This document shows, piece by piece, positions 1 to 64,000 of a DNA stretch of 64,000 bases. The stretch spans positions 620,001 to 684,000 of the forward strand of contig MPOA01000006.1 in NCBI GenBank assembly GCA_001899445.1, given 5' to 3'. The DNA is from Candidatus Desulfopertinax cowenii. Its GTDB lineage: Bacteria > Bacillota > Desulfotomaculia > Desulfotomaculales > Desulforudaceae. Below the pieces are notes generated by a model. The model made no database searches and was not told where the DNA came from. It saw nothing but the letters and a program-made list of their open reading frames with translations. The translations under genes were made by a program, and so were the position numbers. Each line of letters opens with the position of its first letter. Within the stretch, counting starts at the first letter, position 1.

Positions 1-760
<760 letters not shown>

Positions 761-766
761 TCACCC

Positions 767-1315
767 CTATCCAACTTTAGTTTCGCGGATGCTGTCCTTC
801 AACCGCTCCAGTTGTCTCTTGACGCTGGCGTCGATGATGCGGTCTCCCAGCCGGACCACCAGGCCGCCGATGATGTCCGGATTTACCTGGTAGCTGATCC
901 GGATCTCCTTGCCGGTCATCCGGGAAAGCACCTGCCCAAGGTTGACCTTGTGCACGGTCGGCAGCTCCACCGCCGAAGTCACCTCGGCCTGGATCACGTT
1001 GCGGGTCTCGTTGGCCAGGGCGACGTACTGTTCGACGATGTCTTTCAGGTAGACCTCCCGGCGGCGGTCCAGGATCACGCAAAGGAAATTCAAGGTGTTC
1101 TTGGAGACGTGCGCCCCGAAAACCTCTTTGATGATTTCCTTCTTCAGGTCAACCGGGACCTGGGGGTTGTACAGCACCTGTTGCAGCTCGCGGGACTCCT
1201 TCAGGGCTTGCAGGATGCCCCGCAGTTCGTTCTCGGTGTCGGCAATTGTGTCACTGTCCCGCGCCACGTCAAAAAGCGCCTGGGCGTAGCGCGCGGCAAC
1301 CGCTCCTTTTAGCAT
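767..1315 (-). CDS. atpH: F1 ATP synthase subunit delta
   Basis: Peripheral-stalk subunit that joins the top of F1 to the b subunits (OSCP homologue). The 182 residues are the normal family length. The N-terminal helical domain starts MLKGAVAARYAQALFDVA, the typical opening (ARYAxALFxxA), and the C-terminal domain contains the conserved LGDRIIDASVKRQLERL stretch near residues 155-172. The start overlaps the end of atpF by 7 bases, consistent with translational coupling in the operon atpZ-I-B-E-F-H-A. Confidence 0.96.
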   Translation of the reverse strand: MLKGAVAARYAQALFDVARDSDTIADTENELRGILQALKESRELQQVLYNPQVPVDLKKEIIKEVFGAHVSKNTLNFLCVILDRRREVYLKDIVEQYVALANETRNVIQAEVTSAVELPTVHKVNLGQVLSRMTGKEIRISYQVNPDIIGGLVVRLGDRIIDASVKRQLERLKDSIRETKVG

Positions 1316-1803
1316 GGCAGCTGACCCACCTCTTTAATGGCCTCCTGGACCAGGTTGTGCTGCTCGTCGATGGCCAGGCCATCCTTCACGACCTTGGAAG
1401 CGATCAGCACCGCCAGGGACGCCACCTCGTTCCGCAACTGGGCAACTGCCTTCTCCTTCTCACGTTGAATATCGGCCAGGGCCTCCTCCTTGAGCCGCTG
1501 GGCATCGGCACGGGCCTGCTCCAGAATCTGCTGGGCCTGCTCCTCGCTGGCCCTGGTGGCCCGGTCGACAATGGCCTTGGCTTCGTCGCGCGCCTTCCGC
1601 AGGTCGGCTTCCATTTGGGCCCTGAGTTCCGCGGCCTGGGTCTTCTGGTTCTCGGCCTGTTCAATCTCGCTGGCAATGTATTCCTGCCGCTGCTCGATGA
1701 TGTTCATCAGCGGCCGGTATACAACCAGACGCAATACGATGAGCATGAGAAGGAAGTGGAACATCTGCATGAATACTGTGGCGTTAAAATCGAGCGATAC
1801 CAC
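1309..1803 (-). CDS. atpF: F0 ATP synthase subunit b
   Basis: Peripheral stalk subunit of ATP synthase. The 164 residues show one N-terminal membrane helix (about residues 8-30) followed by a long charged, Ala/Glu/Arg/Gln-rich helix typical of the b dimer. Translation most likely starts at the GTG at 1801-1803, which has an AGGAGG-type ribosome site upstream; family length agrees. It follows atpE after a 136-base gap that contains a strong hairpin, and its last codons overlap atpH. Confidence 0.95.
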   Translation of the reverse strand: MVSLDFNATVFMQMFHFLLMLIVLRLVVYRPLMNIIEQRQEYIASEIEQAENQKTQAAELRAQMEADLRKARDEAKAIVDRATRASEEQAQQILEQARADAQRLKEEALADIQREKEKAVAQLRNEVASLAVLIASKVVKDGLAIDEQHNLVQEAIKEVGQLPC

Positions 1804-1856
1804 CCGGCTGTTCTCCTCCTTCCTTAAGTGGCTTTGGCAGCAAAATAAGGGTAAAA

Positions 1857-1888
1857 GCAGGTTTTAGCTTACCAGAACTAAAACCTGC
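1857..1888 (-). terminator. Hairpin between atpE and atpF (attenuator or mRNA-stabilising stem)
   Basis: A perfect 11-bp inverted repeat, GCAGGTTTTAG / CTAAAACCTGC, encloses a 10-base loop. Read on the minus strand it is followed by TTTTA. It lies just after atpE, whose product is needed in about ten copies per enzyme, and before atpF. Partial termination or protection of the atpE 3' end would raise c-subunit yield relative to downstream subunits. The structure is seen directly; the role is inferred. The short U-tract argues for only partial termination. Confidence 0.6.
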
Positions 1889-1939
1889 CAAAGACCCTGA
1901 TTGACTAACCCACAAGCAAAACACTGGTCATTAACCGGT

Positions 1940-2170
1940 TTACAGCTGGCCCATCAGGATGAACGCGATAACGATACCGATAATGGGAATCGACTCAATC
2001 AGACCGACGGAGATGAACATCAGAGTCATGATGTTACCCCGGGCCTCCGGCTGACGAGCAACACCCTCAATCGCCTTGCCGCAAGCCATACCATCACCAA
2101 TAGCCGCACCGATTGCCGAGACACCGGCGACAAACGCCATGCCGAGCGCAGCAGCAGCTTGTACCTCCAT
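1940..2170 (-). CDS. atpE: F0 ATP synthase subunit c (proteolipid)
   Basis: Rotor-ring subunit that carries the coupling ion through the membrane. The 76 residues form two hydrophobic helices joined by the polar loop RQPEARG (residues 39-45). The ion-binding carboxylate is Glu59 in helix 2, followed by Ser60. Helix 1 has Asp26 at the position where sodium-binding rings carry Gln, so each subunit has two membrane carboxylates; the Na+ signature is therefore only partly present (Ser after Glu, but no Gln, and Ile instead of Thr at 61). Ion specificity cannot be decided from this. Neighbours are atpB upstream and atpF downstream. Confidence 0.96.
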
Positions 2171-2278
2171 TACTTTCCCTCCTTTCCTGAAATTCTGATT
2201 TGTCTCATGGTTTTAAACCACCCTCCCCGAGGGGGAAGGCTTGCCGACTAATTGTTTTGTTGTCCCGCCGCTTTCCGC

Positions 2279-3043
2279 CTAGTGATCTTCACTCACCGCA
2301 CCACTCACGAAAGCAATGGTCAGCATGGTAAAGACGAAGGACTGAATCAGCGAGATGAAGATACAGAACAACAGCCAGATTGTCCCGGCCAGGAACCCGC
2401 CGGCCAACCAGCTAGTGCCGGAAACCAAGGCCAGCAGGGACAGGATCATGATTTCCTTGCCTTTCATGTTACCGAAAAGTCGGAAAGCCATGGTCACCGG
2501 CTTAGCGATATCCTCGATGATGGTGATCGGCAGGAAGACCGGACTGGGCGAGACGTAATGTTTAAAGTATTTGGCGCCCTTGTACTTGATACCCCAGATG
2601 TAGATCAGCGAGAGGGTGATCAAGGCAAAGGCGAAAGTGGTCTGGATGTCGGCCGTGGGCTTGACGTAAGTGGGTACTACGCCCATTACGTTCATCACGG
2701 AGATGAAGAGGAAAAAGGTGACGACGATCGAAAACAAACCGGCACCCTTCTTGGGGTCCATGCTCTGGTTAATCAGGCCCCGCAGGAAGTCGAACAGCAT
2801 CTCAAAACAGGCTTGCATCTTGGTTGGTCGGCGCATGTTGGCGCCCCGTACAGCCACCCAACCGAGAAGCAGACAGACGGCCATCGCCACCCAAGTGAAC
2901 ACAATGGTTTCCGCGTTCAGCTGGATCGGGAAGCCCATGATCTCACCCAGATCCCAGTGGTGTGGAAGTCCGTAGATATTCAGCTCGCTGTGCATTTGTT
3001 CCAAGAAAGTTTTTTCCGCTTTTCCTGCGTATTCCGCTGCCAC
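2279..3043 (-). CDS. atpB: F0 ATP synthase subunit a
   Basis: Membrane stator subunit providing the ion half-channels next to the c ring. The 254 residues contain five to six hydrophobic segments. The essential arginine lies in AFRLFGNMKGKEI near residue 195, and the C-terminal helix has the usual Gln-rich LIQSFVFTMLTIAF pattern. A short hydrophilic N-terminus precedes the first helix. Starts with ATG and a strong ribosome site; lies between atpI and atpE. Confidence 0.96.
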   Translation of the reverse strand: MAAEYAGKAEKTFLEQMHSELNIYGLPHHWDLGEIMGFPIQLNAETIVFTWVAMAVCLLLGWVAVRGANMRRPTKMQACFEMLFDFLRGLINQSMDPKKGAGLFSIVVTFFLFISVMNVMGVVPTYVKPTADIQTTFAFALITLSLIYIWGIKYKGAKYFKHYVSPSPVFLPITIIEDIAKPVTMAFRLFGNMKGKEIMILSLLALVSGTSWLAGGFLAGTIWLLFCIFISLIQSFVFTMLTIAFVSGAVSEDH

Positions 3044-3112
3044 CGCTTCTATTCACCTCCTTCCGTACCGAAGATTTTAAAGATTTAATTAAAGAGATTT
3101 AAAACCTCAAGG

Positions 3113-3520
3113 CTAGTTGCATCTTTTGGCCTGACCCCGGCAGACCAACAGGTCCCTGATCCCTTCTCCGGTACTCAGGATGGAAGGCAACAGGAACCCG
3201 AACATCATTCCGATCAAACTGAACCAGCCGGTTTTTACGGCGAAGTAGCACGCCAGCATGATGAGTCCCCAGCGAAAACCAAAGCCCATAAACAGAAAGG
3301 CATTGGCGGTTGCCTGGTTGTGGATCGCGATCAGGGTCATCTTGTCGATGCGCAGGGACAGGAAGAAGGCGTTAATGATCCCGACCACCAAGCCGGCGGC
3401 AAATCCCCAAAGAAGTACGCTTTCCCGCTCCATGAACAGGATACCCAGCACAATGATCAGAACAACCAGGGATTTCTTGAGGGTTCTTTCTACGTGACTG
3501 TAGTACTCTTTCTCGGTCAA
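3113..3520 (-). CDS. atpI: ATP synthase I-type membrane protein
   Basis: Small hydrophobic protein of 135 residues with four predicted membrane helices, of the AtpI/UncI type encoded at the head of many atp operons. In studied bacteria AtpI assists c-ring assembly or Mg2+ supply. The similarity here is mainly one of topology, size and position, since the family is poorly conserved. It directly precedes atpB and follows atpZ. Confidence 0.8.
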   Translation of the reverse strand: MTEKEYYSHVERTLKKSLVVLIIVLGILFMERESVLLWGFAAGLVVGIINAFFLSLRIDKMTLIAIHNQATANAFLFMGFGFRWGLIMLACYFAVKTGWFSLIGMMFGFLLPSILSTGEGIRDLLVCRGQAKRCN

Positions 3521-3532
3521 GCGCCACCCTCC

Positions 3533-3787
3533 TCAGCGCCGATCGGTCTTCCGATCGGGTTGGTCCTTGGGCAGAAAAGCGGATGCCGTGCGGTAAATGG
3601 CCATTGTACCCGCCGCCAGCCCCAGTAGTAACCCAACAAGCAGCATCCACGGACTGGTCCCCCACACATCGTCGAGGTATCGTCCGCCCAGGATACCCAG
3701 GACAAGGGAAACGGCAAACTGGAAGGCCAGCGTTGAACCCAAAGCGAAAGCCCGCATGGCCTTGTAGAGGCTACCCCTATCGTTCAC
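3533..3787 (-). CDS. AtpZ-like F0F1 accessory membrane protein
   Basis: About 84 residues with two membrane helices, in the AtpZ/AtpI accessory family; the motif LGGRYLDDVWGTSPW followed by a second Gly-rich helix is typical of it. The start chosen is the GTG at 3785-3787 because AAGGGAGG stands 8 bases before it; an upstream TTG at 3820 would place that ribosome site inside the gene. First gene of the atp operon. AtpZ proteins have been linked to assembly or Mg2+/Ca2+ handling; no specific role can be read here. Confidence 0.75.
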   Translation of the reverse strand: MNDRGSLYKAMRAFALGSTLAFQFAVSLVLGILGGRYLDDVWGTSPWMLLVGLLLGLAAGTMAIYRTASAFLPKDQPDRKTDRR

Positions 3788-3896
3788 CCGGTACGCCTCC
3801 CTTGACCGCCGGTTCCCCAAAAAACTGGCAACCGAGAACCCTTTCTAACTGCTACATCGTACATTCTACGAGCAGGTGCGTATTCCTTCCGCGAGG

Positions 3897-5072
3897 TTAA
3901 CTTTTTGTGCAGTTTGTGACGAAAATTTTTTGCAGAAATTCCTCGGGCGAGGAAGTCAACCCGAAGTGGGCGGCCAGAAACCGAACCGTCCGGTGGGCGG
4001 CCCGCCCGTCTCCGTAAGGGTTTACCGCCTCGGCCATCCGCCGGTAGGCGGACGGGTCGGTGAGCAGGCGGTTGGTTGTCCGCCAGATGACATCTTTCCG
4101 CAAGCCCACCAACTTTACAGTGCCGGCCTCGACCGCTTCCGGGCGTTCGGTTGTGTCCCGGAGCACAAGCACCGGCTTGCCGAGGGCCGGAGCTTCCTCC
4201 TGCAGCCCCCCCGAGTCGGTCAGCACGAGATGCGCGGCCTGCATCAGCTTTACGAAGGGGAGGTAGGGCAGCGGATCGGTGAGAATCACCCGTTCCTGGT
4301 GCCCCAGTTCGTCCCGCACGACTTCCTGCACCGTGGGGTTCAAGTGCACCGGAAACACCACAAGGGTGTCGGGAAACTCGTCCAAGATTTGCCGGAGCGC
4401 CTGGTACACCCCACGCAGGGGGGCGCCCAGGTTCTCGCGGCGGTGGGTGGTCACCAGCAGCACCCGGTAGCGGGAGAAGTCCACCCCGGCCAGCTCCGGC
4501 TCCGCGAACCGGTAGTCCCGGCGCGCCGTTTCCAGCAAGGCGTCGATCACGGTGTTCCCGGTGACCGCAATCCGTTCCGGCGGCACGTTTTCAGCCAGCA
4601 GGTTCTCCCGGGCGCGCGCCGTGGGCGCAAAGTGCAGGTCGGCCAGCACCCCGGTGAGGTGCCGGTTCAGTTCTTCGGGAAAGGGGGAAAACTTGTTCCC
4701 GGTACGCAGCCCCGCCTCCACGTGCCCGACCGGGATCTGCAGGTAGTAAGCGGCCAGAGCCCCCACGAAGGTAGTGGTGGTGTCGCCGTGGACCAGGACG
4801 AAGTCCGGCGCTTCGCGCCGGAAAACGTCTTCCAGGCCGCGCAGCGCCCGGGCGGTAATGTCGAACAGGGACTGGCCCGGGCGCATGAGGTCCAGGTCGT
4901 ACGCCGGGTCGAGGCCGAATAGGTCGAGGACCTGGTCCAACATTTCACGGTGCTGAGCAGTAACCACGATCCGGCAGTCGAACCAGGGCGAATTTTCTAG
5001 TTCCTTCACCACGGGGGCCATCTTAATGGCCTCCGGGCGCGTGCCGAAGACTACGAGCACCTTCTTCTTCAC
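3897..5072 (-). CDS. wecB: UDP-N-acetylglucosamine 2-epimerase (non-hydrolysing)
   Basis: Interconverts UDP-GlcNAc and UDP-ManNAc for cell-wall polymers such as linkage units of teichoic acids or other surface polysaccharides; cytoplasmic. The 391 residues start with VVFGTRPEAIKMAPVV and carry HVEAGLRTGN, FPEELNRHLT, TTHRRENLG and the C-terminal LTDSGGLQEEAPALGKPVL, all hallmarks of the family. B. subtilis has the same gene (mnaA) between glyA and the atp operon, so the position is ancestral. A palindromic repeat that can act as a terminator separates it from glyA. Confidence 0.96.
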   Translation of the reverse strand: MKKKVLVVFGTRPEAIKMAPVVKELENSPWFDCRIVVTAQHREMLDQVLDLFGLDPAYDLDLMRPGQSLFDITARALRGLEDVFRREAPDFVLVHGDTTTTFVGALAAYYLQIPVGHVEAGLRTGNKFSPFPEELNRHLTGVLADLHFAPTARARENLLAENVPPERIAVTGNTVIDALLETARRDYRFAEPELAGVDFSRYRVLLVTTHRRENLGAPLRGVYQALRQILDEFPDTLVVFPVHLNPTVQEVVRDELGHQERVILTDPLPYLPFVKLMQAAHLVLTDSGGLQEEAPALGKPVLVLRDTTERPEAVEAGTVKLVGLRKDVIWRTTNRLLTDPSAYRRMAEAVNPYGDGRAAHRTVRFLAAHFGLTSSPEEFLQKIFVTNCTKS

Positions 5073-5080
5073 GTCATCCC

Positions 5081-5151
5081 AAAAAGGGGACAGGCATGTT
5101 TTTTAGCACTCCCCTGGCGAGTCTGCTAGAAAAGTAGCCTGTCCCCTTTTT
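5081..5151. repeat. REP-like palindromic element A (between glyA and wecB)
   Basis: Outer arms AAAAAGGGGACAGGC (5081-5095) and its exact complement (5137-5151) enclose an imperfect inner palindrome (TTTTTTAGCACTC near 5099, GAGTCTGCTAGAAAA near 5119). The same sequence family recurs beside the transposase at 10051-10135 and before prfA at 11956-12063. On the minus strand the hairpin ends in a T-tract, so it may also terminate glyA transcription. Confidence 0.85.
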
Positions 5152-5161
5152 TCGCCCTCCT

Positions 5162-6400
5162 CTACAGCGGGTACTCCGCGCACAGGGCAGCCACCACGGC
5201 CCGCGCCTCGTTGTGGGCCTCCTCGTCCGCGGGATTGTCCAGGGTGAGGTGCATGACCTCGGCGATCCGCACCATGGCCTCTTCGGTCATGCCCCGGGTG
5301 GTCACCGCCGGCGTGCCGAGGCGGATCCCGCTGGTTACCCGTGGGGGCTGCGGGTCGAACGGAATCATGTTCTTATTCACGGTGACGTTCACCCGGTCCA
5401 GGAGGTCCTCCGCCTCGCTGCCGGTGAGGCCCTTGTTCCGGAGATCCACCAGAATCAGGTGGGTGTCGGTGCCGCCGGCTACCAGGTCAAAGCCGCGCTC
5501 CTGCAGGGCGGCGGCCAGGGCGCGGGCGTTTTTGGTGATATTTTCCTGGTACTCCTTGAATTCCGGGCGCTGCGCCTCGCCCAGGGCGACGGCCTTAGCC
5601 GCGATCACGTGCATCAGCGGCCCGCCCTGGATACCCGGGAAAACGGCTTTGTCGATGGCCGCAGCGTGTTCCGCCTTGCAGAGGATCATCCCGCCGCGCG
5701 GCCCGCGCAAGGTCTTGTGGGTAGTGGTGGTGACCACATCCGCGTAGGGCACCGGGCTCATGTGTAGCCCGGCCGCAACCAGGCCGGCGATGTGGGCCAT
5801 GTCGATCATGAGCAGGGCACCCACCGCGTCGGCGATCTCGCGCATCTTGGCGAAGTCGATTTGGCGCGGGTAGGCGCTGGCCCCACCGACGATCAGCTTG
5901 GGCCGATGTTCGCGGGCGATTTCCAGCATCCGGTCGTAGTCGATCTGGCCGGTGTCCTCTTCCACCCCGTAGGGTACGTACTTGAAGTAACGGCCGGAGA
6001 AATTGATCTTGGCCCCGTGGGTGAGATGCCCGCCGTGGGCCAGGCGCATACCCATGATCACGTCGCCGGGTTCCAGCAGGGCAAAATAAACGGCCATGTT
6101 GGCCTGGGCCCCCGAGTGGGGCTGCACGTTGGCGTGCTCGGCGCCGAAGAGCGTTTTGGCGCGCTCGATGGCCAGGCTCTCGGCGAGGTCAACGTACTCG
6201 CAGCCGCCGTAGTAACGCTTGCCGGGATAACCCTCGGCGTACTTATTGGTCAAAACCGAACCCTGGGCGGCCAGGACGGCCGCGCTCACGAAGTTCTCGG
6301 AGGCGATCAGTTCGAGCTTGGAGCGCTGCCGCTCTGCCTCCAGCGCAATCGCCCGGGCGATTTCGGGATCGACTTCGGCTAGGGGTCGGGTCCAGTCCAT
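5162..6400 (-). CDS. glyA: Serine hydroxymethyltransferase
   Basis: PLP enzyme converting serine and tetrahydrofolate to glycine and methylene-THF; cytoplasmic one-carbon metabolism. The 412 residues are full length. Recognisable blocks are IASENFVS near residue 34, [18 protein letters not shown] near 54-71, and the PLP lysine in [14 protein letters not shown] around residue 227. Ends LCAEYPL. It starts only 2 bases after the rpiB stop, so the two are very likely cotranscribed; glyA next to rpiB is a common Firmicute arrangement. Confidence 0.98.
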
Positions 6401-6402
6401 TG

Positions 6403-6867
6403 CTAACTCCTCCTTAGGGCGTATTTTTCTTCGATGGCGGTGATTTTGCCGACCCGCCGGGCGTGCCGGCCGCCTTCAAAACCGGTTTCCAGCCAGTCGG
6501 CCACGATGTCCCGGGCCAGGCCCGGCCCGACCACGCGTCCGCCGAGGGCCAGGACGTTGGCGTCGTTATGGAGCCGGGAATGACGGGCCGAGTAGGTGTC
6601 GTGACAGAGCGCCGCCCGGACACCCGGAACCTTGTTCGCCACGATGGATACCCCGATGCCCGTGCCGCAGAGCAGGACGGCCCGGTCGCATTCGCCCCGG
6701 GCCACGGCCTCGGCCACGGGCAGCACCACATCCGGGTAGTCCACGGATTCTTCGGAAAAGGTCCCAAAGTCCTGGAACGGGATGCCCGCGGACTCCAGGT
6801 ACTCTACTACCTCCTGTTTCAGCTTGAAACCGCCGTGATCACACGCGATGGCGACGCGCAAAACCAT
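6403..6867 (-). CDS. rpiB: Ribose 5-phosphate isomerase B
   Basis: Interconverts ribose 5-phosphate and ribulose 5-phosphate in the pentose phosphate pathway. From the ATG at 6865-6867 it has 154 residues, near the usual 145-150. Motifs: [12 protein letters not shown] at the N-terminus, [13 protein letters not shown], and the catalytic stretch [22 protein letters not shown]. The open frame extends upstream to 7035 into ywlE, but those codons have no family counterpart; an ATG at 6906 is a possible alternative start. Lies between ywlE and glyA as in B. subtilis (ywlF). Confidence 0.95.
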
Positions 6868-6920
6868 CAAACCCTTTTTCCGAATATATTCGCTTTGGGG
6901 ATTCATAACTCGGGAGTATT

Positions 6921-7430
6921 CTACATCTCCCGCCCGAATTCCTTCCCCGGGGCAGCCGCGATTTCCCCCAAACCCGTCTCGCGCCCAAAACGGGCGAGCG
7001 CCGCCGCCACCAGCTTGTGCAGCCGGGAGGCACACTCGCGGTAGGCCGCGAGCGGCCGGCCCAGGGGGTCTTCCAGGTCGCCGCCGATTCCGGCGTAGTC
7101 GGCCAGCGTGTGCACCCTGCTTTCCGCGCCGGGCACCAGCTTCAGCACGTAGCGCCGGTGCGCGGCGGTCAAGGTCAGCACCAAATCCGCGTTTTCGACC
7201 TTTTCGGGATCAAGCAGGGCGGCCCGGTGCTCCCGCAGGTCGATTCCGAACCCGGCCAGCGCCTCCACGGCCTCGGGCGTGGCGGGTGACCCAGGCAGGG
7301 CGAAGACGCCGGCCGATGCTACTTCGACCGCCCCGCCGTACTTCTTCCGGATGATCTCCCGCGCGATGGCCGCGGCCATCGGCGAACGGCAGGTGTTGCC
7401 GGTACAGACGAAAAGGATCTTTTTCTTCAA
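6921..7430 (-). CDS. ywlE: Low-molecular-weight phosphatase, probably protein-arginine phosphatase (YwlE type)
   Basis: A 169-residue member of the low-molecular-weight tyrosine phosphatase fold. The P-loop at residues 9-16 reads CTGNTCRS; Cys9 is the nucleophile and Arg15 binds phosphate, with the general-acid Asp in EDPLGRP near the C-terminal third. The Thr at residue 13 occupies the position that in B. subtilis YwlE favours phosphoarginine over phosphotyrosine, where tyrosine phosphatases usually have Ile. Synteny (mntP-ywlE-rpiB) matches. The substrate is inferred from that residue and the context; no McsB kinase gene is visible in the window. Confidence 0.85.
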   Translation of the reverse strand: MKKKILFVCTGNTCRSPMAAAIAREIIRKKYGGAVEVASAGVFALPGSPATPEAVEALAGFGIDLREHRAALLDPEKVENADLVLTLTAAHRRYVLKLVPGAESRVHTLADYAGIGGDLEDPLGRPLAAYRECASRLHKLVAAALARFGRETGLGEIAAAPGKEFGREM

Positions 7431-7502
7431 GTTATTTCCTCCATCGGTAAAGTAAAAATGCCTGGATCAGGCCATGATTTCTCTGCTTTCGGGCGATACC
7501 CT

Positions 7503-8042
7503 CTAGAAGAGGAGACAGGCGCCCACGCCGAGGAGGATTAGGCCGCCGAGCAGCAGAGCCCGGCGCCCGACCCGGCTCTGGACGTAGCGCGCCAGCAGGA
7601 ACGCGGCTGCCGACATCAGCCCGGCCACCAGGCCGATCATTCCCGCGGTCAGGAGCAGGGCGGCCCCGGCGGTGCCCAGAGTGAAGCCTACGCTCAGCGC
7701 GTCCATGCTCACGCTGCCCGCTAGAACCGTCAGGCCCAGGAAGCCGTGCACTTTGCTCCCGTTTTGGATCGGTTCGTCCCGGAAAGATTCCCGGATCATC
7801 CGCGCGCCCAGGTAGAACAGAACAGCGGCGCCCAGGTAGCCCGCCCAGCGGCCCGCCAGCCGGCCCAGTAGTTCCCCGGCCCACCAGCCGGCCACCGGCA
7901 GGACCACGTGGAACACCACGATCAGGCCCACCAGGATCGCGGCCCAGCGCCGCCGGAAACCGCCGAGGCCGAGCCCCAGGCTCAGCGAGAAGGCGTCCGT
8001 CCCGAGCGCGCCGGCCAGTAGCAACACCGTCCCGGCACTCAC
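7503..8042 (-). CDS. mntP: MntP-type manganese efflux pump
   Basis: Membrane protein of 179 residues with six predicted helices in two repeats, of the MntP (YebN, DUF204) family that exports Mn2+. The conserved aspartates lie in GTDAFSLSLGLG near residue 15 and in SMDALSVGFTLG near residue 113, the matching positions of the two halves. Its ATG overlaps the stop of sua5 by 4 bases, so it is translationally coupled. B. subtilis has the same gene (ywlD) at this place. Confidence 0.88.
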   Translation of the reverse strand: MSAGTVLLLAGALGTDAFSLSLGLGLGGFRRRWAAILVGLIVVFHVVLPVAGWWAGELLGRLAGRWAGYLGAAVLFYLGARMIRESFRDEPIQNGSKVHGFLGLTVLAGSVSMDALSVGFTLGTAGAALLLTAGMIGLVAGLMSAAAFLLARYVQSRVGRRALLLGGLILLGVGACLLF

Positions 8043-9115
8043 GAATCTTCTCCCGCGGTGATTATGTTGGCCGCCGCCTTGCGCAAGCGGTTCATCACCG
8101 CGCAGCCCAGGCCGTCCAGGGACAAGCCTTCGGCCAGAATCAGGTCGGCACCCAGGAGATCACACTCGCGCAGGGCGGCGTACAGCCCGGCCGCCACGCT
8201 GGCCGGATCACCGTTTCGACCGCAGGCCACCACCCGGTCGTCCGGGTAGCGTTCCGGCCCGTCGGTGCGGGCCAGGATCACCACGCGGCGTCCGGCCGCG
8301 CGCGCCTCAGCCGCCAGGGCCCGGGTGCGCCCGGAGACGGCCTCCGGCGGCCCCTCCACGAGCCAAAGGGGTGTTTTGGGCGCGTAGTGGCGGTATTTCA
8401 TCCCGGGGGCCTGTGGGCGCGCGGGCGTTTTTTCGGGGTAGTGGATCACCTGCCCCAGCACCGCGGCCAGCTGCTCCGCGGTCACCCCGCCGGGACGCAG
8501 GATCACCGGAGGCGTGGCGGTCAGGTCCAGCACCGTGGATTCCACCCCCACCGGCGCCGGCCCGCCGTCCAACACGGCCTCGATTTTTCCGTCCAGGTCC
8601 GCCAGCACGTGGGCGGCCGTGGTGGGGCTGGGGCGGCCGGAATAATTGGCACTGGGGGCGGCCACCGGCACCTGGGCCGCCCGGATCAGCGCCAGGGCGA
8701 CCGGATGGGACGGCATGCGCACGGCCACCTTGTCCAGCCCGGCGGTCACCACCGGCGGCACGGCAGGAGACCGGGGCAGCACCAGGGTCAGCGGCCCGGG
8801 CCAGAAGGCGGAGACCAAGCGCGCGGCCGCCGGCGGCATGTCCCGCACCAGGCCCGCCAGTTCGCTTCGGTCGGCCACGTGCACGATCAGGGGGTTGTCC
8901 ACCGGACGTCCCTTCGCCGCGAAAATGCGCCGAACGGCCTGCGGGTCCAGCGCGTCGGCCCCGAGGCCGTACACCGTTTCGGTCGGAAAGGCGACCAGGC
9001 CGCCCCCGCGGATCAGGGTGGCGGCCCGGGCGATGATCCCGGGATCGGGCCTTGCCGGGTCGACCCGCCAGTAAACCGTCCGGACGCCCCTTGGAGTTTC
9101 TATCTTTACCACCAT
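8039..9115 (-). CDS. Threonylcarbamoyl-AMP synthase (Sua5/YwlC)
   Basis: Makes threonylcarbamoyl-AMP from threonine, bicarbonate and ATP, the first step of t6A37 modification of ANN-decoding tRNAs. The 358 residues comprise a YrdC domain (about 15-200; ATETVYGLGADA-like block FPTETVYGLGADA, KGRPxxNPL, SANxSGxPSPT) and the C-terminal Sua5 domain (from about 230, starting PGMKYRHYAPKTPL). The start at ATG 9113-9115 has GAGGT 8 bases upstream; the frame is open to 9145. It overlaps mntP and lies 51 bases after prmC. Confidence 0.94.
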   Translation of the reverse strand: MVVKIETPRGVRTVYWRVDPARPDPGIIARAATLIRGGGLVAFPTETVYGLGADALDPQAVRRIFAAKGRPVDNPLIVHVADRSELAGLVRDMPPAAARLVSAFWPGPLTLVLPRSPAVPPVVTAGLDKVAVRMPSHPVALALIRAAQVPVAAPSANYSGRPSPTTAAHVLADLDGKIEAVLDGGPAPVGVESTVLDLTATPPVILRPGGVTAEQLAAVLGQVIHYPEKTPARPQAPGMKYRHYAPKTPLWLVEGPPEAVSGRTRALAAEARAAGRRVVILARTDGPERYPDDRVVACGRNGDPASVAAGLYAALRECDLLGADLILAEGLSLDGLGCAVMNRLRKAAANIITAGEDS

Positions 9116-9166
9116 GTGCTCATACCTCAGGTGGTAGTATACCACAAAAAAAACAGATTCCAGTAT

Positions 9167-10027
9167 TCAGGAGTCAGAATTCTTTTGCGCGGCGATGACC
9201 CGCTCCCGGCCGGCCAGGTCGTACAGGAGGTGGCTTCTCCAGGACGGGGCGTCGGCCAAGGCGAGCGCAGCCCGCCCCTGCCCGGGGCCGATCTCGAAGA
9301 GAAGGTGTCCACCGGGCCGCAGCAGGCGGTGGGCCTGCGGCACAAGCCGCCGGTAATGGTCCAGTCCGTCCGGGCCGCCATCGAGGGCCGGGCGCGGCTC
9401 GGCCCGCACCTCGGGGGGTAGGGTGCCCAGTTCGCCGGTAGGAATGTAGGGCAGGTTGGCGAGCACCAGGTCCACCCTGCCGGCCAGGGCGGCCGGTACC
9501 GGTTTTAGCAGGTCGCCGCGGAAAAACGCGACGGTCACGCCGTGGCGGCGCGCGTTCTCCCGCGCTAGGGAAAGGGCCTCCCCGGAGATGTCCGTGGCCA
9601 TTACGCGGGCGGCCGGGAGCAGCCGGGCCAGGCTCACCGCCACCGCCCCGGTGCCGGTGCCCACGTCCACGGCTAGCGGCTCCGAGGTGTCCGCCAGGAG
9701 GCGGACGCCATTCTCCACCAGGAGTTCGGTCTCCGGCCGGGGGACCAGTACGCCGGGGCGGACCAGGAAGTCTAAGCCCATGAATTCCCGGTGCCCGGTG
9801 AGGTAGGCCGCCGGCTGCCCCGCCCGCCGGGCGGCCACCTGCTGCCGGAACCGCTCCCGTTCGCCGGCGGCCAGGGGGCGCTCCGGCTCCCGGTACAGGC
9901 CGGCCCGGTCGCAGCCGAGCACGGCGGCCAGCAGGACCGCCGCGTCCAGCCCCGGCGTCTTTACCCCGGCGGTCCGAAGTTCCGTCCGCGCCCAGTCCAG
10001 CGCCTCCCGCACCGTCTTCATCCACAT
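9167..10027 (-). CDS. prmC: Release factor glutamine methyltransferase, NLPY variant
   Basis: Methylates the Gln of the GGQ motif in peptide-chain release factors. The 286 residues have the N-terminal helical domain and a Rossmann-type SAM domain with VDVGTGTGAVAVSLA near residue 120. The catalytic tetrapeptide, NPPY in most PrmC proteins, reads NLPY here (ANLPYIPTGEL), because the second codon is CTG. The Asn and Tyr that hold the glutamine amide are kept, so activity is likely. In most Firmicutes prmC directly follows prfA; here an accessory island of about 2 kb separates them. Confidence 0.92.
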   Translation of the reverse strand: MWMKTVREALDWARTELRTAGVKTPGLDAAVLLAAVLGCDRAGLYREPERPLAAGERERFRQQVAARRAGQPAAYLTGHREFMGLDFLVRPGVLVPRPETELLVENGVRLLADTSEPLAVDVGTGTGAVAVSLARLLPAARVMATDISGEALSLARENARRHGVTVAFFRGDLLKPVPAALAGRVDLVLANLPYIPTGELGTLPPEVRAEPRPALDGGPDGLDHYRRLVPQAHRLLRPGGHLLFEIGPGQGRAALALADAPSWRSHLLYDLAGRERVIAAQKNSDS

Positions 10028-10050
10028 TCACCTCAATAAAGAACAGACTA

Positions 10051-10135
10051 ACCCTTTAGCACTCTCCCCCTCCAAGTGCCAGAAAAGGGGACAGGCTACT
10101 TTTTTAGCACTCATTATCCTTAAGTGCTAAAGAGG
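10051..10135. repeat. REP-like palindromic element B (flanking the transposase)
   Basis: Two adjacent stem-loops. One is perfect: TTTAGCACT (10103-10111) with AGTGCTAAA (10123-10131). The other is degenerate, TTAGCACT (10056-10063) with AGTGCCAG (10075-10082). Between them lies GGGGACAGGCTAC (10087-10099), the outer arm shared with elements A and C. The element ends 8 bases before the stop of the transposase gene, as expected for REP sequences next to their cognate RAYT gene. Confidence 0.85.
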
Positions 10136-10143
10136 GGTGAATT

Positions 10144-10812
10144 TTAAATAACCCCCTTTCTCGGCCGACCCCGCGGTCTTAAGGTAGATTCCAGCCTCAA
10201 TTCTCTCACCGCTTTGAGCTGCCACCGTGGTGAACCGTAAGGAGCTTGACGGGTAACGCTTGTACGAAGCCTGTCCAGTTCCTTGTCCGCCAAAGGCTCA
10301 TCTACATATTTACCCCAATCCGCGGGTAACTCTATGGGGATTTCGCCTACCAAAAAACGCGCACTCATCCCGATTCTCTCTCTGTGGGATGACCACCGCC
10401 AGTCTCCTGCCGAGTCCACCAGTCCAGCCCTTACCGGATTGCCTTCAACGTATCTTAACACCGTTAAAAGGTGATCGTCATCTTGCACGATAAAGCTCTT
10501 AAACCGCCCTTGCCATACGTGCCCGCTGGTTTCATAGTGCTGGTGATAACGGCGAACATGACTCGTCATCAACCATTGCATCCACTTGCTTAACTCGTTG
10601 CCCTGCTCCGGCTGCAACACAAGGTGAAAATGGTTCGCCATTAAGCAATACGCAAAAAGTTTAACACCCGGGTACCTTTCCTTCGCTTCCCGCATGAGGT
10701 CGAGAAAAACCCGGTAATCCTGGTCTTTGCGAAAGACTATCTGTTTACCGTTTCCACGATTCAACACGTGGTAAATGTAGCCGTCCGCCAGGCCACGTGC
10801 AATTCTCGGCAT
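10144..10812 (-). CDS. REP-associated tyrosine transposase (RAYT, Y1/HUH family)
   Basis: A 222-residue transposase_17-type protein related to IS200/IS605 TnpA. It has the HUH metal motif HFH at residues 61-63 (preceded by YCLMAN) and the family motif RYVEGNPVRAGLV, whose Tyr121 is the probable nucleophile. RAYTs act on single-stranded REP hairpins and are usually single-copy domesticated genes. The start at ATG 10810-10812 opens MPRIARG, the normal family N-terminus, with AGAGG before it; 31 extra upstream codons were discarded. It is bounded by REP-like palindromes and sits between prmC and prfA, a chromosomal core position. Confidence 0.92.
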   Translation of the reverse strand: MPRIARGLADGYIYHVLNRGNGKQIVFRKDQDYRVFLDLMREAKERYPGVKLFAYCLMANHFHLVLQPEQGNELSKWMQWLMTSHVRRYHQHYETSGHVWQGRFKSFIVQDDDHLLTVLRYVEGNPVRAGLVDSAGDWRWSSHRERIGMSARFLVGEIPIELPADWGKYVDEPLADKELDRLRTSVTRQAPYGSPRWQLKAVRELRLESTLRPRGRPRKGVI

Positions 10813-10895
10813 CGGAACCTCTGCCCCCCGAAGGCTGTTTTCTTGAAAAGATTTGGTTGATTTTCCTCTTTCGAGCAAAGTAAGTCTAACGGTTA

Positions 10896-11318
10896 TCAAG
10901 CACAAAATAACGCTGAACGAGATAACCGATGAATTCTTCGAAGTAGGAAAGGTTCTGATGCAAGATTTAGGTAGGCTTCCCGTGGGCTGACTTCATCGTA
11001 CAAATGTACGGCGCGGTTGCGGAACCTAACCATTTGCTGCGCCGTTTCCACGAAACTATGCGGGATAATGCCCCCGGCCGCCAAGAACTTGAATGTTTCC
11101 GCGTAGGTTTTCGGAAAGCCCAACCGTTCGGCGGCCACAATGTGGCTGGCGGCATCGATCATCGCCTCGATGGCGACCTGCAACTCACGAACGGAGGCGT
11201 TGAAATGCAGGCTACTTTCAATGAATTCGTTTTCCGGCATACGGGCCGTTTGTCGCAGCAGACGCAGGTTCTCTTCGATAAAAGCAATCTTCTGCCGCAG
11301 TTTATTTTTGTTTACCAT
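10896..11318 (-). CDS. hepT: HepT-like HEPN toxin (DUF86)
   Basis: A 140-residue all-helical HEPN protein. The RNase motif RX4H is present as Arg100 to His105, followed by Tyr107 (RNRAVHLYDEV), the signature of HepT toxins. In the studied HepT/MntA systems the MNT partner poly-AMPylates this Tyr and silences the RNase. The gene overlaps the 3' end of mntA by 17 bases, giving the usual antitoxin-then-toxin operon. ATG at 11316-11318 opens MVNKNKLRQ. It lies in the accessory island between prmC and prfA. Confidence 0.9.
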   Translation of the reverse strand: MVNKNKLRQKIAFIEENLRLLRQTARMPENEFIESSLHFNASVRELQVAIEAMIDAASHIVAAERLGFPKTYAETFKFLAAGGIIPHSFVETAQQMVRFRNRAVHLYDEVSPREAYLNLASEPFLLRRIHRLSRSALFCA

Positions 11319-11769
11319 GCAAGTAAGCCTCCCGCAAGGACCGGTCGTATTCACGGCAAAAGGCTTGAAAATCGAAGGCAAAATCGGGGTAGCGCTTAAT
11401 TACTTGTTCGATAAAATCCCAATGCTCTTCGGCGTTTCTGGACCGCTCGTAAAGCAGGCGACCGGTAGCGAGAATCTCGTGTTGAAGTACTACCGGAACA
11501 CTGTTCAGGATGACCACGTTCACGTCTTCTTCTCCGGCAATGTCAATCACGGCGGACTGTATGTTGAGGTACCGGCGAAAGTCGTGCTGCAAGCCGCGGC
11601 GCAGCAAAATGCCGAGGTCAACGTCGCTGAGCACGGTTTGCACGGCGGTTCCGTAGGAACCGTAAAGATAGGCAGCGACGATGTCCGGGTTTTCGGCCAG
11701 GTATTGGTGGAGAGCCGGTAGCCGACGCTCAATATTGATCATCCGTAATTTCCGGGAGAATCTGACCAT
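11302..11769 (-). CDS. mntA: MntA-like minimal nucleotidyltransferase antitoxin
   Basis: A 155-residue protein of the MNT/polymerase-beta superfamily. The active-site motif GSX10DXD is complete: Gly37-Ser38, Asp49 and Asp51 (LYGSYG ... LSDVDLGILL). Such proteins AMPylate the neighbouring HEPN toxin and so act as antitoxins. It starts at 11769 or at the internal ATG at 11742; a GGAGGGAG element precedes the first. The downstream gene is the HepT partner. Biochemical pairing is inferred from motif and overlap. Confidence 0.88.
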   Translation of the reverse strand: MVRFSRKLRMINIERRLPALHQYLAENPDIVAAYLYGSYGTAVQTVLSDVDLGILLRRGLQHDFRRYLNIQSAVIDIAGEEDVNVVILNSVPVVLQHEILATGRLLYERSRNAEEHWDFIEQVIKRYPDFAFDFQAFCREYDRSLREAYLHGKQK

Positions 11770-11955
11770 TGCTTTTGGATTTTGCTCCCTCCGAAATAAA
11801 ATAAACCTGCTTTTCCTTACTCCGGTGGGCGGTGATAAATCAGTGCAAGCAGCGCCCTCCCAGTGTTTCTTCCGGGCTACTTGACATTTTGTGCCATTAC
11901 ACTCGCGTTTACCTTATCATTCAAAACCCCGTCGGTCAAGGACAAAAACCGCCAA

Positions 11956-12063
11956 GGGACAGGCCAAGGTTAGCACTCAATTCGCCGGAGTACTAAAAAA
12001 GTAGCCTGTCCCCTTTATTGGCAGTCGAGGATGGTGAGTGCTAAAAAAGTAGCCTGTCCCCTT
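11956..12063. repeat. REP-like palindromic element C (upstream of the TA pair, at the prfA 3' end)
   Basis: One complete hairpin (GGGACAGGC at 11956-11964 pairing with GCCTGTCCC at 12004-12012, inner TTAGCACT/AGTACTAA) is followed by a second right half-unit, GTGCTAAAAAAGTAGCC and TGTCCCCTTT at 12038-12063. The two right halves are almost identical over about 25 bases. The last copy abuts the prfA stop codon. The rest of the gap 11770-11955 shows no gene; a TTGACA at 11881 on the plus strand lacks a matching -10 box. Confidence 0.85.
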
Positions 12064-13134
12064 TTAGCCGTCGAGGGCTTTGAGTCTTTCGGCCTGGTCG
12101 TTGGTGACCAGGGCGTCAATCAGTTCGTGCAGATCGCCCTGGAGCACGTCCTCCAGGCGGTAAAGGGTGAGGTTTAACCGGTGGTCGGTGACCCGGTTCT
12201 GCGGAAAGTTGTAGGTGCGGATGCGTTCGCTGCGGTCGCCGGTGCCCACCTGGGTTTTGCGGACTGAGGCGATTTTCTCCTGCTGCTCCCGTTGGGCCTT
12301 GTCCAAGAGGCGCGCCCGGAGCACTTTCATGGCCTTGTCCCGGTTCTTGTGCTGGGACTTCTCGTCCTGGCAGCTGACCACGATCCCGGTGGGCAGGTGG
12401 GTGATCCGCACTGCCGACTGGGTGGTGTTCACCGACTGACCACCGGGGCCGGTGGCACAGAACACGTCGATCCGGAGTTCCTCCGGCTTGATGTCCACGT
12501 CGACCTCCTCGGCCTCGGGCAGCACGGCGACGGTGGCGGCCGAGGTGTGAATCCGCCCGCCGGACTCGGTGGTGGGTACACGCTGGACGCGGTGGACACC
12601 GCTCTCGAACTTCAAAGCGCTGAACGCCCCCCAGCCCTCCAGCAGCACGATCACTTCCTTGAACCCGCCCAGGTCGGTCTCGCTGGCGCTCAGGATTTCC
12701 GCCCGCCAGCCGCGGCGCTCGGCGTAGCGCAGGTACATGCGCAAAAGATCCCCCGCAAACAGTGCCGCCTCCTCCCCGCCGGTACCGGCCCGGATTTCGA
12801 TGATCACGTTCCTTTCGTCGTTGGGGTCCTTGGGCAAAAGCAGCACCCGGAGCCGCTGCCGGAGTTCTTCCTCCCGGGCCTCCAGCTCTTCCAGCTCAGT
12901 TTCGGCCAACTCGCGGAACTCGGGGTCCTGCTCCTCCCGGAGTAGCTCCCGGGTCGCCTCCATCTCGGCGGCCACCTTCTTATATTCCCGGTAGACGGTG
13001 ACCACGTTCTCGATTTCGGCGTGGCTTTTCATGTAACCCCGCCAGCGTTCATGGTCGGCGATCACCGCCGGATCACTGATCAGTTTGTTCAGTTCCTCGT
13101 AGCGCTCTTCAAGATGCTCCAGCTTCGCGAACAT
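12064..13134 (-). CDS. prfA: Peptide chain release factor 1
   Basis: Terminates translation at UAA and UAG. The 356 residues are normal length. The peptidyl hydrolysis motif GGQ is present in [17 protein letters not shown], and the anticodon-mimicking tripeptide region lies in domain 2 after [19 protein letters not shown]. Its ATG at 13132-13134 follows GAGGGAGAATACC, a good ribosome site. It overlaps the 3' end of the DUF1385 gene by 26 bases, so the two are coupled. Its modifying enzyme prmC is encoded about 2 kb downstream. Confidence 0.98.
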
Positions 13135-14011
13135 GGTATTCTCCCTCTTCTCTCGCCCGCACGGCCTCAAAGGCGCGGATTGCCACCTCCACTTGGCCGT
13201 GGTCGGGCTCTCTGGTGGTCAGTTTCTGCACGGCCAGACCCGGCGTCAAGAGCAGCCGGCTCAGGGGAAACCGGGCGTAGCGGGCCATGAGCTTGATCAT
13301 TTCGTAAGCCACGCCGGCCACCACCGGCAGCAGCAGCACCCGGGAGGCTACGCGCCACCACAGGGGGTCGGTGGCCATAAAACTGAAGATGAACACCTTC
13401 AGGATGATCACCAGCAGAATGAAGCTGGTGCCGCAGCGCGGGTGCAGGGCGGAGTAGCGCTGTACTTCGCCGCTCTCCAGCTTCGCCCCCGCCTCGTAGG
13501 CGTTGATCACCTTGTGCTCGGCCCCGTGATACTGGAACACCCGCCGGATGTCGGGCAAAAGGCCCACGCCGGCCACGTAGGCCAAAAAGGCGGCCACCCG
13601 GATGAGCCCCTCGATCACGTTCTGGCCGACGTTATCCGCCACCAGCGGCGTCAGCAGATGGGCTAGAAAAACGGGCAGGACGATGAACAGGCCGATGGCC
13701 AGCCCGAAGGCGAGCGCCACGGTGCCCGCCATCTCCAGCGGGGTGATCGGCTTTTCCTCCTCGGCGGTGGCCTTGGCGGCCGAAAAGGAGAGGGCCTTGA
13801 TCCCGATAACCAGGGACTCGATCAGGACCACCGTGCCGCGCACCAGGGGCCACTTCAAAAAAGGATAGCGCGCGGTGACGGTCCCCACCGGGCGCGTTTC
13901 CACCTCGATGGTGTTGTCGGGACCGCGGACGGCCACTGCCCAAGTGGAGGGCCCGCGCATCATGACCCCTTCGATGACGGCCTGGCCCCCGTAGTTGAAT
14001 TTCTTCGGCAT
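13109..14011 (-). CDS. DUF1385 (YqhQ-type) membrane protein
   Basis: A 300-residue protein of the conserved, uncharacterised DUF1385 family. The signature N-terminus [16 protein letters not shown] is present from residue 5, and the second conserved block [16 protein letters not shown] and LHPRCGTSF lies near residues 165-200. Four or more hydrophobic segments indicate an integral membrane protein. The family is commonly placed between rpmE and prfA in Clostridia. No function can be derived from the sequence. Confidence 0.9.
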
Positions 14012-14035
14012 TCGTTTCTCTCCCAACCAGTAAGC

Positions 14036-14062
14036 AGATAGCAGAGCGTCGCTCTGCTATCT
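14036..14062. repeat. 13-bp perfect inverted repeat between rpmE and the DUF1385 gene
   Basis: AGATAGCAGAGCG and its exact complement CGCTCTGCTATCT are separated by a single base, so the RNA stem would have a small loop. No U-tract follows on either strand, so it is not a standard terminator. It lies in the 73-base gap between rpmE and the next gene and could be an mRNA processing or stabilising element, which would let L31 be made in excess of the downstream products. Confidence 0.6.
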
Positions 14063-14084
14063 CGGTACCGGCTATAGTTCGGGG

Positions 14085-14285
14085 TTACTTGCTAAGCCCG
14101 TACTTCCGGCGGAACTTGTCGGCCCGGCCGTAGGTTTCGACTGTCCGCTGCATCCCCGTGTAGAAGGGGTGGCACTTGGAGCAGATGTCCACGCGCATTT
14201 CCTTCTTGGTGGAGCCGACCTCGAACTTCGCCCCGCACACGCAAACGATCTTCGCTTTCTGGTAAGCGGGGTGAATTTTCTTCAT
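14085..14285 (-). CDS. rpmE: Ribosomal protein L31 (zinc-binding form)
   Basis: Large-subunit ribosomal protein of 66 residues. It has the C+ form: CVCG near residues 15-18 and [10 protein letters not shown] near 35-44 form the zinc site. Starts [10 protein letters not shown], the normal family opening, at ATG 14283-14285 after a GAGG-type site. The gene rpmE next to rho and prfA is a standard Firmicute arrangement; here rho is displaced by about 11 kb by the antiporter operon and three other genes. Confidence 0.97.
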
Positions 14286-14526
14286 AACGCTGTCACCTCT
14301 TTCCGTCCGGGTCTCAAACGCCGCAACGCGCGCTTGCGCCAACGCTCCGATCGCTTTCCTGGACCAAATTGGTGCGCTTTGCGCCCGCAGCGCTTATATA
14401 TTAGCATGCCAGCGGGTACATAGGCAAGAAAATGCCAGCGCCGCGATGCCCAAAATCACCGCGGCGCGAACGGCACGCAAGAATCCGGCGAAGCACAAAG
14501 CTTCAATCCGGTAAAGCCTGCCTTCC

Positions 14527-16326
14527 CTACACGATGGTTTGGTACAAGGCAATCGCCAGCAGCACGCCCACGAAGGCCAGGCTCAAGAGTACCGAGAACC
14601 CCGTCGAAACGCGGTGCCGGTCCTCATCGTACGCCACCTTCGCCGTCCACCCCTGCCGCTCCAGACTGCGGGCGGCCCGGTAGCTGGTGTTCCGCAAGAA
14701 GCCTACCGCCACCAGCAGCGGGTTATGCACGTAGGGCGCCGCGGCCTGGAACAGGGCACCGCCCCGGGCCTCCACCGCGCCCTTGACCTCGCGTAAGCCA
14801 GCGAGCGTCCACCCCAGTACCGCCGCTGCCGGTTTCCGGTAGAACCAGTCGGTATCCAGGGATATGGTGGGCTCGCCGCCGAGTTTGGCCAGGTAGAGCC
14901 AGAATCCCGCCGCAGTGGCCGTTAACAACTGAACCGTAACAATCACCTTTAGTGCGGCATACGGTTCGTAGGCCAGCGGGAAGGGCAACTTGGCGTATAA
15001 AAGCCCCGGGAAAACCCCATACAAGGTGCAGAGAAAAGCTCCGGCACCCATCGCCACGTACATATTGGCGGGGATTTTTTTCACGGGTAGTTTCTGGTGC
15101 CGGGTATTTTTATCGCCCACAAACATAAAGTACGGCAGCTTAAGTCCGGTATGCAAAAAGGTCCCTATACTGGCCAAGTGCAAGAGGATCCAAGCCCAGG
15201 GCAAGTCGGCCACCCCGCTTGAGTAAACCACAATCGATTTACTGATAAAACCGTTAAAAAGTGGGAACCCGGAGATGGAAAAGGCACCGATCATGTACAG
15301 AAAAACCACCCAGGGCATTGCCTTGGCAATACCACCCAATTCAGTGAGTTTGCTGCGGCCGGTAGCGTAAATCACGGCCCCGGCCCCCATAAAGAGCAGC
15401 GATTTATACAGGATATGGCTGAAAGCATGGGCAACACCGCCGTTCAAAGCCAGCTCGGTCCCAATACCCACCGCCGCTACCATGTAACCCACCTGGCTGA
15501 CAATATGGTAGGCCAGCAGGCGCCGGGCGTCGTTTTCCAGCACGGCGTAAACCACACCGTAGAGCGCCATGAACACCCCAAGCCAAATCAGGAGTTCGGT
15601 TCCCGGAAACACACGGACCAGGACACAAACGGCTACCTTAGTAGTAAAAGCACTTAAGAAAACACTGCCCGTCACCGTGCCTTCCGGGTAGGCGTCGGTA
15701 AGCCAGGCATGGAGCGGTACAATGGCCGCGTTAAGCCCCACCCCGATCAGGATCAGCCAAAAGGCCAGTCCCTCAGCACCGGTCAAGGCCGTAACAGCGA
15801 TACTTCCCTGGTCCATGATCAGCAGCAAAATCCCACCAAGCAATACGTTACCACCCAAGAAGTGCACCAAAGCGTAACGGAAACCAGCAGCCAGGGATTG
15901 CTGGGTACCACGGTACCAGATCAGGAACACCGAAGCGGCGGCCATTATCTCCCAGGCAAAAAACAAGGTCAACCAGTCACCGGCAAAAACCACACCCAGG
16001 GAACCGGCTGCGTACATCAGAGCGGCTACGTGCTCCCCGCAGGTCTTGACATGCAGGGCGTAGACCACTCCCAGCAAAGCCATAATGGAAAAAATGATTC
16101 CGAAGACCCTGGAGAGGGCATCCACCCGCAGAACCTGTAGTTCAAAGTTCAGAAACGGAACAGTCCATACTGCTCCCGCTGCTCCCGCTTGCAGGCTAAA
16201 TACCGCCAGCACGGCTAATGTCGGGCCGCCGAGCAGGCCGATGTACCGCCAGTGAGTGGGTAGAAGGTAAACCAACAACGCACCTGCAGCCAGAAAAATA
16301 GAAGGATGCATAATCAGTTCAAACAT
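14527..16326 (-). CDS. Third antiporter-like subunit (NuoL/MrpA/MrpD superfamily), TM7 lysine replaced
   Basis: A 599-residue polytopic protein of the proton-conducting membrane transporter superfamily. The TM5 glutamate is present (Glu126 in FFAWEIMAA), the TM8 lysine is present (Lys230 in FTTKVAVCV), and HILYKSLLF follows. The TM7 lysine, which the two sister subunits keep in GxxIK or GxxVK, is Asn199 here (GVGLNAAIVPLHAWL). A C-terminal hydrophilic region and an extra terminal helix (about 575-597) distinguish it from the sisters. Last gene of the operon; start ATG 16324-16326. It may be a modified ion channel subunit or have a structural role. Confidence 0.85.
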   Translation of the reverse strand: MFELIMHPSIFLAAGALLVYLLPTHWRYIGLLGGPTLAVLAVFSLQAGAAGAVWTVPFLNFELQVLRVDALSRVFGIIFSIMALLGVVYALHVKTCGEHVAALMYAAGSLGVVFAGDWLTLFFAWEIMAAASVFLIWYRGTQQSLAAGFRYALVHFLGGNVLLGGILLLIMDQGSIAVTALTGAEGLAFWLILIGVGLNAAIVPLHAWLTDAYPEGTVTGSVFLSAFTTKVAVCVLVRVFPGTELLIWLGVFMALYGVVYAVLENDARRLLAYHIVSQVGYMVAAVGIGTELALNGGVAHAFSHILYKSLLFMGAGAVIYATGRSKLTELGGIAKAMPWVVFLYMIGAFSISGFPLFNGFISKSIVVYSSGVADLPWAWILLHLASIGTFLHTGLKLPYFMFVGDKNTRHQKLPVKKIPANMYVAMGAGAFLCTLYGVFPGLLYAKLPFPLAYEPYAALKVIVTVQLLTATAAGFWLYLAKLGGEPTISLDTDWFYRKPAAAVLGWTLAGLREVKGAVEARGGALFQAAAPYVHNPLLVAVGFLRNTSYRAARSLERQGWTAKVAYDEDRHRVSTGFSVLLSLAFVGVLLAIALYQTIV

Positions 16327-16335
16327 GGGCAGCAA

Positions 16336-16557
16336 TCACCTTTTATCGTAGTATTGCTCGCCGCGCTGTACCCAGTACTTGCCCAGCGCCTTGGACACCC
16401 AAACAATGGCTATACAGCCCACTAGCCCAAAGACAAGATCGAAACCGTAGATCTTATCCCACCAGAATTTACCGTAAGCTGGCTCGCGGACCAAGAGATC
16501 CAGCACAAAACTGACCACGAACATACCCAGCATAAAAGCCAGCAGCCAGCGTTTCAC
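16336..16557 (-). CDS. Small two-helix membrane protein of the antiporter operon
   Basis: A 73-residue protein with two hydrophobic segments (about 3-18 and 40-58) separated by a charged, aromatic loop. It starts at the GTG at 16555-16557, with GGAGGAGGGG seven bases upstream, and overlaps the end of the second large subunit by 4 bases. I do not recognise a family. Its place between two large antiporter subunits suggests a small structural subunit of the complex. Confidence 0.7.
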   Translation of the reverse strand: MKRWLLAFMLGMFVVSFVLDLLVREPAYGKFWWDKIYGFDLVFGLVGCIAIVWVSKALGKYWVQRGEQYYDKR

Positions 16558-18194
16558 CTTGAAACCCCTCCTCCGACCGACCACAGACCGCCCTGGGTCA
16601 CCTCGCGGGCAGCGATCTCGGCCAATTCCAAGAAGTGCATTCCGAAATTGGGTACCACCCCAAACAGGAAAGCGGCGGCCGCCGTGACCAGCAACGGATA
16701 CAACATCAGCGGCCGGGCTTCCCCCTGGTCCTCGTGGCCCTCCTGGCCGGCATGCCCGCCAGGATGGTTGTGGTGCGCAGTGGCCGCAGCCGGGACCGCC
16801 GGTTCAGCCGCCGCCGCAACCGCATGCGTCTCGGGCTCTAAACAACGGCCAAAATAAGCCTGAAACACCACGGGGAAGAAATATCCGACGTTCAGCACCG
16901 CACTACCGATCAGCACGGCGATGAAAATCGGCAACCCGGCCTCGACCGCCCCCACGCCGAGATTCCACTTGCTGACGAATCCCGCAAAGAACGGCATCCC
17001 GGTAATGGCTAGGGCGGCCACCGCAAAGGCGCCCATCGTGTACGGCATCTTGCGGCCGATACCGTCCAACTGACTGACATATTCCTTGTGGGCGGTGGCG
17101 TAAATCGCGCCCGCACACATAAAGAGCGTGATCTTCATATAACCGTGGGCCACGATATGAAACATCGCCCCGACCAAAGCGGCCGGCGAAGCCAGCGCGG
17201 CTCCCAAAACGATGTAGGACAGTTGGCTCACAGTGGAATAGGCTATCCGCCGTTTCAAATGGTTTTCAGACAAAGCCTTTAAGGAAGCAAAGATGATGGT
17301 GACGGCGGCAAAGCAGGCCAGGATGAGACCGGCGCCCAAAGCCCATAAAAGTTCCGGGCCGAAAACAAAACCGGTCACCCGCACCACTCCGAAAGCACCG
17401 GCCTTCACCACGGCCACCGCGTGGAGCAACGCGCTCACCGGGGTCGGGGCCACCATCGCGGTCGGCAGCCAACCGTGGAGCGGAATAATGGCCGCCTTCA
17501 CGCCCACGCCGAGAATAAACAACACAAACAGGACCTGCAGGGCCAGCGTGGAAGCCCCAGTCTCAGCCAAGAAGCCGCCCGGCGTAAACCCAACCCCGGG
17601 CGCCAGAAAGTGCGTCCAAGCGACCGCGATCAACAGCAATTGGCCGGCAATGAGCAGGTAAACCATATATTCCCGGCCGCCGTAGACCGCTTCCTTGTTC
17701 CGGCGGTGGACGATCAACGGATAGGTAGCAATCGTCAAAATCTCAAAAAAGACAAAGAAGGTCAACAGGTTGCCGGCCATGGCGATCCCGGCGGCCGCCG
17801 AAAGACTCAAAGCGAAAGCGGCGTAAAAACCGGCTTCGTGTCCGTAGCGCAGGGAACGCATGTAACCGAGGGAATAAACCGAAACGATAACCCATAAACT
17901 GGAAGACAGCAGCGCGAATAGTAGGCCGAAGGCATCCACCCGGAAATAAAAGGCGATGTCCTTGGCGATGTACAGCGGGGCCGATTCGACCACGCCCCCG
18001 GCCAAAACCGGCGGCAGCATGGTCAGCACCAGGGCGAACTTGCCGAGGGCCGCCACGACGCCCACAAGATCCCGCACGTTCCGCCGCCGTGCGGACAACC
18101 CCGGCCGGTTGAGCAGCAGAATCAGCCCGGCGGCCACCGCCGAAACCGAAACCACAAGCAGGGGCACGTTGGACAGCAAGGCTTCGGTGTTCAT
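16554..18194 (-). CDS. MrpD-like antiporter subunit with His-rich loop
   Basis: A 546-residue polytopic subunit of the Mrp/NuoN type. Ion-path residues are all present: Glu151 (FFVFFEILT), Lys233 (GVGVKAAIIPLHGWL), Lys264 (AVVKAGAFG) and HIVAHGYMKITLF. An unusual Ala/Pro-rich segment ending in a His-rich stretch (HHNHPGGHAGQEGH, about residues 474-487) lies between the last two helices on one membrane face; it could bind metal or sense pH. It begins immediately after the preceding subunit's stop, with no gap. Confidence 0.85.
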   Translation of the reverse strand: MNTEALLSNVPLLVVSVSAVAAGLILLLNRPGLSARRRNVRDLVGVVAALGKFALVLTMLPPVLAGGVVESAPLYIAKDIAFYFRVDAFGLLFALLSSSLWVIVSVYSLGYMRSLRYGHEAGFYAAFALSLSAAAGIAMAGNLLTFFVFFEILTIATYPLIVHRRNKEAVYGGREYMVYLLIAGQLLLIAVAWTHFLAPGVGFTPGGFLAETGASTLALQVLFVLFILGVGVKAAIIPLHGWLPTAMVAPTPVSALLHAVAVVKAGAFGVVRVTGFVFGPELLWALGAGLILACFAAVTIIFASLKALSENHLKRRIAYSTVSQLSYIVLGAALASPAALVGAMFHIVAHGYMKITLFMCAGAIYATAHKEYVSQLDGIGRKMPYTMGAFAVAALAITGMPFFAGFVSKWNLGVGAVEAGLPIFIAVLIGSAVLNVGYFFPVVFQAYFGRCLEPETHAVAAAAEPAVPAAATAHHNHPGGHAGQEGHEDQGEARPLMLYPLLVTAAAAFLFGVVPNFGMHFLELAEIAAREVTQGGLWSVGGGVSR

Positions 18195-19748
18195 TTAGGG
18201 CAACCTCCACGGAAGGGCGTATTGAATCACGTTCGTCACCAGCAGCTCGTTGTAAATTCCCAGCAGAATCACGCTGACCCCCAGCAGAATAACGGGCACC
18301 AGCATCGTCGCCGGCAGCTCCAGGCGCCCCCCGGTTCCCGGGCGCACCCGGAGCGGGCGGCCGGCCGTCTCGGACGTTTCGGACGGCAACCCCTGCGCTT
18401 CGGAGCCGTACTCGATTTCGGGCCGCAATTTGTCTAGTTCATAGACCCGCTCGATGACCCGGAAGAAGTACACCGCCGTCAGCAGCGTGCTGATGATCAA
18501 CACGGCCACAAATCCCCAGGCTCCGGCCTCGATGGAACCCAAGACCAAGTACCACTTGCCGAAGAAACCGATCAGCGGCGGGACCCCGATCATCGACATA
18601 GCGGCGACCAGAAAAATCCCCATCGTTAGGGGCATCTGGCGGGCCAACCCCGCAAAATCGGCGATCCGGCGCGTCCCGGTCTGCCACTTGATGCTCCCGG
18701 CGATGAAGAACAAGAGCCCCTTCACTACCGCGTGGCTGATGATGTGCAGCACCGCCCCGATCAGGGCCAGGCTATTGCCGATGGCCAGACCAAGAATGAT
18801 ATAGGCCACCTGGCCCACGCTGGAGTAGGCCAGCATCCGCCAGAAATCGCGCTGCGCGATAGCCATGATCGAACCGAACAGGATGCCGGCCGCAGCTAGC
18901 CAGCCCAACACCTCCAGGGTGGCGGAAACCGGCCCCGCCGCCTCGGCCACGAAGTAGAAAATGCGGTACAGCGCGTAGGCGCTCACCTTGGTCATAACGG
19001 CGGCAATGAAGCCCAGCACCGGGGCCGGGGTGTAGCTGTAGGTGTCCGGCAGCCAGCCGTGAAGCGGGAATAGCGCCACCTTGATGGCCAGGCCCGCCGC
19101 GATCAGGACCACGGCCAGGATGCCCGCCGGGGAATCCAGGAGCGGCGGCAACAGCGTCGCCACGTCGGCCATGTTCAGCGAACCGGTCATCACGTAAAGG
19201 TAGCCGATGCCCAACAGGTACATGCTGGCGGCCACCGACCCGATGATCAGGTAGCGCAGGGCGGCCACCAGCGACCGGCGGCCGCCCGCCGCGATCAGGG
19301 CGTAAGCCGCCAGCGAGCAGATTTCCAGGAACACAAACAGGTTGAACAAATCGCCGGTGACGCACATGCCCATGAGCCCCCCGACGGTGAGCAGGAAGAG
19401 GGCGTAAAAGGTACCCTTTTCCAGCGCGCGGCGCGCTTCCAAGTAGGGACCGGCGTAGATCAGCGCCGCCAGGGCAAAGAACGAGACCAGCGTGGTCATG
19501 ACCCCGGACAGGGGATCGATCACGTACTCAATGCCCCAGGGCGGGGGCCAGCCGGCCAGGTAGTAGTGCCAGGCCCGGCCCGCATCCAGCACCCGAATCA
19601 GAGTCGCCGCGCTGCAACCCAGGGTGGCCAGGGCGGCCAGCAAAACCACGCCCCGCGCCAGCGGCGCCGACAGGAGCACCAGCAGGGGCGCCGCCATGCC
19701 CACGAGCAGGGGAATGATGGCCATCAGGATGGGCAGATGAGCCGTCAT
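18195..19748 (-). CDS. mrpD: MrpD/MbhH-type antiporter subunit
   Basis: A 517-residue membrane protein with about 14 helices. Numbering closely follows characterised MrpD: Glu142 (LFNLFVFLEI), Lys223 (GLAIKVALFPLHGWLPD) and Lys254 (VMTKVSAYAL), plus HIISHAVVKGLLF. These residues form the proton path in Mrp and complex I. The gene overlaps mrpC by 4 bases and is followed at once by a second paralogue. In the order E-F-G-D-E-B-C-D of Mbh-type antiporter modules it corresponds to MbhH. Confidence 0.93.
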   Translation of the reverse strand: MTAHLPILMAIIPLLVGMAAPLLVLLSAPLARGVVLLAALATLGCSAATLIRVLDAGRAWHYYLAGWPPPWGIEYVIDPLSGVMTTLVSFFALAALIYAGPYLEARRALEKGTFYALFLLTVGGLMGMCVTGDLFNLFVFLEICSLAAYALIAAGGRRSLVAALRYLIIGSVAASMYLLGIGYLYVMTGSLNMADVATLLPPLLDSPAGILAVVLIAAGLAIKVALFPLHGWLPDTYSYTPAPVLGFIAAVMTKVSAYALYRIFYFVAEAAGPVSATLEVLGWLAAAGILFGSIMAIAQRDFWRMLAYSSVGQVAYIILGLAIGNSLALIGAVLHIISHAVVKGLLFFIAGSIKWQTGTRRIADFAGLARQMPLTMGIFLVAAMSMIGVPPLIGFFGKWYLVLGSIEAGAWGFVAVLIISTLLTAVYFFRVIERVYELDKLRPEIEYGSEAQGLPSETSETAGRPLRVRPGTGGRLELPATMLVPVILLGVSVILLGIYNELLVTNVIQYALPWRLP

Positions 19749-20134
19749 TGTTGCTGCATCCTCCTAAACACCTCGGGCTCCTCCAGGGTGCCGTAACTGC
19801 GGTACACCCTTAACAACAGGGCCAGCGCCACGCCGGTGATCGCCAGGGCAACCACGATGGCGGTCAGCATCAGGGCGTGGGGCAGGGGGTTGACGTAGGC
19901 GCTGACGTCACCGACCTTTTCGCTCGCCCGCAGCACCCCCAGCGTTGTGCCCGCCTTTTGGCCGGCGTTGAGGAAAAATAGGATCACGGCCACCTGCATT
20001 ACGTTCAGCGCCATAACCTTCTTCAACAGGTTCTGCTGGGTCACAATCCCCCAGAAACCGATCAGGAGCAGGATGGCGATAAGCCACCAGTTTGTGTACC
20101 CGGTCAGGTAGTAGGCGACTACTCCGTCGAACAC
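19745..20134 (-). CDS. mrpC: MrpC/MbhG-type antiporter subunit (NuoK-like)
   Basis: A 129-residue protein with three hydrophobic helices, homologous to NuoK and MnhC. The block GFWGIVTQQNLLKKVMALNVMQVAVILFF (given here in part: NLLKKVMALNV, residues 35-45) and PLPHALMLTAIVV near residue 84 are family signatures; Asn-Pro-Leu-Pro-His-Ala-Leu is the conserved start of helix 3. It is encoded between mrpB and mrpD and overlaps the latter. Confidence 0.92.
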   Translation of the reverse strand: MFDGVVAYYLTGYTNWWLIAILLLIGFWGIVTQQNLLKKVMALNVMQVAVILFFLNAGQKAGTTLGVLRASEKVGDVSAYVNPLPHALMLTAIVVALAITGVALALLLRVYRSYGTLEEPEVFRRMQQQ

Positions 20135-20137
20135 GTG

Positions 20138-20572
20138 CTACTCACGCTCCCCGCGGCGGGTTAGGAGGTCAAACATGATGATGATCACGCCCATCACGCC
20201 CATGGTAACGCCGGCCTCAATGCCCAGGATCCCCAGCGCGCGGGCTTCCGCCGGCGCAGAAGCGATAGGCAGGACGCCGTAGTCCAGGAAATTGCCCCCC
20301 CACAGCAAAGACGCCAGACCGATCGCCAGGAAGATTAAGGCACCGGTACAGGCCAGAACCAGGCCTCCGGACAAACCGATGCCGAGCTCGGCGTCCTGTC
20401 CCTGCACTACCCGCCCCAGAACCACGGCCAGACCAAGGAGCGCCCCGGCCTGGAAGCCGCCGCCGGGGCCGTAATGGCCGTGAACCAGTACGTACACGGC
20501 GTAGAGAATCAGAAAAGGAGTCAGATGCCGGAAGCCAACGTCCAGGATAATACTGCCAAAACCCTTGCGCAT
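20138..20572 (-). CDS. mrpB: MrpB/MbhF-type antiporter subunit
   Basis: A 144-residue MnhB-domain membrane protein with four helices. The signature HGHYGPGGGFQAGALLG is present at about residues 31-47, and the C-terminal GIEAGVTMGVMGVIIIMFDLL matches family helix 4. Part of the membrane antiporter complex. A 49-base gap separates it from the upstream mbhE-like gene, the largest gap within the operon. Confidence 0.93.
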   Translation of the reverse strand: MRKGFGSIILDVGFRHLTPFLILYAVYVLVHGHYGPGGGFQAGALLGLAVVLGRVVQGQDAELGIGLSGGLVLACTGALIFLAIGLASLLWGGNFLDYGVLPIASAPAEARALGILGIEAGVTMGVMGVIIIMFDLLTRRGERE

Positions 20573-20621
20573 ACCGTTCCCCTCTCCTCATGCCCAGCAG
20601 TTGCGCCCGCGAACCGGACCA

Positions 20622-20906
20622 TCAGATTTCATCGGCCGGTCGGCTCACGCCCACGATGTACACGATGGCGATGCCGGCAATCACAATCACGATTACCTCG
20701 CCCAGGGTGTCAAAGCTGCGGTAGTCAGCCAGCACGGCGCAAACCATGTTCTGCGTGGCCGTCTCCTTGTACGCCGACTCGATGTACCGGGGGGAAACGT
20801 GCACCGCGGCGGGCGCCTCGTGATCCCCCGTGGGCGGTAGATCAAGAGCGGCGTAGATAAACAACAGCGCGATTACCACCAGCACCACCGCGGAAGCTTT
20901 CCTCAC
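20622..20906 (-). CDS. MbhE-like antiporter subunit (MrpA C-terminal domain homologue)
   Basis: A 94-residue protein: N-terminal helix (about 5-22), a soluble loop with YRSFDTLGEV, and a C-terminal helix (about 70-87). TDYRxxDTLGEVxV is the signature of MbhE and of the extreme C-terminus of MrpA. The start is the GTG at 20904-20906, which overlaps the TGA of the MbhD-like gene (GTGA). In canonical Mrp this domain is fused to MrpA; here it stands alone, as in archaeal Mbh. Confidence 0.85.
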   Translation of the reverse strand: MRKASAVVLVVIALLFIYAALDLPPTGDHEAPAAVHVSPRYIESAYKETATQNMVCAVLADYRSFDTLGEVIVIVIAGIAIVYIVGVSRPADEI

Positions 20907-21145
20907 TTCGAGGACCCCCTCTCGACCCGGTAGATGACGGCGACGTAGAACACGGTGGTGGCCGTACCGATGATCGCCTCGGTGAACGCTACGTCCACGG
21001 CACCCATCATCGTAAACAGCAGCGCCGAACAAAAGCTGAAGGCGGCAAACAAAATTACCGCGACCATCAGGTCCCGACTCGTCAGGGCGATGACCGCGCA
21101 GACCACCTGGATCAGCAGCAGCGCCACCTGGATCAGTTCCATCAT
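20903..21145 (-). CDS. MbhD-like antiporter subunit (DUF4040)
   Basis: An 80-residue protein with three short helices, of the DUF4040/MbhD type. The motif ALTSRDLMVAVILFAAFSF and DVAFTEAIIGTATTVFYV are diagnostic; the Glu of FTEA lies in a helix and is conserved in the MrpA C-terminal region. It starts directly after the mrpG stop. Being separate from a large MrpA is the arrangement of Mbh/Mbx modules and of some bacterial Mrp loci. Confidence 0.87.
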   Translation of the reverse strand: MMELIQVALLLIQVVCAVIALTSRDLMVAVILFAAFSFCSALLFTMMGAVDVAFTEAIIGTATTVFYVAVIYRVERGSSK

Positions 21146-21451
21146 CTAACCCTGTCCCTCCGTTCGCGTCCACGGCTTCAGGCCCGAACGCACGGCCGCC
21201 CGGCAGAAGACGTGGGTTGCCGTGGGGCTCGCCATCAAAAGGAACACCCAAATGTACAGCAGCTTAAGACTGGTGAGGCTCGCCCCTTCGTAAATCATCA
21301 GGCCGACGAGACAAAGCAGGATACCCAGGGTGTCACATTTGCCCACGGCGTGCATCCGCGTGAAAAAGTCGGGCATCCGCAACACGCCCACCGTGCCCAC
21401 CAGGATGAAGAAAAAGCCCGCCAGCAGGAAAAGCACGGCCAGGAAGTTCAT
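21146..21451 (-). CDS. mrpG: MrpG/MbhC-type antiporter subunit
   Basis: A 101-residue MnhG protein with three helices. The family motif VGVLRMPDFFTRMHAVGKCDTLG is present (core RMPDFFTRMHA at residues 24-34), followed by a second and third helix ending in SPTATHVFCRAA. It overlaps mrpF by 4 bases. Role within the antiporter is structural; MrpG is required for Na+/H+ exchange in studied systems. Confidence 0.93.
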   Translation of the reverse strand: MNFLAVLFLLAGFFFILVGTVGVLRMPDFFTRMHAVGKCDTLGILLCLVGLMIYEGASLTSLKLLYIWVFLLMASPTATHVFCRAAVRSGLKPWTRTEGQG

Positions 21452-21723
21452 CGGTCCATGTCCCCTTTACGCTCGAAGTACTTGCCCAGAATCAGCAGGG
21501 TAACGAAACCAATGGCCGCGTAAGCAATTGCCATATCCACATACATATCCAATCGGCCGTCCAGAACCCCCAGCAGCAAGATGAACAGGATCGCGTTCGT
21601 CCCGATCACCCCGATCCCGGTCAGGCGATCGAAAACGGTCGGCCCCGGGACAACCCGGCCGAAAAAAACAAGGGCACTCAAAACCACTAGGCCCACGGCC
21701 AAGGCCAGGAAAAAGTAATCCAC
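21448..21723 (-). CDS. mrpF: MrpF/MbhB-type antiporter subunit
   Basis: A 91-residue MnhF protein with three helices and the core GPTVFDRLTGIGVIGTNAI near residues 26-44. The start is the GTG at 21721-21723, preceded by AAGGGG and placed 2 bases after the mrpE stop; the long upstream extension of the open frame is simply the mrpE region in another frame. Overlaps mrpG by 4 bases. Confidence 0.92.
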   Translation of the reverse strand: MDYFFLALAVGLVVLSALVFFGRVVPGPTVFDRLTGIGVIGTNAILFILLLGVLDGRLDMYVDMAIAYAAIGFVTLLILGKYFERKGDMDR

Positions 21724-21725
21724 GG

Positions 21726-22325
21726 CTACAACCCCTTGTCGCTGGTCTGCCGGTCGGCGGGCGCCGGCCCGGCGCCGAACACCGCCCCGACGCGGGCGGG
21801 CAAGGTCCCCTCCCCTTCCGCGGGGGCCACGCCGCCCACAAAGCCTCCCTGCACGCAATGGACCGTGTACTCGTCTGCTTCTAAATCCACGGTGATCGTA
21901 CCGGGAGTAAGGGTGATGGAGTTGGCCAGCGCGAAACGTCCCACCGGGTGGGGAATGTACTTCTTAAATTTAACCACTTTCGGGTCAATGGGCAGCTTAG
22001 GATGGAGGATGAGCATGGCCACCTGCACGTTGGCCACGATGATCTGCCAGAGCAGCCACGGAACGTAGAGAAAGATCCGGAACCATGGAAGATCCCAGAG
22101 AGACAACCAGGAGGAGCCTGTCCGTTCCGGAGGCAGGATCAGCAACGGTCGGGTGGCCACGGTGATCGCCAGGGCGGTTACAAATCCGATAATCAGATAA
22201 CGGACCTGCATCTTCCCCGACAGCACTACCCAAAAAACAAAAAGTGCCAGCGTCAAAAAAACGAAGTGAACGATTTCGGCCCTGCTGCGATTGCGGAAGG
22301 GGTTCGCGGTGGTCTTTGTGGCCAT
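21726..22325 (-). CDS. mrpE: MrpE/MbhA-type antiporter subunit
   Basis: A 199-residue MnhE protein: two to three membrane helices (about 15-65 and 80-105) then a soluble domain with NSITLTPGTITVDLE, the family signature. A Pro/Ala/Gly-rich tail of about 40 residues after the usual end is an oddity. First gene of the antiporter operon; a sigma-A promoter lies about 140 bases upstream. The ATG at 22323-22325 was chosen over a TTG at 22337 that would abut the GGAGG site. Confidence 0.92.
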   Translation of the reverse strand: MATKTTANPFRNRSRAEIVHFVFLTLALFVFWVVLSGKMQVRYLIIGFVTALAITVATRPLLILPPERTGSSWLSLWDLPWFRIFLYVPWLLWQIIVANVQVAMLILHPKLPIDPKVVKFKKYIPHPVGRFALANSITLTPGTITVDLEADEYTVHCVQGGFVGGVAPAEGEGTLPARVGAVFGAGPAPADRQTSDKGL

Positions 22326-22459
22326 GCTTACTACCAAACCTCCACATTAGTAAGGACGCGGATTTTAAGGCCCGTCGCGTACGGTCTCGCCTTTGTATCG
22401 GACTGCCCCAAAGAGGGGCGCATATGTACTCTACAAAGAAAGGTACAACCCTAAAGTTC

Positions 22460-22488
22460 ATTGTACAGTTTGAAACAAGTTTCATCAA
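22460..22488 (-). promoter_or_regulatory. Sigma-A promoter of the antiporter operon with internal palindrome
   Basis: On the minus strand TTGATG (complement of 22483-22488) and TACAAT (complement of 22460-22465) are 17 bases apart. The spacer contains most of the palindrome TGAAACAAGTTTCA (22471-22484), two 6-bp arms around AA, overlapping the -35 box. A regulator bound there would block RNA polymerase. The remaining leader down to mrpE (22326-22459) shows no other clear structure. Confidence 0.6.
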
Positions 22489-22571
22489 CTAGCTGATCAT
22501 AACTCCGTGATTTTCGGATTTTCCCCGCCTGCGGAATGGTATCCAAAACGGGCCGGATTGGGCAGGGTGGC

Positions 22572-23825
22572 CTATTTTACGTTATATGTAAAACTGCCGA
22601 TCCGGAGGCCGGGAACCGTCCGCAGGGTGGCGATCAGGTGCGGAATGCCGACGATCCGGCCCCGGGCGGCGGGCAAACTCTGGAAGAGGCGGTAGGGATC
22701 CATGTTGAGGTTGCGGAGCTGGACCACGTCCACGGTTCCGGCCCGCAGCAGATCCAAAAGGGCCTCCAGTTCCTCCTCCCGGTCGGTCAGCCCGGGCAGC
22801 ACCAACAGATTCAGATTAACAAACACCCCGCGGGCGTGGGCCACGGCCAGGGAACGCCGCACGTCGGCCAGGCCGAAGCTCCGCGGGCGGTGATAGGCCG
22901 CGTGGATTTCCGCCCGGGCACTGATCAGGCTGACCCGGACGCTGTCCAGTCCGGCCCGGGCGAGCGCGTCCAGCGCCTCCGGGTCTCCCCCGTTGGTGTT
23001 GAGGTTGATGGTTCCCCGGCCGGTGACCTTCCGAATGGCCCGGATGGCGGCGGCCAGGAGCGGCGCCTGCAACAGCGGTTCGCCCTCGCAGCCCTGGCCG
23101 AAGCTGAGGATCGGGTCCACGCCGTGGGCCAGGTGGGCGGCGCCCAGCTCCGCCACCTCGTCCACCGCGGGGACAAAACTGATCCGCGCCTGAGGTGCCG
23201 GACAGCACCTGCTCGGCTGAAGCGAGATGCAGCCGAGACAGTCGGCGTTGCAGCCCGGGGAAACGGGGAGGCCAGCCTCCCAGCGGGCGTAGAAAATGTT
23301 CTGCGCCGTCAGGCAGTGATAGGCGGTGGCGCAGTGCGCCAGGTGTTCCACCAGGCGGTTGCCAGGAAATTTCGCGCGGTGCTGCTTGATCCGGCGGGGC
23401 AGGGTGCGGTCGTTGTACAGGAGCGGGTTCCAGCGGTATTCTTCATCGGTAGGCGTCGCGGCCGCGAAAAATCGCCCGTCGCGAGCGGCCACCGCCGTAT
23501 AACCGAAAAGGCCCAGGTCCGGGGCGGAACCCCGGACCTGGCAGGCCGGCAGCAGGGTACGGGTGAAGCCAGCCGGCAGGAGGGCGGCCACCGCGTACAG
23601 CCGCTTTCCCACCGCCCGCTTAATGTTCTTGACCGGGCGGTTTTCTCCGGGGTCCCAGCCGACCGGGGCCCGTCCCGGGAGCAGCACCAGGTCGGAGCCC
23701 GGAGGCAGGGGGATGGTGTTGGCGGCAGTCAGGCGTACCGTACCGTCCGCGCCGTCCCAACCGGCACCCAGATATTCCGGGTCCTCATACAGTGTTTCTT
23801 CGTCATCCGCATACAGGAGCTGCAT
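22572..23825 (-). CDS. Radical SAM protein of unknown function
   Basis: A 417-residue protein whose N-terminal 185 residues are not recognised; a radical SAM domain follows, with the cluster motif CNADCLGC (Cys192, Cys196, Cys199) and the SAM-binding GCEGEPLL near residue 255 and NLNTNGG near residue 285. Two extra Cys in SRCC follow the cluster motif. The residues around the cluster differ from the common CxxxCxxCY form (Ile after the last Cys). Start ATG at 23823-23825. It is transcribed alone between the antiporter operon and a divergent HPP gene; the substrate is unknown. Confidence 0.82.
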   Translation of the reverse strand: MQLLYADDEETLYEDPEYLGAGWDGADGTVRLTAANTIPLPPGSDLVLLPGRAPVGWDPGENRPVKNIKRAVGKRLYAVAALLPAGFTRTLLPACQVRGSAPDLGLFGYTAVAARDGRFFAAATPTDEEYRWNPLLYNDRTLPRRIKQHRAKFPGNRLVEHLAHCATAYHCLTAQNIFYARWEAGLPVSPGCNADCLGCISLQPSRCCPAPQARISFVPAVDEVAELGAAHLAHGVDPILSFGQGCEGEPLLQAPLLAAAIRAIRKVTGRGTINLNTNGGDPEALDALARAGLDSVRVSLISARAEIHAAYHRPRSFGLADVRRSLAVAHARGVFVNLNLLVLPGLTDREEELEALLDLLRAGTVDVVQLRNLNMDPYRLFQSLPAARGRIVGIPHLIATLRTVPGLRIGSFTYNVK

Positions 23826-24070
23826 TATCCCGACTCCTTTGTCCGTTTCGCTCTTCAATCGGTCCCCATTGCAAAGAGTATATCACGTCTGTTTTATGCT
23901 ACGCATACCGTTGCAAAGTAGCAAGGTCGCTGTCACTCGGCAGGAATCCCCAGCTAGCAGGCGAATTTTTTCTTAATAAGTCGTATTTTGCAAGAAACGC
24001 GAACTGGCAACCGGGCATCCCGCTTGGCGGGTACTTTTCTGATCGTTTCGGACCTGGTACTGGTCGCCTT

Positions 24071-24601
24071 GTGGGGAGGTTAACAACAATCGGAAATTAC
24101 CAGCTGATCGATCCCAAATTCAGAAAAAACAGCCGCAGATACCTTTTTCAGTGCAGCCTGGCCGGAGCCACAATCCTAATCATCCTCGTCTTCCTGGACG
24201 TCATCACCCACACGGCCATCATCGCCACGTTGGGGGCTAGTGCCTTTGTCGTGTTCACGATGCCGCAGTCCTATTCCTCCCAACTGCGGCCTTTGCTGGG
24301 GGGATACCTTATTGGAATATCGGTGGGCTGTATTTGTTACTTGCTGTCCTGCGCCTGGTTTTTAATGCCTGTGCTCCTGACCCAAAGAACATCGTACATC
24401 GTCTTCGGGGCCCTGGCGGTGGGAGTCGCCATCCTGTTAATGACCATCACGAACTCGGAACACCCCCCGGCCGTTGGAATGGCCTTGGGGTTGGTGCTGA
24501 ACGAGTGGGATTGTTACACCCTGGTTTTCATCCTGGCGGCCGTCACCTTCATGGCCGGGGTCAGGGAAATACTCAAGAAGCAGCTCATCAACCTGAGGTA
24601 A
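24071..24601 (+). CDS. HPP-family membrane protein, start uncertain
   Basis: A protein with four to five membrane helices and the HPP-family hallmark EHPPAVGMALG near its C-terminus, plus FRKNSRRYLFQC at the start and an early helix ending TLGASAFVVF. Some HPP proteins carry nitrite or other anions in plastids; the function here is unknown. The frame is open back to 23792 but the upstream part is unlike the family. No ATG fits: candidates are GTG 24071 or an ATC at 24089 that stands 9 bases after GGGGAGG. One of only five plus-strand protein genes in the window. Confidence 0.75.
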   Translation: MGRLTTIGNYQLIDPKFRKNSRRYLFQCSLAGATILIILVFLDVITHTAIIATLGASAFVVFTMPQSYSSQLRPLLGGYLIGISVGCICYLLSCAWFLMPVLLTQRTSYIVFGALAVGVAILLMTITNSEHPPAVGMALGLVLNEWDCYTLVFILAAVTFMAGVREILKKQLINLR

Positions 24602-24736
24602 TCAGCGGGGGATTTACCTGTCGCAAGCTGAGCCGGAAAGACGAAGCCGTCCAGAGCATGCAGCGTACTGATTCGTACGCGAGCACCGGACGGCAAGCCT
24701 GTCTGACTGAGCAGGCGGAGTTGTTTCGACGCTCCC

Positions 24737-25591
24737 CTAAACATCGCCGCCTGTGCCCGTCAAGTACAACATCGGGTCGTAGGGCTGGCCGTGCCAACGC
24801 ACCTCGAAGTGCAGGTGCGGGCCGAACGAGCGCCCGGTGTCCCCCACCCGCGCAATCAGTTCGCCGGCGTTGACCCGGTCCCCGTAGGAAACCGCGATCT
24901 CCGAACAGTGCGCGTAGTAAGTGTGCAGTCCGCCCCCGTGATCCAGGATGACCAGGAGACCGAAAGTCCCCGCCGGACCGGCGAAGATCACCCGGCCGGC
25001 CTCGGCCGCCCGAATCTGCTCCCCGTAATCGGCCGCGATGTCGATGCCGAAGTGAGGCCGCCCGTCCGCCCGGACCCCGAATACCGTCGTCAGCGCTCCG
25101 ACCACCGGCCAGATCAGGCTGCGCCAGCTCGCTGCCGGAGCCACCGGTCCGCCGTGGGGCGGGCCCGGAATGCGCAGCTGTTGACCGGGATACAGCAGGT
25201 CGGGGTCGGTCAGTTCGTTCTTCCGGATCAGTTCGGACAGCGGAACCTGGTACAGGGCAGCGATGGCGGTCAGGTTTTCACCCTCGCGCACCTGGTGCTG
25301 GAAACTGGTACCGGGAATGATCAGCAACTGCCCAGGCCAGATTAGGTCCGGGTCCCGGAGGCCGTTCAGTTCCACCAAGGTCTCCACGCTCACCCGGTGG
25401 TCCCGGGCGATTTGCCACAGGCTGTCGCCCTCCCGTACCAGGTACCGGTTCGAAACGGTTTGGGCAATCGGGCCCGCAAAGGGTCGGTCCGGCAAAATCA
25501 ACTCATCCAACCTGGCGCCGGCTGGGTTTGTCACCGCGACCGCCAGCAGGACGCCGGCCAGGCCGACCGCTAGCAAACGCTTGAACTGCAT
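24737..25591 (-). CDS. Exported LysM-M23 peptidoglycan endopeptidase
   Basis: A 284-residue secreted cell-wall enzyme: signal peptide (residues 1-26, ending PAGA), two LysM domains (about 49-93 and 98-142, each ending LLIIPG or LRIPG), then an M23 metallopeptidase domain (about 180-278). Zinc ligands are in RPHFGIDIAADYG and the GPHLHFEVRWHG motif. Such proteins cut peptide cross-links in growth or sporulation. It lies just downstream of rho on the same strand. Confidence 0.93.
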   Translation of the reverse strand: MQFKRLLAVGLAGVLLAVAVTNPAGARLDELILPDRPFAGPIAQTVSNRYLVREGDSLWQIARDHRVSVETLVELNGLRDPDLIWPGQLLIIPGTSFQHQVREGENLTAIAALYQVPLSELIRKNELTDPDLLYPGQQLRIPGPPHGGPVAPAASWRSLIWPVVGALTTVFGVRADGRPHFGIDIAADYGEQIRAAEAGRVIFAGPAGTFGLLVILDHGGGLHTYYAHCSEIAVSYGDRVNAGELIARVGDTGRSFGPHLHFEVRWHGQPYDPMLYLTGTGGDV

Positions 25592-25667
25592 GGCTATTCA
25601 CCACCCGGGTTTTCAGCATTCGCTAGCTAGTTTTTCCATTGCTGGCCCGTTTTAAACCTTTTCAAGG

Positions 25668-27140
25668 TTACTTGCGGTACAACGGGGGTGGAGACTGGAG
25701 CCACCCCTCAGACGGCCCGCCGGCCGCCTGTTTGAAGGCCTTGAAATTGCGTAAAAGCTCAGCGTTGGAACGCGTCCGCCGCATCTCTTCGAGCAGGTGT
25801 TCCATGGCCTCCCAGGATGACAGCTGGTTGGTGGTTTTGCGGAAGTACCACATCAGCTCCAGTTCGTCGCTGCTCAACAGCAGCTCCTCTTTGCGGGTAC
25901 CGGAACGCTGCACGTCGATCGCCGGGAAGATGCGCCTTTCGGAGAGACGGCGGTCCAGGATTAGTTCCATGTTGCCGGTGCCCTTGAACTCCTCGAAGAT
26001 CACCTCGTCCATCCGGCTGCCGGTCTCAATGAGCGCGGTGGCCAGGATGGTCAGACTGCCGCCCTCCTCGATCTTGCGCGCGGCGCCGAAAAACCGCTTG
26101 GGCTTGTGCAGCGCCCCCGGGTCCACGCCGCCCGAAAGCGTCCGACCCGAGGGGGGCACCACCAGGTTGTAAGCCCGACCCAGGCGGGTGAGGCTGTCCA
26201 GCAGGATGGCCACGTCCCTTTTGTGTTCCACGAGCCGCTTGGCCCGCTCCAGAACCATCTCCACCACCTTGACGTGGTTCTCGGCCGGTTCGTCAAAGGT
26301 GGAGCTGATCACTTCGGTGTTCACCGAACGCTGGATGTCGGTGACTTCCTCGGGGCGCTCATCGATCAGGAGAATCAGCAGGATCACTTCCGGATGGTTG
26401 GTGGTGATACTGTTGGCGATCTCCTTCAGGAGCGTGGTCTTGCCCGCCTTGGGCGGGGCAACGATCAGGCCCCGCTGGCCCTTGCCCAGCGGCGAGATCA
26501 GGTCGATGATCCGGGCCGCGACCCGGTCCGGCGTGGTCTCCAGGGTAAGCCGTTCCTGCGGGTAGAGCGGCGTAAGCTCGTCGAAGTGCTTGCGCCGCCC
26601 AAGGGTCAGCGCGTCATCCCCGTTCACGGTTTCCACCCGCAACAACGCCAGGTACTTCTCGGTGTCCTTGGGCGGGCGTACCTGGCCGGAAACCAGGTCG
26701 CCGGTACGCAGGTCGAATTTCCGGATCTGCGACGCCGAAACGTAAATATCGTCGCTGGAGGGCAAGAACTGCGACGGTCTCAGGAACCCGTAACCCTCGG
26801 GCAGGATTTCCAGAAAACCCTGCGCCTGAAACAGTTGCTTGCGCTCGGGCAGCATTCTGCCGGTCTCGTGGTGGTGCGCATAGTGTTTCGAGGTCGCTTG
26901 AGCGTGCGGCGGGTGCTGGGGCGGCGCCTCCCGAGGCGGTTGGCGTTCCGGCGTGGAACCACCATCTGGCGGCTTGCCGGACTCCTCCGTCTCACGTCGA
27001 GTTTCCAGATCTGCTTGAGCCTGGTGGATCGCGGAGATCAACTCCTTTTTACGCAAGCGGTAGTAAGCCGGGATGTTTAACTTTTTGGCCAGACCCTGTA
27101 GTTCAGCAACCGTCATGCGCTGCAATTCGGCTAATGACAA
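25668..27140 (-). CDS. rho: Transcription termination factor Rho
   Basis: Hexameric RNA helicase ending transcription at C-rich unstructured RNA. About 490 residues: N-terminal SAP-like helical domain (1-45), a Pro/His/Glu-rich disordered insert (about 48-105), the RNA-binding OB domain ([15 protein letters not shown] onward) and the ATPase with Walker [15 protein letters not shown] and [11 protein letters not shown]. The TTG at 27138-27140 is 6 bases from GGGAGGG, whereas the TTG at 27146 abuts it, so the former is preferred. It is followed by the M23 gene, not by rpmE as in most Firmicutes. Confidence 0.96.
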
Positions 27141-27316
27141 AAGCAACCCTCCCTTCCATAATTAGGGTCGTTATTCTTATTGCCGCCCGGAAACGTTTTT
27201 AAACGAGCGGAAAGCCCACGGGCGCACCGCACCCGTAAACGGGAGGCCAAAGGGATTGTCCGGGTAATTCCTCATCTTCAGGAAACAGCTTGGAGATCCA
27301 GGCCCGGAGGCGGGAA

Positions 27317-27337
27317 ACCCTGAAAGGCAGGGCTTTT
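27317..27337. terminator. Weak intrinsic terminator after the transaldolase gene
   Basis: A short stem CCCTG (27318-27322) / CAGGG (27328-27332) with a 5-base loop. On the minus strand it follows the transaldolase stop and is trailed by only TTT; on the plus strand CTTTTT follows. The rest of the 200-base gap to rho (27141-27316) is presumably the rho leader. It contains several short G/C stems but nothing I can assign to a known riboswitch class. Confidence 0.4.
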
Positions 27338-27342
27338 TCAGC

Positions 27343-27990
27343 CTAGCGGTTCTGGAGCCTGGCCCAGTCGTCCATAAATTTCTTCAAACCGACCTCGGTA
27401 AGCGGATGTCTGGTCATCTGCATCAGCGTCTTGTAAGGCACGGTGGCGACGTGCGCCCCGGCCCGCGCCGCGGCGACCACGTGCAGGGGGTGCCGGATCG
27501 AGGCGGCGATCACCTTGGTCTGCAGGCCATGCAGGGTAAAAATTTCCACGGTATCGGCCACCACTTCCATGCCCTCGTGTCCGGCGTCGTCCAGGCGGCC
27601 AACGAACGGGCTGACGTAGCTGGCCCCGGCCAGCGCGGCGAGCAGGGCCTGGTTGGCCGAAAACACCAGGGTGACGTTGGTCCTAATCCCCCGGGATTCC
27701 AGCCGGCTGACCGCCTTCAGGCCTTCGGGCAGCATGGGGATCTTGATCACCACGTTGGGATGAATCCTGGCCAGCTCCTCGGCCTCGGCCACCATGGCGC
27801 CGGCCTCAGTGCTGATCACCTCGGCGCTGATCGGGCCGTCCACGATTTCCGTGATTTCCCGGACCACCTGCTGAAAGTCCCGGCCCTCCCTGGCAATCAG
27901 GCTCGGGTTAGTGGTCACCCCGGAAATCACGCCCAGGGCGGCCGCCTCCCGGATTTCGTCGACGTTTGCGGTGTCCAAAAACAGCTGCAT
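27343..27990 (-). CDS. Transaldolase / fructose-6-phosphate aldolase family protein
   Basis: A 215-residue class I aldolase of the short transaldolase (TalB-like subfamily MipB/Fsa) type. Starts [16 protein letters not shown], with the [11 protein letters not shown] motif near residue 27 and the Schiff-base lysine in NVVIKIPML near residue 85. Short transaldolases are the usual pentose phosphate transaldolase of Firmicutes (B. subtilis ywjH, same location next to fba). Whether the enzyme is a true transaldolase or a fructose-6-P aldolase cannot be decided by eye. Confidence 0.92.
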
Positions 27991-28069
27991 TAAGACTGAA
28001 ACCTCCCGATGCATTATATCTCCCGGCGCGCGAAACCCCGGCGGCAGCAGGACTCCCGCTGGCTCCGGC

Positions 28070-28933
28070 CTAAATCTCCGGCGCGCGGCCGGAGCCGCCG
28101 AACAGGCGGATTTTTTCCCGGATCACCTCGACCGCCGCCTCGCGTGCCGGTCCCAGCACCTTGCGGGGGTCGATTTCGCCAGGAGCCTGCGCCAGTACCT
28201 CCCGCATCTTGCCCGTGAAGGCCTGGCGGATGTCGGTGTCGATGTTCACCTTGCACACGCCCCGGGCAATGGCTTCCCGGATCGCGTCCGCCGGCACCCC
28301 GGAGGAACCGTGCAGCACCAGCGGAGTTTTCACCCGCGCCCGGATGCGCTGCAGGCGGTCGAAATCCAGCCGGGGCGTGCCGCGGTACAGCCCGTGGGCA
28401 GTACCGATGGCCACCGCCAGCGCGTCCACCCCGGTGAACTCCACGAAGTGGGCCGCTTCGTCCGGATCGGTGAAGAACGCCTCCCGTTCGTCCACCGTGA
28501 TGTTGTCCTCTGTGCCCCCGATGCGGCCCAGTTCAGCTTCGACGGAAACGCCAACCGGCCGGGCGAGTTCCACCACCCGGCGGGTCAAGGCGATATTCTC
28601 TTCCAGGGGCAGGTGGGAACCGTCAATCATCACGGAGCTGAACCCGGCACGCACACAGCGTACCACCTGGGCGAAGGAAGTACCGTGGTCCAAGTGCACG
28701 GCCACCGGCACCCGGGCGCTCCTAGCCGCTTCCAGGGCCAGCGCGGCGATAAAGTTTAGTTCGGCGTACTTGATCGCCCCCTGGCTGGCCTGGACAACCA
28801 CCGGGGCTGATTCGGCTTCCGCCGCCCGGATGATGGCCTGGACGATTTCCAGGTTATTACAGTTGAAGGCGCCGACGGCCCAGCCACCGGTCTCGGATCG
28901 CCTCAGGATAGCGGCCAGATTCACCAGAGTCAT
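28070..28933 (-). CDS. fba: Class II fructose-bisphosphate aldolase
   Basis: Zn-dependent aldolase of glycolysis and gluconeogenesis. The 287 residues are normal length. Metal ligands lie in [10 protein letters not shown] (near residue 80), IGTAHGLY (near 178) and LVLHGSSG (near 207); the substrate loop [13 protein letters not shown] is present near 133. The gene lies between the transaldolase and an unknown Cys-rich gene, 15 bases downstream of the latter. Position next to spo0F is conserved in Firmicutes. Confidence 0.96.
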
Positions 28934-28948
28934 GGGGCATCTCTCCGT

Positions 28949-29650
28949 TTAGTACCGATGATTGTCATGCTTGCGGCGGTAAGCCTTCCGTTTCTTCTCG
29001 TTGAATACCTGGCCCGTCAGTTCGATCGACTCGCACGCCTCCAGCTGGGCGAGATCCTGTTTGCCCTCGGCCGGCAGGATACACATCCGCAGACAGTGCC
29101 GGCAATGCAGTTCAATCCGGTCGGGGAAGATTTCCAATTCGATGCGGCTTTTCCCGCAGGAGCAGGAAAGGCTGCCCTCCTCGGCCAGGGTATGCACGTG
29201 GGTGAGGGTGGCCAACATGATTTCGGCGTCCCGGAAGTAGCTTGGCCCCCCCATTTCCTCGACCAGGACTCCCAGCGCCTGTTCCCTGGTTTGCAGACAG
29301 GCTCGCACCTGCTCGTAGGGGCCGATACAACCGAGCTCCAAACCGGTCTCCAGGCAAGAAAGGTTAACCACACTCCGGGTCCAGAGTTCCCCGGGGGTCA
29401 GGTGGTATAGGTGATTGGCTTCACAGATCACGCAGTTAATCTCCAGCCAGTAGGATTTCCGATTCTTCGTAGAACGGCCCGCTCTTGCAAGTCCCCGTCT
29501 CGATCCGATCACGAGCAGCAGCCTGCCGCAGGAACACAAGACTTCCTTCGATTTCCCCCGGCTTAAGCCAAACCGGGAAACGGTCTCCAGCGTGGAGCGT
29601 CCGCAGTCGAGACAGCGCAGGGCCAGCGTGGTTTCGGTCTTTATAAGCAT
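28949..29650 (-). CDS. Cysteine-rich conserved-looking protein, unknown
   Basis: A 233-residue soluble protein not recognised. It has paired cysteines suggestive of zinc ribbons: CLDCG (about residues 14-18), CSCG (about 39-42), CVIC (about 73-76), CSCG (about 168-171) and CRHC (about 190-193). The middle part is helical. The C-terminus is very basic (KKRKAYRRKHDNHRY). A good ribosome site precedes its ATG, and it is 15 bases from fba, so it is probably in the spo0F-fba operon. The Cys pattern and basic tail would suit nucleic-acid binding, but that is inference. Confidence 0.75.
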   Translation of the reverse strand: MLIKTETTLALRCLDCGRSTLETVSRFGLSRGKSKEVLCSCGRLLLVIGSRRGLARAGRSTKNRKSYWLEINCVICEANHLYHLTPGELWTRSVVNLSCLETGLELGCIGPYEQVRACLQTREQALGVLVEEMGGPSYFRDAEIMLATLTHVHTLAEEGSLSCSCGKSRIELEIFPDRIELHCRHCLRMCILPAEGKQDLAQLEACESIELTGQVFNEKKRKAYRRKHDNHRY

Positions 29651-29728
29651 GGACAGATAAGACCCCCTCCTTACCCGTGAAAGCCTAGTTCGCTACTAAA
29701 TCGGTGAATCCTTTTTCAGCAGCGAAAA

Positions 29729-30091
29729 TCAAACCGAAAGTCCATCCAGAACCCTGCGGACCACGGCGCGCACTTCATGCAGATCGAACGGCTTGATAAT
29801 CAGACACCTGACCCCCATTCTCTCGGCCTCGCCCGGATCGGACAACTCTCCGTAAGCCGTGATCAGGATCACCGGAATGCCGGACGAAAACTTGTTAATC
29901 TCGCGTAACGTCTCCAACCCGCTCAACCCCGGCATCTTGAGGTCGAGAAGGATGAGGTCGGGTCTTTGCTGCTGGACGATTTCAATGGCCTCGTAACCGT
30001 TGGCGGCCAGAATCACTTTGTGTCCCCCGTCTCCCAGCGCCTCGGCCAGCAGCTGCCGAATCGCCGGTCGGTCGTCCACGACCAACAGCAT
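29729..30091 (-). CDS. spo0F: Stand-alone response regulator, Spo0F-like
   Basis: A 120-residue single receiver domain with no output domain. The acidic pocket is Asp6-Asp7, the phosphorylated residue Asp50 (LILLDLKMPG), with Thr78 and Lys100 completing the active site. In B. subtilis Spo0F passes phosphate from sporulation kinases to Spo0B. Location between pyrG and fba matches the spo0F locus. Many Clostridia lack Spo0B, so the partner in this organism is uncertain. Starts at ATG 30089-30091. Confidence 0.85.
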   Translation of the reverse strand: MLLVVDDRPAIRQLLAEALGDGGHKVILAANGYEAIEIVQQQRPDLILLDLKMPGLSGLETLREINKFSSGIPVILITAYGELSDPGEAERMGVRCLIIKPFDLHEVRAVVRRVLDGLSV

Positions 30092-30192
30092 CCCCCGCCA
30101 CACCCCCGATTATTCTGCGGTTATCTTGGGGCCATGAATTCTGGATTGCCCGCCCAAAATCCTGCCCGCCCGGACCCGTAAAACGGAAAATA

Positions 30193-30840
30193 TTAGAATT
30201 CGGCCGGAAGCCCGGGCCAAACCGGGGACATGGCGGCAAAACCGGAGAGGCTGATGATAAGCAGGACGATAACCAGCAGAACAACAGCCCCTACGGGCGC
30301 GAGCACCGTGGTTACCGCCCGCCCGGTCGGGAATCGGTGCATCTCCCGCAGACCGATCACCAACAGGACCACGCCCCAGACGAACACCGCCAGGCGCAAC
30401 AAGCCGAGTAGAACGGTGACCGGGGACTGGCCGAGATTGGCGACCACCACGAGGGCATCCACCGGCAACAGCAGGATAGCCGGCAGGCCGGCCAGGCCGT
30501 AGGTGACCAGGGTGCCCCGCGCCCCGCCGCTCCCGCCGAGCAACTGCGCGGTCAGATGCAGAACCGCTCCGTAACCCAGCCACTTGGCGTACCAGAGGAA
30601 AAAGCCGGCCAGGATCAGAAAGGGTGCCGCCGGGCTGACCACCTGGGCGATCTCCGGGTCCACATCGGTCAGGCCGACGGTGCGGACAGTGAGGATGCTC
30701 ATCAGGGCCCCGAAAGCGTTCACCAGGGTCACGATCGCGAAGGTGAGCAAAAGCGGCGGGGCGTCGGCCAACCGCCGGAAAGTCCGAACGGGGTCGAACA
30801 GGATTCCGTAGATGGTTTCCAGAAAACCGGGATTGCCCAC
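30193..30840 (-). CDS. Yip1-family membrane protein
   Basis: A 215-residue membrane protein with five to six helices and the Yip1-domain opening FLETIYGILFDPVRTFRRLA at residues 6-25 (quoted: ILFDPVRTF). The translated frame extends upstream into sppA, but the GTG at 30838-30840 has AGGAG at the right spacing. Bacterial Yip1 proteins have no established function. Follows sppA by 49 bases, likely cotranscribed. Confidence 0.82.
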   Translation of the reverse strand: MGNPGFLETIYGILFDPVRTFRRLADAPPLLLTFAIVTLVNAFGALMSILTVRTVGLTDVDPEIAQVVSPAAPFLILAGFFLWYAKWLGYGAVLHLTAQLLGGSGGARGTLVTYGLAGLPAILLLPVDALVVVANLGQSPVTVLLGLLRLAVFVWGVVLLVIGLREMHRFPTGRAVTTVLAPVGAVVLLVIVLLIISLSGFAAMSPVWPGLPAEF

Positions 30841-30889
30841 GGATATCGGGCTCCTTTCTAGGTTGGTCGGGTGTCCCCTCGGCGCGGTT

Positions 30890-31804
30890 TCAGCGCTGGT
30901 CGAAGGCCGGGGCCACCAGCAGCCAGGAGGGCGGTGTTCCCCGGAGCAGAGACGCAAAGTCGAACCAGAACTGCCGGAAGAGGACCCGCCGGTCAAGTTC
31001 GACCACCGGTACCGCCTCCGGGTCCAGCCCGGAGAGTTCGGCCGCCGCCCGCACCGCGTCCTGGAAGCCGCCGAGTTCGTCCACCAGCCCCAGTTCGTAG
31101 GCCTGGCGCCCGGTGAATATCCGCCCGTCGGCCAGTTCGCGGACCTGGGCCTCGGGCAGGCCGCGCCCCCGGGCCACCACCGCGACGAACTGTTCGTAAA
31201 TATCGTCCACCATCCCCTGGAAGATCGCCCGTTCCTCGGGGGTCGGTTCCCGGTCGGGCGCCCCCATGTCCTTGAGCGGCCCGCTCTTGTAAGTCTCCGT
31301 CTCGATCCCGAGTATCCGGTACAAACCGGTCAGCTGGTACGTCTGGATGATCACCCCGATACTGCCGGTGATCGTGGCTGGGTTGGCCACAATGTGGTCG
31401 GCGTGGGCGGCGATCCAGTAGGCACCCGAGGCGGAAACGTCGCCCATAGACGCCACCACCCGTTTGCCGGACTCGCGCAAGTAGAGCACCGCTTCGCTGA
31501 TCTCCTGGGAAGCAGCCGCCGAACCACCGGGGCTGTTCAGCCGCAGCACCACCGCCCGGATGTGCGGCGCGTCGGCGGCCTCGCGGATCCGGGCGGCGAT
31601 ATCCTCGGCCCCGCCGCCGCTAAAGACGCTGGGATTCCTACCCCCTACAATCACGCCTTCGATGTGGATCACGCCGATCTGGCCTCCGGGCGCGGCCCCA
31701 GTTCCGTAAGGGCCAGGCCCCTGACGCCCGCCCAGCACGGCCACCAACACCAGGGATAAAACGATGGCGGCCAGGATCCCGCCGGCCAGAATTTTCCGCC
31801 GCAT
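30890..31804 (-). CDS. sppA: Signal peptide peptidase SppA
   Basis: Membrane-anchored serine protease of 304 residues that degrades cleaved signal peptides. One N-terminal membrane helix (about 5-25). The catalytic Ser126 lies in VSASGAYWIAA, with the dyad lysine in the TYKSGPLKDMG segment (173-178); LNSPGGSAAAS near residue 90 forms the oxyanion region. Short, single-domain type as in Gram-positives. Located between pyrG and the Yip1-type gene. Confidence 0.94.
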   Translation of the reverse strand: MRRKILAGGILAAIVLSLVLVAVLGGRQGPGPYGTGAAPGGQIGVIHIEGVIVGGRNPSVFSGGGAEDIAARIREAADAPHIRAVVLRLNSPGGSAAASQEISEAVLYLRESGKRVVASMGDVSASGAYWIAAHADHIVANPATITGSIGVIIQTYQLTGLYRILGIETETYKSGPLKDMGAPDREPTPEERAIFQGMVDDIYEQFVAVVARGRGLPEAQVRELADGRIFTGRQAYELGLVDELGGFQDAVRAAAELSGLDPEAVPVVELDRRVLFRQFWFDFASLLRGTPPSWLLVAPAFDQR

Positions 31805-31893
31805 TCCATATCTTCCCCCATGGTTTAGTTTATGTCCGGTGCTGCGCCGTTAACCTGCCCCAGCTCACCTTTTGCTTAAGCCCGCCTCCGCGC

Positions 31894-33522
<1,629 letters not shown>

Positions 33523-33536
33523 CTATTCGTCCCAAG

Positions 33537-35225
33537 TCACATTCGCTCGGGCGCGGAGACGCCCAGCAGGTTTAAAGCGTTTCTCAACACGACCCGCGTG
33601 CATTTTGCCAACAGCAACCGGGCTTCCTCCAACCCCTCCCCGGCGCCCAGGATGCGGTGGGCGTTGTAGAAGCTGTGGAACAGCCCGGCTACGTCGTGGG
33701 CGTAGTGCGCGATCCGGTGCGGCGCCAGGTCGATGGCGGCCCGGGCCACCTCCTCCGGAAAATCGGCCAGCCGCCGTATAAGCGCCCGCTCAGTCTCCTC
33801 TTTCAGGAGGGCGACGTTCGGAGTGCCGTTCCAGGGGGCTTGGCGTTCGCGCTCGGCCAGCTGCCGAAAAATGCTGCAAATCCGGGCGTGCGCGTATTGG
33901 ATGTAGTACACCGGGTTTTCGTTGGTCCGGCTCTTGGCCAGATCCAGGTCAAAATCCAGGTGGCTGTCAGCGCTGCGGGTCACGAAGAAATACCGGGCCG
34001 CGTCCCGACCGACCTCCGCCAGCAATTCGTCCAGGGTGACGTACTGCCCGGTGCGCTTGGACATCCGGACGATTTCCCCGCCGCGGTACAGCCGCACCAG
34101 CTGCATAAGCACCACGTCCAGGGCGTCTGGGTCGTAACCTAAGGCCGCCAGCGAACCCTTCATCCGGGCCACGTGACCGTGGTGGTCGGCGCCCCAGACA
34201 TTGATCACCCATTCAAAACCGCGGTCGAACTTGTCCTTGTGGTAGGCGATGTCGGCCGCAAAGTAGGTGGGGACACCGTTGGCGCGCACCAGCACCTCGT
34301 CCTTTTCGCCGCCGAAGGCGCTGGCCCGGAACCACAGGGCACCGTCCTTCTCGTACAGGTGGCCGCGCCGCCGCAGGAGTTCCAGGGTTTCCCGGACCGC
34401 CCCCCGGTTGTGAAGGGATTGCTCCGAGAACCAAACGTCGTAGCGGACCCCGAAGTTCTCCAGGGAAGCACGCATGGCCGCCAGTTTCTCGTCCAGGGCG
34501 AAGCACAACAGCGCCGCGCGGCGCTCCCCGGCGTCGGCCGCCGCGTAACGGTCGCCGTGCCGGGCCACGAACCGGGCGGCGGTGTCGACCAAGTCCGCCC
34601 CGTGGTAACCGTCCTCGGGTACGGGCCAGTCCTGGCCCAGCGCCTGGAAGTAACGGGCTTCCAAGGACAGAGCCAGGTTCTCCACCTGGTGCCCGGCGTC
34701 GTTCACGTAGAACTCCCGGGCAACGTCAAAACCCACAAACGCCAAGAGGGCGGCGATGCTGTCCCCCAGAGCCGCCCCCCTGGCGTTTCCCATATGCAGA
34801 AGCCCCGTCGGGTTGGCGCTCACAAACTCCACCTGGACCCGGCGCCTTCCCCCCAGGGTCCGCCGGCCGTAGTTCCCGCCCCACGCCTCGATTTCTGGCA
34901 GCACCCCGTGCAGCCAGTCCGGATCGAGATGAAAATTGATAAAGCCCGGACCCGCGATCTCGATCTTCCGCACCTGTATTTCCGGTGGTTTTAGATGGGA
35001 AAGCAGGGTGTCCGCAATCTGGCGCGGGGGGCGCCGGGCCGGCTTGGTGAGCAGGAGCGCCAGGTTGGTGGCGAAATCGCCGTGGTTCTTCTCCCGAGGC
35101 ACCTCAACCGTGAAGTCGGGAATGGGGGTATCGGCGTCCAGACCAAGTTCCGGGCGGGCCGCCTCGGCCGCCGCCCGCAGCGCCCGTTCGATACCCGCCC
35201 GCAGTCCAGCCAGCAAATAAGCCAT
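33537..35225 (-). CDS. argS: Arginyl-tRNA synthetase
   Basis: Class I synthetase of 562 residues. The N-terminal Add-1 domain recognises the tRNA D-loop; the HIGH motif is HMGN in NPTGLLHMGNARGA near residue 130, and the KMSKS-like motif is MSKRTGQYVT near residue 385. The C-terminal DALR domain ends in LLGVSAPERM. The first gene of a probable argS-pyrG unit; 91 bases separate it from the aminotransferase stop. Confidence 0.97.
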   Translation of the reverse strand: MAYLLAGLRAGIERALRAAAEAARPELGLDADTPIPDFTVEVPREKNHGDFATNLALLLTKPARRPPRQIADTLLSHLKPPEIQVRKIEIAGPGFINFHLDPDWLHGVLPEIEAWGGNYGRRTLGGRRRVQVEFVSANPTGLLHMGNARGAALGDSIAALLAFVGFDVAREFYVNDAGHQVENLALSLEARYFQALGQDWPVPEDGYHGADLVDTAARFVARHGDRYAAADAGERRAALLCFALDEKLAAMRASLENFGVRYDVWFSEQSLHNRGAVRETLELLRRRGHLYEKDGALWFRASAFGGEKDEVLVRANGVPTYFAADIAYHKDKFDRGFEWVINVWGADHHGHVARMKGSLAALGYDPDALDVVLMQLVRLYRGGEIVRMSKRTGQYVTLDELLAEVGRDAARYFFVTRSADSHLDFDLDLAKSRTNENPVYYIQYAHARICSIFRQLAERERQAPWNGTPNVALLKEETERALIRRLADFPEEVARAAIDLAPHRIAHYAHDVAGLFHSFYNAHRILGAGEGLEEARLLLAKCTRVVLRNALNLLGVSAPERM

Positions 35226-35316
35226 CGTCGACCTCCGTGAACCTGAACCTAGGCCGTGGTCCGTTTTCCGTCGCTTAAATCCACTAGACTAGCTTAATAC
35301 TTCGGTCCGTCCGCTG

Positions 35317-36525
35317 TCAAGCAAACCCGCGGGCTTTATTTTTGTTTTCGACCCGGCAGCGTTCCACGAAGCGGCGCATCCGCTTGAACGCCTCGTTCAG
35401 CTCCTCGACCGAAGCGGCGTAGGAACACCGGATAAACCCCTCCCCACAGTCGCCGAAGGCGTTGCCGGGGACTACGGCCACCTTTTCCTCCCTGATCAGG
35501 CGCTCGGTGAACTCTTCCGAGGAAAGCCCGGTGCTCCGGATGTCCGGAAAAGCGTAGAAGGCGCCGCCGGGGGCAAAACACGGCAGCCCCATGTCGGCGA
35601 AGGCCTTGACCACCAGCCGGCGCCGGTAGGAAAAGGCCCGCACCATGCGCCGCATCTCCTCCCGACCGTTTCTCAAGGCCTCGAGCGCGGCCATCTGGGC
35701 GATCACCGGCGCGCAGAGCATGGTATACTGGTGGATCTTGGTCATGGCCCCGATGAAGTCGGCGTTGCCCAGGGCGTAGCCGATCCGCCAACCAGTCATG
35801 GCAAAAGCCTTCGAGAACCCCTGGAGCAGGATGGTCCGGTCCCGCATGCCGGGCTGGGCGGCGAAACAGGTATGTTCTCCCTCGTAGGTCAGTTGGGCGT
35901 AGATCTCGTCGGCGATCACGATCAGGTCGTGGGCGGCGCACACCTCGGCGATCGCCCGCAGTTCCTCCCGCGGCATGACCGCGCCCGTCGGGTTGTTGGG
36001 ATAGCACAGGAGAAGCACCTTCGTCCGGGGCGTAATCACCCGTTCCAGGTCCGCGGCGCGAACCCGAAAACCCTGTTCAATTCCGGTGGACACCGTGACC
36101 GGCACCCCGCCGGCCAGCACGGTGCAGGGCAGATAGGAAACGTAGCACGGCTCCGGGATCAGCACCTCGTCGCCGGGCGCGACCACGGCGCGCAGAGCCA
36201 GGTCCAGGGCCTCGCTGACCCCGACGCTGACCAGGATCTCGGATTCCGGCTTGTATTCCAGACCCAGAAACTCCGCGGTGTAGCGGGCGATTTCCCGCCG
36301 CAACTCGGGGATCCCGCTGTTGGGCGTGTAGTTGGTGTAGCCCTGTTCCAGGGCGAAAATGCTCGCCTCCCGCACGTGCCAGGGCGTAACAAAGTCGGGC
36401 TCCCCGACCCCGAGGGAGATGATGCCCTTCGTCTCGGCCGCCAGGTCAAAAAAACGGCGAATTCCGGAGGGTTTGAGCGCCCGAACCGTGGGGTTCAGCT
36501 TGGCGGTCCAACCGCTGGCGCTCAC
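35317..36525 (-). CDS. Class I/II PLP aminotransferase
   Basis: A 402-residue fold-type I aminotransferase of the AspB/PatA group. PLP lysine is Lys239 (FSKAFAMTGWRIGYA); PNNPTG at 176-181 and DEIYA at 206-210 are the usual cofactor contacts; YCSYAA-type residues near the C-terminus include the substrate-carboxylate Arg. Its start overlaps the lrp stop by 4 bases. Both genes lie behind a T-box leader, so their expression should rise when a particular tRNA is uncharged. My hand fold points to alanine, which would make alanine the amino acid handled, but this is tentative. Confidence 0.93.
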   Translation of the reverse strand: MSASGWTAKLNPTVRALKPSGIRRFFDLAAETKGIISLGVGEPDFVTPWHVREASIFALEQGYTNYTPNSGIPELRREIARYTAEFLGLEYKPESEILVSVGVSEALDLALRAVVAPGDEVLIPEPCYVSYLPCTVLAGGVPVTVSTGIEQGFRVRAADLERVITPRTKVLLLCYPNNPTGAVMPREELRAIAEVCAAHDLIVIADEIYAQLTYEGEHTCFAAQPGMRDRTILLQGFSKAFAMTGWRIGYALGNADFIGAMTKIHQYTMLCAPVIAQMAALEALRNGREEMRRMVRAFSYRRRLVVKAFADMGLPCFAPGGAFYAFPDIRSTGLSSEEFTERLIREEKVAVVPGNAFGDCGEGFIRCSYAASVEELNEAFKRMRRFVERCRVENKNKARGFA

Positions 36526-37022
36526 GGCGAAACCACCAGCCTCCGGTTCTTCTCCCCGTCGCTGAGGATGACCCCTTCCTCTTTGAACGTCTGCAGTACG
36601 AAGTGCGTAGAGGTGCCCTTGACGCCGTCCAGCGGGGCCAGCTTGGTGGCCACGAAGTTGGCCACATCTTTCATGCTGCGGCCCTCAACCAGCACCGCCA
36701 GGTCAAAGGCGCCGGACATCAAATACAGGTCCTTGACCTCCGGGTAACGGCCGACCCGCTCGGCGATGGCCTCAAAGCCGACTTCGCGCTGGGGAGTAAC
36801 CTGCACCTCGATAAAGGCCAGCACCCGTTCCTTGTCTACCCGGTCCCAGTTGACCAGGGTCCGGTAGCTCAAAATGGTACCGTTGGCTTCCAGCTCCGCG
36901 ATGGTCCGCTCAACCTCGGCCTCCGGCAGCTCCAACATGGTGGCGATCTGGTCGGTCGTCAGGCGCGAATTTTTCGCCAGCAACTCAAGGATCTCCATGC
37001 TTTTGTCCGCGCTTTTCTCCAC
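36522..37022 (-). CDS. Lrp/AsnC-family transcriptional regulator
   Basis: A 166-residue regulator with an N-terminal helix-turn-helix (about 5-60; LTTDQIATMLELPEAEVERTI) and a C-terminal ligand-binding RAM/AsnC domain (about 70-150) that senses amino acids. The start is the GTG at 37020-37022, 6 bases after AAGGGGGA; the TTG at 37040 lies in front of that site. Cotranscribed and coupled with the aminotransferase, it probably regulates this or related amino-acid genes. Confidence 0.9.
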   Translation of the reverse strand: MEKSADKSMEILELLAKNSRLTTDQIATMLELPEAEVERTIAELEANGTILSYRTLVNWDRVDKERVLAFIEVQVTPQREVGFEAIAERVGRYPEVKDLYLMSGAFDLAVLVEGRSMKDVANFVATKLAPLDGVKGTSTHFVLQTFKEEGVILSDGEKNRRLVVSP

Positions 37023-37126
37023 GTCACTTCCCCCTTGCAAGCTTAAATTCCGAAACGTTCAGGTAGATGGACGGCCCATCCCGGGCTTCGGTCACCGCCT
37101 AGTGAAAACCAGGTGTTACGACAAGG

Positions 37127-37159
37127 AAAAAGGCGCCCTCGCTTAAGGACGAGAGCGCC
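37127..37159 (-). terminator. T-box-controlled intrinsic terminator
   Basis: Stem GGCGCTCTCG / CGAGGGCGCC (ten pairs, one of them G-U) with an 8-base loop and a run of five U. Its left arm follows the T-box sequence, so the antiterminator formed with uncharged tRNA would compete with it. Confidence 0.9.
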
Positions 37160-37384
37160 GGTCTCGCGGTACCACCCTAATTGGCCGGTCGTGTACCGGC
37201 CCACTCTTCCCGGTAACGGCGGGAACCGGAGGTGCTTACGCGGGTAAAGCCGCGATCGCAACCGGCTCCGGGACGGCCTGGGCGCCTTTCCCCGACCGGG
37301 CTCACACCAAACCCCGGCTCGCTGAGCGAGGCTTCAAGACCCCCTTCTTCCCTTCACAGCCTGTACGGTATTAGATTGCGCTGT
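37127..37384 (-). promoter_or_regulatory. T-box leader of the lrp-aminotransferase operon
   Basis: On the minus strand the T-box core AGGGTGGTACCGCG (complement of 37165-37178) is followed by a terminator. About 100 bases earlier a stem I apical motif GGTTTGGTGTGAGCCCGG is present. My hand fold pairs GGCT/AGCC and GGGA/TCCC at the stem I base and leaves AGGCCG as the specifier-loop strand, suggesting GCC (Ala) as specifier; this is tentative. T-boxes normally precede synthetase, biosynthesis or transport genes; control of an Lrp-type regulator is uncommon. No gene is coded in this 258-base stretch. Confidence 0.9.
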
Positions 37385-37391
37385 GCTTATG

Positions 37392-37420
37392 AAACTAGCA
37401 CCTGGGTGATGTTTTGTCAA
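37392..37420 (-). promoter_or_regulatory. Sigma-A promoter of the T-box operon
   Basis: TTGACA (complement of 37415-37420), a 17-base spacer, and TAGTTT (complement of 37392-37397). Transcription would start near 37385 and give a leader of about 360 bases before the lrp start. The -35 box is a perfect consensus. Confidence 0.75.
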
Positions 37421-37549
37421 GGGGGCTTGGATACCCACGCGGCTTTCTTTGCTAAAAGCAGGGAAATACGCCTAAAAACTATAATGTTTATGGTAGTGCC
37501 AATTTTGCCCACGCGCTTAAGGAGGTTTGGAGCGGATTTGAAACCGCCC

Positions 37550-38620
37550 ATGGTACAGCTAAACCGGGAGGCTTACCTCGGGTTCCTGGAGGAAACCCTA
37601 GAGGCGGACAGCCTGGATGAGGTCCGCACCCGGCTGGCCGTCCTGGACCGGGCCTTGAGCCGCCCGCCTGGCGACTTGCCGCAGCTCTTCGCGGTCAACG
37701 GCCCGGGCACGGAGGTGTGCTTGCGCACCGACGTGCTCCAGGCCGAGATCGCCCGGATCGGCGCGGTGTACACCCTGAAACGGGCGCGTTACTACCTGAG
37801 GCGGTTGCGCGCCGGGGCCTCCAAGCCCAAAACCACGGGCGTCAATGATATCAACCTGTGCCGCTGGAAGGAGTACGACGAGATTATCACCGACAGCCTG
37901 TGGCTGGTCAACCGGCGCGACACCTCGGGAGCACACCTGGGCTGGTACTGGGGCAACTTTGTCCCCCAGATCCCCCGCCAACTGCTGCTGCGCTACACCA
38001 GGCAGGGGGACTGGGTGCTCGACCCGTTTCTGGGCAGCGGCACCACGCTGATCGAATGCCGGCGACTGGGACGGCACGGAATCGGAGTGGAACTGAATCC
38101 GCAGACGGCCGCGCGGGCCAAGGAACTGGTGACCCAAGAGGACAACCCCCACGGGGTGACCACCAGGGTGTTCACCGGGGACAGCGTCGATTTCGACTTC
38201 GCCGCCGCCGTGAAAGAACTAGGCGTCGATCAAGTGCAGCTGGCCCTGCTGCACCCGCCTTACCACAACATCATCCAATTTGACGACGATCCCCGAAACC
38301 TGTGCAACGCCCCGGACGTGGAGAGCTTTCTGGAGCTTTTCGGCCGGGTGTTGGAAAACACGAACCGGGTATTGGAACCGGGGCGGTTCCTGGCGGTGGT
38401 GATCGGCGACCGGTACTCCCGGGGGGAATGGATTCCACTGGGGTTTTACTGTCTGGAGCGGGTGCGCGCCCGCGGTTACCTGCTAAAGAGTATTATCGTC
38501 AAGAACTTCGAGGAAACCCGCGGCAAACGCCACCAGAAGGAACTCTGGCGCTACCGAGCGCTGGCGGGCGGGTTCTACGTATTCAAGCACGAGTATATCC
38601 TGCTGTTCCAGAAGCGCTAG
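37550..38620 (+). CDS. DNA methylase-like protein (N4/N6 type), motif order I then IV, HPPY
   Basis: A SAM-dependent methylase-like protein of 356 residues. SAM motif I is DPFLGSGTT near residue 161, with GIGVELNPQTAARAKEL after it; the catalytic motif IV follows and reads HPPY (ALLHPPYHNIIQF) instead of DPPY or SPPY. In beta-class enzymes, which share this motif I form, IV precedes I; here the order is reversed. No restriction gene is adjacent. A TATAAT at 37480-37485 may be its -10 box. Start ATG 37550, with an in-frame TTG at 37538 closer to AAGGAGG as alternative. DNA or RNA target is unknown. Confidence 0.82.
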   Translation: MVQLNREAYLGFLEETLEADSLDEVRTRLAVLDRALSRPPGDLPQLFAVNGPGTEVCLRTDVLQAEIARIGAVYTLKRARYYLRRLRAGASKPKTTGVNDINLCRWKEYDEIITDSLWLVNRRDTSGAHLGWYWGNFVPQIPRQLLLRYTRQGDWVLDPFLGSGTTLIECRRLGRHGIGVELNPQTAARAKELVTQEDNPHGVTTRVFTGDSVDFDFAAAVKELGVDQVQLALLHPPYHNIIQFDDDPRNLCNAPDVESFLELFGRVLENTNRVLEPGRFLAVVIGDRYSRGEWIPLGFYCLERVRARGYLLKSIIVKNFEETRGKRHQKELWRYRALAGGFYVFKHEYILLFQKR

Positions 38621-38713
38621 CTGGTTCTGATTGTAGAGGGTTATACTAAAGTGGTCCTTGACCACGCTCCTGCGCTTTCCCCATAGCTGATTCTGATTAT
38701 CGAGGATTATACT
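38618..38713. repeat. Pair of 30-bp imperfect direct repeats after the methylase gene
   Basis: Copies at 38618-38647 and 38684-38713 (starting TAGCTGGTTCTGATT and TAGCTGATTCTGATT, both ending TTATACT) agree at 26 of 30 positions with a 66-base period. Between them is a small hairpin GTGGTC/GACCAC (38651-38665). The first copy includes the methylase stop codon. Purpose unknown; they lie between the convergent methylase and ypeB genes. Confidence 0.7.
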
Positions 38714-38724
38714 TCACAAGGGGC

Positions 38725-40089
38725 CTAAATGGTTAGAGTGCCTTCCGGAGTTTCGACCACCTGCAAGATTTTTTCGCGGTTGCCGTTCTGCGCGTTCACA
38801 AATACCAGGTAGGTGTTGCCGGCCACCTCGCCCCGAAGCTGCCAGGCCAGGACCTCGCCCCCGCTCTCGGTCGGAATCAACGCCAGCCTGGCGTTTTCGA
38901 TTCGGAACCGGGGATTCAATCCGCGGGCGGCCTCCTCGGCGTTGAGTGCTGGCGGGGGCAGTTCCCGCGCATGGTGGGACATCACGTAGTCTGCCGCGTT
39001 CAGCCCGGTGACGCGTCCGTCTTCCAGCGCCACCGTAACCTTCACCACGTCGGTGTACAGCAGGACCCCGTTTTGCCGCGGCACGCAGTTGAAGGTCACC
39101 GTGCCCCCGGCCTGCCGTTCCGATGACACCACCTCCACGTCGCCCCGCCCCCGTTTTTCAAGATAGCGCTCGGCCTTCTTGCGGGCCTCACCGATGGAGA
39201 GCTTCGGCGGGCCGGGAGTGCCGGTATCCAGCATCCACACCACTTCGCCCCCTCGGCGGGCGACGTCCACCAGGATCGGCGCCTCAGTCCCCCGGGCGCG
39301 CCGGTCATTGATCTTTACCCGGTAGGACGGTATCCGGCCCCTGGTGGTAGCAATCACCCGGGCCGTCAGTTCCCGGTCGGGCAGGTCCACGGCGGCCAGG
39401 GCCCGCTTCCGGGCCTCCGCAGCCGTAATGGGCGGGCCGGAGGCGGCACGCGGCACCCGGCGGTCCAACTGGTCGGAAAAAGCCCCGTCGTAAACCAGGG
39501 TGGGGAACCGCTCCACCTCCCGGTTCAACTGTTCCAGTTCGTTGTCCACCGGGCGCGGCGGTAACGCTCCCAGGGCCCCGCGCCGGACCCGCAGTTCCCG
39601 GCCCAATTCCCAGGGCCGGACGCCGTCGGCCTCCACGTTGCGCTCCACCACCCGAAGCTGGGTATTCAGCCGGCCGGCCTGTTGCTGCAACTGCCGCAGG
39701 GTCTCCCACTGCTCGTCCGTCAGCGGCCGGCCCGTCGACACCTGCCGCAACAGCAGGTTCGTGAACTCCGCCGTCTGGTTGAGAAACTTGCTGGTGCGGG
39801 CCAGGATTTCCGGCTGGACGGGTAGTTGGGTCAGGTCACGCTGGGCCAGCGCGGCTTCCTGCCAGGTCCGGGCCAGGAGGTCGGCGTCCTCGGCTCCCCC
39901 GCCGCCGACCAGCACCTTGCCCAGCAGTACCTCCAGGCTCTGCACCTGGGCGAGCGTATTGTAAAACGAACGCTGATATTCGCTGTTCAATAGGTTTTCC
40001 AGGTGCACGCGTGCGTTTCGTTGTTCCAGGCCCCAGGCTGAAACCACCGCCAAGGCCGCCACCAGCGCAACCAGTATAGGACGTCGCAT
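38725..40089 (-). CDS. ypeB: Spore germination protein YpeB
   Basis: Partner of the spore cortex-lytic enzyme SleB; in Bacillus the two depend on each other for localisation in the spore. 454 residues: an N-terminal membrane helix (about 5-20), a helical region to about 190 and PepSY-type repeats in the C-terminal half (AAEARKRALAAV, IGEARKKAERYL). The ATG at 40087-40089 has GAGG upstream. It follows sleB directly, the usual gene pair, and shows that the organism forms spores. Confidence 0.92.
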   Translation of the reverse strand: MRRPILVALVAALAVVSAWGLEQRNARVHLENLLNSEYQRSFYNTLAQVQSLEVLLGKVLVGGGGAEDADLLARTWQEAALAQRDLTQLPVQPEILARTSKFLNQTAEFTNLLLRQVSTGRPLTDEQWETLRQLQQQAGRLNTQLRVVERNVEADGVRPWELGRELRVRRGALGALPPRPVDNELEQLNREVERFPTLVYDGAFSDQLDRRVPRAASGPPITAAEARKRALAAVDLPDRELTARVIATTRGRIPSYRVKINDRRARGTEAPILVDVARRGGEVVWMLDTGTPGPPKLSIGEARKKAERYLEKRGRGDVEVVSSERQAGGTVTFNCVPRQNGVLLYTDVVKVTVALEDGRVTGLNAADYVMSHHARELPPPALNAEEAARGLNPRFRIENARLALIPTESGGEVLAWQLRGEVAGNTYLVFVNAQNGNREKILQVVETPEGTLTI

Positions 40090-40135
40090 GTCGTTCCTCC
40101 CCATCGCCGTCTTCCCGGCCGGCCCAACGCTTGGC

Positions 40136-40723
40136 TTAACGGGCAAATACGTGCCGGCCAATCCGGGTAATAATGTTCCGGGTCCAAACCCAGGGACTGG
40201 TGGCCTTAGCCGGGTTCCAGAAGTAAAGGGCGCCGTGGCTGGGATCCCAGCCGGCCAGGGCGTCCCGGGCCGCCCGGTACGAGTCCGGCTGCGCCGGCCG
40301 CCAGATGCGGCCGTTGGCCACCGGCTGAAACGCCCGGGGCTGAAAGATCACCCCGGAAATGGTGTTGGGAAACGAGGCGTGCCGCACCCGGTTCAAGACC
40401 ACGGCGCCCACGGCCACCTTGCCGTGATACGGCTCATTGGCCGCCTCAGCCTGAATGAGCCGGGCCAGCAGGTGAACGTCGCTATCCCGAACGATCGCGC
40501 CTGCCGCCGACCCGACCGTTACCAGGTCAGCATCCGGCGGGGACTTCGGAGGCGTGGGCCTAAACGGTTCACCCCACCGCTCGATCACCGGCGGATACTG
40601 GTACCAACCCCCGATGAACCAGACGGCAACCAAGCCCAGCAGGAGCACGGCTATGACCACCGCGGCAAAAACGAGGCGCTCGTTACGCACGCGTGAAAAC
40701 CTCAAGAGCCGGCACCCCTTCAC
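40136..40723 (-). CDS. sleB: SleB/CwlJ-type cortex hydrolase with N-terminal membrane anchor
   Basis: A 195-residue lytic transglycosylase-like protein of the Hydrolase_2 family that degrades muramic-lactam-containing spore cortex during germination. The catalytic Glu93 is in LIQAEAANEPYHGKVAVG; NTISGVIFQP and the C-terminal W-rich part follow. Residues 17-39 are a membrane helix followed by a Pro-rich linker (52-63). The N-terminal peptidoglycan-binding domain of Bacillus SleB is absent. Start GTG 40723, or TTG at 40705, which has AAGGGG 9 bases before it. Confidence 0.9.
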   Translation of the reverse strand: MKGCRLLRFSRVRNERLVFAAVVIAVLLLGLVAVWFIGGWYQYPPVIERWGEPFRPTPPKSPPDADLVTVGSAAGAIVRDSDVHLLARLIQAEAANEPYHGKVAVGAVVLNRVRHASFPNTISGVIFQPRAFQPVANGRIWRPAQPDSYRAARDALAGWDPSHGALYFWNPAKATSPWVWTRNIITRIGRHVFAR

Positions 40724-40762
40724 CCTAGTTGATTTATGCTATTGTGTGCAGATCCGGTCAAA

Positions 40763-41470
40763 TTAATCAGGACGGTTTGGGTGGCGGGCGAAAGGTTCGC
40801 CGCGGCGGAGGCGGTTGGACAGGATGTGGGCCCGGCGGGTAGGTTCGGGCAGGCGGTAACCCCGGCAGCAGGCGAACGTGATCCGGGTGGCGGTATCAAA
40901 GTCCATCAGGTGCCCGGGCGAAACAAAAACCGGCTTTACCCCCCGCCTGGTTCGGAGCACCGTGCCGACCTGGTGGTGTTTGTGCACCAGCGGCGAGGTA
41001 TCCCCGGGTTCGGGACCGGGTGGGAGGTACTCCCCGACCAGCGGCTTCTTGGCCACTCCGATGGTCGGTCGTTGCAGGAACAGGCCCAGGTGGCCGGCGA
41101 TTCCTAGACCCCGAGGGTGGGCCAGACCCTGGCCGTCGAACAGGATGACGTCCGGGGAAGCGGTCAGGCGCTCCAGCGCCTCCAAGAGCGCCGGGCCTTC
41201 GCGAAAGGATAAGAGGCCCGGTACGTAGGGAAAGGCGGCCGGGCATACCGCGGTAGCCACCTCCTCTACGGTCAATTTCGGGAAAGACAGCACCACGGCG
41301 GCCGCATAAACCCGGTTTTCGGTTCTAGCGAACGAAACGTCGGCGCCGCACACACTGACGATGCGCATGCCGTCGGGAACCCGAAGCCGGAGCCGTTCGG
41401 CCAGCCGCCGCTGAACCTCCCGCGCCCCGGCCGGGCTGAGTTCCCAGGAATGCAGGACATTGACAATCAT
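40763..41470 (-). CDS. nfi: Endonuclease V
   Basis: Repairs deaminated DNA by cutting near inosine; cytoplasmic. The 235 residues carry the family blocks CGADVSF (first catalytic Asp), YVPGLLSFREGP, FDGQGLAHPRGLGIAGHLG, GVAKKPL and FVSPGHLMDFDTA, and a C-terminal RLPEPTRRAH. It overlaps cutA by 4 bases and is the last gene of the dsrN-cutA-nfi unit. Confidence 0.95.
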   Translation of the reverse strand: MIVNVLHSWELSPAGAREVQRRLAERLRLRVPDGMRIVSVCGADVSFARTENRVYAAAVVLSFPKLTVEEVATAVCPAAFPYVPGLLSFREGPALLEALERLTASPDVILFDGQGLAHPRGLGIAGHLGLFLQRPTIGVAKKPLVGEYLPPGPEPGDTSPLVHKHHQVGTVLRTRRGVKPVFVSPGHLMDFDTATRITFACCRGYRLPEPTRRAHILSNRLRRGEPFARHPNRPD

Positions 41471-41787
41471 TTTTTTCGGACTTCGCCGTGTAGCCAGCTG
41501 ATGAACTCCGCGTTCCCGTCTGATACCTCAAGGGCCAGGACGGCCGGCACCTCGTAGGCGTGGGTTTTCTTGACCACCTCGATCACGTCTCCGACCAGCT
41601 TCCGGGCGGTCTTGACGATGATCAAGGCTTCCTCGTCCTCGCAGACCCGGCCTTCCCACCAGTAAGTGGAGACAATCCGGGGCACGATATTGGCGCAGGC
41701 CGCAAGTCTTTTTTCCACCAGTTCCCTGGCCAGCCGCTCCGCTTCCGCAAAGTCCGGAGCCGTAATGTAAATTAGAGCCGCACTCAC
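41467..41787 (-). CDS. cutA: CutA-like divalent cation tolerance protein
   Basis: A 106-residue PII-like trimer-forming protein. Motifs: LAACANIVPRIVSTYWWEGRV (residues 31-51, quoted in part: ACANIVPRIVSTYWW) and KKTHAYEVPAVLALEV (about 75-90). E. coli CutA affects copper tolerance, but the general role of the family is unclear. Overlaps the end of dsrN and the start of nfi by 4 bases each, so the three are coupled. Confidence 0.93.
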   Translation of the reverse strand: MSAALIYITAPDFAEAERLARELVEKRLAACANIVPRIVSTYWWEGRVCEDEEALIIVKTARKLVGDVIEVVKKTHAYEVPAVLALEVSDGNAEFISWLHGEVRKK

Positions 41788-43190
41788 TTATAGGAACCCC
41801 CTTTGTTTTTCTGAAATCTGTAAGCCGCGGCCCGGAGGGTGAAGTTGGGCGCCCACTCGGGAACGGAAAGCGCGTGGATGTGGCAGTAGGCCGCGAACGC
41901 GTTTCGGTACACAATCCCATCCCGCTCACCGTTCACGCCGTACCCCTTCCGGACCCGAAACACAAGTTTGGCATCGTCCTGGTTCAGATTATGCACCCGG
42001 GAATGATGGAATTCGTGGCCCCTGAGCGTGGTACCGCGTGTAAAGAACGGGTTGTCCCCGGTCACCTCCACGATCATGTAGCCGTGTCCCCGGGGCCGTT
42101 CGTCCAGGTCTACCTCGAAGGGCATCGCCCCGGTCATGGCGTAACTCCGGCCTTTCCAGGAAAGCCTGCGCCCCAGGTACATCAACCCGCCGCACTCGGC
42201 GTAAACCGGCAGCCCGGCCTCCACCCGCTCCCGGATGTCGTTCCGCAAGGATTCGTTGGCTTCCAGGTCGGCAGCGAAAACCTCCGGGAAACCGCCGCCG
42301 ATGTACAGCCCGTCCACGTCAGGAAGCGTGTCGTCTAGGGCACTGAGGTACACCAGCCTGGCACCGGCCAGCTCCAGGGCCTCCAAGTTCTCGGGGTAAT
42401 AAAAGCTGAAGGCCCGGTCCCGGATTACGCCGATCACCGGCCGGTCGCCGGCCAGAACCCCGGACACCGGTTGCGGCGGCGGCACGGGCAAAGGCGGCGC
42501 GGCGCGTGCGATTTCCAGGATGGCATCCACGTCCAGGTAGGCTTCGGCCCCGGCCGTCCAGGCGTCGATGGCCCGGTGCAGGCTTTCGTCCTCCCCGGCC
42601 GGCACCAGTCCCAGGTGCCGGCCGGGCACTTCGTAATCCCTGCGCTTCGGAACCGCGCCCAGTACCGGGATGCGGCAGTATCGCTCCACCGACGCCGCGA
42701 GCATGTCCCGGTGCCGTTTGCGCGCCACGTTGTTGAAGATCACGCCCGCCAGGCGTATCCGCGGGTCCAGCGCCTGGCACCCCAGCACCACGGCGGCGGC
42801 GCTCCGAGTCATCCGGATGGCATTGACCACCAGAATGACCGGGGCCTCCAGCACCCGGGCGATCTCGGCGGTACTGCCGCTGCCCTCCACGTCTACCCCG
42901 TCAAAAAGGCCCATCGCCCCCTCCACCACGCCGATATCGGCACCGGCCGTCGCCCGCACGAAGGACGCGGATAGGGTAGCCTCGTCCATAAGAAAACGGT
43001 CAAGGTTACGGCAACGCCGGCCGGCCACCGTGGTAAGCCAGCTCGGGTCGATGAAATCGGGACCTTTCTTGAAGGGCTGCACCGTCAGCCCCCGCTGGCG
43101 GAGCGCGGCAACAAGCGCCGCCGTGACCGTGGTCTTCCCCGACCGCCCCTGGGGTGCAGCGATCACCACCCGCGGTCTCTCTGCTAGCAC
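41784..43190 (-). CDS. dsrN: Cobyrinate a,c-diamide synthase homologue, probable siroheme amidase DsrN
   Basis: A 468-residue CbiA/CobB-type amidotransferase: N-terminal dethiobiotin-synthetase-like ATPase (AAPQGRSGKTTVTAAL near residue 11) and a C-terminal class I glutaminase domain with Cys in YAECGGLMYLGRRL near residue 335 and the His of RGHEFHHSRV near 405. In sulfur-metabolising bacteria the homologue DsrN amidates siroheme to the siro(heme)amide used by DsrAB. No other cobalamin gene is near and it follows dsrC and dsrMK, so DsrN is the better call; a cobalamin role remains possible. Confidence 0.85.
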   Translation of the reverse strand: MLAERPRVVIAAPQGRSGKTTVTAALVAALRQRGLTVQPFKKGPDFIDPSWLTTVAGRRCRNLDRFLMDEATLSASFVRATAGADIGVVEGAMGLFDGVDVEGSGSTAEIARVLEAPVILVVNAIRMTRSAAAVVLGCQALDPRIRLAGVIFNNVARKRHRDMLAASVERYCRIPVLGAVPKRRDYEVPGRHLGLVPAGEDESLHRAIDAWTAGAEAYLDVDAILEIARAAPPLPVPPPQPVSGVLAGDRPVIGVIRDRAFSFYYPENLEALELAGARLVYLSALDDTLPDVDGLYIGGGFPEVFAADLEANESLRNDIRERVEAGLPVYAECGGLMYLGRRLSWKGRSYAMTGAMPFEVDLDERPRGHGYMIVEVTGDNPFFTRGTTLRGHEFHHSRVHNLNQDDAKLVFRVRKGYGVNGERDGIVYRNAFAAYCHIHALSVPEWAPNFTLRAAAYRFQKNKGGSYK

Positions 43191-43209
43191 AGGGAACCTC
43201 CTCGCGCAG

Positions 43210-43248
43210 AAACGCTTAACCCGGGGTAAGCCCCCGGGTTAAGCGTTT
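43210..43248 (-). terminator. Very strong hairpin between dsrC and dsrN
   Basis: A 17-bp perfect inverted repeat, AAACGCTTAACCCGGGG (43210-43226) and its complement (43232-43248), with a 5-base loop. The A/T ends give a short U-run after the stem on the minus strand. It begins 17 bases after the dsrC stop. It should end most dsrC transcripts and protect their 3' end, separating high dsrC expression from dsrN. Confidence 0.85.
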
Positions 43249-43264
43249 GTAAAATTGCCGCCGG

Positions 43265-43582
43265 TTACACGCAGCCGGTCGGCTTCGGCAAGCCGGCACA
43301 TTTGCAGGCGCCCTTCGCCGGGCCCGTTGGAAACAGCTCGTACATTTCCTTCAGCGGGATGCCGCTCTCTTTGCAGAGTTTGCGGATCATCGGGGCGATA
43401 CCGGTTTTAGCGTAGTAATCTTTCAGGAACTCGATTACATGCCAGTGCCGCTCGGTGAGTTCCGGAATGCCCTCCTGCTTGGCCACGTAGTGGGCCCACC
43501 CCGGCCACCACTGCGCGGGGTCGACCATGAAACCGTCCTCGTCGACTTCGATCTGTTTGCCTTCAATCTCGACAAACGGCAT
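43265..43582 (-). CDS. dsrC: Dissimilatory sulfite reductase-associated protein DsrC
   Basis: Small sulfur-carrier protein of 105 residues; in sulfite reduction DsrAB forms a trisulfide on DsrC that the membrane complex DsrMK reduces. The flexible C-terminal arm has the two essential cysteines: Cys104, next to last, and Cys93 eleven residues before it. A third one, Cys95, is extra. Motifs FMVDPAQWWPGWAHYVA and LCKESGIPLKEMYELFP are typical. It seems to have its own promoter and terminator, fitting the high level of DsrC in sulfate reducers. Confidence 0.97.
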   Translation of the reverse strand: MPFVEIEGKQIEVDEDGFMVDPAQWWPGWAHYVAKQEGIPELTERHWHVIEFLKDYYAKTGIAPMIRKLCKESGIPLKEMYELFPTGPAKGACKCAGLPKPTGCV

Positions 43583-43663
43583 TGTCCAAACTCCCCCTTA
43601 GAAATTAGAGTATCGATTACGCTTTTAAGTTTTGCCACCGACTGACCAGCGGCTTGTAAGCTA

Positions 43664-43672
43664 ATTATAACA
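43664..43672 (-). promoter_or_regulatory. Extended -10 promoter for dsrC
   Basis: TGTTATAAT on the minus strand: a perfect TATAAT (complement of 43664-43669) with the extended TG dinucleotide. No good -35 hexamer is present, which extended -10 promoters tolerate. It overlaps the end of the dsrK-dsrC gap and would give a leader of about 75 bases before the dsrC ATG. Confidence 0.65.
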
Positions 43673-43680
43673 TAACGCCG

Positions 43681-45066
43681 CTAGTCACGAAACACCAGCG
43701 CGTGGCCCACCAGGTCAACCAGCCCGACTACCTCCACCGGGAGCTTATGTTCCTTAACCATGGGGTAGAGTTGGGCTTTGCAGATCGAACAGGGCGCACA
43801 GAGGGTGTCCGCTTCGGTTTCGCGCACCTGCTCGGCCTTCTTGTTGGAGGCCTGGATCCGGAACTGGTACATATCGGGGTCGTCAAACAAAATCCCCGAG
43901 CCGCCACCACAGCAAAAGTTGGCTTCGCGGTTCGGCTTCATTTCCACGAAGGCCCCCTTGGGAACCACGGCGTTCATGATCACCCGCATGTTGTCGGCAT
44001 GGCCGCAGGCGCGGGCGTAGTTGCACGGATCATGCAGGGTGACCTTCCGGTCGTTCCGCTTGGGATCAAGCTCAAGCAGCCCCGCCTTGATGTAGGCCTC
44101 GATCTCGTCGTGAATGTGGGTGATCGGGATACGCCTGGAAGCCGGCAGGTCCGACACGGTCGAGACGTACATCTTGGCCGCGCGCCAGCCGTGGCCGCAC
44201 TCGCCCCAGACAATCTTCTTGGCACCCAGCTTGGTGGCTTGCTCCATCAGCCTGGTCACCATCTCCCGCTGGATGCGGTTCTGGTCCATCAGGTAGCCGA
44301 AGTTGCCGGCCTCGGTGATCTCGCTGGAGATGGTCCAGTTAGCACCGACGTACTTGAAGAACATAGCCGCGCCCTTCAGCGTGTTCGCGTTCAGCATGAA
44401 GTCGGCCGAGGACGGGATGTAGAGAATGTCGGAATCCGGCTTGTCGACCGGGAATTCCACTTTCAGGCCCTCATAGTCTTCTTCGATCTCTTCCGCCAGA
44501 AACTCGAGCGTGTCAATGATCCCCGCCTTGGTCAACCCCATGTGGTTGCCGGTCCGGAGGATGGCACCCGCGGTGGCGGTGTGAAGCTGGGGTCCGATAC
44601 CCAGCCAGAACAGGATCTGCCGGCCGATCATGGTTACCTCGGCGGTGTCCAGGCCGAAGGGGCACACGTGCGCGCAACGCCGGCATTCGGAGCACTGGTA
44701 GAAGTAGCTGTACCACTTCTCAATGGTTTCCAGGTCCAGATCCTGGGCCCCCACCAGGCCGGGGAACAGCTGCCCCTGCACGGTGAAGTAGCGCTTGTAA
44801 GCTTTGCGGATCAGGTCCACGCGCCCGGCCGGGATGTTGTTCGGATCGCGCGTACCCAGGTAGGTATGGCAGTTCTCGGCGCACGCGCCGCACTTAACGC
44901 AAGATTCCATAGCCATCACAAAGGAACGCACCTTGAAACGAAACTCGTCAATGTGCCGGATGGCCATCTGCACCTTCTCGTTGTCGGGTACGGGCTCCAC
45001 GCCCAGTTTTCTAAACAGGTCTACGGAAGCCCTTTTCGGCTGTCTCAGCCCAGTTACTTCACTCAC
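43681..45066 (-). CDS. dsrK: DsrK, HdrD-like iron-sulfur subunit of DsrMK
   Basis: A 461-residue cytoplasmic subunit related to HdrD of heterodisulfide reductase. Two 4Fe-4S sites: Cys56/59/62/66 (CVKCGACAENC) and Cys125/128/131/135 (CSECRRCAHVC). Two CCG-type domains follow; HDPCNYARACGH and NFCCGGGSGILF provide cysteines for the special catalytic cluster that reduces the DsrC trisulfide. It follows dsrM by 28 bases. No dsrJ, O or P is found anywhere in the window, the pattern of Gram-positive sulfate reducers. Confidence 0.96.
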   Translation of the reverse strand: MSEVTGLRQPKRASVDLFRKLGVEPVPDNEKVQMAIRHIDEFRFKVRSFVMAMESCVKCGACAENCHTYLGTRDPNNIPAGRVDLIRKAYKRYFTVQGQLFPGLVGAQDLDLETIEKWYSYFYQCSECRRCAHVCPFGLDTAEVTMIGRQILFWLGIGPQLHTATAGAILRTGNHMGLTKAGIIDTLEFLAEEIEEDYEGLKVEFPVDKPDSDILYIPSSADFMLNANTLKGAAMFFKYVGANWTISSEITEAGNFGYLMDQNRIQREMVTRLMEQATKLGAKKIVWGECGHGWRAAKMYVSTVSDLPASRRIPITHIHDEIEAYIKAGLLELDPKRNDRKVTLHDPCNYARACGHADNMRVIMNAVVPKGAFVEMKPNREANFCCGGGSGILFDDPDMYQFRIQASNKKAEQVRETEADTLCAPCSICKAQLYPMVKEHKLPVEVVGLVDLVGHALVFRD

Positions 45067-45094
45067 TTAAGGAACACCCCCTTTCCAAAAGCGG

Positions 45095-45862
45095 CTATTT
45101 GCGCAGCTGCAACCTGGCACCCGGCAGTCCGCGGGCCGGCTCAGCAAACGGTCGGTTGACAATCCACCGTTCCCAGAAAAAGCCGAAGGAATGCATCAGC
45201 TTGCTGAACGGGAAGATAATCATCAGGACCATAACCAGGGTATACTTCGTAATGAATATCGCGTGCTCCGGCAGCGGTTGCGGATTAAACAGGAACAGCC
45301 CCGCCAGATACTCCCGCACCGGGGCATAACCCAAATGGTACTCGGGGAATAGACGCATGAGGTTGCCCAGCACGGCAATGGCGATCAGGAGCAACAGGTG
45401 CACGTAATCACTCGCGGAGGAAATGGCCCGCGTCTGCTCGTTGACCAAGCGTCGGCCCAGCAGGTACACGAGGGCCAGCAGGAAGATGATGCCCAAAACG
45501 GTGCCGATCCAGTCCGACATGTTCAAGCTCAGCTTCGGGGTAATGATTCCGGGTGCCGCAAGATGGAACTGCAAGCCCAGCGTATAGAAAGCGGTTATGT
45601 GTCCACCCAGCATCAGGAACAGGGGAATGTGCATAAACCACGCCCCGAGCCAGAGCGACCGGTCAAACTTCAGCAGGTTCCAGAAGGTCGCCAGCTGCCA
45701 CAGCATCCAGACAATCGCCGCGGACCAAGACCCGGGAAACGGCGACAACGCGATGTTGTGCACGATTCGCGGGATCATCCAGCGCCAGATTCGCCAAGTC
45801 ACGCCGCCGATAAACACTACCACCGCGAGGTAAGGTAGAACCTGACCAATGATTAAATCCAC
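45095..45862 (-). CDS. dsrM: DsrM, cytochrome b (NarI-like) subunit of DsrMK
   Basis: Membrane subunit of 255 residues with five to six helices that takes electrons from menaquinol and passes them to DsrK. Likely heme-ligand histidines are in MLGGHITAFYT and in flanking helices (SDYVHLLLLI). The start is the GTG at 45860-45862, 8 bases after GGAGG; upstream codons are not membrane-like. Short tandem repeats lie about 75 bases upstream. Confidence 0.93.
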   Translation of the reverse strand: MDLIIGQVLPYLAVVVFIGGVTWRIWRWMIPRIVHNIALSPFPGSWSAAIVWMLWQLATFWNLLKFDRSLWLGAWFMHIPLFLMLGGHITAFYTLGLQFHLAAPGIITPKLSLNMSDWIGTVLGIIFLLALVYLLGRRLVNEQTRAISSASDYVHLLLLIAIAVLGNLMRLFPEYHLGYAPVREYLAGLFLFNPQPLPEHAIFITKYTLVMVLMIIFPFSKLMHSFGFFWERWIVNRPFAEPARGLPGARLQLRK

Positions 45863-45937
45863 TCCTAACACCTCCTCCGGGAAAATAGCCTGCGGAGGGT
45901 CGGCTTTCGGCCCTCCGGGGTCTATCAGGCACACTAT

Positions 45938-45963
45938 CCGCATTTATCGACCCGCATTTATCG
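45938..45963. repeat. Tandem 12-bp repeats upstream of dsrM, and the 374-base dsrM leader
   Basis: CCGCATTTATCG occurs at 45938-45949 and again at 45952-45963 (14-base period). Nearer to dsrM a hairpin CGGAGGG/CCCTCCG lies at about 45893-45917. The whole stretch 45863-46236 has no confident gene (see the doubtful frame at 46036-46224); I could not match it to a known riboswitch. The repeats could be a regulator site for dsrMK. Confidence 0.5.
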
Positions 45964-46035
45964 CCGCCAAACCCAATAATTTGTGGCATCCTCAACAGGT
46001 GCTGCGGTCGTTGGCCGGTGAAACGTTACTTCGCA

Positions 46036-46224
46036 CTACACATCCGGCTGGCAGAACTCAAGACGGGAGATAAAGCCTCCTCCCAAAGCCGTGCAGGTAG
46101 GCTTAAATTCCCTTGTTTTCACCCCCCGGTCCTCCGCAGAGCCGAAACTGCACCCCACCATATGGTTTGGAATTCCTACAACCACCAAAGCAGGTGCGGC
46201 TTCTGATTGTTTTTCGTCCGACAT
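46036..46224 (-). CDS. Doubtful small open frame between the ferredoxin and dsrM
   Basis: A 62-codon frame beginning MSDEKQSEAAPALVVVG and ending EFCQPDV, 12 bases after the ferredoxin stop. It has three Cys and mixed codon use without clear bias, and no clear ribosome site. It is not recognised. It may be a real small protein of the dsr region, or chance within an untranslated leader. Confidence 0.25.
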   Translation of the reverse strand: MSDEKQSEAAPALVVVGIPNHMVGCSFGSAEDRGVKTREFKPTCTALGGGFISRLEFCQPDV

Positions 46225-46236
46225 CTGCCGAAGCGC

Positions 46237-46419
46237 TTACTGCTCTTCCAGCGTTACCGCGCCGGTCGGGCAAATGGTAACGCAGGTCTCGCAGCCCATA
46301 CACTCGTCGTTGACCACCTGTGCCTTGCCATCGACCAGCTTCAGGGTTTCTGACGGGCAGGACTCCGTACATTCCCCGCAGCCGTCACAGACATCCCCGT
46401 TCACGGTCACAACGAACAT
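46237..46419 (-). CDS. Two-cluster [4Fe-4S] ferredoxin
   Basis: A 60-residue bacterial ferredoxin with two motifs CxxCxxCxxxC: CDGCGECTESC (about residues 12-22) and CMGCETCVTIC (about 40-50), each followed further on by Pro (CPS, CPTGA). It is the usual soluble electron carrier. Ferredoxin genes lie in dsr loci of several sulfate reducers and may feed DsrAB or take part in DsrMK-linked electron flow; that is inferred from position. Confidence 0.93.
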   Translation of the reverse strand: MFVVTVNGDVCDGCGECTESCPSETLKLVDGKAQVVNDECMGCETCVTICPTGAVTLEEQ

Positions 46420-46714
46420 TAACCCTGACCCCCCTTACTTAATCGAATATTTTAGATTTTATTAGCCAGCTAGCCGGTTAAGCACCGGTCATCCAGCCAA
46501 AGACAGCCTTATTCCCTGTATTCGTTACCTCCAGTCATATTCCTGCTCACCGGTAACAACTTTTTTGTAAAAACAATAATTCCCGCAAACCGCGCCCCGC
46601 CTGACTTAACGGCACCGGCGGCCCACCCCGAAGCCGGTGAAACCCCGCCGTTTCGCCGCTGCTGCGCGATGCTTGTCGAAGGCCTAAAGGGCCCACCCGG
46701 CTGGGATGTCCTGT

Positions 46715-46743
46715 TTGACAGGCACCAGTCATGCTGATATCCT
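46715..46743 (+). promoter_or_regulatory. Sigma-A promoter for fmdB and the HEAT gene
   Basis: TTGACA (46715-46720), a 17-base spacer, TATCCT (46738-46743), 70 bases before the fmdB ATG. The remainder of the 393-base gap between the divergent ferredoxin and fmdB genes (46420-46714) shows no gene; it has a palindrome-like TTAACCGGC region near 46470 and no recognised RNA. Confidence 0.7.
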
Positions 46744-46812
46744 ATGTCCGATGGCTTCCGACAACGCCGGGCAAGCTTTTTCGCCAGTGTTTCCTTGCAG
46801 GGGAGGGGAATC

Positions 46813-47061
46813 ATGCCCATATTTGAATTTCGCTGCCTGGAGTGCGGCAACCTTTTCGAAAAACTGTTTCGCAACGCCGGCGAGAAAATGGAAATGATCT
46901 GTCCCAAATGCGGCGCGGAATCCTTAGAGCGCGTCATCAGCCGGACCAACCACGTGATGGGCGCCGGGAAAGGCGGCAAGAAGAAACCGACAATAACCAC
47001 CAAGTCGTGCGGTCCGGGGAATACCTGCGCGACCATTGAAATACCAGGCCCGACTAGATAA
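46813..47061 (+). CDS. FmdB-type zinc ribbon regulatory protein
   Basis: An 82-residue protein with the FmdB zinc-ribbon (CxxC...CxxC): CLEC at residues 8-11 and CPKC at 30-33, starting MPIFEFRC as in the family. A Gly/Lys-rich linker and a CGPGNTC tail follow, the latter adding two Cys. FmdB-like proteins are presumed regulators, first seen near formamidase genes. A strong GGGAGGGG site precedes the ATG. It is followed at 22 bases by the HEAT-repeat gene. Confidence 0.88.
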   Translation: MPIFEFRCLECGNLFEKLFRNAGEKMEMICPKCGAESLERVISRTNHVMGAGKGGKKKPTITTKSCGPGNTCATIEIPGPTR

Positions 47062-47083
47062 AACCGCTAAAGGAGCCTTAAGC

Positions 47084-48193
47084 ATGCGTAAGCAAGTGCC
47101 TAAGGACGTCGCCTGTCCCTTTTGCGGTCTGCCCGTCGAAAAGCCGCGGGAACTCGCGACGCATCGGCCGCTGGGAATGCCGGTCGGGTCCTGTGCCTGC
47201 GGCGCCGTGTACGCGTACGACGCCACCGGCCACAACCTGGGTGCGGCTTTCGTGGAGGCGCTGGTCTTTGCCTGCGACATGGACTGGGATCTGGCGTGGA
47301 GCCTGCTGCCCGAAGAGGACTACCTGACCAGCCTGGTGGAACAATATGACGGCGAGACCCACTACGTCATCCCGGACGGCACATACGAGGGCCGGCGGGT
47401 CGCAGGCGCCCTGTTTTTCGTCCGGCTGCACCGGGATATTCAAGAAGTCACCCTCGAAGGGGTCCGGGAAAAGCTGGCGCGGGCGGTGCCGGCCGCACCC
47501 GCACCGGAACCCCGCGCGACGCTTGGAGCGCCGCTGGCGAAAAAACGGGTGGCGGAATTGGTGGCGCAAAATCGGATCGACCCGCTTCTGCAGGCCGCCC
47601 GGCAGGACAAGAAAATAATCCGGCACCTGGAGCGCCTGTTATGCACACCAGACACGCTACTGCGCTTCCGGACCGCGGAGTTCCTGGGCCGGGTGTGCGC
47701 AGTCGTCGCCCAAAGGGAGCCCGCGGCGGTGGCCAACCTGCTCCAGGGGCTGGCCACTTCTTTCACGTACTCCGCCGCTTCCCACTGGGGGGCCATCGAC
47801 GCGATCGGAGAAATCATCAGGAATGCGCCCACCCGCTTTGCCGGTTATATCGCCGCGCTGTTCCACCTGATGAACGACGCGGCGCTTCGGCCGCAGGTTT
47901 TGAGGGCCCTGGGCAGGATCGCCCAGGCGCGGCCAGACTTAGTTGTCCGGGTCACTCCCCGCCTGCTTGCCTGCCTGCAGGATGCCGATCCCCGGACCAG
48001 AGGTTACGCTGCGTGGGTTCTGGGTATTCTGGTCGCCTCCGAAGCAAAACAAAATCTCGCCTATATCGGCGATCAGTTAAGCGGGATCGCCGGTCAAAAC
48101 GGGGAAATCGAGCTGTACGAAGAGGGCCGGATTGTCAGGAAGACCGTCGGCCAGGTGGCGGGGGAAGCCCTGGAAGGCATGCGGGGAATTTGA
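47084..48193 (+). CDS. HEAT-repeat protein with N-terminal zinc ribbon (DVU0298-like)
   Basis: A 369-residue cytoplasmic protein. The N-terminus has Cys pairs CPFCG (about 11-15) and CACG (about 37-40); the C-terminal half (about 160-340) is a run of HEAT-like helical repeats (for example RFRTAEFLGRVCAVV, RPQVLRALGRIA, RTRGYAAWVLGILVA). The architecture resembles the DVU0298-type proteins found in sulfate reducers, which I recall only from memory as a sulfate-reducer-linked family. Its last 59 bases overlap the end of the oppositely oriented YkgJ-type gene. Confidence 0.8.
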   Translation: MRKQVPKDVACPFCGLPVEKPRELATHRPLGMPVGSCACGAVYAYDATGHNLGAAFVEALVFACDMDWDLAWSLLPEEDYLTSLVEQYDGETHYVIPDGTYEGRRVAGALFFVRLHRDIQEVTLEGVREKLARAVPAAPAPEPRATLGAPLAKKRVAELVAQNRIDPLLQAARQDKKIIRHLERLLCTPDTLLRFRTAEFLGRVCAVVAQREPAAVANLLQGLATSFTYSAASHWGAIDAIGEIIRNAPTRFAGYIAALFHLMNDAALRPQVLRALGRIAQARPDLVVRVTPRLLACLQDADPRTRGYAAWVLGILVASEAKQNLAYIGDQLSGIAGQNGEIELYEEGRIVRKTVGQVAGEALEGMRGI

Positions 48194-48803
48194 TCAGGTC
48201 CTCCAGGGGCGACCTGATGGACTTGGAAACAGATACCAGTAAGGACGCCCTGTCCATATCCGCCTGGCGCGCGCTTTTCAAAAGTTCTTTCGATAACTGG
48301 TAAAGGTCCCGGTAGACGGCATCCAGGTCAAAGGCGGGGTACGATTCCCCCTGCTGAAACCCGGCCTGGCCGCAGACGAACGCCCGGCCGTTGATAACCG
48401 CGGGAATGCCGTAAACCCGGCAGGTAATCGGCCGGACCGGGTAAAGGATGCACTCGTCCCGCTCGTTCAGGAGCGGGCACCGGATTTTTTCCCGGGCCAA
48501 GGCGTAGGCCTGCACATGCGGGTCGTCCTGGTTCACCGCCAGGCTTCTTTCCAGCGCCGCCAGGTCCCTGTCCGCTTTATCCGCTCTTTTAAGCGCCGCC
48601 CGTCTTTCATCCTCGGCGAGCTGCTCGAAATGGTACTTGAGGTAGGCGGACTCGATCAGAAACAGGCCGAAGATGGCGTGGCAGCAGTCCGCACAGTGAA
48701 GCCGGCAGTTGATGCGGTCGCCGTACTCCCGCTCCATTCTTTGAAACGCTCCGTCCGCCCTGGCCGCCAAATCCTCGTACGCGTGGAACAATTCTTTCAA
48801 CAA
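48135..48803 (-). CDS. YkgJ-type Cys-cluster protein (UPF0153)
   Basis: A 222-residue protein of the zinc/iron-chelating YkgJ-like family. The cysteines are in INCRLHCADCCHAIF (about residues 32-46) and CPLLNERDECILYPVRPITCRVYG (quoted in part: ILYPVRPITCRVYG, about 122-135), the family signature. Function unknown; the cluster may hold Fe-S or Zn. It starts 7 bases after the TPR gene stop. Its 3' end overlaps the convergent HEAT gene. Confidence 0.88.
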   Translation of the reverse strand: MLKELFHAYEDLAARADGAFQRMEREYGDRINCRLHCADCCHAIFGLFLIESAYLKYHFEQLAEDERRAALKRADKADRDLAALERSLAVNQDDPHVQAYALAREKIRCPLLNERDECILYPVRPITCRVYGIPAVINGRAFVCGQAGFQQGESYPAFDLDAVYRDLYQLSKELLKSARQADMDRASLLVSVSKSIRSPLEDLIKFPACLPGLPPPPGRRSS

Positions 48804-48809
48804 TTACCC

Positions 48810-49451
48810 TCACCCTTTACGACTTTGCTTTGAACGATACGGCTCCAGTTTCTTCAGGAACTCCGGGGGCACCTCGAACCCCTGGTCGACGGCGATGTCC
48901 ACGTGCTCGATCGCCTTGGCGAAATCCTGCTTCACATAGTAAGCGTAAGCAAGATTGTTGTGGGCCAGGGAAAAGTCCGGCGCGAGGGCGATCAGTTTTT
49001 CCCCGGTCTCGATGGCCTTGTCGACGTCTCCCTGCTGCAGGTAGGCGTTGGCCAGGTTGGTCCAGGCCTGCACGATCTCTGGGTTTAGTTCGATAGCTTT
49101 CTCCAGCGCCGCGATGGCCTCCGCGGTTTTCGCCATTTGCAAGTAGGCGAAGCCCAGGTTGGCGTAACCGCGGGCGTACCGCGGTTCAATCTCCACCGCC
49201 CGCTTATTGGCTTCGGCCACCCGTTCCAGGTCGCCCTGCTTGAAGTAGATGTATCCCAGGTTGGCCCAGGCCTCGAACATCCGGCTGCCGGTGCTGACCG
49301 CCTCTTCGAAGTACTCGCGGGCCTCGTCGAGCTTCCCCTGCTGCAACGCCGCCACACCCAGGTTGTAAGCGGCGGTAGCGCAGTCGGGCCTTTCTTGCAA
49401 AAGTCTTTTTTGCTCGGCAATGAATTTCTCGGAACACTGCGGCGTCCGCAT
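48810..49451 (-). CDS. Tetratricopeptide repeat protein of the dsr region
   Basis: A 213-residue soluble protein made almost wholly of five TPR units (about 25-58, 59-92, 93-126, 127-160, 161-194), each with the W/Y-G-A-P type pattern such as AWANLGYIYFKQGDLE. A short Cys-containing N-terminus and a basic C-terminus frame it. TPRs mediate protein contacts; a role in assembling the Dsr complex is possible but not shown. ATG at 49449-49451 has AGAGGG before it. A terminator separates it from dsrD. Confidence 0.88.
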   Translation of the reverse strand: MRTPQCSEKFIAEQKRLLQERPDCATAAYNLGVAALQQGKLDEAREYFEEAVSTGSRMFEAWANLGYIYFKQGDLERVAEANKRAVEIEPRYARGYANLGFAYLQMAKTAEAIAALEKAIELNPEIVQAWTNLANAYLQQGDVDKAIETGEKLIALAPDFSLAHNNLAYAYYVKQDFAKAIEHVDIAVDQGFEVPPEFLKKLEPYRSKQSRKG

Positions 49452-49470
49452 CCTAATCCCTCTTTTCCGC

Positions 49471-49520
49471 AAAAAAATCAGGCAAAGAGGCTGCCCCTCC
49501 ATCCGGACGGCAGCCTCTTT
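49471..49520 (-). terminator. Rho-independent terminator of dsrABD
   Basis: A 12-bp perfect inverted repeat AAAGAGGCTGCC (49484-49495) / GGCAGCCTCTTT (49509-49520), then GCCTGA and seven T on the minus strand (49471-49477). It lies 32 bases after the dsrD stop. It ends the dsrABD transcript. Confidence 0.88.
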
Positions 49521-49552
49521 CGTGCCTGGTTTTCAAGGATAACCGTAGGACC

Positions 49553-49786
49553 CTAGTGGTCTTCCGTAATGCCCTTGCCCTTCAGGCCGTACATGGTCGT
49601 GCTGCCGGTGGAGTAGTAAATCAGCACGCCTTCGTTGATCAGCGCCGAACAAGCCTTCTTGATCTGCAGGGTCTTAGCGCCCGGGACCTTGTCCTTCACG
49701 GCCTTCTCAATATCCTTGAAATAGAACTTGGTCTTAGTCTTCCCGCTTTCGCAGAATTCCACAATCGCTTTTTTAAGCTCCTCCAT
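49553..49786 (-). CDS. dsrD: DsrD, activator of dissimilatory sulfite reductase
   Basis: A 77-residue winged-helix protein (MEELKKAIVEFCESGKTKTKFYFKDIEKA opening, quoted in part: GKTKTKFYFKDIE). In Archaeoglobus and other sulfate reducers DsrD binds DsrAB and raises sulfite reduction rate. Presence of dsrD, and absence of dsrEFH, shows the pathway runs in the reductive direction. Located directly after dsrB, its normal position. Confidence 0.96.
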   Translation of the reverse strand: MEELKKAIVEFCESGKTKTKFYFKDIEKAVKDKVPGAKTLQIKKACSALINEGVLIYYSTGSTTMYGLKGKGITEDH

Positions 49787-49816
49787 CAGCTAACATCTCC
49801 CTCATTAAAGTGGGCG

Positions 49817-51004
49817 TTATTCTTCGCCTTCAGCCGCCTTCGAAACCGCCCAGGCCGCGTCGGTGTACTTGAACTGCGTGCTGGTCCGGTAGGTGTCGTA
49901 GGCCAGGCGGTAGTCGTCGATCAGGTGCTCGGTGAACGGCAGGCCGCACTTCTCGAAGAACTTCTCCCAGCCGATCCGCTCGGCCCAATCCCCGAGGCGC
50001 TCGTACTTGCGGGCGTCCTTCGCGTAGGCCTCGAGCACCTGCTTAACCGCCTCCACGACTTCCGGGAACCGCGGATGGTTGTTCGGCAGGTAGGGGATAA
50101 CCACCTTCGAAAACTTGGGCGGGCTGATCCGGTTGGACAGCTTGCCGCCCGCCAGTAGGACTACGCAGTCGCCCTCGCCGTCGGCCAGCGGCAGCGCGGG
50201 GCACATGGTGTAGCAGTTGCCGCAGAACATGCAGCGCTCCACCTTGATCTTGACGGACTTCTTCCCGTCCTCGGTCTTGGCGGGAGAAATGGCCGCCGTC
50301 GGGCAGGACGCGATGGCCAGCGGGATTTCGCAGATCTTCTCCAGGACCTCGTGGTCAACGGCCGGGGGCTTCCGGTGGTAGCCCAGGAGCGCGATGTCCG
50401 AACAGTGCACCGCGCCGCACATGTTCAGGCAGCAGGCCATGGAAATGCGGACCTGGGCCGGCAGTTCCATGCTGGTGAAGTGCTCAAAAACGCCGTCCAT
50501 GATCGCCTTGACCATGGAGGAGGCGTCCACGGCCGCCGTGTGGCAGTGGATGAAACCCTGGGTATGAACCACGTTGGTCACGCCCGCGCCCGTGCCGCCG
50601 ATGGGGAACTTGTAGCTGCCGGAAACGAACTTGTGCTTCCCGAGTTCTTCCTTCAAAGCTTCGACCTTTTCCAGGCTGTCGACGATGAACTCGATGTTAT
50701 TCCGGGTGGTGAAGCGAACATAGCCGTCGGCCAACTTGTCCGCGATGTCGCAGATTTCCCGCAGGTACTCGACGGTCATGAACCGCATCCCGCCGACGCG
50801 CACGGTGTAGGCCTTGTCGCCGGTTTCGGATACGTGCACCAGCACGCCCGGCTCCAGGATCTCGTGGTAGTCCCACTTGCCGTAGTTCTTCTGGATCACC
50901 GGCGGGAAGCACTGCCAATAATGGCGCGGGCCGATGTCCGTTACCCGGTTCTCCATGGGGTTGTCCGGGTTGAACCTGCCAAGTTTATCTCTCGTTAACG
51001 CCAT
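49817..51004 (-). CDS. dsrB: Dissimilatory sulfite reductase subunit beta
   Basis: Catalytic beta subunit of the alpha2-beta2 enzyme that reduces sulfite with six electrons onto DsrC. 395 residues. Siroheme and cluster cysteines lie in [16 protein letters not shown] (about residues 175-190), and the inserted ferredoxin domain has [16 protein letters not shown] (about 245-260). [17 protein letters not shown] and the C-terminal [12 protein letters not shown] are typical of DsrB. Starts 13 bases after the dsrA stop. Confidence 0.98.
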
Positions 51005-51016
51005 GCGAAAAACCTC

Positions 51017-52435
51017 CTATCTTGCGTGTCTCGACCGGTAGTCGTTGATGTCCCGCTTGAAGCCGCCGGGCACGTCCTCTTCCTTCCAGAAGATGTACGG
51101 GTTGCTCCGCGGTTCCTTGACCATCTGCGGCGCCGGCGGTACACCGAGGACGTCGCAGAATCTCTGCAGGCCCACGCGCTGGATCGTCTCACCCAGGCGC
51201 TCGCGGTTCTTACCCTCTTCCATCCACCACTCAAAGGTCTTGTCGATGATTTCCTTGATGTTGTCGTACGGCGGCTCCGCCTTCATGAACGGGATGACCA
51301 GCACCGACATCTGCGCGCCTTCCAGGATCGGCGCCTTGGCCCCGAACAGGAGGCTGACACCGGTGTCTTTGCCGGGCTTCAGCGCCCGCGGCATGGTGTT
51401 GATGCAGTGCATGCACCGGGTGCAGTTCGCGTTGTCAATCACCAGCTTGCCGCCCTCCAGGGACATGCAGCCGGTCGGGCAGCGGTTGATGACTTCCTCG
51501 TAAATGTCGAACTTGCCCCAGTCGCGGCCCTTGTGAGACCCGCCGCCGGGCGGGAATTCGCCGTTGATGTAGCCCTGTACGGCGTCCTGGTCGATCCGGA
51601 TGTCGTCCCGCCAGGTGCCGATGAAGGACAGGTCCGCGCGGGCGATGGACGCCACGCACCCGTTCGGGCAACCGTCGAACTTGAACTTGAACTTATACGG
51701 GAAGGCCGGGCGGTGCAGTTCGTCCTGGTAGTGCATGGTCATCTCGTAACACATTTCCTGGGTGTCGTACAGGGCGTACTGGCAACGCGCCTTGCCAACG
51801 CAGCATTCCGGCGTCCGCAAGTTGGAGCCGGAACCACCGAGGTCTACGTCCAGCACCTGGGCCAGCTCCTGGAAGATCGGCTCCAGCTGGTCGGTGAAGG
51901 TGCCCAGGAGGATGATGTCGCCCGTGGAACCGTGCATGTTCAGGAGACCGCTGCCGCGGTATTCCCAGAGGTCGCAGAGACCCCGGAGGAAGTCCGTGTC
52001 GTAAAACTTGCTGGGTACCTGAGCAACGCGGATGGTGTGGAAATGCGCCACGCCGGGGAACTGTTCCGGCACGTCGGAGTACCGGCCGATGACACCGCCG
52101 CCGTAACCGATCACGCCGACGATGCCGCCGTGCTTCCAGTGCGTCTCACCGTGAACATAGGACAGCTCTACCTGCCCGAGCAGGTCCTCGACCACGTCCT
52201 GGTTGATCAAGAGGTTGTCCTGCCCCAGCTTACGCCTGCGGAGCGCGTACCGCTTGGCGTCGGCCACGAAGCTGGGCCACGGGCCGCTTTCCAGCTGTTC
52301 CAGCTCGGGGATGTCGTGCTTTATCTTAAAATTTTTTTCTTCTTCTTCCGTGTAGTTCTTCAGCTCTTCATCGGTGAAAAGGCGTAGCTCCTGATAATCT
52401 AACTTCTTTTGTGGCCGTTTCGGCTCAAAAGCCAT
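51017..52435 (-). CDS. dsrA: Dissimilatory sulfite reductase subunit alpha
   Basis: Alpha subunit of DsrAB, 472 residues. The siroheme-4Fe4S ligands are in TPECCVGKARCQYAL and FDGCPNGCVASIARADLS (C-X3-C); the ferredoxin domain has NRCPTGCM and CTRCMHCINTMPRALK (about 335-375). HWKHGGIVGVIGYGGGVIGRY near residue 100 is the conserved block targeted by dsrA phylogenies. The ATG at 52433-52435 follows GGGAGG at the right distance. First gene of dsrABD, with a leader that carries direct repeats. Confidence 0.98.
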   Translation of the reverse strand: MAFEPKRPQKKLDYQELRLFTDEELKNYTEEEEKNFKIKHDIPELEQLESGPWPSFVADAKRYALRRRKLGQDNLLINQDVVEDLLGQVELSYVHGETHWKHGGIVGVIGYGGGVIGRYSDVPEQFPGVAHFHTIRVAQVPSKFYDTDFLRGLCDLWEYRGSGLLNMHGSTGDIILLGTFTDQLEPIFQELAQVLDVDLGGSGSNLRTPECCVGKARCQYALYDTQEMCYEMTMHYQDELHRPAFPYKFKFKFDGCPNGCVASIARADLSFIGTWRDDIRIDQDAVQGYINGEFPPGGGSHKGRDWGKFDIYEEVINRCPTGCMSLEGGKLVIDNANCTRCMHCINTMPRALKPGKDTGVSLLFGAKAPILEGAQMSVLVIPFMKAEPPYDNIKEIIDKTFEWWMEEGKNRERLGETIQRVGLQRFCDVLGVPPAPQMVKEPRSNPYIFWKEEDVPGGFKRDINDYRSRHAR

Positions 52436-52528
52436 ACTAATACCTCCCTCTGATAAGTACTTGAGTTGGGCCCCCAGGAACACATCAATATCCGGTTTGG
52501 CTGCACCCCCCTCCCGAAAACAGTACAA

Positions 52529-52561
52529 TTTGCCAGAACCATGCTAACCTTTGCCAGAACC
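52529..52561. repeat. 12-bp direct repeats in the dsrA upstream region (candidate operator)
   Basis: TTTGCCAGAACC occurs exactly at 52529-52540 and 52550-52561, a spacing of 21 bases or two helical turns, 94-126 bases before the dsrA ATG. Such same-face repeats suit a dimeric regulator. A weak -35/-10 pair (TTAGCA, 16 bases, TACTGT on the minus strand) overlaps them. Confidence 0.6.
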
Positions 52562-52706
52562 CCGCCTTTTTGCCCGGAGGCGATGAAATAGCGCATTCAA
52601 GCCAGATGGTATGGCGGCGCGGGCCGGGATTCAGGCCAAAAGACATGGAAAACCAACCCAGCTCCCCCAATGCGGAGCCAATCCGGTGCTGGGGGACAGC
52701 AAAGGC

Positions 52707-52735
52707 TGGATAACGAATCGCAAACGGGCCAGCAA
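52707..52735 (-). promoter_or_regulatory. Candidate dsrA promoter; description of the 506-base murA-dsrA gap
   Basis: TTGCTG (complement of 52730-52735), 17-base spacer, TATCCA (complement of 52707-52712). It would give a leader of about 265 bases that includes a stem-loop near 52660-52695 and the 12-bp repeats. The part next to murA (52736-52941) has no clear terminator and no gene. Confidence 0.5.
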
Positions 52736-52941
52736 AACTGTATACAAGACACGCCTATGATCGTCTGCAGAAAGACTTCGTGGTGTTTTCGATTATTCCT
52801 GCTTGAAAGGGGAATTTTTTTGCCGGTCCAATATTTCACAGGTGGTAGGGTTCGCCCCGGCCGATCTTAAGCGCCGATGACGAAGGTGAAGTGATTGGTA
52901 ACGCTCCCTCAGTTTTCCCGCGGCCAGGATCTCGATCCGGG

Positions 52942-54198
52942 TCACTTGCGCTCCACGTCGGCGCCCAGGCTGTTCAGCCGGGCTTCAAAGTCCCGGTAGC
53001 CGCGGGCGACGAAATGGGCGTTGTGGACCTCGGTGACGCCTTCGGCCATAAGCCCGGCGATCACCAACGCCGCACCGGCGCGCAAATCGGTGGCCCTGAC
53101 CGAGGCCCCCTGCAACCGGGGAACCCCCTCGATGATGGCCACCCGTCCCTCCACTTCGATCTGGGCGCCCATTCGCCGCAGTTCCTGGGCCACCTGGAAA
53201 CGGTTTTCAAAGATGTTTTCCACGATGATGCTGGTCCCCGGAACGGTGGACAGGAGGGTCATCATTTGGGACTGCAGGTCGGTGGCGAAACCCGGATAGG
53301 GCATGGTCTTGATGTTGATCGGCAACAGGGGCGCAGGCGTCGACACTCGGATAGAGTCTTCCCGCTCCTCCACCCGCACGTTGGCCTCCCGCAGCTTAGC
53401 GCTGAGCGGCTCCAGATGGGGCGGGATCACTCTTTCCAGGGTCACGTCCCCGCCGGTAGCCGCGGCCGCCACCATGAACGTTCCGGCCTCGATGCGGTCC
53501 GGGATGACGCTGTAGCGCACGGGATTCCCTAGCGCCGGCACCCCGTTAACCCTGATGATATCGGTTCCGGCCCCGCGGATCTTGGCGCCCATGGCGTTCA
53601 GGAAATTGGCCAGGTCGACCACCTCCGGCTCCTTGGCCACGTTTTCCAGGACGGTCTGGCCTTCGGCCAGCACGGCGGCCATCATCAGGTTCTCCGTCGC
53701 CCCTACGCTGGGAAAGTCCAGGTAGACCTTGGCACCCTGCAGCCGTCCGGGAACCCGGCCCTCGATGTAGCCGCTCCGGATGTCCAGGTCCGCGCCCAGG
53801 CTGTTTAAGCCTTTAAAGTGCAGGTCCATCGGGCGGCTGCCGATATTGCACCCCCCGGGCAGGGACACCCGGACCCGGCGCTTGCGGGCCATCAGCGGTC
53901 CCAGCAGCAGGTTGGAGGCCCGCAGCTTTTTTGCCAACTCGTGGGGAGTCTCCCCGGATACTCGCGCCGCGCCGGTGATGTGGAGCGTGTCCTCGTCGAG
54001 CCAGTATGCCCGCAGGCCCAAGCACGAGATGATCTCCAGCATCACCCGGATATCGCTGATGTTGGGGACGTTTTCGAGGATGACCTCGCTTTCGGTGAGG
54101 ATGCAGGCGCAGAGAATGGCCAGGGTGGAGTTCTTCGCCCCGCTCGCCCTGATCCGGCCCACCAGCGGCCGGCCTCCGCGCACTACCAGCTTGTTCAA
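52942..54198 (-). CDS. murA: UDP-N-acetylglucosamine 1-carboxyvinyltransferase
   Basis: First committed step of peptidoglycan synthesis (enolpyruvyl transfer from PEP); target of fosfomycin. From the TTG at 54196-54198 it has 418 residues, the normal size, opening MNKLVVRGGRPLVGRIRASGAKN with the catalytic Lys in GAKNSTLAIL. The active-site Cys is in PGGCNIGSRPMDLH near residue 117, so fosfomycin sensitivity is expected. The upstream frame reaches into the next gene but lacks family character. GGGGAG precedes the TTG. Confidence 0.95.
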   Translation of the reverse strand: MNKLVVRGGRPLVGRIRASGAKNSTLAILCACILTESEVILENVPNISDIRVMLEIISCLGLRAYWLDEDTLHITGAARVSGETPHELAKKLRASNLLLGPLMARKRRVRVSLPGGCNIGSRPMDLHFKGLNSLGADLDIRSGYIEGRVPGRLQGAKVYLDFPSVGATENLMMAAVLAEGQTVLENVAKEPEVVDLANFLNAMGAKIRGAGTDIIRVNGVPALGNPVRYSVIPDRIEAGTFMVAAAATGGDVTLERVIPPHLEPLSAKLREANVRVEEREDSIRVSTPAPLLPINIKTMPYPGFATDLQSQMMTLLSTVPGTSIIVENIFENRFQVAQELRRMGAQIEVEGRVAIIEGVPRLQGASVRATDLRAGAALVIAGLMAEGVTEVHNAHFVARGYRDFEARLNSLGADVERK

Positions 54199-54254
54199 GG
54201 CCTGCTCGTCTCCCCGCTGTTCAGTTGCTAGTTTAATATGCGCCCGGGCCCCGG

Positions 54255-55121
54255 TTATTCCTGCATGTGCGCCACCCAACGTTTCCACTCTCCGTCCAAA
54301 GTATTCAGGTCAAGGTCCAGCACCTGTTCCAACGCCTCTTCCAGGCTCGCTCCCCGGCCGAAAGCATCCAGTACCCGGATCACCGCGGGCCAACCATAGC
54401 TTTCCACCAGGAAGGTCATAATGCTGAAACTCTGGTGATAGGCCAGGTTTTGATCCTCCAGGGAATCAAAATCCGCCAACTCGGCAAAGGTATAAGCGTT
54501 TTCCAGCGGGAAGAAACGCGCCTCCCCGAAATGGAAACCGGTCAGTAGGTATTCCTGATACTGGGCAACCCCCTCGTTAAACCAGCGGGGGCAGTTGCCC
54601 CGGGTCAGGTAATCCACAAACAGGTGGACGATCTCGTGGGCCATGGGGCCTAGATCCACGAAAGCCTGGTAGTAATCTTGCTCTTCCTCTTCGGGATCGA
54701 TCCAGACGTCCGGAGACAACACCCGGATACTCCCCGCCCAGTACACGCCCACGGTGTTGGCGTCCGCCGGCCAGCCGAAACTGCGGTTCAAGCCCTCCCG
54801 GTCGGTGTACAGCAACACGGGTATTGGGCCCGGGATTTCAAAACCGAAGTTTTCGGCCAACGCCGGGTAGAAACCTTCGGCCGCATCCAGGATCATCCGG
54901 GCCTCGAGCTGTTTCCCGTCCTGGTGGAAAACAACAAACCGCTCCCCGTCCAGGGCGTTCATCGCCCGGGAATGGTACCAGGCCAAACCGCGCTTATTGA
55001 TTTCCCGGATCAGGGAATTAATATATAAAGTAGCAGCAGTGGGTAGTTTTGTAAACAGTATCGAACTGACTAGCACGACCACAACCGTTAGCTTGACTAA
55101 AAAGTGGATTCTTAGGGACAT
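54255..55121 (-). CDS. Membrane-anchored MA-type metallopeptidase
   Basis: A 288-residue protein with one N-terminal membrane helix (about 8-26) and an extracytoplasmic gluzincin domain: His162-Glu163 and His166 (AHEIVHLF), with the third ligand Glu183 in FNEGVAQYQE. This is the Peptidase_MA pattern (HExxH...E). Substrate unknown. ATG at 55119-55121 has AGGAG upstream. It lies between a TPR protein and murA. Confidence 0.85.
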   Translation of the reverse strand: MSLRIHFLVKLTVVVVLVSSILFTKLPTAATLYINSLIREINKRGLAWYHSRAMNALDGERFVVFHQDGKQLEARMILDAAEGFYPALAENFGFEIPGPIPVLLYTDREGLNRSFGWPADANTVGVYWAGSIRVLSPDVWIDPEEEEQDYYQAFVDLGPMAHEIVHLFVDYLTRGNCPRWFNEGVAQYQEYLLTGFHFGEARFFPLENAYTFAELADFDSLEDQNLAYHQSFSIMTFLVESYGWPAVIRVLDAFGRGASLEEALEQVLDLDLNTLDGEWKRWVAHMQE

Positions 55122-55281
55122 GCCTATAACTCCTCTCCTTGCCGGAGCCGTCCCTGCAACTGGCAACAAATCACAGTAGGGTGAAGGGCTCAAGACCCCA
55201 CCGCAAATTATAACCCTGTTTGTCAACCGGGGCCAAGAGGTATTTTGTGCAAAAGAAAACCGGCCACGCCACCGTGACCGG

Positions 55282-55863
55282 TCAGTTTTTCTCCCACTCC
55301 GCAATCAGTGCCCGGGCGTGCTCGGCATTGGGACCCGAGTCCGCCAGGGAAAGGAACCGCTCCAGGGCTCGTACCGCCCCCGGATAGTCTTCCTTGCCAA
55401 ACCCCAGGGTGATTCCGTACAGGTACAACCCCAGCTGGTGGTTCGGGTTGGCCTGCAGGAGAGCCTCCAACTGCTCGACCGCCCGGTCGTAGTCCTCCAG
55501 CACGAAATACATCTCGGCCAAGTCGATCCGCGCCCGCTGGTTGGACGCGTCCAGGGCCAGCACTTCCTCAAATAGGACAATGGCCTGTTCGTAATCCATC
55601 ATCCGCTTATAGTGGACAGCCAACTCCACCCGGCTGGCAATGTCCCCCGGGTCGGCCTCGACCCGCCGCTCCAACTCCTTCAACTGGCTGGCGAGTTGGT
55701 CCTGCCGGGAAACCGAATCGGGACCCTCTGCCTGCTCTTCCAGATCGCCGCCCATGCCCCATAGCCCCGCCACCGACGGGCCCACGAGACCAAAGGCAAT
55801 GACCAGGATCAGGGCCCAGAAACCGACCTTCTGCCAGGTTTTCCGCGGTCGGCGCATGGCCAT
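55282..55863 (-). CDS. Membrane-anchored TPR protein
   Basis: A protein of about 193 residues: basic N-terminus, one membrane helix (about 14-32), a linker, and three TPR units in the C-terminal part (about 75-180; VELAVHYKRMMDYEQAI, IDLAEMYFVLEDYDRAV). Probably faces the outside. Start choice (ATG 55863, ATG 55857 or TTG 55872) is uncertain because the ribosome site is weak. Neighbours are a cell-wall peptidase upstream and a metallopeptidase downstream, suggesting envelope function. Confidence 0.8.
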   Translation of the reverse strand: MAMRRPRKTWQKVGFWALILVIAFGLVGPSVAGLWGMGGDLEEQAEGPDSVSRQDQLASQLKELERRVEADPGDIASRVELAVHYKRMMDYEQAIVLFEEVLALDASNQRARIDLAEMYFVLEDYDRAVEQLEALLQANPNHQLGLYLYGITLGFGKEDYPGAVRALERFLSLADSGPNAEHARALIAEWEKN

Positions 55864-55955
55864 CACCCACAATCTAAAATCCAGGATCCGTACACTTTAA
55901 GATTATAGCATCTCGAAGCGCTATTTTCAAAACGGGCCGAGTAGATGCGATTCTC

Positions 55956-57317
55956 TTACAAATAATTCATTGGATTCCGCGGCCGCCCGTTGATGATCAC
56001 CTCGAAGTGCAGGTGCGGACCGTAAGAAAAACCGGTACTGCCCACGGCCCCGATCTGTTGCCCGCGCTGGACCTCCTGCCCCACCGAAACCACGCTGCGC
56101 GAAAGGTGCGCGTACCTGGTGACCACCCCGTTACCATGACTGAGGTCGATACAGATGCCGTAGCCGCCGGCCCAGCCGGCCCGCACCACGCGGCCGCCCT
56201 CGGCCGCCACCACCACCCGGCCGTGCGGCGCGGCAATATCAACACCGGTGTGCATGCGGCTGCCGCGCATTCCGAAACCGGAAGTTATCCGGCCCCAGGT
56301 GGGCCAAGCCAACTGCGCGCTCCCGCCGCGGGAGGCCAGCACAATCTTGGAACCCCTCACCTCCACCCGCGTCACAGGCGCCTTGATTTCCCGCGCTTCC
56401 AAGCGTTTACGCTCCACCAGCCGACCGTTCTGACGGGTCACCAGGTAGGTGACCTCCTCCTGGCCGGGCGCACCCGGCTCCAGGACCTTTCGCTGGCCGG
56501 CCGGCAGGTTGGGATCCCGCCGCACCCTGGTCTGGTAAGGGATCTCCCGGGTTTCAACCACCCGGGCGGTGGTGACCACTGTAAGGAGCGGCTTTTCCCG
56601 CGCAATGACCAACTGTTCACCGATCTGCAGCACGGAATTCTCTTTGATCCCGGGGTTCGACGCCAAAAGCCTTTCCACGGTCAAACCGTACTTCCGGGCC
56701 ACGTCCCAAAGGGTATCACCTTCGCTGACCGTATACTCCTGCACGTTTTCGATTTCTTCCCGCGCCAGCCGCACAGCCTGTTCCAGGTCCACAATTTCGT
56801 CACAGCGCACCTTCACCCCAACCAGCGCGACCTCTTCCAGAAACTCGGCCTCGGCCCCCTCCTCAACGGTGTAGGATTTTTTGACCCGGGCCAGAAACTC
56901 GCGGGCGGTCGGGTAGTCGGCGAAAACAAAATGTTTTTCCCCGTCAATAAACAAGGCTACGGCGTCCTGGGCGAATCCCAGGGCCTCGGCCAACCGGTCC
57001 TCCAGTTCGCGAACGCCGACCAGGGGAATTTCGCTGTCGCCGTGTACCCGGACCACCTTGACCCGCGCCCAGGCCACGGTTTGACCCTGAATTTCGCCGT
57101 ACCGGTCCTGTAAACCGACCAGGGCCTGATCCACGTCCCGATAATCAAAAACCCGGGCCACCGGTTCACCATCGACCGATACCGCCCAGGTTCCGTTTTT
57201 TGCCCCCAGGGCACTATTCACAAATACGGCAACACACAGCAGGAAAACCACAATACCGAGAGGATTGGGGCGTCTAACCCGAAAGGCTTTCCCGCGCTGC
57301 TGTACCCGGTACAACAA
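55956..57317 (-). CDS. Exported LysM-G5-M23 cell wall endopeptidase
   Basis: A 453-residue exported protein: signal or anchor helix (about 17-38), an N-terminal region of about 160 residues, a LysM domain (about 195-240, EYTVSEGDTLWDVARKYG in part), a G5 domain (about 245-325) and a C-terminal M23 peptidase domain (about 340-450) with MHTGVDIAAPHG and GPHLHFEVIING holding the zinc ligands. The order LysM-G5-M23 is widespread in spore-forming Clostridia. Start TTG at 57315-57317, seven bases after GGAGG. Confidence 0.92.
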   Translation of the reverse strand: MLYRVQQRGKAFRVRRPNPLGIVVFLLCVAVFVNSALGAKNGTWAVSVDGEPVARVFDYRDVDQALVGLQDRYGEIQGQTVAWARVKVVRVHGDSEIPLVGVRELEDRLAEALGFAQDAVALFIDGEKHFVFADYPTAREFLARVKKSYTVEEGAEAEFLEEVALVGVKVRCDEIVDLEQAVRLAREEIENVQEYTVSEGDTLWDVARKYGLTVERLLASNPGIKENSVLQIGEQLVIAREKPLLTVVTTARVVETREIPYQTRVRRDPNLPAGQRKVLEPGAPGQEEVTYLVTRQNGRLVERKRLEAREIKAPVTRVEVRGSKIVLASRGGSAQLAWPTWGRITSGFGMRGSRMHTGVDIAAPHGRVVVAAEGGRVVRAGWAGGYGICIDLSHGNGVVTRYAHLSRSVVSVGQEVQRGQQIGAVGSTGFSYGPHLHFEVIINGRPRNPMNYL

Positions 57318-57435
57318 TCCCCCTCCTCCCCGGACCAAAATATCACAGAGCTAAAGGGAATTGTAGCACGGATCGTCCCGGCGCGTCCAGGAAGATATTC
57401 CCATTAGCTCGCCCAATTTATTCCGGTAAAGCCCG

Positions 57436-58788
57436 CTAGCTGTTCATCCTGTTCACGGCTTGTACATATAGGGCCGCTTGCAGCCGGGAACGCATGGTTG
57501 CACAGCCCAAGCGGCTCGGCCTGAGCAGCGAGCCGCTTTCCAGAACGGCGTGGGCGTGGCAGCCCCCGCTGCAAAGGAATTTCGCCCAGCAGTCCGTACA
57601 GCCCTCCTTGGAATAGACGTGGGCGTGCCGGAAACTCTCGACCAGGTCGGAACGGAGCTCCCCCGCAAAAACGCTGCCCAGCACGAACTCCCGCCGGCCG
57701 ATGAACTGGTGACAGGGGTACAGGTCTCCCCCGGCATCCACGGCCAGATACGCATGTCCCGCCCCACAGCCCGACAGGCGCTTGGGCAGGCAGGATCCTT
57801 CGTCCAGGTCAAGCTCGAAATGGAAAAACCGGACCGCAGCGTTTTCCCGGACTAACTCCAAATATATGTCGGCCAGCCGCTCGTATTCGCGGTGCACTCG
57901 GGGCAGATCCTCCTCGCGGAGGGCATAATCGGCGTCCGGCAAGGCCACGACCGGTTCCAGGGAAATGTTGGTAAATCCCAGACCGACCAGGTAACGAAAG
58001 TCGTCGGCAAAATCCAGATTGTGCCGGGTAAAGGTCCCCCGGAGGTAGTAATAGCCCCGCGGCCCGTCCCAGGCCTCCCAGTCGGACACAAACTGCCTGA
58101 TCCGCGGGAGAACCGTCCGGTAGGACCCCCGGCCACCCGCGGTACAGCGCAGCCGGTCGTGGACTTCGGGCCGGCCGTCCAGGCTCAACACCACATTAAC
58201 GCGGTTCGCCAACAGAAACCGCCGCACCTCCGGCGTGAGCAGCAGCCCGTTGGTGGTGACCGTAAACCCTACTTCTTTGCCCGCGGCCGCCGCCCGCGTC
58301 CGGGCGTAAGCCACCGTTTCCGCGATCACCGGAAAATTAAGTAGCGGCTCCCCGCCGAAAAAATCAATCTCCACGTGCCGCCGCCCGCCGGAACGGGTCA
58401 CGAGAAAGTCCACGGCCCGCCGGGCCACCTCGGGGGTCATCAGCTGTTCGCCCGTTTCCGGCGCTCCCGCAAAACAATAGCGGCAAGCCAGGTTGCAGTG
58501 GTGGGCCACGTTCAGGCAGAGCGCCTTGACCTGCGGCGGTGGGGGCTCGTAACCCGCATGCGGATCGGGGGCGAAAAGCAGTTCTTGCGCGCGCAGTTCT
58601 TCAATTTCTGCGAGCGCCGCGGCGATTTCCGCCGCGGGATAACGCGCGCCGAGCGCCCGGACCGCTTCCCCGGACTCGGTGAACCCGCCGCACAGAAGCG
58701 CCCACACCAGCTCGTCAACCTCGTGGAGCATCTGGCTGTGGGCGTCCAGAACCAGCCGCGTTCCGCGTACCGAAAAACAATGAATCAC
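57436..58788 (-). CDS. scfB: SCIFF-peptide radical SAM maturase (thioether-forming)
   Basis: A 450-residue radical SAM/SPASM enzyme. N-terminal 85 residues form a peptide-recognition region; the SAM cluster motif is CNLACRYC (Cys98, Cys102, Cys105); FFGGEPLLNF follows near residue 144. SPASM cysteines lie in SGCGAGHAYLAVD, LYPCHQFIG and CTDCWAKFLCSGGCHAH (about 343-410). Enzymes of this group install gamma-thioether links in the SCIFF peptide, whose gene stands 55 bases upstream. Direct pairing is supported by both motifs and position. Confidence 0.94.
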   Translation of the reverse strand: MIHCFSVRGTRLVLDAHSQMLHEVDELVWALLCGGFTESGEAVRALGARYPAAEIAAALAEIEELRAQELLFAPDPHAGYEPPPPQVKALCLNVAHHCNLACRYCFAGAPETGEQLMTPEVARRAVDFLVTRSGGRRHVEIDFFGGEPLLNFPVIAETVAYARTRAAAAGKEVGFTVTTNGLLLTPEVRRFLLANRVNVVLSLDGRPEVHDRLRCTAGGRGSYRTVLPRIRQFVSDWEAWDGPRGYYYLRGTFTRHNLDFADDFRYLVGLGFTNISLEPVVALPDADYALREEDLPRVHREYERLADIYLELVRENAAVRFFHFELDLDEGSCLPKRLSGCGAGHAYLAVDAGGDLYPCHQFIGRREFVLGSVFAGELRSDLVESFRHAHVYSKEGCTDCWAKFLCSGGCHAHAVLESGSLLRPSRLGCATMRSRLQAALYVQAVNRMNS

Positions 58789-58843
58789 TACCGAATCTCC
58801 ACCAAACTTCCAGAGTAGCCATCAGGCCCGCCCGAGGCCGCGC

Positions 58844-58993
58844 CTAGTTTTTCTTCTCCTTCAGGCAGACCTGGTTGCCCACGGTGCAGGACGTCTTACA
58901 AGCCGATTGGCAGGACGTCTGGCACTCCCCGCAGGCTACTTCCTTGCGCCGCGTTAACCCGCGTTTGTTGATCGTCCGGATGTGTTTACCCAA
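58844..58993 (-). CDS. scfA: SCIFF ranthipeptide precursor (six cysteines in forty-five residues)
   Basis: A 49-residue peptide starting at TTG 58991-58993, with GGAGGG 8-12 bases upstream. It opens LGKHIRTINKRGL and contains six cysteines in the core CGECQTSCQSACKTSC plus TVGNQVC, the hallmark of the SCIFF family conserved in Clostridia. The maturase scfB follows at once. SCIFF products are among the most widespread RiPPs of Clostridia; roles in quorum sensing have been proposed. The gene is shorter than 60 codons and has a rare start, so it is easily missed. Confidence 0.95.
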   Translation of the reverse strand: MGKHIRTINKRGLTRRKEVACGECQTSCQSACKTSCTVGNQVCLKEKKN

Positions 58994-59031
58994 GCTTGCG
59001 CCTCCCTCCAGCAGTGTTTTCCAACAACCAA

Positions 59032-59664
59032 CTAGCTCACCGAAACCACTTTGAAGCCGAGGCTTTCGATCTCGGACACCAGCGGCTTGGCGTCACCCAG
59101 GCTCAACCGGAACACGAGGTGGGACCGCTCCTCATCCCGCCGTACGCAGACAACGCTGATGATGTTTATGTCCCGCTCCTTGAAAAACCGGGTGATCTCG
59201 GCCAGCACGCCGATCCGGTCCTTGGTGTCGATGACCAGCCTCGTGCCCGCCTTGCCCAACCCGAACAGCTTGGCCAGGGCCTCTATCATGTCCGTCTGGG
59301 TGACAATCCCCACCAGTTTGCCGCGGTCCACGACCAGCAGGCTGCCGATCTTGTGTTCACGCATGATCTTGGCCGCCTCCTCGAGCGGCATCTCCGGGGG
59401 GGCGGAAATCGGATCCTTGACCAGCGCCTCGCGCACGGTAACCTTGGCCAAAACGTAGTTCAACTCGTGCATGGAAAGCGTCGTGGCCGGGGACGGCGAT
59501 ACCTGCAAAAGGCCGCGCTCGGTCACCAGACCTACCAGTTTGGAATCCTGGACCACCGGCAGATGGCGCACCTTGCGCCTGGTCATGATCTCCAGGGCCT
59601 GTAAAATGGGGGTATCTGGGGTGATGGTGATTGGATTGCCTGTCATGCAGTCCCTTACAAACAT
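59032..59664 (-). CDS. CBS-CBS-ACT domain protein (AcuB-like)
   Basis: A 210-residue cytoplasmic sensor protein: two CBS domains (about 1-55 and 72-130) that bind adenine nucleotides and a C-terminal ACT domain (about 138-208, GTRLVIDTKDRIGVLAEIT in part). AcuB of B. subtilis has this architecture and influences acetoin use. The ATG at 59662-59664 opens MFVRDCMTGNPITI. Its stop is 38 bases from the SCIFF start, so it may be cotranscribed with scfAB. Confidence 0.9.
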   Translation of the reverse strand: MFVRDCMTGNPITITPDTPILQALEIMTRRKVRHLPVVQDSKLVGLVTERGLLQVSPSPATTLSMHELNYVLAKVTVREALVKDPISAPPEMPLEEAAKIMREHKIGSLLVVDRGKLVGIVTQTDMIEALAKLFGLGKAGTRLVIDTKDRIGVLAEITRFFKERDINIISVVCVRRDEERSHLVFRLSLGDAKPLVSEIESLGFKVVSVS

Positions 59665-59796
59665 GGCGATCGCCACCCTCAAAAGGTTTCGTTTATCATT
59701 ATATCCCGCGGGCGGCGCAAAGACAAGGACGCGGTGGCCCTTCAACAACAAAACCAGAGGTTCGCCCCTGGTTTAGCAAGCGGGTTTTGAAATTAC

Positions 59797-59871
59797 TGGA
59801 GCGGGTGACGGGGATCGAACCCGCAACCCCCAGCTTGGGAAGCTGGTGCTCTACCGTTGAGCTACACCCGC
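59797..59871 (-). tRNA. tRNA-Gly (anticodon CCC)
   Basis: A 75-base cloverleaf including encoded CCA. Acceptor GCGGGTG/CACCCGC, anticodon stem CCAGC/GCTGG around loop TTCCCAA, T-arm GCGGGTTCGATCCCCGT. Anticodon CCC reads GGG. Confidence 0.97.
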
Positions 59872-60040
59872 ATAAACTCAGCGTCATCCCACTGCCCAGA
59901 TAATTATACCACGTGCCTGCAAGCTCTTGCAAGCAGAGGTTCGGGAGGAAGGCAGTCGCCGAAAGCAAATCAAGACCGCTGCCCGGTCAAAAACGTAACC
60001 GCCGGAGGTTCCCACTTCCGGCGGCCGAGTTTTTCGAGTT

Positions 60041-60116
60041 TGGTGACCCCAGCGGGATTCGAACCCGCGTTACCGGCTTGAAAGACCGGTGTCTTAGTCC
60101 ACTTGACCATGGGGCC
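60041..60116 (-). tRNA. tRNA-Glu (anticodon TTC)
   Basis: A 76-base cloverleaf including encoded CCA. Acceptor GGCCCCA/TGGGGTC (one G-U pair), anticodon loop CTTTCAA giving TTC, T-arm GCGGGTTCGAATCCCGC. Located between tRNA-Gly and queA, transcribed away from queA. Confidence 0.97.
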
Positions 60117-60191
60117 ACGCCAATCACACACGCGTTTATCTTACTAAACCCCGGCGGGAATGTCAAGACACACAAGCACGCAAACTAAAAC

Positions 60192-60221
60192 TTACCGCTA
60201 AAATCAAATTTATGCTATACT
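60192..60221 (+). promoter_or_regulatory. queA promoter with extended -10
   Basis: TTACCG at 60192-60197, an 18-base spacer and TATACT at 60216-60221 preceded by TG one base upstream (TGCTATACT). Sits 61 bases before the queA ATG. Confidence 0.6.
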
Positions 60222-60281
60222 ACCCTACGGTGGCCGGCAAGAAGCGGGCAAAATGAAGTAACGTAAGGAGAGTTACAGCCC

Positions 60282-61322
60282 ATGGTGGATACAGTGGACA
60301 CAATGGAAACAAAGGCGTTCGAATACTCTTTGCCCCCGGAACTCATCGCCCAACATCCGGTTGAGCCGCGGGATTCTTCCCGGCTGTTGGTCCTGGAACG
60401 GGAAAAAAAAGCGGTGCGCGCGGATGTTTTCCGGAACGTCATTGACTACCTGAACCCGGGTGACGTCTTGGTGCTAAATGACACCAGGGTCATCCCCGCC
60501 AGGCTTCCAGCCCAGAGGCCCAGCGGGGGAAAGGCAGAGGTTTTCCTGCTCCAGGAACTGGGCGGCGGCCGGTGGGAGGCGCTGGTGAGGCCGGGGGCCA
60601 AGCTGCCGGTAGGTGCGGAAATCCGGTTGGGCGGCAAAATCCCGGTCAAGATCTTGGAACGGACGGCCGAAGGGGGTCGGATCATTCAGTTCCCTTCTTC
60701 CCACCTGGCTACGGTCGCCTTGCAAGAATTTGGGCAGGTGCCACTCCCGCCCTATATAAAGCAGCCGCTCTCCGATCCCGCCAGGTACCAGACGGTATAT
60801 GCGGGAAAGGACGGCTCGGTGGCCGCGCCTACCGCCGGCTTACATTTTACGCCCGCCCTGTTGGGGCAGATCGAGGCGAAGGGTGTAACAATTGTCTATC
60901 TTACGCTGCACATGGGCTTGGGTAGTTTCCGCCCCATCAAGGAAGAACGGCTGGAGCGACACCGAATCCCGGCCGAGTACTACCGGGTTCCGGCCTCAAC
61001 GGCCGAAAAAATAAATGCGGCCCGAAAAAAAGGAAAGCGGGTGGTAGCTTGCGGCACCGACGTGGTCCGGACCCTGGAGTCGGCGGCCGATAGCACGGCC
61101 CAGCTCCAGCCCGGGGAAGGAACTACCGACCTTTTTATCACTCCCGGTTACCGGTTTAAAATGGTCGATGTGCTGATCACCAACCTGCATCTTCCCCGTT
61201 CTTCACACCTGGTACTGGTTTCTGTTTTCGCGGGCCGGGAATTTGTCTTACAAGCCTACCGGTATGCGGTAAAAAAGAGGTTCCGGTTTTACACTTTCGG
61301 CGATGCCACCATCGTGCTCTGA
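60282..61322 (+). CDS. queA: S-adenosylmethionine:tRNA ribosyltransferase-isomerase
   Basis: Penultimate step of queuosine synthesis: transfers the ribosyl moiety of SAM to preQ1 in tRNA. The 346 residues have FEYSLPPELIAQHPVEPRDSSRLLV in part (LIAQHPVEPRDSSRLL), LVLNDTRVIPARL, the central AAPTAGLHFTPALL and the C-terminal TNLHLPRSSHLVLVSVFAG, all typical. ATG 60282 has GGAG upstream; an in-frame ATG at 60303 is also possible. Usually it is followed by tgt; here a mobile element and the convergent purA follow instead. Confidence 0.97.
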   Translation: MVDTVDTMETKAFEYSLPPELIAQHPVEPRDSSRLLVLEREKKAVRADVFRNVIDYLNPGDVLVLNDTRVIPARLPAQRPSGGKAEVFLLQELGGGRWEALVRPGAKLPVGAEIRLGGKIPVKILERTAEGGRIIQFPSSHLATVALQEFGQVPLPPYIKQPLSDPARYQTVYAGKDGSVAAPTAGLHFTPALLGQIEAKGVTIVYLTLHMGLGSFRPIKEERLERHRIPAEYYRVPASTAEKINAARKKGKRVVACGTDVVRTLESAADSTAQLQPGEGTTDLFITPGYRFKMVDVLITNLHLPRSSHLVLVSVFAGREFVLQAYRYAVKKRFRFYTFGDATIVL

Positions 61323-61327
61323 TTAGA

Positions 61328-61570
61328 TTTTGCTGAAAAAGCCTATCTATACCTCGTCGTCTGCCGTGCTGAGGCATTATCTCCGGCTACTCGAGTCCGC
61401 ACTAAGGAATGAACTCGCTCGCTCGCCTCGGGCGGCGTTAGAGGCTCGCCCGCTCCGCGGCCTCAGACAGTCGGTCGCCGCTATTCCTCGGCTTCGCTCG
61501 TTCTTTGAATAAGCTCCCAATGTGACCTCCGATAATCCTCAGCACGACAGACTGAGTTTTTCAGCAAAAC
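61328..61570. mobile_element. MITE-like element with terminal inverted repeats and 9-bp target duplication
   Basis: A 243-base element without a gene. Its ends are TTTTGCTGAAAAA (61328-61340) and the complement TTTTTCAGCAAAA (61557-61569); an inner repeat GTCTGCCGTGCTGAGG near 61357 matches the complement of 61534-61552 with one mismatch. Both sides carry CTGATTAGA (61319-61327 and 61571-61579), a direct 9-bp repeat. The left copy contains the queA stop and the right copy the purA stop. Family is not known; no similar copy is in the window. The fold-back RNA may terminate both genes. Confidence 0.85.
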
Positions 61571-61574
61571 CTGA

Positions 61575-62879
61575 TTAGAATCCCCGGCGGGCCTTTTTGA
61601 AGAACTTCGCGAGTACGATAGTCTGTTCGCGTCCGGGCCCTACGCTCACCAGGCCGACCGGCACCCCGGTCAGCTTCGCCAGCCGGGCAAGATACCCGCG
61701 CGCCGCCGGGGGAAGCCCATCGTAAGTCCGCACCCCGGTAACGTCTTCCGTCCAGCCCGGCAGTTCCTCGTAAACCGGTTCGCACTCGGCCAGCACCGAA
61801 AGCCGGGCCGGAAAATCGCTGATTTCCCGCCCCCGGTAGCGGTAAGCCCGACAGATCCGGAGCGCGGGCAACCCGCGCAGCACGTCCAGCTTGGTGACGG
61901 CCAGGTAATCGAGGCCGTTGACCCGGGCCGCGTAGCGCAGAATCACGGCGTCCAGCCAGCCGCACCGGCGCGGACGGCCGGTAGTGGTGCCGAACTCGCG
62001 TCCCGCCTCCCGCAGGAGTTCCCCCGTCTCATCGGTCAGTTCGGTGGGAAACGGTCCCTCGCCCACCCTGGTGGTGTACGCCTTGGTCACCCCGACCACG
62101 GTGTCAATCACCCGCGGGCCGACCCCCGCGCCGACCGCGGCGCCCCCGGCCGTCGGGTTCGAGGAGGTGACGTAGGGGTAGGTGCCGTGGTCGATGTCCA
62201 ACAACGTGCCCTGCGCCCCCTCGAAGAGGATGTTTTTGCCGGCCCGGGCCGCCTCGTGGACCAGGAGCGAGGTGTCCCGCACGTAGGGGCGCAAAAACTC
62301 GGCGTAGGCCAGGTAATCCCGGGCCACCTGTTCCGGCTCGGGTCCGTCCACGCCGTGCATCCGCCGCAATACCTCGGCCTTGCGCCACGCCATGCTCTTC
62401 AGGGCCGCGGCCGCTCCTTCCTCCAACAGGTCGACCACCCGGAACCCTTCCCGGGCGTACTTGTCGGTGTACACCGGCCCGATGCCCCGGCGCGTGGTCC
62501 CGAGGCGCCGCAAACCGTCGGGACAATCCTCTTCCAGTTCGTCACACAACCGGTGATAGGGCATGATCACGTGGGCCCGCTCGCTGATGTAAAGCGCGGC
62601 CAGGCGCCGCCCGTCTGCCGTCAGCGATTCCAGTTCCCGGCGCAGAACTTCGGGATCGATCACCACCCCGTTACCGATCACGCAGACTTTCCCGGGATGC
62701 AAAATGCCCGAAGGCACCAGGTGCAGTTTGAATTCCCGCCCGCCGGCCACCACGGTATGGCCGGCGTTGTTGCCCCCCTGGTAGCGGACGATCACGTCCG
62801 CTTTCTCGGCCAGGTAATCGGTAAGTTTGCCTTTCCCCTCGTCTCCCCACTGGGCACCAACCAAGACTACGGTGGACAA
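61575..62879 (-). CDS. purA: Adenylosuccinate synthetase
   Basis: First step from IMP to AMP: IMP + GTP + aspartate. The 434 residues have the P-loop QWGDEGKGKLTDYL at residues 10-23, NNAGHTVV near 38, the IMP loop RRGIGPVYTDK near 130, and the C-terminal PVGLVSVGPGREQTI. The stop lies inside the 9-bp repeat bounding the MITE-like element. It is 14 bases downstream of the flavoprotein gene and probably cotranscribed. Confidence 0.97.
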   Translation of the reverse strand: MSTVVLVGAQWGDEGKGKLTDYLAEKADVIVRYQGGNNAGHTVVAGGREFKLHLVPSGILHPGKVCVIGNGVVIDPEVLRRELESLTADGRRLAALYISERAHVIMPYHRLCDELEEDCPDGLRRLGTTRRGIGPVYTDKYAREGFRVVDLLEEGAAAALKSMAWRKAEVLRRMHGVDGPEPEQVARDYLAYAEFLRPYVRDTSLLVHEAARAGKNILFEGAQGTLLDIDHGTYPYVTSSNPTAGGAAVGAGVGPRVIDTVVGVTKAYTTRVGEGPFPTELTDETGELLREAGREFGTTTGRPRRCGWLDAVILRYAARVNGLDYLAVTKLDVLRGLPALRICRAYRYRGREISDFPARLSVLAECEPVYEELPGWTEDVTGVRTYDGLPPAARGYLARLAKLTGVPVGLVSVGPGREQTIVLAKFFKKARRGF

Positions 62880-62893
62880 TCAACACGCCTCCC

Positions 62894-64000
62894 CTACACT
62901 CTGCTCAGAATCTCCCGGGCGACAATCACCCCAGAAGCGGAGGCCTGCACCAGGCCCCGCGTAACCCCCGCCCCATCCCCCACTGCGAACAGGTTGGCGA
63001 CCGGGGTTTCCAGCCGTTCGTTTAAGGCCAGGCGGGACGAATAAAACTTGACCTCCACCCCGTACAACAGGGTGTGGCGCGCATAAACGCCGGGAGCAAT
63101 CAGGTCCAGCGCCTTCAGCATCTCCACGATCCCCAAAAGGTGCCGGTAGGGAAACACCAGGCTCAGGTCCCCGGGCGTAGCCTCGGGCAGGGTCGGCGTC
63201 ACGAACCCCCGGGCGACCTTTTTCCGGGTGCTCCGCCGCCCGGCGGAGAGATCCCCGAGCCGCTGGACGATTACCCCTTCCCCGAGGAGGTTGGCCAACC
63301 GGGCGATGTAGCGCCCGTAGGCGATGGGCTCCTTGAAGGGCTCGGTGAAGCTCTTGCTGACCAGGATCGCGAAGTTGGTGTTGTTCGTCTTGTTGTAAGC
63401 GTGGGTATGGCCGTTGACGGTGATCAGTCCGTCGTTATTCTCCAAGACCACCTCGCCGTACGGATTCATGCAGAAGGTCCGCACCTTGTCCTCAAAGGCG
63501 CGGGAGATATAGGTACACTTCAACTCGTAAAAGATCCGGGTCAGGGGCTCCAGCACCACCGCCGGCAGCTCCACGCGCACCCCGATATCCACCGGGTTCG
63601 TGGCGATGGGCAGCCCCAAGCGCTGGGCCTCCCGGGTCAGCCATTCAGCGCCCTCGCGGCCCGGGGCGGCGATGACGTATCGCCCGTGAATCACCTCGCC
63701 GTCGGTAGTTTCCACGCCGACCACCCGGTGATCGGCGATGACCATCTGGTGCACGGTGGTATCGGTCCGAATTTCCACGTTCTTTTCCAGGTGTTGATAC
63801 ATTAACTGCAGCACCTCGCCGCAGCGCCCGGTGCCCAGGTGCCTGATGGACAGCGGCACCAGCCGCAGCTCGGCCCGGGTGGCCTTCTTCTGCAGTTCTT
63901 CGAACTCGTCCTGGTCCTTGGGTCCGTACACCACGTCGGGAGCGCCGTACTCCAGGTACAGGCGGTCCACGTAGGCGATCAGCTCCTCGAGGACATCCCG
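62894..64000 (-). CDS. FAD-dependent dehydrogenase (COG2509-like), N-terminus outside window
   Basis: The C-terminal part (about 368 residues) of a flavoprotein; the frame remains open at base 64000, so the N-terminal FAD-binding GxGxxG is not seen. Visible blocks: a middle region with VIAAPGREGAEWL (dinucleotide-fold end) and the C-terminal FAD motif LFAVGDGAGVTRGLVQASASG, where Asp contacts the cofactor. FMNPYGEVVxENN-type residues (CMNPYGEVV) fit the family of uncharacterised FAD-dependent dehydrogenases. Substrate unknown. Confidence 0.85.
   Translation of the reverse strand, partial: RDVLEELIAYVDRLYLEYGAPDVVYGPKDQDEFEELQKKATRAELRLVPLSIRHLGTGRCGEVLQLMYQHLEKNVEIRTDTTVHQMVIADHRVVGVETTDGEVIHGRYVIAAPGREGAEWLTREAQRLGLPIATNPVDIGVRVELPAVVLEPLTRIFYELKCTYISRAFEDKVRTFCMNPYGEVVLENNDGLITVNGHTHAYNKTNNTNFAILVSKSFTEPFKEPIAYGRYIARLANLLGEGVIVQRLGDLSAGRRSTRKKVARGFVTPTLPEATPGDLSLVFPYRHLLGIVEMLKALDLIAPGVYARHTLLYGVEVKFYSSRLALNERLETPVANLFAVGDGAGVTRGLVQASASGVIVAREILSRV

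Follow-up and report, generated by a model that had tools for sequence, protein, structure and literature searches.

An ordinary member of the SCIFF ranthipeptide family in Candidatus Desulfopertinax cowenii and a family-wide comparison of the threonines proposed to bear its crosslink

Peptide and maturase belong to the SCIFF families

The stretch of DNA analysed here, hereafter the window, covers 64,000 nucleotides of Candidatus Desulfopertinax cowenii. Two adjoining genes of the window, scfA and scfB (Table 1), form, almost certainly, a standard SCIFF ranthipeptide pair. SCIFF peptides are described in reviews as widespread in Clostridia and tied to signalling. The initial annotation had proposed a SCIFF precursor next to a SCIFF maturase, to be checked by a search of the 49 residues against the SCIFF profile. 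In profile searches, the peptide scored 74.7 bits against TIGR03973 (curated cut-off 50) and 78.2 bits against PF13165 (curated cut-off 27). The scfB product reached 493.1 bits against the SCIFF maturase model TIGR03974, for which the cut-off is 425. Each gene is above its curated family cut-off and the proposal is borne out. The traits of the family are also present: in a family marked by six cysteines in some 45 residues, the 49-residue peptide has its six cysteines and the SCQSACKTSC core, and scfA lies 55 bp upstream of scfB on the same strand.

The product of scfA is LGKHIRTINKRGLTRRKEVACGECQTSCQSACKTSCTVGNQVCLKEKKN, with cysteines at positions 21, 24, 28, 32, 36 and 43. Like CteA of Clostridium thermocellum and Tte1186a of Caldanaerobacter subterraneus, it has six cysteines with the family spacing, a KHIxT leader and an adjoining maturase. 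Moreover, Cys32, Thr34 and Thr37 occur at the residue numbers reported for both peptides. Some variations are observed as compared to other SCIFF sequences. The linker between leader and core lacks one codon that is present in most relatives. In addition, the genus of the window and one sister genus have alanine in place of glycine directly before the first cysteine (VACGEC versus GGCGEC).

Table 1. Features of the window in order of position
Feature	Coordinates	Strand	Evidence or remark
dsrA	51050..52303		
scfB, SCIFF maturase, radical SAM/SPASM, 450 aa, GTG start	57436..58788	-	TIGR03974, CteB match, Cys motifs
scfA, SCIFF precursor peptide gene, 49 codons, TTG start	58844..58993	-	TIGR03973 and PF13165 matches, synonymous-rich conservation
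Shine-Dalgarno sequence GGAGGGAGG, 7 nt 5′ of the scfA TTG	59001..59009	-	direct sequence reading
CBS-CBS-ACT domain protein, directly upstream of scfA, 38 bp gap	59032..59751	-	PF00571 and PF01842
Promoter-like site TTGTCT-17-TATAAT, upstream of the CBS-ACT/SCIFF/scfB run	59698..59726	-	consensus match only
tRNA Gly	59797..59871		
tRNA Glu	60041..60116		
queA	60282..61322	+	

The best solved relative of the scfB product is CteB (5wgg/5why), with an E-value of 1.3e-127 over residues 1-444. The two proteins align over their full length, differing by the GTG start and by small insertions and deletions only. The radical SAM CX3CX2C motif of CteB is kept (CNLACRYC, residues 98-105), as are the SPASM cysteines (CX2CX5CX3C, residues 397-410); cysteines 333, 341, 359, 397, 400, 406, 410 and 429 all align with CteB. 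We considered whether the SCIFF-like frame might instead stand beside an orphan maturase of another family, of the ScfB-related not_ScfB type, for which the peptide would not be a substrate. The scfB product does match the corresponding look-alike model, NF040492, with 415.4 bits. However, this score is far under the cut-off of that model (855), whereas the TIGR03974 cut-off is passed. The adjacency of peptide and maturase in nearly all order-level relatives compared, as well as the closeness to CteB, also argues against an orphan enzyme, which we regard as very improbable. A standard SCIFF pair is the reading retained. The genome contains one SCIFF gene and one above-cut-off maturase gene; a second copy of either was sought in it and none was found.

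The scfA frame, its start and its conservation

The initial annotation did not give the strand of the gene. On the minus strand, the scfA frame runs from a TTG at 58993..58991 to a stop at 58844. The real frame, the ribosome site, the six cysteines and the adjoining radical SAM/SPASM gene that had been claimed are all confirmed on that strand. In the relatives, a similar G-rich or purine-rich ribosome site is found 5′ of most aligned SCIFF starts.

The aligned start codon is TTG in all eight members of the family, window included. In other relatives, outside the family, it is often ATG or GTG, and also TTG. The presence of ATG or GTG at the aligned position supports the TTG as the likely start of scfA. 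A TTG start as a special trait of the SCIFF gene was considered and rejected: the adjoining maturase uses TTG about equally often (19 of 45 loci in the same lineage, as compared to 22 of 43 for SCIFF).

In order to measure conservation, the 23-residue core of each same-family relative was compared with that of the window. Codon differences per relative were synonymous in 7 to 12 cases and non-synonymous in 0 to 1. Because synonymous changes prevail to this extent within the family, the alignments indicate that the core is under strong coding constraint. The cysteine spacing pattern occurred once in the six frames of the window. That scfA would be a chance cysteine-rich open frame and no gene, as its shortness and TTG start might suggest, can be practically dismissed in view of the two profile matches above cut-off, the strong Shine-Dalgarno site, the synonymous-rich conservation, the presence of SCIFF in 58 of 60 relatives and the absence of the cysteine pattern from 50 shuffled windows.

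Neighbourhood of the locus

A gene coding for a CBS-CBS-ACT domain protein lies directly upstream of the SCIFF gene in the window, in 7/7 same-family relatives and, elsewhere in the order, in one further family. It is probably co-transcribed with scfA and scfB. Its true start is probably an internal ATG near position 59664; the corresponding open reading frames of the relatives start at or near MFVRDCMT or MFVQDCMT. On the other side, the block SCIFF-scfB-M23 peptidase-TPR-peptidase-murA is kept within the family and across most of the order. Because of this conservation, the block indicates that a standard locus was probably inherited vertically.

Among the neighbours of scfA that were examined, none was recognised as coding for a dedicated exporter or a leader peptidase. 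An Rfam search over positions 50000-64000 gave no riboswitch, the two tRNAs of Table 1 being the only matches. These tRNA genes and queA are located between purA and the CBS-ACT gene, in the interval 59797-62879. At this place, queA was found in none of the purA-bearing relatives compared.

Two genomes show other arrangements. In G016, one of the relatives, the SCIFF gene and the maturase gene are on separate contigs (loci L127 on G016:C12 and L139 on G016:C8), and the SCIFF locus is without the usual neighbour block. Locus L138 (G059:C22) codes for a strong SCIFF maturase (562 bits) and its upstream-adjoining gene is unrelated; SCIFF was sought in this genome, which is 92% complete, and was not found.

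Distribution among relatives

SCIFF is near-universal in the relatives (58 of 60). In a sample of 399 genomes from across the phylum, 314 gave a SCIFF match, and there was no match in 14 control genomes. All seven same-family relatives carry the gene between the same neighbours and with a TTG start. It is also present in Desulfosporosinus acididurans and in a Desulfotomaculum MAG. The description of the organism as a sulfate reducer is consistent with the dsrA gene of the same window, which supports sulfite/sulfate reduction.

Two other statements of the initial annotation did not hold. Firstly, the gene had been expected to be left unannotated. TIGR03973, which belongs to the set used by NCBI for protein naming, and PF13165 both detect the peptide well above cut-off. 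A short, TTG-started SCIFF gene is not hidden from an annotation using these models. Secondly, a SCIFF-producing sulfate reducer had been presented as a useful addition to the family, a view contradicted by the relatives listed above, including D. acididurans and the Desulfotomaculum MAG. Since the pair sits in a standard, near-universal and apparently vertically inherited locus, SCIFF is to be expected in a sulfate reducer. A literature search combining ranthipeptide and Desulfotomaculum returned nothing. Overall, because nearly every relative carries the same peptide, the SCIFF of the window adds an ordinary case to a family already well described.

Proposed chemistry and role

By homology to CteA/CteB and to Tte1186, we infer that the pair would perform the gamma-thioether chemistry of the family. 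The donor Cys32 and both candidate acceptors, Thr34 and Thr37, are present in the peptide. The CteB structure shows the leader bound to the RRE part of the enzyme and a substrate cysteine in contact with an open auxiliary cluster (PMC8326336). In the proposed mechanism, the ScfB-type maturase would recognise its substrate through an RRE-type part at its N-terminus, on which the N-terminal leader of the peptide (KHIRTIN...) would dock. A 5′-deoxyadenosyl radical, generated by the radical SAM cluster, would then abstract a hydrogen from the side chain of a threonine, probably Thr34. Finally, the thiol of Cys32, held on the open auxiliary SPASM cluster, would be joined to this threonine as a gamma-thioether.

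The product would be expected not to be an antibiotic. According to reports on C. beijerinckii mutants, of which PMC8102284 gives a summary, SCIFF plays a part in quorum sensing and in sporulation. Such mutants of other clostridia faintly suggest that the SCIFF of the window may take part in regulation tied to these two processes. As spo0A is present in the genome, a link with sporulation is at least possible.

Thr34 and Thr37 as candidate crosslink sites

In SCIFFs, Cys32 is the donor of a gamma-thioether. Thr37 was given as the acceptor in the first report and Thr34 later, a discrepancy that a 2021 review calls unclear (PMC8326336). SCIFF cores were compared across 201 loci, some of them duplicates of one another, which gave 79 distinct cores; in the pattern used for counting, cysteines one to four were fixed, as was most of the SAC motif. 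Thr34 is invariant in 79/79 distinct cores, though it sits in a nearly wholly invariant stretch, so that its constancy alone proves nothing. Thr37, on the other hand, is replaced by glycine in six of the 79. The corresponding loci are L028, L032, L050 and L153-L159, the first three having been retrieved via the adjoining maturase.

Because glycine has no gamma carbon to take the bond, peptides with Gly37 cannot form a Cys32-Thr37 gamma-thioether. Therefore, of the two assignments, Cys32-Thr34 alone could hold for all SCIFFs, provided that the Gly37 pairs are functional. On this comparison of sequences, we lean towards Cys32-Thr34, and not Cys32-Thr37, as the ring common to the whole family.

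Five-cysteine variants also occur. Position 36 is leucine or isoleucine in five loci (L004, L130, L131, L200 and L201), so Cys36 is dispensable in some lineages.

Discussion

The find itself is of little weight: about four fifths of the genomes sampled in the phylum have a member of this family, and the window adds one more. If true, a common Cys32-Thr34 ring would bear, by comparison, on the disagreement left open in the 2021 review; this is a statement at the level of the family, of which the peptide of the window is one member. Comparison of the cores may thus help to decide which threonine bears the SCIFF crosslink, with the Gly37 peptides as natural test cases.
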